DNA from: a virus
Direction: 5' to 3' (one strand)
Length of the DNA: 39,772 nt
Virus record (IMG/VR): IMGVR_UViG_3300024520_000190
Coordinates: 1 to 39,772 of that record
Position numbers and translations under genes: made by a program. Shown here in pieces: positions 1-39,772 of this stretch (positions are counted from its first letter, which is position 1; each line of letters begins with the position of its first letter). The notes beneath the pieces were generated by a model. The model made no database searches. It saw only the letters and a list, made by a program, of their open reading frames with translations, and had not been told where the DNA came from.

Positions 1-2
1 AG

Positions 3-176
3 GGCGTTATAAACGTTACTACAAAGAAGGATGTTCGAAAGGAAGTATTAAAGGAAGTGGGTAAGTTGCTGGACACCAGCAAAAGAGACCTTCAAGAGAT
101 GTGCGAGGCTAAGGGCATGACGTACAGAATGTCTAGCGCAAACACGATACTAATTAAAATGCTTCTAGGACTATGA
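3..176 (+). CDS. C-terminal fragment of a head-region protein (5' end outside window)
   Basis: This frame is open from base 3 to a TGA at 174-176 and encodes the last 57 residues of a protein whose start is not in the window. The stop overlaps the next ATG in an ATGA at 173-176, which supports it as a real translated frame. The fragment is lysine-rich and helical, and its tail (residues about 25-57, containing DLQEMCEAKGMTY) resembles the small HeH/SAP-like helical modules at the ends of some phage head proteins; that is a weak resemblance. If the window is circular, this frame is the exact continuation of the protease at the right edge, giving one protein of 218 residues. Alternatively it is the end of a separate Mu gp35-like gene, and a segment with the capsid gene is missing. 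Confidence 0.7.
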   Translation, partial: GVINVTTKKDVRKEVLKEVGKLLDTSKRDLQEMCEAKGMTYRMSSANTILIKMLLGL

Positions 177-1123
177 TTAGAATATATACAAACTACGTGC
201 CGACTCTGTGGGAACCAGAGGACTTGTTTTCAGGTCTAGGCGGTTCAGAAGAGGCGGTTATATTGTTAGCTAGTGAGCTGGCGAAGTATAACGACGTGGT
301 GGTTTACCATCCGTCCAGAAATGGAGGGGTAAAAGAGTTTTTTGGCGTGACGTATGCTCCTAGAAGTGAGTTTGTTTGTTCTACAGAGGACACACTAATC
401 ACGTTTAAGGACCACACGCCACACGCGAAACATAAATGCAAGGTCAATATACATTGGTCGTGCGAAGTGGAGAGACCGTGGGACACAGATACTATAGACT
501 GGTTTGTCAATGTTAGCCCGTACCATTCGAGCCGCAATATCTGGGTTGATGGTAATAAAGAGGTTACTATTCCCTTTGGTATTGACATGGGGAGCCTTGG
601 AGCTTCTCGAACGACTAGAAAAGAGGAAACGGCGCTTTATGCTTCGTCACCTGATAGAGGACTTATCTTTCTACTGAACGACTGGAAAAAGCTTAGGATC
701 ATGCATCCAGGTCTCAGATTAAAGATAGCGTATGGATTCGAGACGTTTGACGCAATCAGCAAGGGCAACGCAAATGCTGAGGGCTACAAGCAAGGCCTTC
801 TGGAGTTGATGAAACAGGACGGTATAGAGTATCTAGGACACCAGGATAAAGGACAGATTGAGCGGCTTTACTGGGAGTCAGAATATTGGGCGCTTCCACT
901 GGACAACCCAGACAGCGAGCTGTTTTGTTTAAATGCTGTAAAGGCTCAGTATTGCGGGGCTAAACCAGTTGTGAACAAAATAGGAGCACTCAGAAACACT
1001 GTTGGCGCTCACATATCATACCTAGATTTTTTAGGTGGAAGCACAGAATTAAAAGGTGATGGTCCTCAAATACCAGCTACTAGCTGGAAGGACGTCGCTA
1101 TACAATGGAAAGCAATCTTATAA
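173..1123 (+). CDS. GT-B fold glycosyltransferase (GT4-like)
   Basis: This 316-residue protein probably transfers a sugar from a nucleotide-activated donor. The N-terminus has the glycine-rich GLGGSEEAVILLASELA segment of GT4-type enzymes (about residues 22-38). The middle carries YASSPDRGLIFLL, and the C-terminal half a donor-site-like region (PDSELFCLNAVKAQYCGAKP). It is related to the first domain of the next gene (LGGSESAGYYLAKELA; LFSSRPERGLLEL), so the two probably arose by duplication. It begins in an ATGA overlap with the preceding frame and ends 12 bases before the next start, so it is co-transcribed with head genes. Acceptor unknown: capsid or tail protein, modified DNA or host surface glycan are all possible. 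Confidence 0.8.
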   Translation: MIRIYTNYVPTLWEPEDLFSGLGGSEEAVILLASELAKYNDVVVYHPSRNGGVKEFFGVTYAPRSEFVCSTEDTLITFKDHTPHAKHKCKVNIHWSCEVERPWDTDTIDWFVNVSPYHSSRNIWVDGNKEVTIPFGIDMGSLGASRTTRKEETALYASSPDRGLIFLLNDWKKLRIMHPGLRLKIAYGFETFDAISKGNANAEGYKQGLLELMKQDGIEYLGHQDKGQIERLYWESEYWALPLDNPDSELFCLNAVKAQYCGAKPVVNKIGALRNTVGAHISYLDFLGGSTELKGDGPQIPATSWKDVAIQWKAIL

Positions 1124-1135
1124 GAAGGCCAAAAC

Positions 1136-4054
1136 ATGAGATTTACACTATATGTCAATGGAATGCCGTTTGATGGGGATACGATAAAAACAAAGAGCCT
1201 TGGTGGTTCAGAGAGTGCGGGGTATTACTTAGCCAAGGAACTGGCTAAGGACCACAATGTCACTGTATTTTCTAACACCGATAAGCCTGGGCGCTTCGAC
1301 GGTGTGACTTATTTTCCTATCGGACAGAGCACCAAGAAAAATCCATTTGGGGAAGGCTTCGAGCAGTATTCGGACATTGTACAGACAGACGTATTGATAG
1401 GGCAACGAGTCCCAGCGATGTTTAGCAAAGTGTACGAAAGCAAGATGAATTTCTGGTGGTCTCATGACTTAGCACTTAAACGGTTTCAAGGTCAGTTCAA
1501 CGCGCAGTTATGGAATGTTAACAGGTTTTTATCTGTGTCAGAGTTCCATAGCAAGCAGATTGCAGAGACCTATGGAGTTAAAGAGGATTTTTTGTCTGTC
1601 CTACCCAATGGAGTGGACCACAGTCTGTACACAGGACGGAAAGACCCAGATAAAAAACTACTTAGCAAAACGCTGCTATTCAGTTCCAGGCCTGAGCGAG
1701 GGCTATTAGAACTTGTTCAAGAGAACGGAGTTATGGAGCAGCTACAGCGCGCTGATCCTGAGATCAGGTTGATTGTCTGTTGCTATGATAACACTCAGAA
1801 AGGAATGGAGCAGCTGTATAACTACTGTTTTCAACGCTGCAAGGAGCTACCAAACGTTGAGTTTTATGGAGCAAAGACTAAACAAGAGCTGGCAGTCATA
1901 GAACAAAATGCGTGGTTGCAAGTTTACCCGACACAGTTTGAAGAAACAAGCTGTATAACAGCCATGAACACACAAGCGGCTGGAACACCTTTTGTTGCTG
2001 GCAAGTATGGCGCACTCCCAGAGACTTTAAACGGTGGTGGTGTATACTGGGTTGATAAGTTCGATCCATCCGCGTTTGCTGAGACCATTTACAACGCGTC
2101 TAAGAACCCTATTGAGTGGCGAACAAAGCATAGCCAAGCACTGTCAAAAGGTCAGGATTATGGATGGGATAAAAGCGCAGAGATAGTTGTTGACCTGGCT
2201 GAAAAAGAATTTAAAAAGGCAACTAGCGACAAACACAGAGTATTAAAGCATTTAGTCCACTATTCAGACATCACAGCAGCCAAGATACACGCAGAGCGCA
2301 CTGGCATAGACTCACCAGAGCTAGCAAAATATGACAAGCTGTTTAACAGTTACCAGAGCTATTACGAACAAGCTGCGCTTAATTTAGTGGACAGAGTCAA
2401 GAAGATTTCCCTGGGAAACTGGGACTTCATGGAGAACGATGCGCGAATCAAACCAATGTCACACGCTATCAAGCTGGCAAAGGAAGGTGCGAAGGTGCTG
2501 GACTACGGCTGTTGGTTAGGTCAACAGACCAGCTACTACGCTAAGTGTGCGCCCACTAAGGACTTCATAGGCGTGGATATTGTTAAGAATAACGTGGAAG
2601 AGGCGCAAAAGTTTGTCGATCAAGAAGGGATCAAGAATGTCAAATATGTTCAGGCCAAGGAACCGGAAGAATTGCACTTACTAGGGTTCAAATATGACCT
2701 TATAATACTCGGCGAAGTGTTAGAACATATAATTGACCCCGTTGATTTCCTGAAGCAAATTGAGGGCCTATGCAACGAAGGGGCACGCATTGTGCTGTCA
2801 GTTCCAACTGGCATATCAGACGACTACATAGGGCACAAGCAGTTCAACGAGCTACCTCAGCACATACACAGATTTGAAGTAGCTGATTTAATGGAAATGA
2901 TAGGCCGCAAGAAGCAATTTAATATCGACGTTATGAGCTACGGTAGAACAGATTCAAACGAACTACGCGCGTCCACTGTTATCACCTGGCTATACGACAA
3001 GGATAACCTGGAAGTAAACCCAATAGATTATGATAGAAAGCTTAGTCAGCAGTGTCCGAGGGAGACTTTAACAGCGTGTATTATTACCAAGCCTGACGGA
3101 GACACGCTGGCTAAGACCTTAAAAACAATCCAGCCCATCACTGATCAATACGTCATCGGAATTGATGGTGAAGAAAACGAGGGTCGAGCTTGGCAGATAG
3201 CTAGGGAGTATGGAGCGGAGGTGTTCAAGATTGAAAGCCCTCTTAAATCAGGTTTCGACGTTGCCAGAAACACAACCATCCAAAGAGCAACTTGTGACTG
3301 GATAATGTGGATTGACGACGATGAACAGCTGGAGTGGCCGGACAGGTTCTCCAAGTACCTGAAACAAAATCAATATGACAGTTATGCAATCCACCAGCAC
3401 CATTTTAGCGCGGAACCAGCTGGTATAATTAAGTCAGACTGGCCTTGCAGAGTGTTCAGAAATCATATAGGGGCTAAATTCTTTGGAGTTGTGCACGAGC
3501 ACCCAGAGCTGGAATTGAACAAGGGCTGTGGACACACTTTCCTCACAGCAGCAAACGAAGTCGCTATTATGCACAATGGCTATGACACCGAAGACGTGAG
3601 ACGCAAGCGCTTTGCTAGGAACTGGGACTTAATGATCAGAGACCGAGAGAAGTACCCAACCAGAGAGCTAGCTAAATTCCTGTGGATCAGAGACCTTGTG
3701 CACATGAACCGTTTCGAGCTAGAGCAGAATGGCAGCAAGATCACTGAAGAGATGAAAGTCAGGGCTAAGGAAGCGGTTGATATGTGGCGTGAACTGGTCA
3801 AGCAAAAGAAATACAGATTGCTCAGGGACAGCATAGAGTATTATTCGGAGGCTGTTAGCCTACTAACAGGTGGAGGCGGCATGGCGTTTGAAACGGGTTG
3901 TAGGGCGAACATTTTCGGCATGGGCGACAAGATAAATGGATCAGCTATGCCCACTATTAGAGCCAAGTTCCTGGACGTTGAAGATGTTAAGTCCTTTTCA
4001 GCTGCAATTTTAGAGGAAAAACTAAACCCATTAATTGGTCAAAGGTATTTGTAA
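1136..4054 (+). CDS. Three-domain glycosyltransferase / methyltransferase / glycosyltransferase
   Basis: A 972-residue multidomain enzyme. Residues 1-350 are a GT4-like glycosyltransferase (LGGSESAG near 22-29; LPNGVDHSLY near 156-165; YPTQFEETSCITAMNTQAAG near 264-283). Residues about 400-620 are a class I SAM-dependent methyltransferase with motif I VLDYGCWLG at 454-462, an acidic GVDI at 479-482 and LGEVLEHI at 525-532. Residues about 640-900 are a GT2-type (GT-A) transferase with metal-binding WIDDDEQLEWPDRF at 725-738. The C-terminal ~70 residues are unassigned. It starts after AGAAGGCCAAAACATG. Its stop shares one base with the next start (TAATG, 4052-4056). The combination suggests stepwise building and methyl capping of a glycan. 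Its position between head protease and connector suggests a virion or surface target, which is inference. Confidence 0.85.
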   Translation: MRFTLYVNGMPFDGDTIKTKSLGGSESAGYYLAKELAKDHNVTVFSNTDKPGRFDGVTYFPIGQSTKKNPFGEGFEQYSDIVQTDVLIGQRVPAMFSKVYESKMNFWWSHDLALKRFQGQFNAQLWNVNRFLSVSEFHSKQIAETYGVKEDFLSVLPNGVDHSLYTGRKDPDKKLLSKTLLFSSRPERGLLELVQENGVMEQLQRADPEIRLIVCCYDNTQKGMEQLYNYCFQRCKELPNVEFYGAKTKQELAVIEQNAWLQVYPTQFEETSCITAMNTQAAGTPFVAGKYGALPETLNGGGVYWVDKFDPSAFAETIYNASKNPIEWRTKHSQALSKGQDYGWDKSAEIVVDLAEKEFKKATSDKHRVLKHLVHYSDITAAKIHAERTGIDSPELAKYDKLFNSYQSYYEQAALNLVDRVKKISLGNWDFMENDARIKPMSHAIKLAKEGAKVLDYGCWLGQQTSYYAKCAPTKDFIGVDIVKNNVEEAQKFVDQEGIKNVKYVQAKEPEELHLLGFKYDLIILGEVLEHIIDPVDFLKQIEGLCNEGARIVLSVPTGISDDYIGHKQFNELPQHIHRFEVADLMEMIGRKKQFNIDVMSYGRTDSNELRASTVITWLYDKDNLEVNPIDYDRKLSQQCPRETLTACIITKPDGDTLAKTLKTIQPITDQYVIGIDGEENEGRAWQIAREYGAEVFKIESPLKSGFDVARNTTIQRATCDWIMWIDDDEQLEWPDRFSKYLKQNQYDSYAIHQHHFSAEPAGIIKSDWPCRVFRNHIGAKFFGVVHEHPELELNKGCGHTFLTAANEVAIMHNGYDTEDVRRKRFARNWDLMIRDREKYPTRELAKFLWIRDLVHMNRFELEQNGSKITEEMKVRAKEAVDMWRELVKQKKYRLLRDSIEYYSEAVSLLTGGGGMAFETGCRANIFGMGDKINGSAMPTIRAKFLDVEDVKSFSAAILEEKLNPLIGQRYL

Positions 4055-4518
4055 TGGCAGTTTCACCATACGCGACTTACGCAGAATTTACGCAGGTTTA
4101 CTCCATTCGTGGCGTAAGCGAGTCAGAAATCTCTAATTACTGGTTACAGCATGGGACACTTAGAGTTAATGAGGCTCTTGGCGGTTACTTTACTCTGCCT
4201 TTTTCTACTAACAATGAAACCGCCAAGGATCTGAGCATCCACTATGGGTACCTTGGCATACTGTCCAGGCAGAGGTCGGGGACGGTTGACGAGTTAAAGA
4301 TAAAACAAGAGATAATTGACCGGGTAACGGACATTACTTGCGGAAATGTGCCTATGATATTAACAAATGGGACAGGCCTTTCAACAGAGGGCGCTGCAAG
4401 GTTCGACGCGTGGAGCACAACTCAGGACTTTACAAACACATTTAACATGCTTCCTTCGGATGAGCAGCGGGTGGACCCTGATCTAATAGACGAGACCAGG
4501 CAAGACGTATGGCCATAA
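4054..4518 (+). CDS. Head-tail connector, Mu gp36-like (DUF1320 type)
   Basis: This 154-residue protein resembles the gp36 / DUF1320 group, small head completion proteins of Mu-like phages. The N-terminal half shows the usual layout: an ATYAEFTQVYS opening, a helix with RVNEALGGYFTLPF (the counterpart of the family's Ala...Tyr-Leu...Tyr-x-Leu-Pro pattern), and a helix that packs next. The C-terminal 40 residues are acidic and probably flexible. The start ATG at 4054 shares its first base with the preceding TAA. The gene stands before a gpG-like protein and a tail-terminator-like protein, the expected place for a connector. Recognition is from pattern and position; the family assignment is likely but not certain. 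Confidence 0.72.
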   Translation: MAVSPYATYAEFTQVYSIRGVSESEISNYWLQHGTLRVNEALGGYFTLPFSTNNETAKDLSIHYGYLGILSRQRSGTVDELKIKQEIIDRVTDITCGNVPMILTNGTGLSTEGAARFDAWSTTQDFTNTFNMLPSDEQRVDPDLIDETRQDVWP

Positions 4519-4548
4519 AGCACAAGTATAGGGTTCAGGGGCGCGTAA

Positions 4549-5043
4549 ATGGCTAACCAGGTTAAGGTAAAATTAACAGGCGCAAAACGCACACAGCGCA
4601 GAATGACCAAGGTCGCTAGAAAGTTCAAGGATTTCGAGTCGGCTAACTTGGCGGCGGCTATCGCTCTTAGAAGGTGGATAGATTTAAATTTCAAGGCAGA
4701 GGGTGCAAGGCACGAAAATAGTTTTGGTCCCTGGAAACCGTTGCACCCAGTTACGATAGAAAAGCGCAGGCAGGGCAAGGGGTCAGGTACAGCTAAAATC
4801 TTGCAGGACACGGGCGCTTTACGTAGCCGCTGGGAAGTCAGGGCAAACAGAAGCTTCGGAGAAGTAGAGAGCAGGCAGGACTACTCCAGGATTCATGAGA
4901 ATGGTGGAATAGCTATGATAGACGGTAGGACAGTCAAAGTTCCACGCCGTAAGATACTCCCAGGAGTGGGTCAAACCAAGAAAATAGCCCTGAAGGCGTA
5001 CCAGGGGTTTGTCGATAAAGTAGTCGTAAAAGGTTTAAAATGA
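4549..5043 (+). CDS. Virion morphogenesis protein, Mu gpG-like
   Basis: This basic 164-residue protein matches the gpG / Phage_tail_S group, which acts in head-tail completion. Signs are a lysine-rich N-terminus, a middle segment with WKPLHPVTIEKRRQGKG (family pattern of Trp, then Leu-x-Pro-x-Thr, then Lys/Arg-rich), ILQDTGALRSRWE (family signature Leu-x-x-Thr-Gly-x-Leu-x-x-Ser) and RKILPG near the end. It lies 30 bases after the gp36-like gene and its TGA overlaps the ATG of the next gene at 5040-5043. The family signature is clear enough that the assignment is fairly secure. The exact role in this virion, head closure or tail completion, is inferred from relatives. Confidence 0.8.
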   Translation: MANQVKVKLTGAKRTQRRMTKVARKFKDFESANLAAAIALRRWIDLNFKAEGARHENSFGPWKPLHPVTIEKRRQGKGSGTAKILQDTGALRSRWEVRANRSFGEVESRQDYSRIHENGGIAMIDGRTVKVPRRKILPGVGQTKKIALKAYQGFVDKVVVKGLK

Positions 5044-5474
5044 TTTGGCAAAACAGCGTCACAAGCTTTATATACACACTGCTGAGCAGTGACTCAATCC
5101 TAGTTAACAGCAGCATAACTGTAGAGTTGAACGAGCAGTTTAACAGGGACATCAACAAAACGCCCTGGGTGGGTGTGTATGGCGGTGAAATAGCAGTGTT
5201 GCCGCACAGGGCGCAGATTACACAGCCCTGGATTATCACTTTTGAAATACCCATTTATGTTCAGGGTGCGTCGTTCGATAACGGACAGGAGGCGGCTGAC
5301 ATACTAGACAGGACATTGACTCCAGTGCTGACAGCTATCAACAGCAACCGGGCGCTAGGATCAACAGTAGATTTAATACGAGAATGGGAAATAACGCCCT
5401 TTGATAGGGACATTGACGACAACAACTATTTTTACACAGACGAATTGTTATTGAGGGCGGAGGTTAGAGGGTAA
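5040..5474 (+). CDS. Probable tail terminator / minor tail protein
   Basis: This 144-residue protein is in the position of a tail-terminator protein, after the gpG-like gene and before the tail tube. Such proteins cap the tube and join it to the head. The sequence is mixed alpha/beta: an N-terminal helix, a Trp-Val-Gly-Val-Tyr strand, then a strand pair around PWIITFEIPIYVQG, a helix with EAADILDRTLTPVL and a last strand YTDELLLRAEVRG. That order is typical of the small terminator fold. No diagnostic motif was recognised, so the call rests on size, fold impression and gene order. Its start overlaps the previous stop by four bases, and its last base A is the first base of the next ATG. Confidence 0.6.
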   Translation: MIWQNSVTSFIYTLLSSDSILVNSSITVELNEQFNRDINKTPWVGVYGGEIAVLPHRAQITQPWIITFEIPIYVQGASFDNGQEAADILDRTLTPVLTAINSNRALGSTVDLIREWEITPFDRDIDDNNYFYTDELLLRAEVRG

Positions 5475-5707
5475 TGGACATTGCAACAACTATTTCTATA
5501 GCGGGCCTTGTGGCTGGAATGCTTAGCCCTGCGGTTGGGTTTATTATAAAAATGATGATACGATTAAATTCAAAGCAATCTGAAATGATTGCTAAACTCG
5601 ACTCGACACAAGCGCTATGTGCTAAACTTGAGAGTAAGCATGACGATCTTGACGCAGAGGTCAGGCACATACAGCAGAATTGTGTTGGTCATCAACTGAG
5701 GGTATGA
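5474..5707 (+). CDS. Small membrane protein with coiled coil
   Basis: A 77-residue protein with a hydrophobic segment at residues 5-29 (ISIAGLVAGMLSPAVGFIIKM) followed by a charged heptad-like helix with two cysteines. One membrane anchor plus a coiled coil is the shape of many phage lysis-accessory or inner-membrane proteins, but no family was recognised. It opens a run of four tiny genes, linked by short overlaps, lying between the tail-terminator-like gene and the tail tube. Its first base overlaps the previous stop and its TGA overlaps the next ATG at 5704. A holin or spanin-like role is possible but only inferred from shape. Confidence 0.6.
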   Translation: MDIATTISIAGLVAGMLSPAVGFIIKMMIRLNSKQSEMIAKLDSTQALCAKLESKHDDLDAEVRHIQQNCVGHQLRV

Positions 5708-5871
5708 TGGAACTACCGGGAGCAATGTTCATAGCGCTGATGGTCATAGGAGCGCTTGTAATGTGTATAATCTGCTTGTGGTCTATGGCTGAGCACCAGA
5801 GCGAAATAATCGACAAGGGGAAAGCGAATGGAATTTATTATAAATTTGATACCTACAGACATTTTGACTAA
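5704..5871 (+). CDS. Small membrane protein
   Basis: A 55-residue protein when started at the ATG at 5704, which overlaps the preceding TGA as ATGA. An upstream ATG at 5680 in the same frame is less likely because it lies inside the previous gene. Residues about 4-27 form one strong membrane helix (AMFIALMVIGALVMCIICLW), followed by a short charged tail. The tail overlaps the start of the next gene by 44 bases. No family was recognised. With its neighbours it could form a small holin or spanin set, but location among tail genes is unusual for lysis genes. Function unknown. Confidence 0.55.
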   Translation: MMELPGAMFIALMVIGALVMCIICLWSMAEHQSEIIDKGKANGIYYKFDTYRHFD

Positions 5872-6070
5872 TGGAATCGGGTTCATAGTGGGGCTAGCTC
5901 TACAGCGTTTTGCTCCCGCGTCAATCCCTTGGCTAGGCAGGCACAGGAAGACCATAAAAAGCATTGTGGACGCCATTCACAGATCGTCTGCCAGTGATAT
6001 AGAAGTAATGCAGCAAGTAACGGATAAACCAACTGAAAAAATAATGTTAAAAGAATTCGGGGTATTATGA
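5828..6070 (+). CDS. Small protein with one membrane or amphipathic segment
   Basis: An 80-residue protein. The N-terminal 25 residues are hydrophobic (ILTNGIGFIVGLALQRF). The rest is a basic stretch with GRHRKTIKSIVDAIH and a polar tail. The start at 5828 follows a good ribosome site (AAGGGGAAAGCG), so it is preferred although it lies inside the previous gene. Its TGA overlaps the next ATG at 6067-6070. No family was recognised. It is the third putative membrane-associated product in a row in this cluster, which may act together. Confidence 0.55.
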   Translation: MEFIINLIPTDILTNGIGFIVGLALQRFAPASIPWLGRHRKTIKSIVDAIHRSSASDIEVMQQVTDKPTEKIMLKEFGVL

Positions 6071-6237
6071 AATTAACAAACTGTGTGTGGGTCGGCCCAG
6101 AGGGGTACAACTCAAAATTAGGAGTAGTAGTTAAGGCTGGTCAGAGTTTAAGCTTGATAGAGGCCACAGCGGAACATTTTCTGAAGTCTGGTCTGGTTAA
6201 GATCAAGGGCACCAAGCAACCAAAAATAAAGGAGTAA
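6067..6237 (+). CDS. Small hypothetical protein before the tail tube
   Basis: This 56-residue frame begins in an ATGA overlap with the previous gene and ends four bases before the tail tube ATG. The tube gene's ribosome site (AAGGAG) lies at its end. The protein has a compact beta-like N-terminal part (CVWVGPEGYNSKLGVVVKAGQ) and a lysine-rich C-terminus. In position and size it resembles the tiny protein that precedes the tail sheath or tube genes in Mu-like phages, but sequence similarity was not evident. Function unknown. Confidence 0.6.
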   Translation: MKLTNCVWVGPEGYNSKLGVVVKAGQSLSLIEATAEHFLKSGLVKIKGTKQPKIKE

Positions 6238-6240
6238 ATC

Positions 6241-7188
6241 ATGGCAGGATATGGAATGCAAGGGCACGTTATGTTAAACTTGCAAAATAGCTACAACACA
6301 GCGCAGGTAACAAGCTTACAGTCTATCCCTATTTTAGATGAAAGCATCGTTGAAACTATCGAATGGATTGATGAACAAAATATGTACGCGCGTTTTGCAG
6401 CTGGGCAAGCATTCGAGGGCAAACACCTGATAAGGGGAACCATAAACGCAGAGGCTAGCCCGCAGGCAATGGGCTGGTTCGTGGCTGCGTACATGCAAAG
6501 GGACACGCCTGGAAGTGAGCACGTTCACACGTTCACACCTAAGCAAACGGACTTCGACGCGCTGGTTGCAGGCACACCCGCAACTCTTCAGATATATAGA
6601 GACGTTGGCAGCGCAATGCAGTATGCTGACATGGTCTGTGAGACGCTTGACATCAATATCACACAGGGCGAAATAATGAATGTTGCTGCTGGGTTTCTTG
6701 GTGGAGTAAGCACCAGGGTTGCCGCTGCAAGTCCTACGTTTCCAACTGACAAGCCGTTTAACTGGGCGCAGTCGTCTATCAGTATTGACGGAGCAGCTGT
6801 GACGGACCTAATGGACGCTAGTTTGACCATGACTAAGAACCTAGAAGCGGTTTACACGTTGCAGGATTCTAAAGTCCCTAAGAAAATCAAGCGGTCTGAT
6901 TTTGAACGGATTGAATTGTCTGGGACCATGTTGTTTCAATCCCATAGTTATATGCAGGCCTTCGAAGGCGCAGCTGGTCACACTTTCACGGCTAACTTCG
7001 TTGGAGTAGACAGCCCTGACAACATAACTATCGATATTCCACAGCTGAAGTTTTTAACCTATGAGCCTACTATAAACGGTAAGGGGCTAGTAGAGGCGCC
7101 ATTTACAGCGCTCGCAGAGTACGACACGGACAGCGCAACAGCTATCCAGATCGACATCACAAACGTGAGAACTATCTCATATTTTTAA
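6241..7188 (+). CDS. Major tail tube protein (Phage_tube_2-like)
   Basis: This 315-residue protein is the likely building block of the tail tube. It has the features of the second phage-tube family: an N-terminal beta region ending in GTINAEASPQAMGWF (about residues 62-76), a beta-rich middle describing a two-domain tube fold, and a last strand TAIQIDITNVRTISYF. Length fits the family. A strong AAGGAG lies seven bases before the ATG. It is followed 20 bases later by the frameshifted chaperone and then the tape measure, the standard siphovirus order of tube, chaperone, tape measure. It is not the major capsid protein: neither sequence nor position supports that. Confidence 0.85.
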   Translation: MAGYGMQGHVMLNLQNSYNTAQVTSLQSIPILDESIVETIEWIDEQNMYARFAAGQAFEGKHLIRGTINAEASPQAMGWFVAAYMQRDTPGSEHVHTFTPKQTDFDALVAGTPATLQIYRDVGSAMQYADMVCETLDINITQGEIMNVAAGFLGGVSTRVAAASPTFPTDKPFNWAQSSISIDGAAVTDLMDASLTMTKNLEAVYTLQDSKVPKKIKRSDFERIELSGTMLFQSHSYMQAFEGAAGHTFTANFVGVDSPDNITIDIPQLKFLTYEPTINGKGLVEAPFTALAEYDTDSATAIQIDITNVRTISYF

Positions 7189-7208
7189 ACCACATCAAAA
7201 AGGCCAAC

Positions 7209-7601
7209 ATGAATTTTTGCTTAGATTATGAAGTGCTAGACCTAGAGGACGGGCTGACCGTCGAGGCTATGCCACTGGAGGTCCAGGACTACCAGGAGCT
7301 TTTAAGTTACATTTCCAAGAATCAAACAGTAGACGGCGCCAACGCTCAGCAGATAGGCCTGGCTAGAATGGCGGATAAGGAATTTGGTCGACTGTGCAAA
7401 CAGATCATACCCAAGTATTGCCAGAATTTGAAAGGTCTGGAGATAACGGTTAAAAAAGATCCCAGGGAGGTTAGGCCTGGCAACGTTGACGATCTGGTTC
7501 AGTATGGTGTCTTTGCGACCAAGTGCATGGTTCTAACCACTAAATTAATCAGTATGTCAGTAGTAACAGACGAGGAAGAGAAGAACATAAAAAAGCAGTA
7601 G
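7209..7601 (+). CDS. Tail assembly chaperone, short form (G-like)
   Basis: This 130-residue acidic protein sits between tail tube and tape measure, where almost all siphoviruses encode a tail assembly chaperone made as a short form and a frameshifted long form. It begins after AAAAAGGCCAACATG. Near its end the frame reads AAA AAG within an A-AAA-AAG slippery heptamer (7589-7595) and stops two codons later. The open -1 frame that follows supports the chaperone call. Sequence family is not recognisable, as is common for these fast-changing proteins. The protein coats the tape measure and delivers it to the tube in better studied phages. Confidence 0.8.
   Translation: MNFCLDYEVLDLEDGLTVEAMPLEVQDYQELLSYISKNQTVDGANAQQIGLARMADKEFGRLCKQIIPKYCQNLKGLEITVKKDPREVRPGNVDDLVQYGVFATKCMVLTTKLISMSVVTDEEEKNIKKQ
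7589..7595 (+). other. Programmed -1 ribosomal frameshift site
   Basis: The heptamer AAAAAAG is in the exact X-XXY-YYZ phase of the 7209 gene (zero-frame codons AAA at 7590-7592 and AAG at 7593-7595). The -1 frame beyond it is open to 7882 while the zero frame stops at 7599-7601. A purine-rich, ribosome-site-like GAGGAAG (7572-7578) lies about 10 bases upstream, a known stimulator position in bacterial -1 sites. No strong downstream hairpin was seen. Confidence 0.85.
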
Positions 7602-7882
7602 GCCAAGCGTTTGCGTGGAAGAATCCTAGATTATTAATCGGCGCTATGCGCTCAAGATCAATCGGATACTACACAAATTTATTTCTAGGCTGTCACAACC
7701 GAATCTATTCGGCGTCAATGGGCGGCGTCTCGGTGGCCTATGAACAGTGGGCTTGGCCAGACGGTCGCCCTTTTTTATGTCAGTCGTTTTTGTTAACATC
7801 GGTATTTAACAGCATACGGGCAAGCGCAGAAAACGAGATAAATAAAAAATATGGCAGGGATAAGACAAAGAATAAGCGGTGA
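7595..7882 (+). CDS. Tail assembly chaperone, frameshift extension (T-like)
   Basis: This segment is translated only after a -1 shift at 7589-7595. It adds 95 residues to the first 129 of the short form, giving a fusion of about 224 residues. The first ATG in this frame (7646) has no clear ribosome site, and the frame is open without stops from the slip site to it, both expected of an extension rather than a separate gene. The end overlaps the tape measure start by 32 bases, as in many GT arrangements. The long form is expected to bind the tape measure. The extension is unusually rich in Cys, Tyr and Trp and ends in a lysine-rich tail. Confidence 0.75.
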   Translation, partial: AVGQAFAWKNPRLLIGAMRSRSIGYYTNLFLGCHNRIYSASMGGVSVAYEQWAWPDGRPFLCQSFLLTSVFNSIRASAENEINKKYGRDKTKNKR

Positions 7883-10337
7883 GGGAAACATAAACAGTTT
7901 TCTGGGTACCATGAGCGGCAACATCATTGCAGCTAATCAAGCATGGGACTTGTTTGCTAAGGCTGCAAGAGCTGTAGTGGGACCACTGAACGAGATTGTT
8001 AAGGTAGGATCAGCGTTCCAAGCCCAAATGCAGGTTGTTAGGTCTATCAGCAAATTGACTGCAACTGAATTTAAAAAGCTCAGTCAAGCCGCCAGGGACA
8101 TAGGGGCAACCACAGAATTCACAGCCACACAAGCCGCCAAGGCTATGGAGAACTTAACCAGGGCTGGTTTGACGGCAACCGAAACGCTTGCCGTAACTGG
8201 TGACGTTATGGCGCTGGCAGCTGCAACGGGTTCAGACCTGGCAACAAGCGCAGATGTGGTGGCTAAAACACTGGGTGTATTCGCAGACCAAGGACTAAAA
8301 GCTAAGGAAGCGGTGGACCTGATGGTTCAGACCGTGTCAGCCTCACCACAAAATTTTTCTAATTTATCGGAAGCGCTAAGAAGCTCTCAGGGGCTAGCGT
8401 CAAGTCTGGGCATAAACTTTGAAGAGTTGACTGTAATAATTGGGTCAATGGCTGAGGTAGGTTTCAGAGGGGAGCAGGCAGGCGTCGCCCTCAACGCTGC
8501 AATGGCCAAGTTGCTCAACCCTACGTCTGAGGGTATCAAGGTATTAACAGAGCTGGGTCTGACTGTTGAAGATGTCAACCCAAAAATGAATGACTTCAAG
8601 GACGTAATAGACACCTTAAACCAGTCTGGGATAGACGAGGCTCAGACTTTAGAGTTGTTAGGTCAGATTGCTGGTACAAAATTTGTCAAATTCATACAGC
8701 GCGGACGTGACGCGATTGACGAATTCGCAGAGGCGCAGGCCAACGCGAACACAGCCTCGGACGCTACCAACATCAAGCTGCAAGATTTAGAGAGTGACAT
8801 GAACATGCTCAACTCTATTACAGAAGAGTTGAAGATAACGCTGTTCGACACGTTCGACACAGAACTAAGAGACTTGGTTCAGAATATCACAGTCGCAATT
8901 CGAGAGGCAACCGCCTCCGTATCAAAGATAAAAAAGCGCTGGACAGAATGGAGCATAGGCATAGCTATGTTCAACCGACGGATGCTAAAGTTAACCAATT
9001 TGTTTGGGCAAAACGATAAAGCAATAAGCGACTTAAACATAGAAATAGGTGACATGCAGGCGTCACTGGGAGAAGTCACCAGGGAGCTAGATAAGAAATC
9101 TTTAGACAACGCAGCGGAGCACATTGTACCCAAACTGGCTAAGTCATTCGGGCGCACAGCTGATGAGATAGACAGGACCAGGGAAGCAATGAGAGCCAAC
9201 CAGCGAGCTGTCAAGGATCAGCAGGCGGTGGTTGAGGAACTGGTGGAGACTGACCAGCAGGCAACCAACAGGATCGAGGGCAACCGGGAGATACTAAAAA
9301 AGCAACAGGCCGATATAATCAAGCAGGACAAGGACAGGCTGACACTAGCCAACGCACTAGCCAAGGCTCACTTACAACTGGCAGCCAGCAACAAGAAACA
9401 AGCTAAGGCAGCTATTGCACTGTCCGACGCTCAACGGTTAGCTATGGCACAGGCACACGCGCAAGCTGTGACTACACTGGCGGCAAACAAAGCAATAGAG
9501 GTTCAAGGACTGGAGCACGTTCAAGGGCGTGGTGATCCAGCTGGTGAGTCAGTCAGGCGTAGAAATGAATTCTTGCAAGGGGTAGGTGCTAACGCGGCTA
9601 GTCAGGTGGTTGGTGTGTCGGGTGCTATTCAAGGAGCTCAGGCAGGCGGCCCACTGGGCGCTATTGTTGGCGCGTTGGCTGAAATAATACTTGCTAATCC
9701 AAAGACTCAGGCCCTACTTGATGAGCTGAACGAGGCTATCATAGAATTAACTGATCCAATTATTGAGGCAGTTGTCCCTATCATGAGAGACATGGTTCAG
9801 ATACTCAGGGACTTAAAGCCGATAACTGAAATCTTAGGAAAATGGCTAGGTAACATCATGACCATTTTCAGGCCTGTTATCCAGCGTTTGAGTGACCACG
9901 TTGCGTTCCTGTCCAGGCACGTGGAGTTTGCAGGGGAAGCGCTGGAGAAACTGACACCTACAATGGACGGCGTAGCCAAGGGGCTAGCGCTATTCGCACC
10001 AGCTATGGAGACCTTAGCCAGGGCAATGGACACGCTAGCAGGTAACTTAGGAGCAGCAGGCAGCGCTGGTAGTAGCATATCAGGGTTTTTTGGTTCAGTT
10101 GGAAGCGCGTTAGGGTTTGCTGAGGGGGGAGTAATTACACCAGATAGGATGTTAACTACACCAGACGAGACAGGCGCAGGCCTGATCAAGGCGCATGTAG
10201 GGGAGACGGTAGTCCCCGAGGGCAAAGCGTCACCAAGTGCGGTGTTCAACATCAAGTCAATCAATCCAAGGGAACAAGCGGAGGCCATTTGGCAGATAAT
10301 TGAAGAAGGTATGCAGACCGGGAGGCTAGCAATATAA
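7851..10337 (+). CDS. Tail tape measure protein
   Basis: An 828-residue protein that sets tail length and is ejected with the DNA. Residues about 70-230 match the conserved core of TP901-type tape measures (GATTEFTATQAAKAMENL; GSDLATSADVVAKTLG; SASPQNFSNLSEALR; FRGEQAGVALNAAMAKL). Long charged helices follow (about 320-560). A glycine/alanine-rich hydrophobic part lies at about 590-640. The end carries FAEGGVITPDRMLTTPDE...HVGETVVPEGK, a common tape-measure tail motif. By the rough rule of 1.5 angstroms per residue the tail would be about 120 nm. The start overlaps the chaperone extension. The stop TAA at 10335-10337 shares a base with the next ATG. Confidence 0.92.
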   Translation: MAGIRQRISGEGNINSFLGTMSGNIIAANQAWDLFAKAARAVVGPLNEIVKVGSAFQAQMQVVRSISKLTATEFKKLSQAARDIGATTEFTATQAAKAMENLTRAGLTATETLAVTGDVMALAAATGSDLATSADVVAKTLGVFADQGLKAKEAVDLMVQTVSASPQNFSNLSEALRSSQGLASSLGINFEELTVIIGSMAEVGFRGEQAGVALNAAMAKLLNPTSEGIKVLTELGLTVEDVNPKMNDFKDVIDTLNQSGIDEAQTLELLGQIAGTKFVKFIQRGRDAIDEFAEAQANANTASDATNIKLQDLESDMNMLNSITEELKITLFDTFDTELRDLVQNITVAIREATASVSKIKKRWTEWSIGIAMFNRRMLKLTNLFGQNDKAISDLNIEIGDMQASLGEVTRELDKKSLDNAAEHIVPKLAKSFGRTADEIDRTREAMRANQRAVKDQQAVVEELVETDQQATNRIEGNREILKKQQADIIKQDKDRLTLANALAKAHLQLAASNKKQAKAAIALSDAQRLAMAQAHAQAVTTLAANKAIEVQGLEHVQGRGDPAGESVRRRNEFLQGVGANAASQVVGVSGAIQGAQAGGPLGAIVGALAEIILANPKTQALLDELNEAIIELTDPIIEAVVPIMRDMVQILRDLKPITEILGKWLGNIMTIFRPVIQRLSDHVAFLSRHVEFAGEALEKLTPTMDGVAKGLALFAPAMETLARAMDTLAGNLGAAGSAGSSISGFFGSVGSALGFAEGGVITPDRMLTTPDETGAGLIKAHVGETVVPEGKASPSAVFNIKSINPREQAEAIWQIIEEGMQTGRLAI

Positions 10338-10732
10338 TGGCTAAATTTGGAGAAAGATCTAGGAACAGGCTTGAGACGGTGCACCCGCTCTTAGTCCTAC
10401 TATTCGAGGAGGTAGTCAAAGATTTCGACTGTACTGTATTAACAGGACACAGGGACGAGGCCAATCAAAACGAGTGCTACAGGCTGGGCAAAAGTAAATT
10501 AAAATGGCCGGAGTCTAAGCACAACACGTTGCCCAGTCGGGCAATAGACGTTTGCTGTTGGCCAATAGACTGGACAGACATATCAAGACATTACTATTTT
10601 TCAGGTTACGTCCTGGGCACGGCTAGTAGGCTATCAATACCTGTAAGATTTGGTGGAGACTGGGACAGCGACCGATTGATAAAAGATCAGGATTTTAATG
10701 ATTTAGTCCATTTTGAATTATGCGAAGTTTAA
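10337..10732 (+). CDS. M15-family zinc peptidase (endolysin or tail-associated peptidase)
   Basis: This 131-residue enzyme resembles the D-Ala-D-Ala carboxypeptidase / L-Ala-D-Glu endopeptidase family M15, which cuts peptidoglycan cross-bridges. Zinc ligand candidates are His62 (in SKHN), Asp71 (AIDV) and His125 in LVHFEL, with Glu127 as a likely catalytic residue. No signal peptide is present. It is the only clear cell-wall hydrolase in the window, so it is the endolysin candidate. Its place between the tape measure and tail-tip genes would also fit a tail-associated peptidase. The frame overlaps the next start by 13 bases. Confidence 0.85.
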   Translation: MAKFGERSRNRLETVHPLLVLLFEEVVKDFDCTVLTGHRDEANQNECYRLGKSKLKWPESKHNTLPSRAIDVCCWPIDWTDISRHYYFSGYVLGTASRLSIPVRFGGDWDSDRLIKDQDFNDLVHFELCEV

Positions 10733-12720
10733 CCAGTATTGAAAGCTCGTCAACCGGGCTAACAGATATAGAGTTCCTCCTGAAAAGCTCGGACGCGTCC
10801 ACCACATGGACATTTTCCAGCGGTGACATCATAACTATGTCTAAGGTGAACTGGCAAGCTAGATTTGGTGGTGGTATCGGCAAACCATCGACATACACCA
10901 TCACGCTAGGCACTTCAGTAGACTGGATCAAGGACAACCTGAACCAGATAGCTAGCGGTGAAGCTCGTTTAAATGTAACAGTTAATTCAGACACTTTTCA
11001 GCCACACGTCGGTCGTGTGCGAGTAATTGACAGAGACACTGATAATATCCATCTTGTCAGCCTGACTGTCTTTGACAGGTTCCTGGATGACAACGTTAAA
11101 TATCCACCCAGTTTACCAGATAGCTTTCAACCTCACCCAGAAATCATAGAAAAGGACGTAGGATGGGGCACGTATTTCGGCAAACAGATCAGACCATTTT
11201 TCCATACTGCAACCGCGTCTTACTTTCAGCTGCTAGAACCTCCGAGGAATGTAAGTATAACCTCAAACACGCTAGTAAGTACCGTATTTTACCAGAGCAA
11301 CTTGCCCAATGGGTCAGCAGTAGAAAATAAAAGCGTGTACTTAGCTAAGCACGGGTGGGTAGCTGGAGGCACAGTTATAGGAGCAGGCAAATTTATCGTT
11401 TCAGATTTTAGCACAACGGATACCAGATTGTGGCAATATGAAAACAACCTGACACCCGTATTGAACAATACAATATTCGGAGACCAGACCACACACCATA
11501 TTTTACACAACCGGGTTGAGGGAGAACTTCAGGCCCGGTTCGAAACACACAGCACAGCTCCAGGGGACTTTCAGTTTGTTTATATGGGCATCACGCCCTT
11601 AAGCAGAACTATTCGTAATCTACACCAGATAAAATATTCGGTTGTTATTTCTAACTTCACAACGGCCACCCCTAACGTAGCACAGTTGAACATACGATAC
11701 CCCACAGGCGGTGGCGCGTTTACAGCAACCGCCATAGGGTCCATAACTCAAACTGGGTCAATGATGACAGGCAGCTTAATAGTAGCATCATTGTCGGCAT
11801 GGGCCACGGGCAAGCACTTGGCGTATGATAGCACACACCCCGATTATTTGGAGTTTCAAACAACTAAGGCAGTAGCCGCCAACACGTTTGTAACTGCTCA
11901 GTTTTCTTTATCATTCGAGGCTAGCCTGTTATCAGAGGCGTACCAGAACTATTCATTTTACTCTCTGCCAGTCAACTGTACTTACGTCGGCTGTTTTGAA
12001 AGTCCCACTGGCATATTGACGCATATATTCAGCGAGTTTACAATCGACTTCAATCAAGCGGCGGCTAGTGCTAGTCAGGCGACTCTTGAAAGCAGTGATT
12101 ACAATTTCCAGTGCTTCTTTTCAGAGCGTGAGCCACTGGTGGACATCATAGACGAATTTGGAGACATAGCCAAGACATACTACTGGGCATCTGACAGTGG
12201 AATAATAAATACCAGAACGTATGAGAATAGCGGTTCAGCGACCGTTGACGCGACTATCTCAACCAGCGACATGCTAGACTTCAGTTTGTTCAATAGCCCG
12301 CTAGGCAGCACCCGTTTTCAGGGCAAAAAGGGCAGTACCATCAAAGTGGACTACGAATACGATTTCCAGAGCAAGAAATATTTGAAGACACTGAACGCCA
12401 ACCCGACTAACACAGCGGCCTGCGATAGTGCAAACGCCTCTGGCATTACTAGCCAGGTGGCCAAGAAAACCAAGTATGTCATGGAGACGGCAACCGCTTC
12501 CAGTTGGGTATCTAAGATTGTTCAGACAGCGACACAGCCAGAGGAGTTTATTCGTGCCACTCTGCCTTTTAGGTACATGCAACTGGAGCTTGCCGACGTG
12601 GTTAAGGTCCAGCACCCATCTATAGTAGGGTCAGAGAGCCTGTACCAGATTACAGAACTGGGCCACGACTACACACAGGGCGTCGTCAATATAACAGCAC
12701 AAGAATTACTGGAGTTTTAA
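10720..12720 (+). CDS. Large tail-tip / baseplate structural protein
   Basis: A 666-residue beta-rich protein that follows the tape measure and the M15 peptidase. It is low in charge, rich in Ser, Thr and Asn, and has many short strands. The ends resemble tail hub proteins: an N-terminal domain with two-fold strands around WTFSSGDIITMSKVNWQ, and a C-terminal domain with YRYMQLELADVVKVQHPS-type strands (about residues 610-666) like tail-hub modules that read through to TQGVVNITAQELLEF. Function is deduced mainly from order: tape measure, then tail tip, then small distal proteins and fibre. The start at 10720 is inside the previous frame and lacks a strong ribosome site, so it could begin slightly later. 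Confidence 0.7.
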   Translation: MRSLTSIESSSTGLTDIEFLLKSSDASTTWTFSSGDIITMSKVNWQARFGGGIGKPSTYTITLGTSVDWIKDNLNQIASGEARLNVTVNSDTFQPHVGRVRVIDRDTDNIHLVSLTVFDRFLDDNVKYPPSLPDSFQPHPEIIEKDVGWGTYFGKQIRPFFHTATASYFQLLEPPRNVSITSNTLVSTVFYQSNLPNGSAVENKSVYLAKHGWVAGGTVIGAGKFIVSDFSTTDTRLWQYENNLTPVLNNTIFGDQTTHHILHNRVEGELQARFETHSTAPGDFQFVYMGITPLSRTIRNLHQIKYSVVISNFTTATPNVAQLNIRYPTGGGAFTATAIGSITQTGSMMTGSLIVASLSAWATGKHLAYDSTHPDYLEFQTTKAVAANTFVTAQFSLSFEASLLSEAYQNYSFYSLPVNCTYVGCFESPTGILTHIFSEFTIDFNQAAASASQATLESSDYNFQCFFSEREPLVDIIDEFGDIAKTYYWASDSGIINTRTYENSGSATVDATISTSDMLDFSLFNSPLGSTRFQGKKGSTIKVDYEYDFQSKKYLKTLNANPTNTAACDSANASGITSQVAKKTKYVMETATASSWVSKIVQTATQPEEFIRATLPFRYMQLELADVVKVQHPSIVGSESLYQITELGHDYTQGVVNITAQELLEF

Positions 12721-13059
12721 ATGGACCTTGGAGACGGAGCAGTCGTGATAACAATTTTTCCTCAGCAGAATGTCCTGGACGAAAAAAAGATGACTCGTGC
12801 GTCGGACACTACTTTGTCTGGAGTACCCAGAAAATACAAGTGGGCTGAGTTTGATAATTTTATCATACCTATCAAGTTCATGCCAGACAGTGACAGCAGC
12901 CAAGTTAATGAGTGGTGGAGGGCGCAGACTACCCTAACCTTCAGTTTTGACCTGATAGACTACTCTGTCAAAATCACCAACGCTGGGCGGCCGTTTACAG
13001 GGACCACCAAGCCCTACGTAGACGAGTGGGCTGGTCAGATCAACCTGGAGTCCGTATGA
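12721..13059 (+). CDS. Distal tail-like small protein, copy 1
   Basis: A 112-residue protein that starts directly after the stop of the tail-tip gene. It contains FIIPIKFMPDSDSSQVNEWW followed by strands and a VDEWAGQINLES ending. The next gene has the same pattern in the same order (IPVTFIN...ITSWWLAETELW...FDKFSGVLRM), so the two are diverged tandem copies. The Trp-Trp and beta-strand arrangement resembles small tail-tip proteins, but no named family was recognised. Its TGA overlaps the next ATG at 13056-13059, indicating coupled translation. Confidence 0.65.
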   Translation: MDLGDGAVVITIFPQQNVLDEKKMTRASDTTLSGVPRKYKWAEFDNFIIPIKFMPDSDSSQVNEWWRAQTTLTFSFDLIDYSVKITNAGRPFTGTTKPYVDEWAGQINLESV

Positions 13060-13508
13060 GCCTGGGACCAGTTCAACTAACACCCTCAATAACAACAAGT
13101 GTCGGCCAGTTGACAGTCGCCCCTACAGACGGCATGGCTGAGGATCTAATGGTCAGACAGAGCAACCAAAGGACGCGTGGTGGAAGGCTGGAGAGCTACA
13201 AGCAAGTGGGAGACCAATACAGGTACAGCATACCTGTGACATTCATCAACAGCGCAACACGTACAGAAATAACTAGCTGGTGGCTAGCAGAGACAGAGCT
13301 ATGGTTGACAGTAAGCTCGGAGAGCCTGCATGTCTACATAGCCAACAACGCGCACCCGTTGCCCAGTAGATCAACAGCGCAGTTTGACAAATTTAGTGGT
13401 GTGCTCAGGATGCACCAGACCAGAGACGAATCAAAAATAGCAGGCCTTCCCCTGATAGTAGACGACGCAGTACAAGGGGAACTGGACAGCATATACTTCA
13501 CACCTTAG
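13056..13508 (+). CDS. Distal tail-like small protein, copy 2
   Basis: A 150-residue protein starting at the ATG of an ATGA overlap at 13056. An in-frame ATG 30 bases earlier lies within the previous gene and is less likely. It is a paralogue of the preceding protein, matched by IPVTFINSATRTEITSWW against IPIKFMPDSDSSQVNEWW, with a longer N-terminal lead of about 50 residues. It is followed seven bases after its stop by the fibre gene, which has GAGGATAAATG as ribosome site. Likely a tail-tip component; the specific role is unknown. Confidence 0.65.
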   Translation: MSLGPVQLTPSITTSVGQLTVAPTDGMAEDLMVRQSNQRTRGGRLESYKQVGDQYRYSIPVTFINSATRTEITSWWLAETELWLTVSSESLHVYIANNAHPLPSRSTAQFDKFSGVLRMHQTRDESKIAGLPLIVDDAVQGELDSIYFTP

Positions 13509-13515
13509 AGGATAA

Positions 13516-14703
13516 ATGGCACATACAAATTTAGGTAAAGCAGCTAACACTATACTCACCGCAACAGAAGTTAACTGCCTGGTTGCGGTTGACGGTTCCG
13601 GACAGGTAGGCATCGGAATCGCTGCCGCAGGGGCACGTCTCCAGGTAGACGAGACTACCACATTAGGGTCAACGGCGGCTGATTTCCAGATAGTTTCCAT
13701 TATGGGTGGAGATGTAGGAAATACTTTTAAATCTGTTGATTGGCTAGTGCGTGAGTCTAACGGTTCAGATTGGACAACTGCAAGGATGCATCAATCCATA
13801 GCTATCGATGCGTCCCATGCAACGCCAGGGACAGATACAAAAGTGTGGTGGGAGCGTGATCCCAGTAGTTTAATACAATCGTGGGGTAATGCGGGAGATA
13901 CGTGGTTGACACTTAACGCTGGTGATTGTGGAGTGGGTACTACTTTGCCTGGAGCGAGGCTTGACGTAGAAGATGCCACCGCCACAGGCGTTCAGATAGG
14001 AAAAATTGGATCAACAACATTAGCTAGGGCAGTTTGGTTCGGTGCCTTAACTGAAGGTGCGTTTATACAAGCAGCACACAACGACACATTTGGTACCGAA
14101 AAGAATTTAGTCCTTAATCCCAATGGGGGTAATGTTAGTGTAGGTAATGCAGTACCCGGTGCCGACTTTGATGTTGATGCGAATGCGGATACACTATCTT
14201 TTAGAGTTGACAGGTCGGGTAGTACAGCCACAAACCGTATTGCTGTTTTTGTCTCAGACAACGGCGGGGCGAACACCACAAACTGCCAAATAATGGTTGA
14301 CGGTGACTTGGAGAACACTAACAACGCTTACGGTGCTATTTCGGACGAGAAGCTGAAAGAGAATATTGTAGACGCAACTCCAAAGCTAGACGATTTAATG
14401 AAAGTTAAGATTAGGAATTTTAATTTGAAGCGCAACCCCGAAGTTAAGCAAATCGGAGTGATTGCACAAGAGCTTGAGAAAGTGTTCCCTAAACTAGTTA
14501 AAAACTCACCGGATAAAGTTAAAGTATTTAACGATGAGTGGGAACCCACAGAAGACCAAACAGAAGAGGATAGACCTTATACAATGGAAAAGAACGGAGA
14601 GGTAACAAAATCTGTTAAGTATTCAGTGTTTGTTCCCATGCTCATTAAAGCAATTCAAGAGCTATCAGCAGAAGTTGAACTATTAAAATCAAAAATTCCT
14701 TAA
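13516..14703 (+). CDS. Tail fibre with self-cleaving S74 chaperone domain
   Basis: This 395-residue fibre protein ends in an intramolecular chaperone (Peptidase_S74) of the endosialidase type. The cleavage dyad is Ser276-Asp277 in AISDEKLKENI, and the conserved follow-on helix is GVIAQELEKVFPKLV. In the family the chaperone trimerises the fibre and then cuts itself off before the serine. The shaft has three degenerate repeats near residues 31-46, 138-153 and 207-222 with the pattern VGxG...PGARLDV. It is the last gene of the late + strand block and overlaps the end of the opposing gene by 15 bases. It is the best candidate for host recognition. Confidence 0.88.
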   Translation: MAHTNLGKAANTILTATEVNCLVAVDGSGQVGIGIAAAGARLQVDETTTLGSTAADFQIVSIMGGDVGNTFKSVDWLVRESNGSDWTTARMHQSIAIDASHATPGTDTKVWWERDPSSLIQSWGNAGDTWLTLNAGDCGVGTTLPGARLDVEDATATGVQIGKIGSTTLARAVWFGALTEGAFIQAAHNDTFGTEKNLVLNPNGGNVSVGNAVPGADFDVDANADTLSFRVDRSGSTATNRIAVFVSDNGGANTTNCQIMVDGDLENTNNAYGAISDEKLKENIVDATPKLDDLMKVKIRNFNLKRNPEVKQIGVIAQELEKVFPKLVKNSPDKVKVFNDEWEPTEDQTEEDRPYTMEKNGEVTKSVKYSVFVPMLIKAIQELSAEVELLKSKIP

Positions 14704-14874
14704 CCATCTTAACAGCGCTTCCCTAAATTTATCATGATTTCTTTTATAGTCTGGAGTATCCGAGAACTTTGCACGCTGATAGGCGTGCTGGTGGCTGTCG
14801 CACCATTTGCGCTGGCGGCAATACGGGCCGTACTTTATGACCTGACTACAGTAGGGGAGTGAGCAAGCTTTCAT
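14689..14874 (-). CDS. Small zinc-cluster protein
   Basis: A 61-residue basic protein with cysteines and histidines at residues 4, 9, 19, 25, 28 and 30 (pattern C-x4-C-x9-C-x5-C-x2-H-x-H). This resembles the zinc-binding N-terminal part of small phage HNH endonucleases, but the HNH catalytic core is absent. The rest is a basic helix (FREALLRWLRNF). The start overlaps the helicase stop (14871-14874), so it is the last gene of the - strand block. A DNA- or RNA-binding role is plausible; it could be the remnant of an HNH enzyme. Confidence 0.65.
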   Translation of the reverse strand: MKACSLPYCSQVIKYGPYCRQRKWCDSHQHAYQRAKFSDTPDYKRNHDKFREALLRWLRNF

Positions 14875-16247
14875 AGTACACCCCCTAAGTCATTGGATTG
14901 CAGTAATTTAGAGAAACTGAGCTTACTGTCTAGCGCTTCTTTGATTTTAACGTCTATTGTGTCCTCACAGATCAAATCTATGTACGTCACTTTGTTAACT
15001 TGGCCTATACGGTGGCACCTGTCCTCCGACTGCAAGCGCTCCTCCAGGTTGAAAGAGTTGCTGTAATAGACGACCGTGTCACAGTTAACCAGGTTGATAC
15101 CTATGCCACAGCTGGACGCAGTAGCCACCAGCACCCGATATTTGCCAGCCCTGAACCCGTCGATTGCGTCCTGTCTATCATAAGCTTTCATTTCCCCAAC
15201 GTGAGCGACACCATCAACAGCAGCTAGAACCATGTGCACCTCCTTGACGAATCTACACCAGACAATTATCTGTTTACCAGTGTCCTCCACCAGATTTTTA
15301 AGTGCTTCCAGTTTAGGGTTGGTCTTGAACACAACCGCCGGATCGTCTCCATCCTTCAAAAATCCTCCAGTTATCTGCTGTAATCGAAGTAGCTTTGTCA
15401 GAACAACGGGCGCTGCAAATGAACGTCCCTTGACTTCAATCAATAGATCCTCTTTCATTTGCTGATACAGCCTACCCTGAGTGTCTGAGAGGTCCAGCTG
15501 AATAGTCTGATAGACCTTTTCAGGCAGGTCTAGGCATTCCTCCTTGATCACTCTGAAAGAATGGCGGGCAACGATTGACATTAATCTGGGTATGTTCCTA
15601 TACCCTACTACCTTGTAAAATTTGCGCCCGTTGAAATCGTCTAGCATGAGCTTAGCGTACTCACGCCTGAATGCTGTCCAGCTGGGTTGCCCGATGATGT
15701 TTTTATCCAGGAAATTGAACTGAGCATAAAAGTCTAGTGGGCTGTTTGGGATAGGTAGCCCAGTCAAAATTCGCTTGTAACCTGCCTGTTTACCAAGTTC
15801 AATTATTGCCTTGGTACGCTTAGCGCTGGGCGTTTTTATACGCGTAGACTCGTCCAGGATCAGAATTGTTTTTTCGTCCACGACATCGAACAGAACAGCG
15901 CCCGCTTTCGTCAACAGGGCTTCGTAATTGATGACCAGGAACACCAGGCCTTTCTGCCTATGATATGTCATTGACGCGATAATATCAGCCTTCTTTTTGG
16001 CAGTTAACGTGGCTTTCCAGAGGTACGGCCTAGCATCTGAGTGTATCTGAATTTCTCCCATCCAGTTGGTCTGGCAGACCTTCGGGCAAAATACGACTGC
16101 CAAGTTGACAGGCAGGTTGACCGCTGTGTCTATAGCTACCTTAGTTTTACCCGTACCCATGTCCATGAGTAGGGCAAAGTTCTTTTGCCACACTGATATA
16201 TCCAGGGCGCGTGACTGGTGCGCGTAGGGCTTAGTTTTGTATATCAT
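14871..16247 (-). CDS. SNF2-type DNA helicase/translocase
   Basis: A 458-residue superfamily 2 ATPase. Residues 30-35 (MGTGKT) are the Walker A motif, LDES at 131-134 the DEAD-type Walker B, LTGLPI at 161-166 motif III, and a C-terminal QSEDRCHRIGQ-type motif VI closes the ATP site. The two RecA-like lobes are complete and no accessory domain is present. SNF2-type proteins of this compact form are common in phage replication modules. It is coupled by ATGA to the upstream nuclease gene (start 16247, nuclease stop at 16244) and lies downstream of DNA polymerase, pointing to a replication or recombination role. Confidence 0.9.
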   Translation of the reverse strand: MIYKTKPYAHQSRALDISVWQKNFALLMDMGTGKTKVAIDTAVNLPVNLAVVFCPKVCQTNWMGEIQIHSDARPYLWKATLTAKKKADIIASMTYHRQKGLVFLVINYEALLTKAGAVLFDVVDEKTILILDESTRIKTPSAKRTKAIIELGKQAGYKRILTGLPIPNSPLDFYAQFNFLDKNIIGQPSWTAFRREYAKLMLDDFNGRKFYKVVGYRNIPRLMSIVARHSFRVIKEECLDLPEKVYQTIQLDLSDTQGRLYQQMKEDLLIEVKGRSFAAPVVLTKLLRLQQITGGFLKDGDDPAVVFKTNPKLEALKNLVEDTGKQIIVWCRFVKEVHMVLAAVDGVAHVGEMKAYDRQDAIDGFRAGKYRVLVATASSCGIGINLVNCDTVVYYSNSFNLEERLQSEDRCHRIGQVNKVTYIDLICEDTIDVKIKEALDSKLSFSKLLQSNDLGGVL

Positions 16248-16630
16248 AGGAACTCCATTAGCGAGTTATCTAGTTTGCCACAGTGCCACAGTGCACTGCC
16301 AAGAGTGTCTTTTACAAAAATCTTCCTGAGCTGTAGATAGTTAAGCAAAACATACCTGCTTCCAACTCGGGCCAAAACAAAACATCGTCCGGACTCTTCC
16401 CCATGTTTCTCTAAAAATAGCCTTTGGAGGGGGCTAATATTGAAATTGACGGGAGTGCCCTTACGTTTGGGTGGTAGTACACTTTTCAGCTCAATAAAAC
16501 CCCTGTGTCCATCATAACTGTATATAATATCTGGAACGCCTTTGACTCCGATACATTCAAGGCGCTGGTACTGTACGCCATTAGTATCAAATAATTTCTT
16601 TAGGCTCCGCCATACGCTTGACTCTTTCAT
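16244..16630 (-). CDS. PD-(D/E)XK nuclease, VRR-NUC-like
   Basis: A 128-residue nuclease with the core GVPDII (Asp34) followed by GFIELK (Glu47 and Lys49), the PD-(D/E)XK metal site. The segment SPLQRLFLEKH fits the helix that follows in VRR-NUC/Holliday-junction-resolvase-like small phage nucleases. It starts in an ATGA overlap with the polymerase stop and ends in one with the helicase start, so polymerase, nuclease and helicase form a fixed unit. It probably cleaves branched DNA or makes ends for recombination; substrate is inferred from the family. Confidence 0.85.
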   Translation of the reverse strand: MKESSVWRSLKKLFDTNGVQYQRLECIGVKGVPDIIYSYDGHRGFIELKSVLPPKRKGTPVNFNISPLQRLFLEKHGEESGRCFVLARVGSRYVLLNYLQLRKIFVKDTLGSALWHCGKLDNSLMEFL

Positions 16631-18435
16631 TTTACGTTACCCCAGTTATCGCCCGCTTCAACGTCAACCCAGAGCGGGACAGTTAAATTAAAATCCTCCA
16701 TTACGTGTTTGATTTCCTTGACCAGCTTTTTCTTGCCGGGAGCTACGGATATATCAAGCTCATCGTGTACAGTTAACAGCGGAGTCACCTCGTTGAAATA
16801 GCCATCCTTGTACAGGTTGACCATAGCGGCTTTCATTATGTCCGCGCTAGTCCCTTGTATTCGACTGTTAAGTGCCCTATAAGTAAATGCCCTTTTTTTG
16901 TGCACTCCATACGCCTCTTTTGCCTTCTCCAGTGGCAACGGCTTTGATCCGTACTCGCCTTCGAACAGGTTGAACCGCCTTCGTCTACCCATCAACGTAG
17001 ACATATACCCCTTAGCGTTGGCCTCAGACTGGCAAGCCCTGGATAGTAGCTTCAAGTAGGGCAACGCGTCGTTGAAATCTGATAGTACCTTGTAAGTTTC
17101 ATCAATTGACTTACCGATCTTGGTGGCTGTCCCTTTTGCCCCCATGCCATACGCCAGGCCCAAATAAATAGTTTTAATAACTGACCTATCCAGGCCTGGT
17201 AGTTTAGCCATTAATGGCGCGTACACGTCGCTATCAGGGGCCTTGATCAGTGCATCCTTGATAGCCTTGGCAGTTCCACCAGTTGCATAGTGCAGACTAA
17301 TTCTAGGCTCAACGCTGGAGTAGTCCATTTTATACCACTCTTCCCCATGTTCAGGGACAAACAGCTCCCTGATTTCCTTGCCGACTTCGGGGTCTCTAAT
17401 CGGTATCTGTTGCAGGTTAGGGTTGCTGGAGGAAAAGCGCCCGGTAACAGTGCCATAGTTATCGGAGCGTAACTGATTAAATTGCGTGTGTATCCTGCCT
17501 TTAACAGCATGTTTCAGGACAGCGCCCTCCAGAAAGTCACTTGACATCTTTTTCCATTTACGCACTTCCCCTATAAATTTGAATAGTGGGTGTGCACCAG
17601 TGGATAGAAACTCTTTTGTAAACGACGCGTGCCCCTTGTCCGTTTCCATGTATTCGAGTCCCAACCTGTCACAGGCGTCCGCAATGGAGGACGACGCGTG
17701 GACATTTACAGGCTGTCCAGCAATCGCATCCAGGTTGGCCTGAGCGCTGACGGACCTATGTCTGTACACATCCAGCATGGATTCAGCCTTGGCCTGATCT
17801 ATCTTAACACCTGTTGAGCGCATCTGAAGCAGTAACTCAGTAAGTGTTGACTCCATTCTGAACAGGTCTGTAAGCCCTTCCTTCTCAAGTGCTTCTTTTT
17901 GTAAGTCAAATATCTTTATGGGCAATTCAACGTCCTGTATCGCGTACCTACCAACAAGTTCAGTCGGTAATAGGTGCATCATTTCAATAGCCTTGGCCTT
18001 TTTTCCGAAATGCTGCTTTGCGTAGTCGTTTAATTCTGTTGTCAGTTTGCTATCATCCAGGTACTTTTTGCTCAGTGCGTTCAGGGAGTAGCTAAAACGT
18101 TGCTCGTCAAGTAGCGGTTCAGCTACCTGGATGTCGTAGTATGGGGGCGCAACTTTAATACCTGCATACTGTAGGAAGTCCAGGTCATACATAATGTTCG
18201 CACCCAGTTTAGGTATGGGTAAAGCTAGAATTTCTTGGATTTTAGCTAGCCCGTGTTCGTCGTTCTCTCCAGATTCATGGCCCAGTGGAATATAGGTTGA
18301 AAAGTCCCTGGTCGCCAGCGCTACGCCAACTATTTTCGAGCCTCGCCTGACACCTGGACCTAACAATTTTAGGGACGGGTCAAACGTCTCTATGTCCATT
18401 GATATGATATCAGCTGATTGAAATTTTGTTAACAT
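16627..18435 (-). CDS. Family A DNA polymerase with 3'-5' exonuclease
   Basis: The 602-residue replicative polymerase. The exonuclease domain has Asp14 and Glu16 (MDIETF), Asp84 or Asp86 (YDLDFLQY) and Tyr164/Asp168 (YAIQD). The polymerase domain has motif A with Asp371 (DYSSVEPRI), motif B Arg417-x3-Lys421-x3-Leu425-Gly, and motif C VHDELD with Asp558. No 5' nuclease domain is present. Motif A departs from the usual DYSQIELR. The residue equivalent to Phe762 of E. coli Pol I is Leu425. The start follows GAGGATCA and lies within the end of a 53-residue gene. Confidence 0.95.
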   Translation of the reverse strand: MLTKFQSADIISMDIETFDPSLKLLGPGVRRGSKIVGVALATRDFSTYIPLGHESGENDEHGLAKIQEILALPIPKLGANIMYDLDFLQYAGIKVAPPYYDIQVAEPLLDEQRFSYSLNALSKKYLDDSKLTTELNDYAKQHFGKKAKAIEMMHLLPTELVGRYAIQDVELPIKIFDLQKEALEKEGLTDLFRMESTLTELLLQMRSTGVKIDQAKAESMLDVYRHRSVSAQANLDAIAGQPVNVHASSSIADACDRLGLEYMETDKGHASFTKEFLSTGAHPLFKFIGEVRKWKKMSSDFLEGAVLKHAVKGRIHTQFNQLRSDNYGTVTGRFSSSNPNLQQIPIRDPEVGKEIRELFVPEHGEEWYKMDYSSVEPRISLHYATGGTAKAIKDALIKAPDSDVYAPLMAKLPGLDRSVIKTIYLGLAYGMGAKGTATKIGKSIDETYKVLSDFNDALPYLKLLSRACQSEANAKGYMSTLMGRRRRFNLFEGEYGSKPLPLEKAKEAYGVHKKRAFTYRALNSRIQGTSADIMKAAMVNLYKDGYFNEVTPLLTVHDELDISVAPGKKKLVKEIKHVMEDFNLTVPLWVDVEAGDNWGNVK

Positions 18436-18571
18436 TGATCCTCACAAGTGTGTTAATTAGTCTAGTGTCGTTCATTTGATGAAGTGTTTTTATTGCCAAA
18501 TCTGTTCGTCCGGTTCTCAATTCTGCGCGTACTAACTCACGTAAATACGCACGAAAATCACGTTTTGTCAT
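18410..18571 (-). CDS. Small basic hypothetical protein
   Basis: A 53-residue protein with strong ribosome site AAAGGAGAGTG before the ATG at 18571. It is rich in Arg and Leu with a helical N-terminal two-thirds (TKRDFRAYLRELVRAELR). It overlaps the polymerase start by 26 bases, suggesting coupled translation. Its 16-base leader (AAAGGAGAGTGATGAC) is identical to that of the ParB-like gene at 21542. No family recognised. Confidence 0.65.
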   Translation of the reverse strand: MTKRDFRAYLRELVRAELRTGRTDLAIKTLHQMNDTRLINTLVRINVNKISIS

Positions 18572-18592
18572 CACTCTCCTTTGTAATGTTTT

Positions 18593-18970
18593 TTATTCGT
18601 ATGAGTTGTCATCTTTATGGACCTCCCGCCCTTTAAGAGGAGGGTTAAAAACGCATATTAGCGTCACATCTGTAATTGACATGAACTCATGGTCGTCATG
18701 TTTATCTAGTACATATGTGACTCCTGGGCCTATCTGGTGTGTTTCTCCCGTCTCCAAATCTTTAAGTATCCCCTGTCCAGAAACACAGTAACAGGACTCT
18801 AGATGTTTTTTATAGCACCAGCGCTGCCAGGTTCCAACGGGCACATATGTATTACATAACGTGTACCCCATCCCGTCAGAAGCTAACAAAATTCTATTAC
18901 TTACAAACCCTCCTCTTGGGCATTTGACCACCCTGTCCTCAGAGAGGTGCCTTATATCTATTATTTTCAT
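18593..18970 (-). CDS. ectC: Ectoine synthase-like cupin (EctC-like)
   Basis: This 125-residue protein is close to EctC, the iron-dependent cupin that closes N-gamma-acetyl-diaminobutyrate into the compatible solute ectoine. Matching blocks include SDGMGYTLCNTYVPVG, KKHLESCYCVSGQG, ETHQIGPGVTYVLDKHDDH and LICVFNPPLKGREVHKDD. The iron ligands of characterised EctC (Glu57, Tyr85, His93 in the Paenibacillus lautus enzyme) correspond to Glu58, Tyr86 and His94 here, so the active site appears intact. Length fits the family. It starts in an ATGA overlap with the PAPS-reductase-like gene and is followed by a short gap. No ectA or ectB is present, so either the host supplies the precursor or the enzyme has another substrate. 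Confidence 0.88.
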   Translation of the reverse strand: MKIIDIRHLSEDRVVKCPRGGFVSNRILLASDGMGYTLCNTYVPVGTWQRWCYKKHLESCYCVSGQGILKDLETGETHQIGPGVTYVLDKHDDHEFMSITDVTLICVFNPPLKGREVHKDDNSYE

Positions 18971-20265
18971 ATTCCTTTATATTTTTGGGTTATTTGTCTT
19001 TGCCTTACTGCCTGTTCCTTCGTCGGAGCGAGGCCCATATATTTGCATGTATGGTCATTCTTCAAAATTGTTAGCGCAAATCTTTTCCACGACGTAACCG
19101 TGCCGTTATTGCAGCTCAGCTCATCGAGATGGTCAGGAACTTTTTTAATAATGACTCTCTTTAATTTTTTGCCGCCATGGGCCGACACTCCATTTATTTT
19201 GATTCTTACATTGAGGGCCTTTAGTTCTTCTATTATTTTATCTGGTAAGCCGCGCCCCACCCTGCCCCAATATTTAAATGATTGGATAAAGCGCAGCTTA
19301 AAATTCTCAGATACTTCTTTTGGAAGGGTGGCGAGTAAAAATTTAGTGAAAGACTTCCAACTATGCCCTTTCGGGAGTTTTATTGACCTGTAATTTAGTT
19401 GCTTCCCGTAGGTAGCTATAAAATTTGCCCCCTGGACCCTGGAACATAGCCTAGCCCAAACGATAGGGTCTATGACCCTATACAGCCCTAAACTAGATTT
19501 AGACTCACTCATGAAAGGCGAAGCTACTCTCATTGAATGAACCGGGACACCGGCCTTATAAAAAACGTCATATAATTTGTTATAGTCCCATCCAAATTTG
19601 GAATTCGCCCTCCAGATATCTTCGGTTCTCCAGTCATAGATAGGGTAACAGTTGTAAACATGGTTGGTGTTTTTCTTTGTCCACATTTGACCTTCAAAAG
19701 TTACTTTGCGCTGGTTAACTATCGCCCTAAATCTGTTCAGGCTCTCAACTGTTCTTATGCCTATTAAACAGGCGCAGGTTTTACCCTGCGCGTACCAATC
19801 GCCGAATTTATCCCAGAATTCGTCATAGCTCATGTTCTCGTAGAAAAAATCCATTTTGTGATTGTTAATATTAACAACATAGTCATCGTTAGGCATTGGC
19901 CGTATCCACCTGCCCTTGTCCGACTCGCCCCAGCATTGCCAATCTACCGCGTACGAGCTGACAGTGCAGGGGAGCGTTATTGGTAAGCAGCACCAATAAA
20001 CATCTAATAGATCGATGTTTGATCTAATAATTGAGTGCATAAACTCAATTGAATATTCGTAGTTAGCTTCATTATCCATTATCATCAAGCCTATCTTTTT
20101 CGTGATAGAATTCCGCCTCATGTAATCAATAAATAGGTTCAGCATTACCCCGCTGTCTTTCCCACCGGAGAAGGAAATATATATCTTATCAAAGTTATCA
20201 AAAATAAATTTTACCCTTTCCTGCGCTGCCTCGTAAACATCTTTATTTTCGCTGTATGTTCTCAC
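18967..20265 (-). CDS. PAPS-reductase-like protein (IbrA type, with DUF3440)
   Basis: A 432-residue PP-loop ATPase. Residues 33-38 are the SGGKDS motif of PAPS reductases and DndC-like enzymes. The C-terminal DUF3440-type region ends in SWKRFALTILKNDHTCKYMG, as in IbrA of E. coli prophages. Several cysteines occur (CWGESD, CACLIG), but the end CGIH motif of assimilatory PAPS reductase is not seen. It begins with GTG at 20263-20265 after AAAGGAG and overlaps the upstream gene by 23 bases. It is the fourth gene of a cassette led by the ParB-like partner; IbrA/IbrB pairs are a known association. Sulfur or nucleotide chemistry and the target are unknown. Confidence 0.85.
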   Translation of the reverse strand: MRTYSENKDVYEAAQERVKFIFDNFDKIYISFSGGKDSGVMLNLFIDYMRRNSITKKIGLMIMDNEANYEYSIEFMHSIIRSNIDLLDVYWCCLPITLPCTVSSYAVDWQCWGESDKGRWIRPMPNDDYVVNINNHKMDFFYENMSYDEFWDKFGDWYAQGKTCACLIGIRTVESLNRFRAIVNQRKVTFEGQMWTKKNTNHVYNCYPIYDWRTEDIWRANSKFGWDYNKLYDVFYKAGVPVHSMRVASPFMSESKSSLGLYRVIDPIVWARLCSRVQGANFIATYGKQLNYRSIKLPKGHSWKSFTKFLLATLPKEVSENFKLRFIQSFKYWGRVGRGLPDKIIEELKALNVRIKINGVSAHGGKKLKRVIIKKVPDHLDELSCNNGTVTSWKRFALTILKNDHTCKYMGLAPTKEQAVRQRQITQKYKGI

Positions 20266-20500
20266 TGCGCTCCTTTATTTCAATCCGTTTGTACTCGTCA
20301 TACCATTTTGATTTTGGCGGGGTTACCCCCAATAGCTTTAACGAATAATCATTTTTTAAGATAGTCAGGCATATGGCTCTGTATGAAGGCGCTAATCTTA
20401 ACTGCATTAATTTTTCGGGTACTTCATCCGGAATGTCCAAATCATACCCTCTGTTTTTCCAGGTCTCTATATAACTGTCTATTTTTAACGTAGTTCCCAT
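20243..20500 (-). CDS. Small protein like the C-terminal tail of the IbrA-type protein
   Basis: An 85-residue protein. Its middle, SYRAICLTILKNDYSLKLLG, aligns with SWKRFALTILKNDHTCKYMG at the end of the adjacent IbrA-type protein, and both are followed by a short proline/lysine region. It therefore looks like a free-standing copy of the DUF3440 C-terminal module. It overlaps the IbrA-type start by 23 bases and the upstream gene by 16 bases, so the three are translated together. It could bind the same partner or nucleic acid as the tail of the enzyme, or modulate it. No independent family is recognised. Confidence 0.65.
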   Translation of the reverse strand: MGTTLKIDSYIETWKNRGYDLDIPDEVPEKLMQLRLAPSYRAICLTILKNDYSLKLLGVTPPKSKWYDEYKRIEIKERSENIQRK

Positions 20501-20847
20501 TTTTTAAGATATTCTCCTGCTTTTTTGTCAGCTTCTTTTTGCTGCGCTAAGGTTAATAATTTATACCCAGCCCTGGCTTCTCCAGGGATACCGGATATGT
20601 AGGTTATCGATGCCTGACCTAGCCATGCTACTTTATTCCTAGATTGATCAGTTAGAAAATGCTCACAGGAGTATCTCCATTCGGATATTACAAGCTGCAA
20701 GGTTTCCTCGAAAAGGCTAATATCAGAGAGAAAATCTCTGTATTGATCCTCGGCTACTTCTTTTGTCATGCCGATATCAGAAAAACTGGAATAAAACCCA
20801 GCTTTGAAACACTCCCATTTCCAGTATGGGTGCCATATCTTTTTCAT
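20485..20847 (-). CDS. Conserved hypothetical protein of the ParB/PAPS cassette
   Basis: A 120-residue protein starting MKKIWHPYWKWECF and followed by helices rich in Glu, Lys and aromatic residues. Proteins with this aromatic HPYWxWE opening are, from memory, seen next to ParB/PAPS-reductase pairs in other phages, which I cannot verify here. It starts in an ATGA overlap with the ParB-like gene and ends 16 bases inside the next one. There is no catalytic motif. It is probably a dedicated partner of the system. Confidence 0.65.
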   Translation of the reverse strand: MKKIWHPYWKWECFKAGFYSSFSDIGMTKEVAEDQYRDFLSDISLFEETLQLVISEWRYSCEHFLTDQSRNKVAWLGQASITYISGIPGEARAGYKLLTLAQQKEADKKAGEYLKKWELR

Positions 20848-21542
20848 TCTTTCTGCTCTAAGTATTCTTGAATTTCATCACAATCTTCTCTATCCGCTTC
20901 CCAGCTATCTGAAAAATCTTGATTTTTAAATAGCGACGCAACTCCGGTTATCTGCTTTAACCTTAGCAATTCATCAACGCTCATACCGACATGCTTACAA
21001 ATCCAAGGGTCGCCCTTCCCCATCTCTACTAATTCAGCGACAATCGTACTCATCAATTCAATATTGTGTGTGCCCCTGGCCCTGTTATGCCGGATGGTCG
21101 AAGCAATTCTATCCCCCTTTTTAGATGTTTTCTGGTTTATATTCACAACAGGGAGGTATCCGAATATTCTTTCACTTACTTCTTTGCTATCCCTCCCTAC
21201 TTTGTTCCTATGAAAGCCGTCTACGACTTCAATATGAGTTTCGCTTTTCCAAGAAACAATCGGTTGAGTATACCCGTCCTCGATTATTGATTGAGTTAAC
21301 AACGCCATTTCAGGCGGTGCCACTTTGTTTGGGTTGTAGTCATTAGCCTGTAGCTTAGCAGACTTTTCCCATGTAACTAGGTCAACTGGCTCATTTTTAA
21401 ACGGGCTCACATTGTGTAATTCGGATTTAATTCGATTCAGTATTTCCACCTTATCTTCAAGAATTTTAATTTCGCTCACATCTTTAACTAATGCCCTTAC
21501 GCCCTCTTCTATTCGTTCTTTATATGACCGATTAGTCATCAC
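20844..21542 (-). CDS. ParB/sulfiredoxin-fold protein (IbrB type)
   Basis: A 232-residue protein of the ParB-like nuclease/sulfiredoxin superfamily. The hallmark segment is LQANDYNPNKVAPPEMALL, followed by IIEDGYTQPIV and VVDGFHRNKVG, where DGFHR matches the motif of IbrB-type proteins. An N-terminal coiled helix of about 50 residues precedes it, and a C-terminal helix-turn-helix-like part (ICKHVGMSVDELLRLKQITG) follows. It leads a five-gene unit (this gene, 20485, 20243, 18967, 18593) and starts after AAAGGAGAGTG. Upstream lies a 255-base non-coding region with repeats, so transcription probably begins there. In E. coli the IbrA/IbrB pair regulates other prophage genes; that role here is inference. 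Confidence 0.85.
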   Translation of the reverse strand: MMTNRSYKERIEEGVRALVKDVSEIKILEDKVEILNRIKSELHNVSPFKNEPVDLVTWEKSAKLQANDYNPNKVAPPEMALLTQSIIEDGYTQPIVSWKSETHIEVVDGFHRNKVGRDSKEVSERIFGYLPVVNINQKTSKKGDRIASTIRHNRARGTHNIELMSTIVAELVEMGKGDPWICKHVGMSVDELLRLKQITGVASLFKNQDFSDSWEADREDCDEIQEYLEQKE

Positions 21543-21797
21543 TCTCCTTTAGTTTAAATTTTGCCGCTTATGCATTCAGCGTGCCAACTGAAAATATGTG
21601 GTTAAAGGTGTCAAAAACGGCTCTAAAATCATTTTAAAATCATCTAATGCTAGTGGTCATATACAGGTCCGTTTTTCAATCCTGTGATTTTTTACAATCC
21701 TCGAACCGTTTTGACCCCTTAACGTTGAAATCGGGTTTTTTCGGGCTGTCAAGCCGTTTGAAATTGCCAGACCTTCATAAAGGGGTCAAAACGGACG
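21543..21797. promoter_or_regulatory. Non-coding regulatory region A
   Basis: This 255-base gap has no gene on either strand. It holds copy A of the 70-bp two-block element (21646-21715), a hairpin at its right edge, and several copies of an iteron-like motif close to CCGTTTTTGAC on both strands: 21609-21620 (-), 21669-21678 (+), 21706-21715 (+) and 21785-21794 (-). A TTGACA on the - strand lies at 21609-21614, pointing toward the ParB-like gene. The region probably contains the promoter of that cassette and a regulator or replication-protein binding array. Confidence 0.65.
21646..21715. repeat. 70-bp two-block element, copy A
   Basis: Block 1 (21646-21662, beginning AATGCTAGTGG) and block 2 (21680-21715, beginning TCCTGTGATTTTTTAC and ending CCGTTTTGAC) are identical to copy B at 35922-35991. 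The 17-base spacers between the blocks have equal length but different sequence. Both copies lie in non-coding regions upstream of - strand genes and in the same orientation. Conserved blocks at a fixed spacing with a free spacer indicate a protein-binding element. Confidence 0.85.
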
Positions 21798-21813
21798 CTA
21801 GTACAATACTAGC
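21797..21813 (-). terminator. Hairpin at the end of the 21798 gene
   Basis: A 7-bp perfect stem (GCTAGTA/TACTAGC) with a 3-base loop spans the stop of the gene at 21798. On the - strand it is followed by GTCCGTTTTGACC, a short T run. This could be a weak intrinsic terminator separating the early part of the - strand block from the ParB-like cassette. Confidence 0.4.
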
Positions 21814-22037
21814 CCAAGGCCCATATTGTCCAATCTGAGTTGTCCAGCCTCTACTTCTGTGAATAATTCGGACTCGTTTATCACAGAATTAAGCAAGTCC
21901 ATGGCACTGGCATTGAACTCAACGGCAAATGTTTCCGCTCCATACATTCCACGACCAGAATAATCTGACACCATTCTACACTCAATACCCGAGTCTTTGA
22001 GCGCTCCAAAAATTGCAGTTGCTAGTTTACTCTCCAT
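21798..22037 (-). CDS. Small phage protein with SDYSGRGMYG motif, copy 1
   Basis: A 79-residue acidic protein with the signature DYSGRGMYGAETFAVEFN at residues about 25-42 and the ending LDNMGLGLVLY. A paralogue at 34990-35241 has DYSGRGMFGNETHAIST and ends VDSMGTGIVIY, in the same order and spacing. No enzyme family was recognised. Conserved Gly-Arg-Gly plus Glu/Thr could form a binding loop. It overlaps the winged-helix gene start by 11 bases, and the hairpin and regulatory region follow it. Confidence 0.7.
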   Translation of the reverse strand: MESKLATAIFGALKDSGIECRMVSDYSGRGMYGAETFAVEFNASAMDLLNSVINESELFTEVEAGQLRLDNMGLGLVLY

Positions 22038-22248
22038 TTAAGTACGCCTCCAAGTTTTTACGAAGTCCCCATTTATGCTCATATTGAACAATGGGCAACG
22101 GGTTGTCAGTGTATTCTGGGTTCTTCAGTGTGCTGAGCAACGTCAATACACTGTTGCGACCGATACCAGTCAATTCTGATATCTGTTCAGCAGTGTAAAA
22201 ACTAGCGTTGCTCTGGAAAAATTCTCTGATTCTATTCCTCTGCGTCAT
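22027..22248 (-). CDS. Winged-helix DNA-binding protein
   Basis: A 73-residue protein with a MarR/PadR-like winged-helix shape: helix RNRIREFFQ, then FYTAEQISELTGIGRNSVLTLLSTLK (recognition helix near residues 28-41) and a wing with IVQYEHKWGLRK. It overlaps the preceding gene by 17 bases and the following by 11. It is a candidate regulator of the - strand block or of the palindromic operator at 24113-24130; that link is inference. Confidence 0.7.
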   Translation of the reverse strand: MTQRNRIREFFQSNASFYTAEQISELTGIGRNSVLTLLSTLKNPEYTDNPLPIVQYEHKWGLRKNLEAYLNGE

Positions 22249-22486
22249 CGGATACCCCTAAAATAAAGTCGAATTTACCTTTGAACCATTTCTCTGAAAC
22301 GTCCTCTTTAACCTCTTGGATACCGACCCAAATGTTGTCCCAGTGTCCACAACTTAAAAAGGAGTTCTGGTTCAAAGTGTCAGAATACACCTGGACAGCT
22401 TCTTCTACACAGTCGGCCCCCACTCGTTTCCAATACACTGAGGGGCCTGACTGTGGTACTCTGTTCATACATATGTAGTATATCAT
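22232..22486 (-). CDS. Hypothetical protein
   Basis: An 84-residue acidic protein starting in an ATGA overlap with the upstream gene. An alternative start is Met7. It has an alpha/beta pattern with several aromatic residues (VYWKRVGADCVEEAVQVYS; GHWDNIWVGIQEV) and two cysteines. No family recognised; gene order suggests a role in early DNA metabolism. Confidence 0.6.
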   Translation of the reverse strand: MIYYICMNRVPQSGPSVYWKRVGADCVEEAVQVYSDTLNQNSFLSCGHWDNIWVGIQEVKEDVSEKWFKGKFDFILGVSDDAEE

Positions 22487-23157
22487 ATCTCCTCTTTCAG
22501 TTGCGCTCTAAACTGCTTAGCGTGCTCGAATTCCTTTGGGGTAGCTACTCTGCTATACTCTGTTTTCAACGTGTACCATTCGCCCTTAGGGTTTGACTCC
22601 AAAATGCTGGACGCTTTATACACCTGAGCAAATAGCGGAACTGGGTTTGAATCCACTCTAACTGCATTGGCCTTAGACATCCAAGACCGGGCAACCTTCA
22701 AACCTGTGGACGCCAGTGGAATGACCACTCTCTCCAGTGTGTCGATAACGACACAATAGAAATAGGCAGTTGTGACCAGTTCATGGCCATTTTCCAGGAA
22801 CATTTTGCCGTCTATCCTCTGAGCGCCCTTGTCTACTCCACTGTTCAGAGCGTGAGTCGCCACGAATCCTCCTCCCATGTCTATGGGTATCCACTCCACG
22901 AATTCCTTTTTATAGTAGCATGGCACGACCTCCAGGTTTTCGACGGGCCTGTCTAGCCCTGTAATGAACAGGTGTCCCGGTTCAGCGTCCTCGTGATACT
23001 TGGCGTTCGACTTTTTGCACTGAGGACTTAGCGCCTGAAGTACGCTAAGCATTGGCATAGCATAGTCAGAGGTCTCTGTGTCCTCGAATCCTGTGTCGTC
23101 GTCTGAGCCCCAAACAACTATTTCAACGTCCTGTTTTACAATTGCTCTCCTACCCAT
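22483..23157 (-). CDS. Conserved phage replication-module protein, probably ssDNA-binding type
   Basis: A 224-residue protein. The pattern of an acidic N-terminus, a MLSVLQALSPQCK block, LEVVPCYYKKEFVEWIP, a glycine-rich GGGFVATH, ELVTTAYFYCVVID, LKVARSWMS and a C-terminal GEWYTLKTEY is the same order I associate with a widespread phage protein next to replication genes, often guessed to bind single-stranded DNA. No OB-fold motif can be proven by eye. It is coupled to both neighbours by short overlaps. The window has no other SSB candidate. Confidence 0.7.
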   Translation of the reverse strand: MGRRAIVKQDVEIVVWGSDDDTGFEDTETSDYAMPMLSVLQALSPQCKKSNAKYHEDAEPGHLFITGLDRPVENLEVVPCYYKKEFVEWIPIDMGGGFVATHALNSGVDKGAQRIDGKMFLENGHELVTTAYFYCVVIDTLERVVIPLASTGLKVARSWMSKANAVRVDSNPVPLFAQVYKASSILESNPKGEWYTLKTEYSRVATPKEFEHAKQFRAQLKEEI

Positions 23158-23422
23158 TTTTAATCTCCATTATAATGTTAATTTTTTTCTTGAATTCGTC
23201 TGAGAGCTTCGGAATTGACGCTCGCAGGGTGTTAATCTTGTGCACAATGTCTCGGATGGTAGAGACATCCTTTATGTCCTTATCTATCAGCCCATTCAGT
23301 AGGCCCTCGAAAGTGTAGTAGTAGCCCTCAGCTGTCCAGGACTTGCCTGCTCTACGTTCTAGGACCAAGTTATGTGGCACTATGGACACACGCCACTCAG
23401 GCGTTATTTTAATCAGCTCCAT
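23150..23422 (-). CDS. Small phage protein, DUF5405-like
   Basis: A 90-residue protein with WRVSIVPHNLVLERRAGK, then WTAEGYYYTFEGLLNGLIDKDI and a C-terminal coiled helix. This pattern (a short beta pair, then TFEGLLNGL-type helix) is common in small phage replication-module proteins of the DUF5405 type. It overlaps the preceding tiny frame by 14 bases and the following gene by 8. Function unknown. Confidence 0.65.
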   Translation of the reverse strand: MELIKITPEWRVSIVPHNLVLERRAGKSWTAEGYYYTFEGLLNGLIDKDIKDVSTIRDIVHKINTLRASIPKLSDEFKKKINIIMEIKNG

Positions 23423-23492
23423 CTTTCTTTCCGCATACCATTAGCAACAGGAATAGGCCCAAAGTTACAGGCGCATGAAATAAATAAATCAT
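23409..23492 (-). CDS. Possible 27-residue membrane peptide
   Basis: ATG at 23490-23492 opens a 27-residue frame with one hydrophobic helix (VTLGLFLLLMVC) and a polar KKDGAD tail. It starts directly after the stop of the 19-residue frame and overlaps the next gene by 14 bases. The cysteine near the end of the hydrophobic part resembles a lipobox, though weakly. The ribosome site is weak, so this is a candidate only. Confidence 0.35.
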   Translation of the reverse strand: MIYLFHAPVTLGLFLLLMVCGKKDGAD

Positions 23493-23552
23493 TTAAAACT
23501 CTGAAATTAGTGTTAATAGAACAGCCAAAACGGCTAGTTGAATGAAAATCAT
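23493..23552 (-). CDS. Possible 19-residue membrane peptide
   Basis: The ATG at 23550-23552 overlaps the preceding TGA as ATGA and opens a 19-residue frame that is almost wholly hydrophobic (IQLAVLAVLLTLI). It fills part of a 126-base space otherwise lacking a gene. Translational coupling favours it, tiny size argues for caution. Confidence 0.35.
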   Translation of the reverse strand: MIFIQLAVLAVLLTLISEF

Positions 23553-24025
23553 TTTACTATACTCTTACGAATACAGGACACTTGAATAGATTCAGGAAGC
23601 GGCTTGCCGTCTGTCAGTTGCTCCTTAACAAACGCTTTCAGGGTGCTATGGTGCACTGACTCCTTGATAGCAGCACTGATACCAATGTCGGCCAGCATAC
23701 GAACAGCTGCTAGCGCGTTCTCAGAGTCGCCCTTGTCAAACTCTGCCTTCAGCTCGTCCTTGATGACTGCTCCAAAATTATTCGAGCGCATCCAGTCATA
23801 AAACTCTGGGCTGACAATCTTCGGGTAGTAGTTATCTTTAAAAGATAATTTTTTGCCGTCCGCCAGTTCCAGGCTATTGATTCCAAGCTCGTTTGCTTTT
23901 TCCGGAATTAGATTTTCTTGATAATTTTTCAAATCTCTTTTAAGCTCGTCCAGATTTTTCTCACGAATAGCAACTTCACTTTCGAGATGAATTTGATTTT
24001 CTATTAGACGCAATAATTCTTTCAT
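23549..24025 (-). CDS. Conserved phage replication-module protein with coiled coil
   Basis: A 158-residue protein, first gene of the - strand block. Residues 1-45 form a charged coiled coil. Residues 75-145 contain WMRSNNFGAVIKDELKAEF, then KESVHHSTLKAFVKEQL. The SxxNFGxxIKxExKxxF and KESVHxxTLKAFVKEQ pattern is shared with a common unnamed protein of phage replication regions; that recollection is from memory. Function unknown; it may be a partner of the SSB-like or primase protein. It lies beside the divergent promoter region 24026-24164. Confidence 0.7.
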   Translation of the reverse strand: MKELLRLIENQIHLESEVAIREKNLDELKRDLKNYQENLIPEKANELGINSLELADGKKLSFKDNYYPKIVSPEFYDWMRSNNFGAVIKDELKAEFDKGDSENALAAVRMLADIGISAAIKESVHHSTLKAFVKEQLTDGKPLPESIQVSCIRKSIVK

Positions 24026-24164
24026 AAGCGCTCCAGATACAGATTAAAATTTCAATGAACAGATTGTTAAAGTTATGTATTTACGGACTTAAAATCATTC
24101 TGTAAACACATATTTTAACATTTGTTAAAAAATAAATTTATTCAACAATCTCACAAGGTTATAC
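24026..24164. promoter_or_regulatory. Divergent promoter region between replication blocks
   Basis: This 139-base AT-rich region separates the - strand replication block from the + strand primase-helicase gene and must hold start signals for both. It has a perfect palindrome at 24113-24130 and a half-site-like TTGTTAAAG at 24064-24072. No clear consensus -35/-10 pair stands out in either direction. Confidence 0.6.
24113..24130. promoter_or_regulatory. Operator-like palindrome
   Basis: An 18-bp perfect inverted repeat, TTTTAACA-TT-TGTTAAAA, lies 35 bases before the primase-helicase ATG. A related half-site, TGTTAAAG, occurs at 24065-24072. Size and symmetry fit a dimeric helix-turn-helix repressor; the winged-helix or XRE-type proteins of this phage are candidates. 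Confidence 0.6.
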
Positions 24165-26324
24165 ATGAACATTGAGCAACTATGCGCGGCTGGCTATTGG
24201 CCGATACCACTACAAGAATCAGGGAAGAAACCACATACAGGAGTATTTAAATCAGGGGGTGTTCAGGGATACTGGGACGCCTGGAGAAACGGAAAACTGG
24301 GCTATGAAAAGATTAAAAGATACTGGGAAAAGTTCCCTGACGCCAACGTCGGAATAAGCTGTGAGGGCCTTGTGGTGGTTGACCTAGACACACAAGAGGC
24401 CGTGGAGTGGGGCAAACAGCTGGATAACGAATTCGGATCAGTTACCGGGAAAGGTGAACACATTATATATAGGGAGAATCCAAAGTATCAGCTGACAACA
24501 GTTATAGCCGCCAAGACAGTGGGCCTAGACATCAAAACCGGCCTGAACAACTACATAGTAGTGCCTGAGAGCTGGCATGAAAGCGGCAAACAGTACAAGT
24601 GGAAACATATCACTGATAAAGGACTTTTGCCCGTGATCAGAAAGAAGGACATAGACAAAATAAAGAAATTTATTAGGCCCTCCAAGGCTGTTAAAGAGTC
24701 AAAAACAGACCTGGACTTGTCCAGTGTCCTGGAATTCTATGAAATCGACTCAGACGCTCACAAACGCGTTAATTCGTGTATATTTGAGGACCACACAGAT
24801 ACAAAAGGCTCTTTTAGAATAAATGGTGAGAAGTGGCACTGCTCATGTTTACCTAAACAGACAGGCGGCGCTTATGAATTCATAGCCAGAAAAGAGGGCT
24901 GGCTGGCCAATGGGGATGAGTTTTGGAAGTCGCCAGGGGCTAGGAGCAAGACATTTAAAAAGGCCCAGGAAATAGACCCCGCGCTCTCCACGACGTTTGC
25001 TAAAAACCAAGAGGAACTAGTCGGGTATATGGAGGAAGTGAACAATAAGTATTTTTTCCTGGAGGACGGAAACACATCTGTAGTAAGGGAGAACGAGGAA
25101 GGCCTCAGCTTTATTTCAATATCGGGGTTCAAATCATCCAAGAACAACACACAGATAAACAAGTCAACACTGGGCACTCTGTGGATGATGCACCCGCTAA
25201 GGCGCACGTTTGAAAAGATCGTTTTTAGGCCCTCACTGAAAGTGGGTAAGTACGAGTATAACCTGTTTAAGGGCTGGAGTGTTAAGCCCAGCTCTGGTAG
25301 TTGCCAGCCGATCATTAGGCATATCCGGGACGTACTTTGCGGCGGTCGTGACGACCTGGCGGAGTGGGTGCTGGACTGGTCAGCTGATATTTTCCAGAAT
25401 CCAGAGAGCAAGCTGAAAACCTCCATAGGCCTCACAGGCGCACAGGGGACAGGCAAAACAATGTTTTATAGCATCTTCAACGCCATTCTAGGCAAGCACG
25501 CAGCCATTTCAGGCAATATGTCATATCTGACTAACCGATTCAACCAGCACCTTCAAGACAAATTACTAGTATTCATGGACGAGGCTTTCTTCGGTGGTCA
25601 GATACAGACCGCTAACGCACTGAAAAACATCATCACAGGGGACAGCATAAACATAGAGATAAAAGGCGGTTCACACTACCAGGCTAGGAATTTTATGAGA
25701 ATTGTGGTTGCGTCGAACGAGGAGCATTTTGTACATCTTGACGGAGACGACAGGCGCTGGCTGATCCTCCCAGTGTCGGACAAGTACCAAAACGACAAGG
25801 ACTATTTTTCTAAATTGTCAGGTTGCATTGATCAAGAGTCAGGTGCATTCCTGAAATACTTACTGAACCGGGAAATAAAGAACAACTTAGCACATCCGCC
25901 TGGGACTGAGCAAAAAGACCGCTTGAAGCTGCTCAGCATGAAACCAATTGAAAGGTGGTGGCTGGACTGCCTAGTTGAGGGGTCGATAGGGTACGAAAAA
26001 AGCGGCTACCAGGATTTTGCAATCACTAATGATATATGGAACACTCCAGGTTGTCCTGCTAAGACAGAAGAAGTATTCAGCAGCTTCCTGACTTATGCTG
26101 ACAAGATGAAATTGAATACTCACGAACGGGTGGATAAGGCCAGGCTGGGAATTTACTTGGCAAAAGCTACGGATGGAAACATACAAAAGCGCAGGTTAGA
26201 CCAGTCTCAAACTTATGTTATGCCAGCGCTGGATACTTGCAGGGAGCTGTTTGCCAGTTATAAGAGTGTAACTAACTGGTTGTCCCTGCAAGAGATGCAT
26301 TTCGAGGAAAGACTGGCTAGTTAA
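24165..26324 (+). CDS. Primase-polymerase / SF3-type helicase
   Basis: A 719-residue replication initiator. Residues 5-160 are a bifunctional primase-polymerase (Prim-Pol) domain: KPHTGVFKSGG, NVGISCEGLVVVDLDT with catalytic Asp73 and Asp75, GEHIIY (His99) and LDIKTGLNNYIVVPES. Residues about 180-260 hold a Cys/His-containing segment like a small zinc fold (CIFEDH; WHCSCLPK). Residues about 390-600 are a DUF5906/VirE-type helicase with Walker A GAQGTGKT at 425-432, Walker B VFMDEAFF and sensor ...RIVVASNEEHF. The last 120 residues are helical. It is separated by an AT-rich region from small terminase. Confidence 0.9.
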   Translation: MNIEQLCAAGYWPIPLQESGKKPHTGVFKSGGVQGYWDAWRNGKLGYEKIKRYWEKFPDANVGISCEGLVVVDLDTQEAVEWGKQLDNEFGSVTGKGEHIIYRENPKYQLTTVIAAKTVGLDIKTGLNNYIVVPESWHESGKQYKWKHITDKGLLPVIRKKDIDKIKKFIRPSKAVKESKTDLDLSSVLEFYEIDSDAHKRVNSCIFEDHTDTKGSFRINGEKWHCSCLPKQTGGAYEFIARKEGWLANGDEFWKSPGARSKTFKKAQEIDPALSTTFAKNQEELVGYMEEVNNKYFFLEDGNTSVVRENEEGLSFISISGFKSSKNNTQINKSTLGTLWMMHPLRRTFEKIVFRPSLKVGKYEYNLFKGWSVKPSSGSCQPIIRHIRDVLCGGRDDLAEWVLDWSADIFQNPESKLKTSIGLTGAQGTGKTMFYSIFNAILGKHAAISGNMSYLTNRFNQHLQDKLLVFMDEAFFGGQIQTANALKNIITGDSINIEIKGGSHYQARNFMRIVVASNEEHFVHLDGDDRRWLILPVSDKYQNDKDYFSKLSGCIDQESGAFLKYLLNREIKNNLAHPPGTEQKDRLKLLSMKPIERWWLDCLVEGSIGYEKSGYQDFAITNDIWNTPGCPAKTEEVFSSFLTYADKMKLNTHERVDKARLGIYLAKATDGNIQKRRLDQSQTYVMPALDTCRELFASYKSVTNWLSLQEMHFEERLAS

Positions 26325-26335
26325 GCAGTTTTTAT

Positions 26336-26355
26336 GTGTGGCTTTTTTGCCACAC
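26336..26355 (+). terminator. Hairpin after primase-helicase
   Basis: A 7-bp perfect stem (GTGTGGC/GCCACAC) with a six-T loop lies 12 bases after the TAA. There is no T run behind the stem, so it is not a classical intrinsic terminator; it may still stop or protect the transcript. Confidence 0.45.
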
Positions 26356-26723
26356 CTGCCAGTTTACTATGCAATCAGGGGCTTTACTATACATTACTAC
26401 GCACAAAAAATTCCATAAATTCAGTTCTGTGTATAGTAATTATACTATTAATAGTAATAAATAATATATATAGGAGAAAAGAAAAAAAAATTAAATTCAT
26501 ATATACGAATAAAAAAAAAAAAAAAGGTGTATATTAAAGGGATTTGACCCCTAAATTACTATGTTTACCGTGTTTGCTATACACAGCACTGATATAACTG
26601 GTGAAAATCGTGCGTAGTAACGGATTTTGAAAAAAGTTACTGTATTTACTATGCAATAATCAATCAAGGGGTTGTATAAAACTGGGTATCGTGGTAGTGT
26701 GGAGGCTAATTTAAAGAGGTTAT
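26356..26723. other. AT-rich region with repeated TACTAT motifs, origin-like
   Basis: About 370 bases without a convincing gene. It has two copies of TTTACTATGCAAT (26363-26375 and 26645-26657), more copies of TACTAT/TACTAC or the reverse (around 26384, 26394, 26432, 26446, 26450, 26557, 26614), and a centre of A/T runs (26460-26525). Its position directly after the primase-helicase and before terminase fits a replication origin with iterons, or a packaging or regulatory zone. A 67-residue frame across it is low-complexity and rejected. Confidence 0.5.
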
Positions 26724-27170
26724 ATGTCAGTTGGAAAAGGATACAAAAAAGGAAGGCCTAAGAAATACACCCCTGAATATATAGATAAGGAGGCTGTAGC
26801 ACTGGACGCATGGTCTGAAAAGGAAGGAAACGTGTTCCTGGAGCGGTTCTGCCTGGAAAGGGGCTACTCAGACGACCACCTACACCTATGGGCGAAGGAG
26901 AGGGACAGTTTTTCGCGCGCATTAAAAAAGCTTATACTGAAACAACGTGTCTATCTGAAAGAGAAAGGCCTGTCTGAGAAGGGCAACGCAATGGCTATGT
27001 TCCTTTTAAAGTGCAACCACGGGATGGTTGAAAAACAATATGTAATCACTGAGGACGCCAGTGATGCTAGGAACAGGATCAAGGACGTGTCCAGAACTGA
27101 ACAGGGGAAGAAACTAATTGAAGATTTCACGGATAAACTTATTGAGCTGTCCGACGAGGATGGCTCTTGA
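26724..27170 (+). CDS. Terminase small subunit
   Basis: A 148-residue DNA-packaging protein placed just before the large subunit. It starts after AAAGAGG. A basic N-terminus (KGYKKGRPKKYTPEYIDKE) is followed by a helix-turn-helix-like part (FLERFCLERGYSDDHLHLWAKERDSFSRALKKL), the usual terminase small subunit arrangement, then an acidic helix. It recognises the packaging start in the genome; the site could be in the upstream AT-rich region. The last codons overlap a 44-residue frame. Confidence 0.8.
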   Translation: MSVGKGYKKGRPKKYTPEYIDKEAVALDAWSEKEGNVFLERFCLERGYSDDHLHLWAKERDSFSRALKKLILKQRVYLKEKGLSEKGNAMAMFLLKCNHGMVEKQYVITEDASDARNRIKDVSRTEQGKKLIEDFTDKLIELSDEDGS

Positions 27171-27294
27171 AGCGCTGGCGGTCGCAATACACTCTAAGGC
27201 CAATGAGCAACCGCTGGCGTTGAACTTATACTGCCAGTTTGAAATACTGCGCTTTGCAGCTATCAACGCTAGAATTATATTGTACACGCTATGA
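27160..27294 (+). CDS. Small protein between terminase subunits
   Basis: A 44-residue frame starting at 27160 after GACGAGG. It overlaps the end of the small terminase by 11 bases and its TGA overlaps the large terminase ATG (27291-27294). It is mostly hydrophobic (ALAVAIHSK...LNLYCQFEILRFAAINA). Overlaps on both sides suggest it mediates coupled translation of the large subunit. No family recognised. Confidence 0.6.
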   Translation: MALEALAVAIHSKANEQPLALNLYCQFEILRFAAINARIILYTL

Positions 27295-29882
27295 CAGAAG
27301 ATGAAATACTGGCTGTTAAGCAGTCGCCACACGGCTACGCCTGGTATTGCTCTAATAAAGAGTGGAAACCGTACAGCTTTCTTAAGCATATATCTAAGGT
27401 AATTTGGAGAGCACTGGAGGAAGGCGACGGCAGGTTGATCTTTAATGTTCCACCTCAGCATGGGAAATGCTTGTCCGGGGATACGCTTGTACAGCTTTCT
27501 GATGGGGGGATGGTCGCGATAAAAGATATTCAAGAAGGCCAAGAAGTAATGTCGATGGATAACTTCACTCCTTCCACGGACATAGTAATGTCTAAGAAAT
27601 GTACAGGGGTTAAGGGGGTGTCTAAGCTGACAACTTACACAGGTAAAGAGCTAACGTTAACACCTGAGCACAGGCTCCTTACATTTGAAGGGTGGAAGGA
27701 GTCTAAAGACATCACAGGAAAGGACTATATCTGCACACCAGACTATTTACCAGAGGGGACGGCTGATTTTTTAGATGGTAAGTCGGCTGCACTATTGGCT
27801 TATTACCTAGCAGAGGGCACTAAAGTAGGAAACGGGTTATTGATTACAAATGAATCTGATAAGGTGATAAGCGAGTTATATGATATTTGCGCGGATAATG
27901 GTTGGCGCATACATGATTCACGTGGAGACGGGCTTCACTGGGCGATATACCTGCCAAATAAAGGGCATAATAGAAACAAGAAAAAGCCGATACACTTGCT
28001 TAAGGCGCTAACTGGGACGGACTTAACCACCTATAATTTTAGAATGCCTAGAATGGTATGGCTAGCAACTAACAGCGTGGTAAGTGTATTTATAAATAGG
28101 TTTTACGCTTGCGATGGGAACATAAACAGGGCAACAGGGGCTATTGAGCTATGCCTTGCAAACAGAGACTTTATCCGAGATATGCAGTTGCTACTCATGC
28201 GTTTTGGTATACGCTCCAAGGCTAGCTATAAGCCAACTTCATGCAACGGTAAGAAGTTTGACTCGTATATACTGAGGGTTGACGCCAAGACAGATGTTAT
28301 AAAATTCTGTGATGAAATAGGGATATTAGGAAAGGACACTGACCTTTGTAGGGAAAAAGCACTAAGAAGAGGTCCAGAGAACTCTAAAATAAACGCTTTA
28401 CCAGCTAGCTGGAGGGGGTATCTTAAGAATACAGCCAGTTATTTCAGACAGAAGCACAACATAAGGATCGATAAGCCGGGTGTGACGCATAAGACTAAGG
28501 TTCTTAGGTGTGCAGAGATAGAGGGCAACAAGGATCTATTGGACAGGGTAGAGCACGTGTCATGGGACAGGGTAAGGAGAATAGAGGACGTAGGGGAAGC
28601 ACCTACTTATGACATAGAGACAAAGAAACACCATAACTTCATAGCTAATGGCCTGGTTAGCCACAATTCGACGTTTATCAGTAAGTGGCTACCGCTATGG
28701 TACTTGGAGAACAACCCGAAAGGCAAAGTGATCCTAACGACGTATGGAGACGACTACGCGGCATCATGGGGACGGGCAATAAAAACAGAGATAGTAGCAA
28801 ATACAGAGGTTAATATAAACCTGATGCATGATAGCAGGGCCTCCAACAGGTTCAACACTGTACAGGGTGGACAGGTTATCACTGGAGGCACTGGCGGACA
28901 GATAACCGGGAAAGGTGGCGACTTGATAATCATAGACGACCCACACAAAAACCTGGATGAAGTCATTTCGGAGGCCTACCAGCGAAGGTTCAAGGACTGG
29001 TTCAATGGCGTAATATACACCAGGAGACAACCGAAAACTACAATCATCCTTTTGATGACACGCTGGGCTAAAACGGACCTAACTGAGTGGCTTATGACAG
29101 AGCACGCGGACAAATGGCGAGTTGTGGACCTACCAGCGCTGGCGGTTAAAGGAGATAAACTGGGAAGGGAGGAAGGCCAAGCGCTATGTCCAGAGAGGTT
29201 TGACAGAGAGGACTTGCTAAAGACTAAGCAGGCGGTAGGCTCGTTATTTTGGTCAGGTATGTACCAGCAGAGGCCAACTAGTCTAGGGGGGAACATAGTT
29301 AAGCGCGACTGGATAAAGTTGCATAATATGCCAGTGGACGTTATGGAAGACGTTGTAATGTCATGGGATATGTCATTTAAGGATACTACAAAAGGCTCAT
29401 ATGTCTGTGGCCAAGTTTGGGGAAGGATGGGAGCAAAGTTCTATCTACTGGACCAGATCAGAGAGAGAATGGGATTTACAGCCACAAAAACAGCAGTGGT
29501 AGCTATGTGCGCCAAGTGGCCAGAGGCTAGACGCAAGCTGATAGAGGAGAAGGCCAATGGAGCGGCTATCATTGACGCACTCAGAGACAGCATACCAGGG
29601 ATAGTTCCAGTAGTACCGACCGAGTCGAAGCAGGCAAGAATGGCGGCTGTCAGCCCGTACTATGAAGCTGGAAATGTCCACTATGACAGGAACGCGCCCT
29701 GGTTAATGGACCACATAAACGAAATTTGCGATTTCCCGACTGGGAAGTCAGACGACCAAGCAGACACAGAGAGCCAAGCCCTGAGCGAGCTGGTTAAGGG
29801 GGTACGTTACTCTGGCGTTGATGACTTCGAGGGCATTGGCGGGATAGCAGCACAAACTAATAATGAATTTGGGGAGTTATGA
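27291..29882 (+). CDS. Terminase large subunit containing an intein
   Basis: An 863-residue precursor of the packaging ATPase/nuclease. The N-extein ends with the start of the Walker A motif FNVPPQHGK (residues 51-59). A 400-residue intein follows, and the C-extein begins STFIS, so splicing recreates PPQHGKST. The mature protein has 463 residues. The C-extein has Walker B in DLIIIDDPHKN, LLMTRWA, and the nuclease domain with MSWDMSFKDTTKGSYV and SDDQADTESQAL. Without splicing the ATP site is broken. Linked by ATGA to the preceding 44-residue frame and to the next HTH gene. Confidence 0.95.
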   Translation: MTEDEILAVKQSPHGYAWYCSNKEWKPYSFLKHISKVIWRALEEGDGRLIFNVPPQHGKCLSGDTLVQLSDGGMVAIKDIQEGQEVMSMDNFTPSTDIVMSKKCTGVKGVSKLTTYTGKELTLTPEHRLLTFEGWKESKDITGKDYICTPDYLPEGTADFLDGKSAALLAYYLAEGTKVGNGLLITNESDKVISELYDICADNGWRIHDSRGDGLHWAIYLPNKGHNRNKKKPIHLLKALTGTDLTTYNFRMPRMVWLATNSVVSVFINRFYACDGNINRATGAIELCLANRDFIRDMQLLLMRFGIRSKASYKPTSCNGKKFDSYILRVDAKTDVIKFCDEIGILGKDTDLCREKALRRGPENSKINALPASWRGYLKNTASYFRQKHNIRIDKPGVTHKTKVLRCAEIEGNKDLLDRVEHVSWDRVRRIEDVGEAPTYDIETKKHHNFIANGLVSHNSTFISKWLPLWYLENNPKGKVILTTYGDDYAASWGRAIKTEIVANTEVNINLMHDSRASNRFNTVQGGQVITGGTGGQITGKGGDLIIIDDPHKNLDEVISEAYQRRFKDWFNGVIYTRRQPKTTIILLMTRWAKTDLTEWLMTEHADKWRVVDLPALAVKGDKLGREEGQALCPERFDREDLLKTKQAVGSLFWSGMYQQRPTSLGGNIVKRDWIKLHNMPVDVMEDVVMSWDMSFKDTTKGSYVCGQVWGRMGAKFYLLDQIRERMGFTATKTAVVAMCAKWPEARRKLIEEKANGAAIIDALRDSIPGIVPVVPTESKQARMAAVSPYYEAGNVHYDRNAPWLMDHINEICDFPTGKSDDQADTESQALSELVKGVRYSGVDDFEGIGGIAAQTNNEFGEL
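27468..28667 (+). mobile_element. Intein with LAGLIDADG homing endonuclease in the terminase
   Basis: A 400-residue protein intron, residues 60-459 of the precursor. It starts with Cys60 (CLSGDTLVQLSDG, block A), has the block B TPEH near 124-127, LAGLIDADG-type motifs LLAYYLAEG (168-176) and VFINRFYACDG (266-276), and ends with HHNFIANGLVSHN. The first C-extein residue is Ser. The endonuclease would cut intein-free terminase genes to spread it. Confidence 0.95.
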
Positions 29883-30100
29883 ACAATTGTGTAGAGGGGT
29901 ACGCGTACAGGCTAAGGAGAGCAATCATTGACAGTGGGCGCAGTATCACAGAGGCATCAAAAGAAATAGGTGTGTCACAGCAAGCTATGTCAAAATGGTT
30001 ACAGGGGGAGTACATACCTAAAAAAGTGTATCATGATAAGTTGACCAGATTACTAAACATTAAGCTAAAGAGGCCATGCCCAGGGTGCGGCAAGGTTTAA
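29879..30100 (+). CDS. XRE-type helix-turn-helix protein
   Basis: A 73-residue small regulator. Residues about 22-45 (SITEASKEIGVSQQAMSKWLQGEYIPKK) form a Cro/XRE-type helix-turn-helix, and the last eight residues hold a Cys-x2-Cys pair (CPGCGK). It is ATGA-coupled to the terminase. It lies just before a strong-looking promoter, so it may control the accessory block or the related promoter at 35759-35815. Confidence 0.8.
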   Translation: MNNCVEGYAYRLRRAIIDSGRSITEASKEIGVSQQAMSKWLQGEYIPKKVYHDKLTRLLNIKLKRPCPGCGKV

Positions 30101-30110
30101 AAATAATTGC

Positions 30111-30167
30111 TTGACAGAATACGGGCCAACGTGGAATTATTATGGCACGTTACGATTAACAATAACC
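30111..30167 (+). promoter_or_regulatory. Promoter/operator P1
   Basis: The 57-base stretch starts with a perfect -35 TTGACA and is 46/57 identical, without gaps, to P2 on the - strand at 35759-35815. Candidate -10 TATTAT lies 21 bases on (30138-30143), which is longer than usual. The conserved part beyond it (GGCACGTTAC, then ATTAACAAT) suggests an operator. It lies 18 bases before the 30186 ATG. Confidence 0.7.
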
Positions 30168-30185
30168 CGAACCAAAAAGGTCAAG

Positions 30186-30473
30186 ATGGCAATATCAGCT
30201 CAAGCAAAACAATTGAAAAAAACTCTAAAGGAAGTCGGTGCAAAAACTTGTTATGGAAGTGATAAGATCTCTGTACGTACAGAGCGCCTTGACCGTGGAA
30301 GATGTGAATTTACAGGCAAGAGAATGTACGAATATGGCGACGCGGTTGCATTCGTGGCGTTGAATAGTGCACAGGTTGCTAGCTTAGATGAAGAGATGCA
30401 TAGCGCTCGTGTGTTCGTTGGCAAGCTGTCCTCCATAGTTCCTAACTCTAACCTGTGTATAGTCAGATACTAG
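30186..30473 (+). CDS. Hypothetical protein downstream of P1
   Basis: A 95-residue protein, started at the ATG after AAAAAGGTCAAG. An earlier in-frame start at 30111 would lie in the promoter. It has an N-terminal lysine helix (AISAQAKQLKKTLKEVG) then beta strands with CYGSDKISVRTER and two cysteines. No family recognised. It is the first gene of the accessory run controlled by P1. Confidence 0.6.
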   Translation: MAISAQAKQLKKTLKEVGAKTCYGSDKISVRTERLDRGRCEFTGKRMYEYGDAVAFVALNSAQVASLDEEMHSARVFVGKLSSIVPNSNLCIVRY

Positions 30474-30512
30474 CCACCAAGCCCTTAACAGGGCACAACC
30501 AAAGAGGTCAAA

Positions 30513-30803
30513 ATGATAATCAAAAATACAGAGAAGAAAGCAGCCATAGAGCAGGTGCTATACGCCCATGACAAGTTCAAGTCATCCTATTTCCGGCGAC
30601 CGAACACAAACGCAGCTGGGCGACGGGACCAGGAGTTCGACGTGCGCTATACTTTCACGCTGAAAGGCCACAGATACGATATAGGTCAGACAGTAGACAT
30701 TTCCTGCAAAAATGTCTATTACTCGTTGTCTGTGCACGTTGACGACGAAAAGAAAGATGTCCGAGCGGTTAAAAAAGCCTTTAAAATACTAGGGGAGCTA
30801 TGA
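30513..30803 (+). CDS. Hypothetical protein
   Basis: A 96-residue basic protein with a leader (AAGAGGTCAAAATG) like that of the 30186 gene. Alternating strands (FDVRYTFTLKGHRYDIGQTVDIS; YYSLSVHVDDEKKDV) and a C-terminal helix suggest an alpha/beta fold. No motif recognised. It overlaps the next gene by four bases. Confidence 0.6.
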   Translation: MIIKNTEKKAAIEQVLYAHDKFKSSYFRRPNTNAAGRRDQEFDVRYTFTLKGHRYDIGQTVDISCKNVYYSLSVHVDDEKKDVRAVKKAFKILGEL

Positions 30804-31018
30804 CCAAGGAACAATTTAAAGATATACAGGCCCAGCTAGGGGCCAAGAATAAAGAGCTATCGATAATGATGGGCACGTCCATTCGGAACGTGGAAGACTG
30901 GAGGTCTGGCAACAGTAGAGTGTTGCCAGCAACAGAGAGGTTAATCAGGATACTGGCTTGGTTGAAGGCTCATGAGCCGATAACGTTATCGGCTATATTG
31001 GAGGGGGTAGCAGGATGA
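30800..31018 (+). CDS. Small helix-turn-helix regulator
   Basis: A 72-residue protein with a compact helical N-terminus: EQFKDIQAQLGAKNKELSIMMGTSIRNVEDWRSGNSRVLPATERLIRIL matches a YdaS/Cro-like helix-turn-helix in which a Trp-Arg follows the recognition helix. ATGA overlaps link it to both neighbours. A regulatory target is unknown. Confidence 0.65.
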   Translation: MTKEQFKDIQAQLGAKNKELSIMMGTSIRNVEDWRSGNSRVLPATERLIRILAWLKAHEPITLSAILEGVAG

Positions 31019-31332
31019 GCGAAATCACTTTTACAAATGATGATGTCATTGTACACAGAGGGGCAATGAGTGATGAAAAAGATTTAGAGAGCCTGGAAGA
31101 GCAGAGGGAATGGCTCAAAATTCGTAAGCCAGGATCAAGAAAAGCCGTAGAATCTGGATGTACATGCCCAATCCTGGACAACGGCCATGGCAGGGGTGTC
31201 TTTGGTAATCCTGGCGCATACTGGATGACTGAAGGATGCCCAGTACACACTGAAACCGTAGAGGAATCAAAACTCGATCAAGAAATAAACGACATCATAA
31301 AATGGGTAAATAAACAGCCGGAGGAAGAATGA
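31015..31332 (+). CDS. Hypothetical protein with Cys/His cluster
   Basis: A 105-residue acidic protein. The region SGCTCPILDNGHGRGV...YWMTEGCPVH has three cysteines and two histidines in a spacing that could bind zinc or iron. Similar short CxCP...CPxH domains occur in other small phage proteins. The flanks are highly charged. ATGA overlaps on both sides. Confidence 0.6.
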   Translation: MSEITFTNDDVIVHRGAMSDEKDLESLEEQREWLKIRKPGSRKAVESGCTCPILDNGHGRGVFGNPGAYWMTEGCPVHTETVEESKLDQEINDIIKWVNKQPEEE

Positions 31333-31559
31333 AAGATCTATTTCGCACCGCTGGAATGGGTATAATGTTCTCTTTTGGCGTCTTTATAGGGGCTTCAATG
31401 TGTCGGTTCGTTTCGATGCGAACACTAGAGAAGCACAATGAGGATGCCATTAAGCATCAGGACAGAGTAATAGCATTGCTAGAAAGTGAGTCACAGGACA
31501 TGTGCAGGATAGCGAATTGTCTGGAGAATGTGATAGTACAAAAAGCCTGGGGAGTTTAA
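31329..31559 (+). CDS. Small membrane-anchored protein
   Basis: A 76-residue protein with an N-terminal hydrophobic segment (AGMGIMFSFGVFIGASM, residues 8-24) and a charged helical tail with two cysteines. It is coupled to the preceding gene by an ATGA and is followed by a 151-base gap that holds the tRNA-like element. Function unknown. Confidence 0.6.
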   Translation: MKDLFRTAGMGIMFSFGVFIGASMCRFVSMRTLEKHNEDAIKHQDRVIALLESESQDMCRIANCLENVIVQKAWGV

Positions 31560-31565
31560 TAAATT

Positions 31566-31694
31566 GAGTCAGAGGCGGAACGGTAGACGCATGGACTAGC
31601 ATATTGCATGTGGGCACTCATGATCATTGCTAGTTGGAGAGAGGATAAACACATGCCCAGCCCTCAATTCCAGGTTCGATTCCTGGCTGGCTCA
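31566..31694 (+). ncRNA. tRNA-like RNA with enlarged central part
   Basis: Both ends make a convincing tRNA frame. The acceptor stem is 7 bp (GAGTCAG at 31566-31572 with CTGGCTC at 31687-31693, one G-U pair) and the discriminator is A. The D arm is GCG-(10-base loop with GG)-CGC. The T stem is a perfect 5 bp with the loop TTCGATT. CCA is not encoded. The total of 129 nt is far longer than normal. No standard anticodon arm forms. Instead a 7-bp inverted repeat ACTAGCA/TGCTAGT (31595-31601, 31628-31634) and further hairpins fill the middle. It could be an intron-bearing tRNA, a split or decoy tRNA, or a new tRNA-like RNA. Confidence 0.65.
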
Positions 31695-31710
31695 CTAACA
31701 AAAGGATAAA

Positions 31711-32619
31711 ATGACATTCATACCATACCAACACGTAGAGAAATATGGCTCAGATGAAACTGAAGGGATAACCGATGGAGTAGTTTACGCCTTCCCTAAA
31801 ATTGACGGTACTTGCTCAAGCGTATGGATGGACCACAGTAATATACTCCATGCGGCCTCTCGCAAGAGGGAGCTAACTATCCAAAACGATAATGCGGGTT
31901 TCATGGCCTGGGCTCAGCATCACGATGGTATATTGAGGTTACTCAGGGCTAGGAAGAATATTATACTATTCGGTGAATGGTTAGTGCCACATTCGCTCAA
32001 GACTTACCGTGAGGATGCTTGGCGGAAGTTTTATGTGTTTGATGTCTACGATACCAACACAAATAGGTACATGCACTATTACGCATATCAGCCTGTGATG
32101 GAATACCATGGCATTGATTATATAAACCCCCTCTATCGGTTAGAAAGCCCATCTGATGAACAGATATACTATGTCATGAGTAAGAATAACTACCTCATAG
32201 AGGACGGCACGGGGGTTGGCGAGGGTATTGTACTAAAGAATTACAGCTATAATAACAAATACGGCAGGAGAACCTGGGCTAAGGTGATCACTAACGAGTT
32301 CAAAGCTAAGCACATTAAAGAGATGGGGCCGCCAGTAATAAAGGGCGAGACTCTCGTAGAGGATAAAATAGTTGAGTTGTTCTGCACTCCATCTTTCATT
32401 GAGAAAGAATATTCCAAGATCAAATTGGAATTATCCAATAATAATGAACCCTGGACATCTAGGCAGATCCCTAAATTATTGGGCGTAGTCTGGCATGAGC
32501 TAATAAATGAGCAAGCATGGAACATGGTTAAGAAACTAAAAAACCCGGTTATCGACTACAAAGTTTTAATTAGAAAGGTAACTATTAAAATCAAACAAAC
32601 ATTACCAGAGGTATTTTGA
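31711..32619 (+). CDS. RNA ligase (PF09414-type)
   Basis: A 302-residue ATP-dependent RNA ligase. Motif I is Lys30 in PKIDGT, motif III has Glu89 in ILFGEWL, motif IIIa is KFYVFDVYD (106-114), motif IV is EGIVLK (171-176) and motif V WAKV (189-192). The C-terminal 100 residues are an unassigned helical domain. Family members repair nicked RNA such as tRNAs cut by host defence nucleases. It starts 17 bases after the tRNA-like element, following the ACAAAAGGATAAAATG leader, which makes a functional link plausible. Confidence 0.9.
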   Translation: MTFIPYQHVEKYGSDETEGITDGVVYAFPKIDGTCSSVWMDHSNILHAASRKRELTIQNDNAGFMAWAQHHDGILRLLRARKNIILFGEWLVPHSLKTYREDAWRKFYVFDVYDTNTNRYMHYYAYQPVMEYHGIDYINPLYRLESPSDEQIYYVMSKNNYLIEDGTGVGEGIVLKNYSYNNKYGRRTWAKVITNEFKAKHIKEMGPPVIKGETLVEDKIVELFCTPSFIEKEYSKIKLELSNNNEPWTSRQIPKLLGVVWHELINEQAWNMVKKLKNPVIDYKVLIRKVTIKIKQTLPEVF

Positions 32620-32846
32620 TGGCAGTTAAAAGATATACGGGATGGCCATTAGATGAGATCTACACAGATTGGATGTCAGAAGACTACTGTATAGATTGGC
32701 TGTTTACTAATGTTGATATGAAGTTCTTCAAAGACTTAGTCGCAGCTAAAACCGAGCAGAAATGGAAAGAAGCCATAAGGGGCTATTACGGGCCAGGTAA
32801 CCTGACTAAACCTCCTGCATTTGGCAGGTCATATTCTAACCATTAA
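32619..32846 (+). CDS. Hypothetical protein
   Basis: A 75-residue protein starting at the ATG at 32619, which shares its first base with the RNA ligase stop; a TTG one codon earlier is less likely. It is rich in Trp and Tyr (YTGWPLDEIYTDWMSEDYCIDWLF). Part of the accessory run, no family recognised. Confidence 0.55.
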   Translation: MAVKRYTGWPLDEIYTDWMSEDYCIDWLFTNVDMKFFKDLVAAKTEQKWKEAIRGYYGPGNLTKPPAFGRSYSNH

Positions 32847-32861
32847 AATAAAGGAGCTTAG

Positions 32862-33068
32862 ATGACCAAAAAAATCAAAATAAAATCATACGATGCTAAA
32901 ATGCTAATTCAGAATATGATTAGCGAATGGAGGCGGCTAAAGAAGATCGTCAATAAAGAACCGGAGAAATACTCATTTAAGCACGATGACTGGCGAGTAG
33001 TCAGAGACCTATGGATGCAAATTGATAGATTCCTAGACCAAATCGGTATAAAACTAAAGGAGAACTAA
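32862..33068 (+). CDS. Small basic hypothetical protein
   Basis: A 68-residue protein, rich in Lys, Ile and Trp and probably helical throughout. It has a good ribosome site AAGGAGCTTAG. Nothing similar was recognised. It is directly followed by a 24-residue membrane frame. Confidence 0.6.
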   Translation: MTKKIKIKSYDAKMLIQNMISEWRRLKKIVNKEPEKYSFKHDDWRVVRDLWMQIDRFLDQIGIKLKEN

Positions 33069-33143
33069 ATGATCAACAACATATTTTACTTCGCCATTGC
33101 GGCCTCACTAGGGGCTTACTTAGGATGGTTAACTTGGGTGTAA
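33069..33143 (+). CDS. Possible 24-residue membrane peptide
   Basis: An ATG directly after the previous TAA opens a 24-residue frame with one hydrophobic helix (IFYFAIAASLGAYLGWL). The ribosome site AAGGAGA is within the end of the preceding gene. It overlaps the next gene's candidate start by 19 bases. Coupling and ribosome site support translation; size demands caution. Confidence 0.45.
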   Translation: MINNIFYFAIAASLGAYLGWLTWV

Positions 33144-33316
33144 CCGACTGGGAGATGCTACTTGATAGAATAGATGACATGACTATAAAGGAGGTGATAG
33201 CGCACAGCATCATGGAGCTATCTATCCATAGAGCGGAGTCAGACAGCGAAATATTGAAGGCGCTGTACCATATAGAATGTGAACTAAACATTATTAAAAA
33301 GAAGGTAAAAGAATGA
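33125..33316 (+). CDS. Small helical hypothetical protein
   Basis: A 63-residue protein with acidic helices and a C-terminal basic end (LNIIKKKVKE). The start at 33125 is uncertain since a better ribosome site is not obvious. Its stop overlaps the epimerase ATG (33313-33316), which supports expression. No family recognised. Confidence 0.5.
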   Translation: MVNLGVTDWEMLLDRIDDMTIKEVIAHSIMELSIHRAESDSEILKALYHIECELNIIKKKVKE

Positions 33317-34293
33317 AAATAGTAGTATTTGGCGGCGCAGGGTTCATCGGGACTAACTTTTGCCTGTCAGCACTGGATCAAGGTCATAAACTTATATGCG
33401 TTGATGACCTGTCAAGACCTGGATCAGAGGACAACCTAGAAAAGATAGAAAGGAACGCGCACGCGCAACAGTTTGAGTTCAAGCAGCTGAACATAGCTAT
33501 TGACGGCATAGAAATCAATGAAATGATGTCCAGGAACCGTGACGTTGAGCTGGTGCTAAACCTGGCGGCCCAGGTAGCTGTGACACTGTCCATTGTCAGC
33601 CCGATGAACGACTTTGAGACAAATGTGCGGGGTAACTTCAACATACTGGAGTCCCTCAGGCTGAACAGGTATAAAGGCAAGTATATTTTTGCGTCTACTA
33701 ATAAAGTTTACGGCTGTAGCCCTATTGTGGGAGTTAACGGGGTTAGTGAGTCCAGCCCGTTACAGTTTGCCACTCCTTACGGATGCTCCAAGGGTGCCGC
33801 TGATCAGTATACCCTGGATTACGCCAAGACTTTTGGCCTTAACACCACTGTTCTCAGACAATCCTGTATTTATGGGGAGCATCAACATGGGATTGAAGAC
33901 CAGGGTTGGTTTGCTCACTTTGCGATTAAAGCCTGGAGGGATGAGCCTATAACAATTTATGGTGATGGTAAACAAGTGAGGGATCTACTTTATGTAGAGG
34001 ACTTAGTTGACCTTTATTGGCGCGTGGCATCCTCTGAGAGCACGAACGGTCAAGCGTATAATGTAGGGGGAGGACTTTATAATGTAATGGATTTAAACGG
34101 CTGTGTGAGCATGTTAAACGACATATTACATAAGAACACTCCGATAAAATACTCAGAAGTCAGAAATGGAGACCAGCCTATTTTCATTTCCGATAACTCC
34201 AAAATCATTGAGGCCACTGGCTGGAGACCAACGACCTCAATAATTAGAGGTTTCAGGCTCATGTACGACTGGATAGTACACAACCTGGACTAA
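33313..34293 (+). CDS. NAD-dependent sugar-nucleotide epimerase, paratose 2-epimerase-like
   Basis: A 326-residue extended short-chain dehydrogenase. The Rossmann motif is GGAGFIG (7-13), and the catalytic pair Tyr156-x3-Lys160 is in TPYGCSKGA, preceded by STNKVYG (128-134). RQSCIYG, EDQGWFAHF and ITIYGDGKQVRDLLYVEDLVDLY match the CDP-paratose/tyvelose 2-epimerase group. It would supply a modified sugar nucleotide, possibly for the glycosyltransferases at the left end; substrate is inferred. It is the last gene of the + block and meets the - strand block with a four-base overlap. Confidence 0.88.
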   Translation: MKIVVFGGAGFIGTNFCLSALDQGHKLICVDDLSRPGSEDNLEKIERNAHAQQFEFKQLNIAIDGIEINEMMSRNRDVELVLNLAAQVAVTLSIVSPMNDFETNVRGNFNILESLRLNRYKGKYIFASTNKVYGCSPIVGVNGVSESSPLQFATPYGCSKGAADQYTLDYAKTFGLNTTVLRQSCIYGEHQHGIEDQGWFAHFAIKAWRDEPITIYGDGKQVRDLLYVEDLVDLYWRVASSESTNGQAYNVGGGLYNVMDLNGCVSMLNDILHKNTPIKYSEVRNGDQPIFISDNSKIIEATGWRPTTSIIRGFRLMYDWIVHNLD

Positions 34294-34559
34294 TAAATTT
34301 CCTCAGTTTGGCCATTAACCAAGGCCTTGGCGCCTTGGCAATTCCTTCGCATACGGTAAACGATCTTTCTCTGAACTCGAATGAATTTGGGTTCACACCC
34401 AAATTTTAAGAATCCTGGTACCTCACTAGGTACCAGTTTAAACTTGCTGTATAGACCAGTGGGTATTGGTCGCATTTCGCTATCGTGCGCGTCGTTCCAC
34501 ACGCGTTTAACATACGACTCTTTGTCCGCTGGTATTAGTATATTATAGTAGTTAATCAT
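34290..34559 (-). CDS. Hypothetical protein
   Basis: An 89-residue basic protein with many Arg and Lys and a central PTGLYSKFKLVPSE part. It starts after the AACAAAAGGTTAAG leader shared by this block and is its last gene. The stop lies within the epimerase stop on the opposite strand. No family recognised. Confidence 0.6.
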   Translation of the reverse strand: MINYYNILIPADKESYVKRVWNDAHDSEMRPIPTGLYSKFKLVPSEVPGFLKFGCEPKFIRVQRKIVYRMRRNCQGAKALVNGQTEEIY

Positions 34560-34560
34560 C

Positions 34561-34743
34561 TTAACCTTTTGTTAGTTTGTTAATTGTCAATTCGAGAAAC
34601 TCTTCAAATTCTTCTTGTTTAGAATCTGCTTTTTCATGATCTGACCGCGTTTGACAGTTTGCGGCATCAATATCGGCATGTATCATTTGCCTATGTTTTT
34701 GTAGAAGTTCGTACAAAACATCCGAGATATATAAGTTTTCCAT
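34561..34743 (-). CDS. Small helical acidic hypothetical protein
   Basis: A 60-residue protein rich in Glu, Asp and Lys, almost wholly helical. It starts after the CAAAGGGTAAAG leader. No motif recognised. The spacing of a single base to the next gene indicates a tight operon. Confidence 0.55.
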   Translation of the reverse strand: MENLYISDVLYELLQKHRQMIHADIDAANCQTRSDHEKADSKQEEFEEFLELTINKLTKG

Positions 34744-34783
34744 CTTTACCCTTTGATTGTGCGCCCTTTCGAGCGCTGTTTAA

Positions 34784-34969
34784 TTAAACTGGGTACATCC
34801 CAGTTAAAATATTTCTTAACCTTGAAAGATCCAAGATTTTATTTTGAAGTTTTCCAACTTCTTCAGGATTCTTTTCTTCATCTGTGTAATAACAGATACA
34901 GGCAGTAGCAGACAAGATATCACTTTCGATCTTGTCGACCATTTTTGCTTCTAAAGTTTTGTACTCCAT
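34784..34969 (-). CDS. Small hypothetical protein with Cys pair
   Basis: A 61-residue helical protein with a Cys-Ile-Cys pair (ATACICYYTDEE). It starts after the ACAAAAGGATAAAATG leader, which is nearly identical to the one before RNA ligase. No family recognised. Confidence 0.55.
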   Translation of the reverse strand: MEYKTLEAKMVDKIESDILSATACICYYTDEEKNPEEVGKLQNKILDLSRLRNILTGMYPV

Positions 34970-34989
34970 TTTATCCTTTTGTTAATTGT

Positions 34990-35241
34990 TTAATAAATAA
35001 CTATTCCAGTTCCCATGCTATCAACCTGGAAATCTGTGCTATTAAAAAGCTCGTTTCCGAGGCTATCGGTAAACATAGGCGCTCTAATTATCACAGCGCC
35101 TAAAACGTCACCCATGCTAGCATTTGTGCTTATGGCATGGGTTTCATTTCCAAACATACCACGACCGGAATAATCTGGAATTATTTCAGTTTCAAAATCG
35201 ATTAATGAGGCGTGTAGTATTTCGGCTAATTCTTTTTCCAT
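34990..35241 (-). CDS. Small phage protein with PDYSGRGMFG motif, copy 2
   Basis: An 83-residue protein, started at the ATG at 35241 because AAAAGGGTAAA precedes it and because its N-terminus then aligns with the paralogue at 21798-22037. An upstream in-frame start (35268) is weaker. Shared parts are DYSGRGMFGNETHA and the end SMGTGIVIY. Two copies in different transcription blocks suggest either different timing or a different partner. Function unknown. Confidence 0.7.
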   Translation of the reverse strand: MEKELAEILHASLIDFETEIIPDYSGRGMFGNETHAISTNASMGDVLGAVIIRAPMFTDSLGNELFNSTDFQVDSMGTGIVIY

Positions 35242-35258
35242 TTTACCCTTTTGATTGA

Positions 35259-35441
35259 TTATTTGCATAAATCAGAGATGGTTTTTATCTTAAGCTCTTG
35301 AAAATAATTAGCGGCTTTCAAAGAGAGTAAACATTCCTCCCTGGTGGCATCGTCTTCAAACGACACCAACTCTCTAAAAATCATATCTTTTTGAGCTGAT
35401 AATAAATTGTCTATCAGCTCGGAAACTTCGTTGTTTTTCAT
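35259..35441 (-). CDS. Small helical hypothetical protein
   Basis: A 60-residue helical, acidic protein (SELIDNLLSAQKDMIFRELVSFEDDATREECLL). It begins in an ATGA overlap with the upstream gene. No family recognised. Confidence 0.55.
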   Translation of the reverse strand: MKNNEVSELIDNLLSAQKDMIFRELVSFEDDATREECLLSLKAANYFQELKIKTISDLCK

Positions 35442-35725
35442 TGTTCAATCCTGAACATCGGGAAGCCTTGTCCATCTTTAGCTGAAAGTAGGATATCAAA
35501 GTTAACATCTAATAACCCTTGGTCATTCATGAAGGCCAGGTTTTCGAAAATTTCCCTATTATTTTCAGAATGTATATTTAAGATTGATTTTAGCACCTTA
35601 TATCCAAACTTTTTGGTTGGCGCTATTACATCCTTTTCTGTGTATTCTGAACCAACTGCCTGAGCCAAAACTCGCATTTTCGTACAAGATAGATTTCCTG
35701 AAATTGTGATATCTGAAAGTTTCAT
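35438..35725 (-). CDS. First gene of the P2-driven block, hypothetical
   Basis: A 95-residue mixed alpha/beta protein. AGGGAGTAGGCAAA precedes the ATG, and promoter P2 lies 34-90 bases upstream. Proteins first behind strong early promoters in phages often attack host functions, which is an inference. No family recognised. Confidence 0.6.
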   Translation of the reverse strand: MKLSDITISGNLSCTKMRVLAQAVGSEYTEKDVIAPTKKFGYKVLKSILNIHSENNREIFENLAFMNDQGLLDVNFDILLSAKDGQGFPMFRIEQ

Positions 35726-35758
35726 TTTGCCTACTCCCTAAAAAGTTAAAAGTTAAAA

Positions 35759-35815
35759 GGTAATTGTTAATTGTAACGTGCCGTATTATCACCACGTCCA
35801 CCCGTACTCTGTCAA
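35759..35815 (-). promoter_or_regulatory. Promoter/operator P2
   Basis: On the - strand the stretch begins TTGACA (35815-35810) and has a candidate -10 of GATAAT or TAATAC after 19-21 bases. It is 46/57 identical to P1 (30111-30167). Immediately upstream on the - strand is an AT-rich segment including a 20-bp palindrome (35826-35845) that could serve as an UP element or operator. It drives the gene at 35725. Confidence 0.75.
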
Positions 35816-35825
35816 CACCCTTTTT

Positions 35826-35845
35826 AATTTATTTTAAAATAAATT
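35826..35845. promoter_or_regulatory. AT-rich perfect palindrome
   Basis: A 20-bp perfect palindrome (AATTTATTTT/AAAATAAATT) lies 11 bases upstream of the P2 -35 box. It may be an UP element, a DNA unwinding element or an operator. Confidence 0.55.
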
Positions 35846-35921
35846 TCAGGCAATAACCGTGCCAAGCCAGCACAGCCAGAAACACCTCAAAAACGGGCCA
35901 CAATTGAAAAAGTGCCTTTCC

Positions 35922-35991
35922 AATGCTAGTGGTCATATGGGTGCCTAGTTTTGAGTCCTGTGATTTTTTACAATCCTCGAACCGTTTTGAC
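35922..35991. repeat. 70-bp two-block element, copy B
   Basis: Block 1 is 35922-35938, block 2 is 35956-35991, each identical to copy A, separated by a 17-base spacer of unrelated sequence. The flanks differ from copy A, so this is not a simple recent segmental duplication. Confidence 0.85.
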
Positions 35992-36158
35992 GGCAAATAT
36001 GCGTTTTGGCCTAAATTAAAACGTAATGTTAAGAGCTAAAGTTAAGTTAACCTATATACGACATCAAAAACGCCTTACAATTAAAAACTAGAATCCGGCT
36101 GGCCACAGTGGCTAATTCCTGAAAATAGAACAGACTTTTAAAAATAAGTGTGGTGTTT

Positions 36159-36191
36159 TTGACACAGTTATGTTAATGTGCACGCTATATT
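36159..36191 (+). promoter_or_regulatory. Possible late promoter before portal
   Basis: TTGACA at 36159-36164 is followed 21 bases later by TATATT (36186-36191), 22 bases before the portal ATG. The spacing is longer than the usual 17, as in P1 and P2. It sits within one of the iteron-like GTTTTTGACA motifs. Weak evidence on its own. Confidence 0.4.
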
Positions 36192-36213
36192 TCAACCCTG
36201 AAAAAAGCGAGAT

Positions 36214-38523
36214 ATGATACAAGCACTGAGAAAAGCTTTCAAATTAGACACGCCGATAAAAGCACCCGCTGAAACTGAGAAGGCGTGGTCTAACTATTCA
36301 TTTTTTGCTAACAATACAAACTTCGAGCAGTACAACCCCGATCAGTTAGTAGCTAGAAAGGGAGCAGAGGTTTACTCCAAGATGCTAGACGACTCACAAG
36401 TAAAGAGCGCGTTTCAGCTAGTCCTAGACATAGTAGTCAGCAGGGAATTCAGATTTATTCCAGCCGACGACTCACCAGTTCAAGAAGAAATAATTGAATT
36501 CTATAATTACAACCTAGAGAAATTTCTTAAAGGAACTTTCCTACAGGCAATGCGCGGCATACTCATGGCCAAGGCATATGGGTATTCTGTCACAGAAAAG
36601 ATCTATGAAGCGACCACCATCAACGGAAAGCCCGTATGGATGGTTAGAGCGCTTAAACTCAGGGCATGGGATAGTTTTACGTTTGAACATGACGTATTCG
36701 GCAACCTGAAAACCCTGGTGCAGTGGCAGAATGGGGTCAAAAAGAAGCTAGATCCTAGTAAATTTATTGTGTTCGTTGCAAATGCTGAGCTAGACCCTAT
36801 ATGGGGAAGGTCCGATTTTAAAGCAGCCTACAGACCTTACTGGGAAAAGCAGATCGGCCTAAATTTCTGGAACATATATCTTGAAAGGCTAGCTGGTGGA
36901 TTCATGGTTGCTAAACCTACCACAGAAGGGCGTGCGCTGAGTGCTAAGGAGAAAGTAGACTTTGAGAATACCCTTCGAAACGTAACAAAACAGACAGCAA
37001 TGCGGCTACCATTCGGATGGGACCTAGAAGTCACTCACGGACAGAACACAGACGCATTTGAAAAATTCTCAATTCACAAGGACAAACAGATAGCTAAGGC
37101 GCTGCTAGTCCCCAACCTATTAGGATTCTCTGAGACAGGGCAAACCGGGAGCTTTGCGCAATCCAAAACACAGTTAGAAATGTTTCTGAACATCATCAAT
37201 TTTGATGGTGACTTGCTAGCAGACACTTTAAACGAGTGCTTATTTAAAGAGCTGGCGGTATGGAACTTCGGAGTTGAAGACCACCCACGAATGAAATTTG
37301 AGAAGTTCACTACAGAACAGAAATCAGCGATTGCTGAGGCCTGGTCAGACGCGGTCCAGAAGGGAACAGTAGTCAACACTTTTCAGGATGAGCAGAGAAC
37401 TAGGAGCCTGTTAACGTATGATGAGAGGGAACAGTCAGAGGAAGCTGAGCAAACTACTAATAACTCAATAAAAAAGAGTTTCGCGGACGCTTCCTCTGTA
37501 CCTATGCGTGTTCCCATCAAGCGAATCAATGACTTGATGGATGATGACGAGGAACAGTTTATAAGTGACCTGAGCAAACATACAGACAGATACTTTAGTT
37601 TTATCAGAAGCACAGTTGAAGAGATTGTGAGCAACACACGCAAAAAAGGGCTTGAAACGGCTGAGGAATCCGAACTGGATAAGTTGAATAGAGCAATACC
37701 AAAAAGGACACAAGACGCAATGGTCAGAGATATAAAGGCCAATTTGCGTAACATTTACAACGATTCGAGGGACGTTGCAGAGGACGAATTAAAAGTAAGC
37801 CTCGAAGGTGCGCCCGCTGACATAAAGAAGGGCATCCGGTTGACCAATAAACGGGCTATCATTGGCGACTGGTCAGTTGCAGACTTTGTAGAAGGTCTAA
37901 GGCCTACAGATTTACCACTGGCGACTATACAGGCAGGATTCACCATATCTGGCAATATATCTGATACCATGATTGAAAAGGCCCGTAGAATAATCATGAG
38001 CGGCATATCAAACGACTGGAGTCAGACCAAAATTATTGATGAGCTTAGACTAGTGCTCCCAGACCTAATAGGCAAGATAACAATTGATCCTGAGACGGGT
38101 CAAGTGGGCGTAGACGATAAGACAGAGCGCAGACGGATTGAGACAATTGTCAGGACGAACATGATCGACTTTTGGAATCAAGCAGCGCTGGCAACCTACA
38201 CAAATCCTAATTTACAGGGCTGGGTAAAAGGGCTGGAGTACAATGCAATCCTAGACAGTCGAACAACACCATTTTGTAGGAAGTATGACGGGTTTAAGGC
38301 GTCGATTAAGAGTCCGGTATGGTCTGACATACGGCCGCCCAACCATTTCAACTGTAGGTCCATATTGACACCCGCAACGCTAGATGATGCTTTTACAGCA
38401 AACAAAAAACTAAAGAGAGAAGCTGACCCAGACAGCCCAGGCAAACAAAGACTGGTTCAACCGTCTGCTGGCTTCGGAACAGTGGACGCTAAGAAGGAAA
38501 AAACACTAGGTAGAGGTCTATAA
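36214..38523 (+). CDS. Portal fused to Mu-F-like head protein
   Basis: A 769-residue protein. Residues 1-410 are a DUF935-type (Mu gp29-like) portal: VLDIVVSREFRFIPA, GYSVTEKIYE, FIVFVANAELDPIWGRSDFKAAYRPYWEKQ, LLGFSETGQTGSFAQSK. Residues 440-560 are a charged helical linker. Residues about 560-750 are a Mu-F-like domain with RIETIVRTNMIDFWNQAAL, YNAILDSRTTPFCRKYDG and RPPNHFNCRS. In Mu these are separate proteins. It is preceded by GAAAAAAGCGAG and region B, and starts the late block. Confidence 0.92.
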   Translation: MIQALRKAFKLDTPIKAPAETEKAWSNYSFFANNTNFEQYNPDQLVARKGAEVYSKMLDDSQVKSAFQLVLDIVVSREFRFIPADDSPVQEEIIEFYNYNLEKFLKGTFLQAMRGILMAKAYGYSVTEKIYEATTINGKPVWMVRALKLRAWDSFTFEHDVFGNLKTLVQWQNGVKKKLDPSKFIVFVANAELDPIWGRSDFKAAYRPYWEKQIGLNFWNIYLERLAGGFMVAKPTTEGRALSAKEKVDFENTLRNVTKQTAMRLPFGWDLEVTHGQNTDAFEKFSIHKDKQIAKALLVPNLLGFSETGQTGSFAQSKTQLEMFLNIINFDGDLLADTLNECLFKELAVWNFGVEDHPRMKFEKFTTEQKSAIAEAWSDAVQKGTVVNTFQDEQRTRSLLTYDEREQSEEAEQTTNNSIKKSFADASSVPMRVPIKRINDLMDDDEEQFISDLSKHTDRYFSFIRSTVEEIVSNTRKKGLETAEESELDKLNRAIPKRTQDAMVRDIKANLRNIYNDSRDVAEDELKVSLEGAPADIKKGIRLTNKRAIIGDWSVADFVEGLRPTDLPLATIQAGFTISGNISDTMIEKARRIIMSGISNDWSQTKIIDELRLVLPDLIGKITIDPETGQVGVDDKTERRRIETIVRTNMIDFWNQAALATYTNPNLQGWVKGLEYNAILDSRTTPFCRKYDGFKASIKSPVWSDIRPPNHFNCRSILTPATLDDAFTANKKLKREADPDSPGKQRLVQPSAGFGTVDAKKEKTLGRGL

Positions 38524-39288
38524 ATGGCGCATGTTTTTAAAGATGATAAGGGGGTCTCGTTCAGCTATCACGGAATTCCCATAGCCAAGGGCGAGGTTAA
38601 CTCGTACACTATGGAACACAAATTTGGTAACAACGAGGCTGTGGGAGCAACAGAGGTCACACTCTGGACAGGGACAAGCAGCCTGTACACCTACCCTGGT
38701 TCTTGTATGCCCATGAAAGTAACTAGCACATTAAGCGCAGACGGCGCTGGCAACACAGGGGCTAACGTGGTAACGGTTGCTGGGCTGGACGAGAACTATA
38801 ACTTACAACAAGAAACTGTAGTCCTCAGCGGTCAGAACCCAATAACAACTGTAAATTGTTATTGCAGGATATTCAGGGCGCAAGTAAACAGCGCAGGGAC
38901 AGGCGAATCAAACGCAGGCGAAATCTGGGTGGGAGGTGGAACAGTTACAGCGGGTGTTCCAGCTGATAAGTTTGGGCATATTGCAGTAGGTCAAAATCAA
39001 AGTTTAATGGCGCTGTGGACAGTACCAGAAAGCCACAGCGCGTATTTGCTGAGCCTGAGCGCTTCCAGCAGCAAGAACAAGGGAGTAAATTACAAGTTAT
39101 TCGCTAGGCCCTTTGGTGAAGTGTTCCAGGTGAAGTTACACCAGCACCTTTTTCAAGAGACATCGGATATACATTTTCCAGTTCCTAGGAAATTTGCAGC
39201 TAAAACAGACCTGGAAATAAGAGCAGTTTCAGATGGAATCAATACTGAGGTTTCGGCTGAAATGGATATAGTAGTAATAGCGGAGTAG
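38524..39288 (+). CDS. Beta-rich virion structural protein
   Basis: A 254-residue protein. EHKFGNNEAVGATEVTLWTGTSSLYTYP, VTVAGLDENYNLQQETVVLSG, a GTVTAGVP segment, WTVPESHSAYLLSLS and KTDLEIRAV form a pattern I know from a family of phage structural proteins of uncertain place in the virion. It is all-beta, without an HK97 capsid-like helix, so it is unlikely to be the major capsid protein; decoration or head fibre roles are possible. It starts directly after the portal stop. Confidence 0.7.
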   Translation: MAHVFKDDKGVSFSYHGIPIAKGEVNSYTMEHKFGNNEAVGATEVTLWTGTSSLYTYPGSCMPMKVTSTLSADGAGNTGANVVTVAGLDENYNLQQETVVLSGQNPITTVNCYCRIFRAQVNSAGTGESNAGEIWVGGGTVTAGVPADKFGHIAVGQNQSLMALWTVPESHSAYLLSLSASSSKNKGVNYKLFARPFGEVFQVKLHQHLFQETSDIHFPVPRKFAAKTDLEIRAVSDGINTEVSAEMDIVVIAE

Positions 39289-39291
39289 ACT

Positions 39292-39772
39292 ATGGGCGAA
39301 CTAAAATCAGTTGAAATATTCAGTGTAGGCACGTGGAACGGGTTCAAGTTTGTGGAGTCGGACATATCCGACATTGCAAAAAACAGCAACGAATTGCAAG
39401 GGACCAAGGAGCACCAGCCGCCAGTAAAGCTGGGTCACAGTGTAAAGCAGGTTCTTGACCAGTCGGACGGTCAACCGTCATTAGGCTGGCTGCATAATTT
39501 CAAGGTGTCAGGATCGAAGCTACTTGCAGACATTCAGCAAGTCCCGGACATTCTACTGAAGGCCATAAATACAGGACTCTATAAGAAAGTATCTGTTGAA
39601 CTGGATTTTATAAAACGTTTTGGCTGGCATGTAACAGGGCTGGCGGTGCTTGGAGCAGATGTCCCAGCAGTTAAAAACCTGTCAGACTTAGACAAGTTCT
39701 TTTCAGATAAGAAAAGTTTTGGCAGTTTTGGAGAGCTGGTGGACTACGTAAAGAGTAACAATTTAACTTTCG
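39292..39772 (+). CDS. Head maturation protease, Mu I-like (3' end outside window)
   Basis: The frame is open to the window edge with 160 full codons. HQPPVKLGHS has the likely catalytic His49, KKVSVELDF the likely Ser101, and ADVPAVKNL (122-130) is a tag typical of Mu-I-like and other phage proteases. Its C-terminal part may be the scaffold. Three bases separate it from the preceding stop, with CGGAGTAG as ribosome site. Joined to the left edge the frame continues exactly, giving 218 residues in total. Confidence 0.82.
   Translation, partial: MGELKSVEIFSVGTWNGFKFVESDISDIAKNSNELQGTKEHQPPVKLGHSVKQVLDQSDGQPSLGWLHNFKVSGSKLLADIQQVPDILLKAINTGLYKKVSVELDFIKRFGWHVTGLAVLGADVPAVKNLSDLDKFFSDKKSFGSFGELVDYVKSNNLTF

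Follow-up and report, generated by a model that had tools for sequence, protein, structure and literature searches.

A tRNA(Leu)-like phage RNA with a folded centre in place of the anticodon arm, and the apparently undescribed family to which it belongs

What purpose might be served in a phage by an RNA that keeps the acceptor, D and T arms of a tRNA but carries something else where the anticodon arm should be? The question is raised by a 129-nt stretch of a viral DNA fragment of 39,772 nucleotides (IMG/VR record IMGVR_UViG_3300024520_000190; the whole fragment is referred to here as the window). An earlier, sequence-only reading had noticed nearly perfect acceptor, D and T arms around an over-long centre, followed directly by an RNA ligase gene, and had proposed that the two might be a substrate and its repair enzyme, an intron-containing tRNA in need of ligation, or a decoy that absorbs anticodon nucleases.

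The window RNA and the fold of its centre

The locus is composed of the following elements:

31329-31559 (+): upstream ORF, 76 aa, no family; its stop lies six bases 5' of the RNA
31566-31694 (+): tRNA(Leu)-like RNA without an anticodon arm, 129 nt, CCA not encoded (from the sequence, Rfam RF00005 and about 225 phage elements of the same architecture)
31566-31572 (+): acceptor stem, 5' strand GAGTCAG; 7/7 pairs with the 3' strand, one of them G-U
31573-31574 (+): positions 8-9, AG, with A at position 8
31575-31590 (+): D arm GCG-GAACGGTAGA-CGC; stem 31575-31577/31588-31590 (3/3 pairs), loop GAACGGTAGA; A14, A15, G18G19 and A20a of the tRNA-Leu type (identity elements according to PMC9976931)
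31591-31669 (+): 79-nt centre, standing where a tRNA has its anticodon arm and variable region; its final base is U48, the Levitt partner of A15
31591-31593 (+): predicted helix a, 5' strand ATG; 3 bp with CAT, the weakest of the three helices
31594-31601 (+): predicted helix b, 5' strand GACTAGCA; 8 bp
31607-31609 (+): predicted helix a, 3' strand CAT (from the interlocked-fold computation)
31611-31616 (+): predicted helix c, 5' strand TGGGCA, within the loop of helix b
31628-31635 (+): predicted helix b, 3' strand TGCTAGTT
31654-31659 (+): predicted helix c, 3' strand TGCCCA, which completes the interlocked order a b a' c b' c'
31670-31686 (+): T arm CCAGG-TTCGATT-CCTGG; stem 5/5
31687-31694 (+): acceptor 3' strand CTGGCTC (31687-31693) and discriminator A73 (31694)
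31711-32619 (+): RNA ligase, 302 aa, PF09414 (E 1.7e-19) / phrog_548 (E 1.4e-41), KxDG motif (KIDG)

The tRNA-like RNA with its near-perfect arms was confirmed element by element. It occupies the gap between the upstream ORF and the ligase gene, whose ATG indeed lies 17 nt past the last base of the RNA. A 7-bp acceptor, a D arm and a T arm stand at canonical spacing, and the bacterial tRNA-Leu identity set, i.e. A73, A15-U48, G18G19, A20a, U54-A58 and the D/T loop contacts, can be read from the window. The U8-A14 pair of tRNA-Leu is missing, position 8 being an A, while U8 is found in 224 of 225 family members (see below). A covariance-model search, which had been proposed as a check, bore out the assignment: the Rfam tRNA model RF00005 aligned to exactly 31566-31694 with 31.0 bits (cut-off 29 bits; E 0.00019 in a 701-nt search) and treated the centre as a single large insertion. 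The same match was lost when the whole window was searched with the fast filters of Rfam, and ARAGORN reported neither a tRNA nor a tmRNA in the window.

The suspicion that the over-long centre lacks an anticodon arm was also correct. Read directly from the sequence, the 79-nt centre contains no complement to positions 26-30, 27-31 or 28-32, therefore a 5-bp anticodon stem anchored at positions 26-28 cannot form. The inverted repeat noticed earlier in the centre is present, with a length of 8 bp rather than 7 bp, and constitutes helix b. Together with helices a and c it yields an interlocked arrangement that was matched by none of 300 dinucleotide shuffles, a somewhat generous and mildly circular figure, as the repeats had been noticed before the topology a-b-a'-c-b'-c' was defined. 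The best two-helix pseudoknot (helices b and c) gave a shuffle p of 0.012. Helix c can also be drawn in an alternative, overlapping register, in which GCATGTG (31606-31612) pairs with CACATGC (31650-31656). The nested minimum-free-energy fold is not unusual in comparison with shuffles (z = -0.79), so that plain stability is no argument here and the case depends on the frame and on the crossing helices. Taken together, an interlocked fold of the window centre is likely.

Two other features of the window may be mentioned here. The large terminase subunit (27291-29882) is split by an intein with a LAGLIDADG domain, and a gene on the reverse strand in the phage replication region (18967-20265) combines a PAPS-reductase domain with DUF3440.

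A family with a constant frame and exchangeable centres

The search for relatives used a pattern consisting only of a leucine-type D arm and a T loop, placed too far apart for a normal tRNA; the acceptor and the T stem were left free. This first pattern matched at least 120 loci in viral contigs, as did a variant with a shorter D loop (again at least 120 loci), and a pattern for one particular acceptor matched 71. Among the matches listed, 82 of the first 104 had both the 7-bp acceptor and the 5-bp T stem perfect. The approximately 225 elements gathered from the matches listed bear 77 different acceptors, all of them fully paired, and each position of the stem shows four to six types of pair. 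In addition to the almost invariant U8 (224/225), A73 was found in 158 of 196 elements and the last base of the centre, U48, is a U in 170 of 183. The window RNA has all of the defining features of this family (leucine-type D arm, T arm, paired acceptor, A73, U48 and a centre of 55-100 nt).

In 257 Gb of bacterial genomes the same pattern gave 53 matches, of which only about ten are family members, including one of Leeuwenhoekiella marinoflava DSM 3653 (L168) scoring 37.9 bits with the tRNA model. Most of the 53 were discarded as ordinary tandem tRNA-Leu genes or masked/duplicated sequence. A similarity search of the named phages in INPHARED revealed no family member, and one search matched only pieces of ordinary tRNAs. 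The polymerase of the window virus is at most 40% and its portal about 30% identical to those of named phages. A large phage family exists; the window element, for which no close relative with its acceptor and D arm was found, is a singleton. We conclude that the window RNA is a member of a large, apparently undescribed family in viruses of bacteria.

Using a general finder, we observed contigs with several elements that share the acceptor AGTCAGG/CCTGACT and the T arm ACAGG-TTCGAAT-CCTGT, whereas their centres are wholly different and range from 20 to 250 nt. The 3' part of this frame is present in all 31 whole contigs tested, in up to 12 copies per contig and always on one strand; a reversed-pattern control gave no match in these contigs. 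Arrays of tRNA-like elements occupy long stretches between genes, and the elements of one contig carry different centres. The possession of several copies per genome is a trait of many, not all, members; the 39.8-kb window, a fragment that is possibly incomplete, has one element, and contains no copy of the AGTCAGG-type acceptor. This acceptor recurs across very many centres and phages, and some of its elements have non-leucine D arms.

The diversity of the centres is considerable, as those of 310 distinct elements fall into 246 sequence clusters, 213 of which are singletons. In several clusters one centre is found on different acceptors. Since unrelated centres occur on one frame and one centre occurs on different acceptors, frame and centre are separable modules.

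Several arrays and centres showed individual peculiarities. The centre of one reverse-strand element (locus L192, approximately 6122-6245) resembles a miniature tRNA with a nested acceptor, D arm and T arm, without an anticodon arm, inside the outer frame, and another centre (L029) also contains an internal T arm. In Prochloron and Nostoc contigs with tRNA arrays (L140, 3504-4250; L161, 2501-5700; L147, 5389-5900), the tRNA centres carry a conserved hairpin of about 45 nt (TCCTTATTCATTCCTTGCC...GGCCGAAGAATGAGGATTATCG) beside different anticodon regions, which looks like a repeated element inserted in tRNAs. The Rfam freshwater-1 RNA was found at positions 514-576 of a 104,701-base viral contig (L427; 72.3 bits, cut-off 72), inside an array of tRNAs and tRNA-like elements, and this orphan motif is therefore phage-borne, at least there.

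The centres bear signs of selection for structure. In 37.1% of 151 unrelated centres, compared with 6.7% in shuffles, there is a helix of 6 bp or more with exactly 2 nt between the end of its 3' strand and the T stem, a rule that the window element does not follow, its helix c ending about 10 nt before the T stem. The crossing-helix energy of 187 centres is better than that of shuffles (p 5e-14). In three unrelated subfamilies the interlocked helices are upheld by compensatory changes: in one, three of eight pairs differ by double changes between two sequences; in another, three of 18 pairs do so; and in the third, two of 14 pairs are compensated. Sliding controls gave none in these subfamilies. 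Interlocking is established in the three subfamilies. In 92 centres that already have the fixed helix, an extra crossing helix was not significant (p 0.08), therefore interlocking is not proven family-wide. Motif enrichment over the family centres clearly favoured only tRNA-like ends and internal T-loop hairpins, with no conserved motif or ribozyme core. An antisense or guide role was considered and dismissed, as the longest antisense match of a centre to its own contig is 9.42 nt versus 9.48 nt in shuffles. Structurally, this is very probably a phage RNA that has the frame of a tRNA but does not decode, and that carries a compact folded domain with interlocked helices where the anticodon arm would be.

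The possible function and its alternatives

An RNA that is unable to decode must serve another purpose. Based on our observations, we suggest, with a probability of roughly 0.4, that the tRNA frame provides scaffolding and stability and that the folded centre is the working part, which blocks a host factor. A scaffold that displays domains for the binding of targets would agree with the modular design and with the presence of several unlike centres in one genome. The course of events can be sketched tentatively as follows. The transcript would be excised from phage mRNA by the host tRNA enzymes, i.e. by RNase P, 3' processing and CCA addition, and the RNA, possibly leucylated, would accumulate in a stable form. 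Its folded centre would bind some host factor as a ligand and block it, the most plausible candidates being part of an anti-phage defence or some other enzyme of the host, and the differences between centres, both among phages and among elements of one phage, would reflect different targets. Leucylation is conceivable because the requirements of leucyl-tRNA synthetase are A73 and the D/T elbow, not the anticodon arm. In E. coli, leucine identity resides in A73, A15-U48, G18G19, A20a and the D/T contacts, and a minimal tRNALeu without the anticodon and variable arms is still active, i.e. the anticodon arm is dispensable for charging (PMC9976931). Judging by its sequence, the window RNA could be chargeable with leucine, and its A8 may weaken the charging.

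The neighbourhood of two elements provides a hint at the class of targets, to be regarded as a lead and not as proof, as it concerns two loci and was found after the fact. In a prophage-like contig weakly similar to Paenibacillus phages (L046, 3978-4574), Tad2-like (PF11195) and Acb2/Tad1-like (PF24729) genes and a terminator precede a tRNA-like RNA, and in another contig (L221, 6559-6841, reverse strand) a Tad2-like gene lies 355 nt from an AGTCAGG-type RNA. No further Tad2 relatives were found in the flanking sequences, which amount to 1.83 Mb. When 99 near and 99 far small ORFs were scanned with Pfam, the near set contained two anti-defence genes, both from L046, and the far set none. Within 4 kb of the family elements, no conserved neighbour gene or protein was detected.

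The alternative most directly suggested by the window is that RNA and ligase form a couple, in which the enzyme repairs, circularises or closes the RNA, or reseals it after it has served as a sink for anticodon nucleases. It draws on the 17-nt spacing, on the L151 locus, where a ligase 48-49% identical to that of the window lies about 220 nt from a tRNA-like RNA, and on a relative of the ligase (L352, 2501-3385) that begins 122 nt after three ordinary tRNA genes (2150-2379). The enzyme itself has the catalytic signature of its class, K30, D32 and G33 being invariant in eight relatives. However, none of 80 ligase relatives in viral contigs (45-53% identical) adjoins such an RNA, which is the very situation that the sequence-only reading had named as adverse to its proposal. 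Conversely, 205 of 206 other loci with tRNA-like RNAs lack this ligase, the exception being L151, where the acceptor is irregular; PF09414 ligases of any kind are present in six of 39 other whole contigs. A couple as a rule is not borne out by the counts, and the decoy for anticodon nucleases has against it that the RNA offers no anticodon loop to cut. We regard the couple as very unlikely and the ligase as probably a chance or lineage-specific neighbour and not a partner, with a small chance, on the strength of L151, of a lineage-specific link. A distant relative of the ligase (31% identical) is found in L130 (MW202692.1, 4318-6817) in a row with a putative nucleotidyltransferase and a polynucleotide kinase, likely an RNA-repair cassette. 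It is extremely unlikely that the RNA is a cis-acting leader of the ligase mRNA, with RNase P cleaving the tRNA-shaped part and thereby trimming or regulating the message that follows: the RNA does occupy the gap directly 5' of the ribosome-binding region of the ligase, but the family has no conserved downstream gene and its arrays lie in long intergenic stretches. As for a tRNA interrupted in or near the anticodon and spliced to a normal tRNA, the extra length is in the right place and a phage RNA ligase adjoins. Nevertheless, an anchored anticodon stem cannot form in the window centre; of 151 unrelated family centres, 24.5% have a stem that starts from position 27, versus 21.2% of shuffled ones, and few (4.6%, versus 2.1% in shuffles) possess an intact 5+7 anticodon arm; neither a group I or other intron match in Rfam nor a shared splice-site motif was found. 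A split anticodon stem is expected to be near-universal in intron-bearing tRNAs and here is near chance, therefore the intron explanation is rejected, with next to no probability left to it. A group I intron in tRNA-Leu was likewise discarded, as Rfam gave no intron match and a 79-nt centre is far too short.

Other alternatives concern the family as a whole. That the elements are decayed or inflated, functionless tRNA pseudogenes might be supposed from their weak tRNA scores (31-43 bits in Rfam) and the mostly unrelated centres; this is hardly probable, as the acceptor, the T stem and the tertiary positions have been preserved, with covariation across 77 types of acceptor, and the helix in a fixed place before the T stem and the compensated changes in the centres show selection. 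A charged, tmRNA-like helper without a messenger part, handing over its leucine either to a ribosome that has stalled or to an aminoacyl-transferase acting outside the ribosome, would have the same layout as tmRNA and would make use of A73, U48, G18G19 and A20a, all of which are present. We consider it improbable: there is no tag reading frame, neither ARAGORN nor Rfam gave a tmRNA match, the G3-U70 alanine pair is missing (the window pair 3-70 is G-C), no conserved transferase or partner gene lies nearby, and hypervariable centres in many copies per genome are a misfit for one shared mechanism. Finally, the active part may be the constant frame, which would compete with the tRNAs of the host for one of the enzymes that bind them (leucyl-tRNA synthetase, EF-Tu, RNase P or a defence nuclease that cuts tRNAs), the centre being a plug against decoding and cleavage. 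The frame features are indeed the most conserved, with the AGTCAGG acceptor on very many centres and phages, and leucylation has no need for the anticodon arm (PMC9976931). On the other hand, compensated interlocked helices and conservation within subfamilies would be unneeded in a mere plug, and the 77 freely varying acceptor types and the non-leucine D arms on some AGTCAGG elements indicate that no single identity is kept. Such a decoy by the frame seems rather unlikely.

Returning to the scaffold with a blocking centre, a wider form of it would be that phages use the tRNA fold as a natural cassette, in which one constant frame can be fitted with an unlimited range of unrelated, knotted RNA domains; a genome would have several of them, and each would serve as an RNA inhibitor or decoy against a particular host defence or enzyme. 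This generalisation is possible and somewhat speculative. If true, it would be an RNA equivalent of the small anti-defence proteins whose genes adjoin two of the elements.

Comparison with known systems

The usual explanations for tRNA genes in phages are codon usage and evasion of defences that cut tRNAs. The existence of a large non-decoding family that keeps the tRNA frame implies that phages use the tRNA fold for something else, too. The family is concealed by annotation, as the general tRNA model reports low-scoring tRNAs (in Rfam 15 its elements are recognised only as weak tRNAs) and ARAGORN mostly nothing or an undetermined tRNA. Our search of the PMC open-access literature, with preprints and subscription journals outside its scope, found no description of this RNA type, and we know of no parallel for an exchangeable centre combined with arrays. 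A constant frame with an exchangeable centre also amounts to a ready list of candidate natural RNA inhibitors.

With class II tRNA-Leu the window RNA has in common the acceptor, leucine-type D loop, T arm, A73, A15-U48, G18G19 and A20a; it differs by the lack of the anticodon arm, the 79-nt folded centre and A8. The family RNAs resemble tmRNA in having tRNA-like ends and pseudoknots that replace the anticodon arm. In contrast to tmRNA, they possess a D stem, have no tag frame and no G3-U70, are about one third of its size and occur in many different copies per phage. The likeness to bacterial Y RNA (YrlA) consists in tRNA mimicry by a small non-decoding RNA; the Rfam YrlA model (RF02553) matched neither the window nor the family elements and gave weak overlaps (26 bits versus a cut-off of 69) on ordinary tRNAs. 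The same design as in the family is found in the engineered tRNA scaffold used in laboratories, where an aptamer replaces the anticodon arm and is carried on the acceptor, D and T arms, a comparison which tells us only that an RNA of this build can fold and remain stable in cells.

Among phage RNAs, the comparison leads to bacteriophage T4, which encodes two stable RNAs, rnaC (species 1) and rnaD, of 139 and 119 nt, in its tRNA cluster (PMC9697503). No tRNA model exceeded its cut-off on rnaC, the best being tRNA-Sec with 17.5 bits versus 47. RnaC (L223, 909-1047, reverse strand) ends with a perfect T arm, CCGGG-TTCGAAT-CCCGG. It has no recognisable D arm or full 7-bp acceptor, and what was observed in common is a T arm only. 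The family described here may bear on the old question of the function of the T4 stable RNAs C and D.
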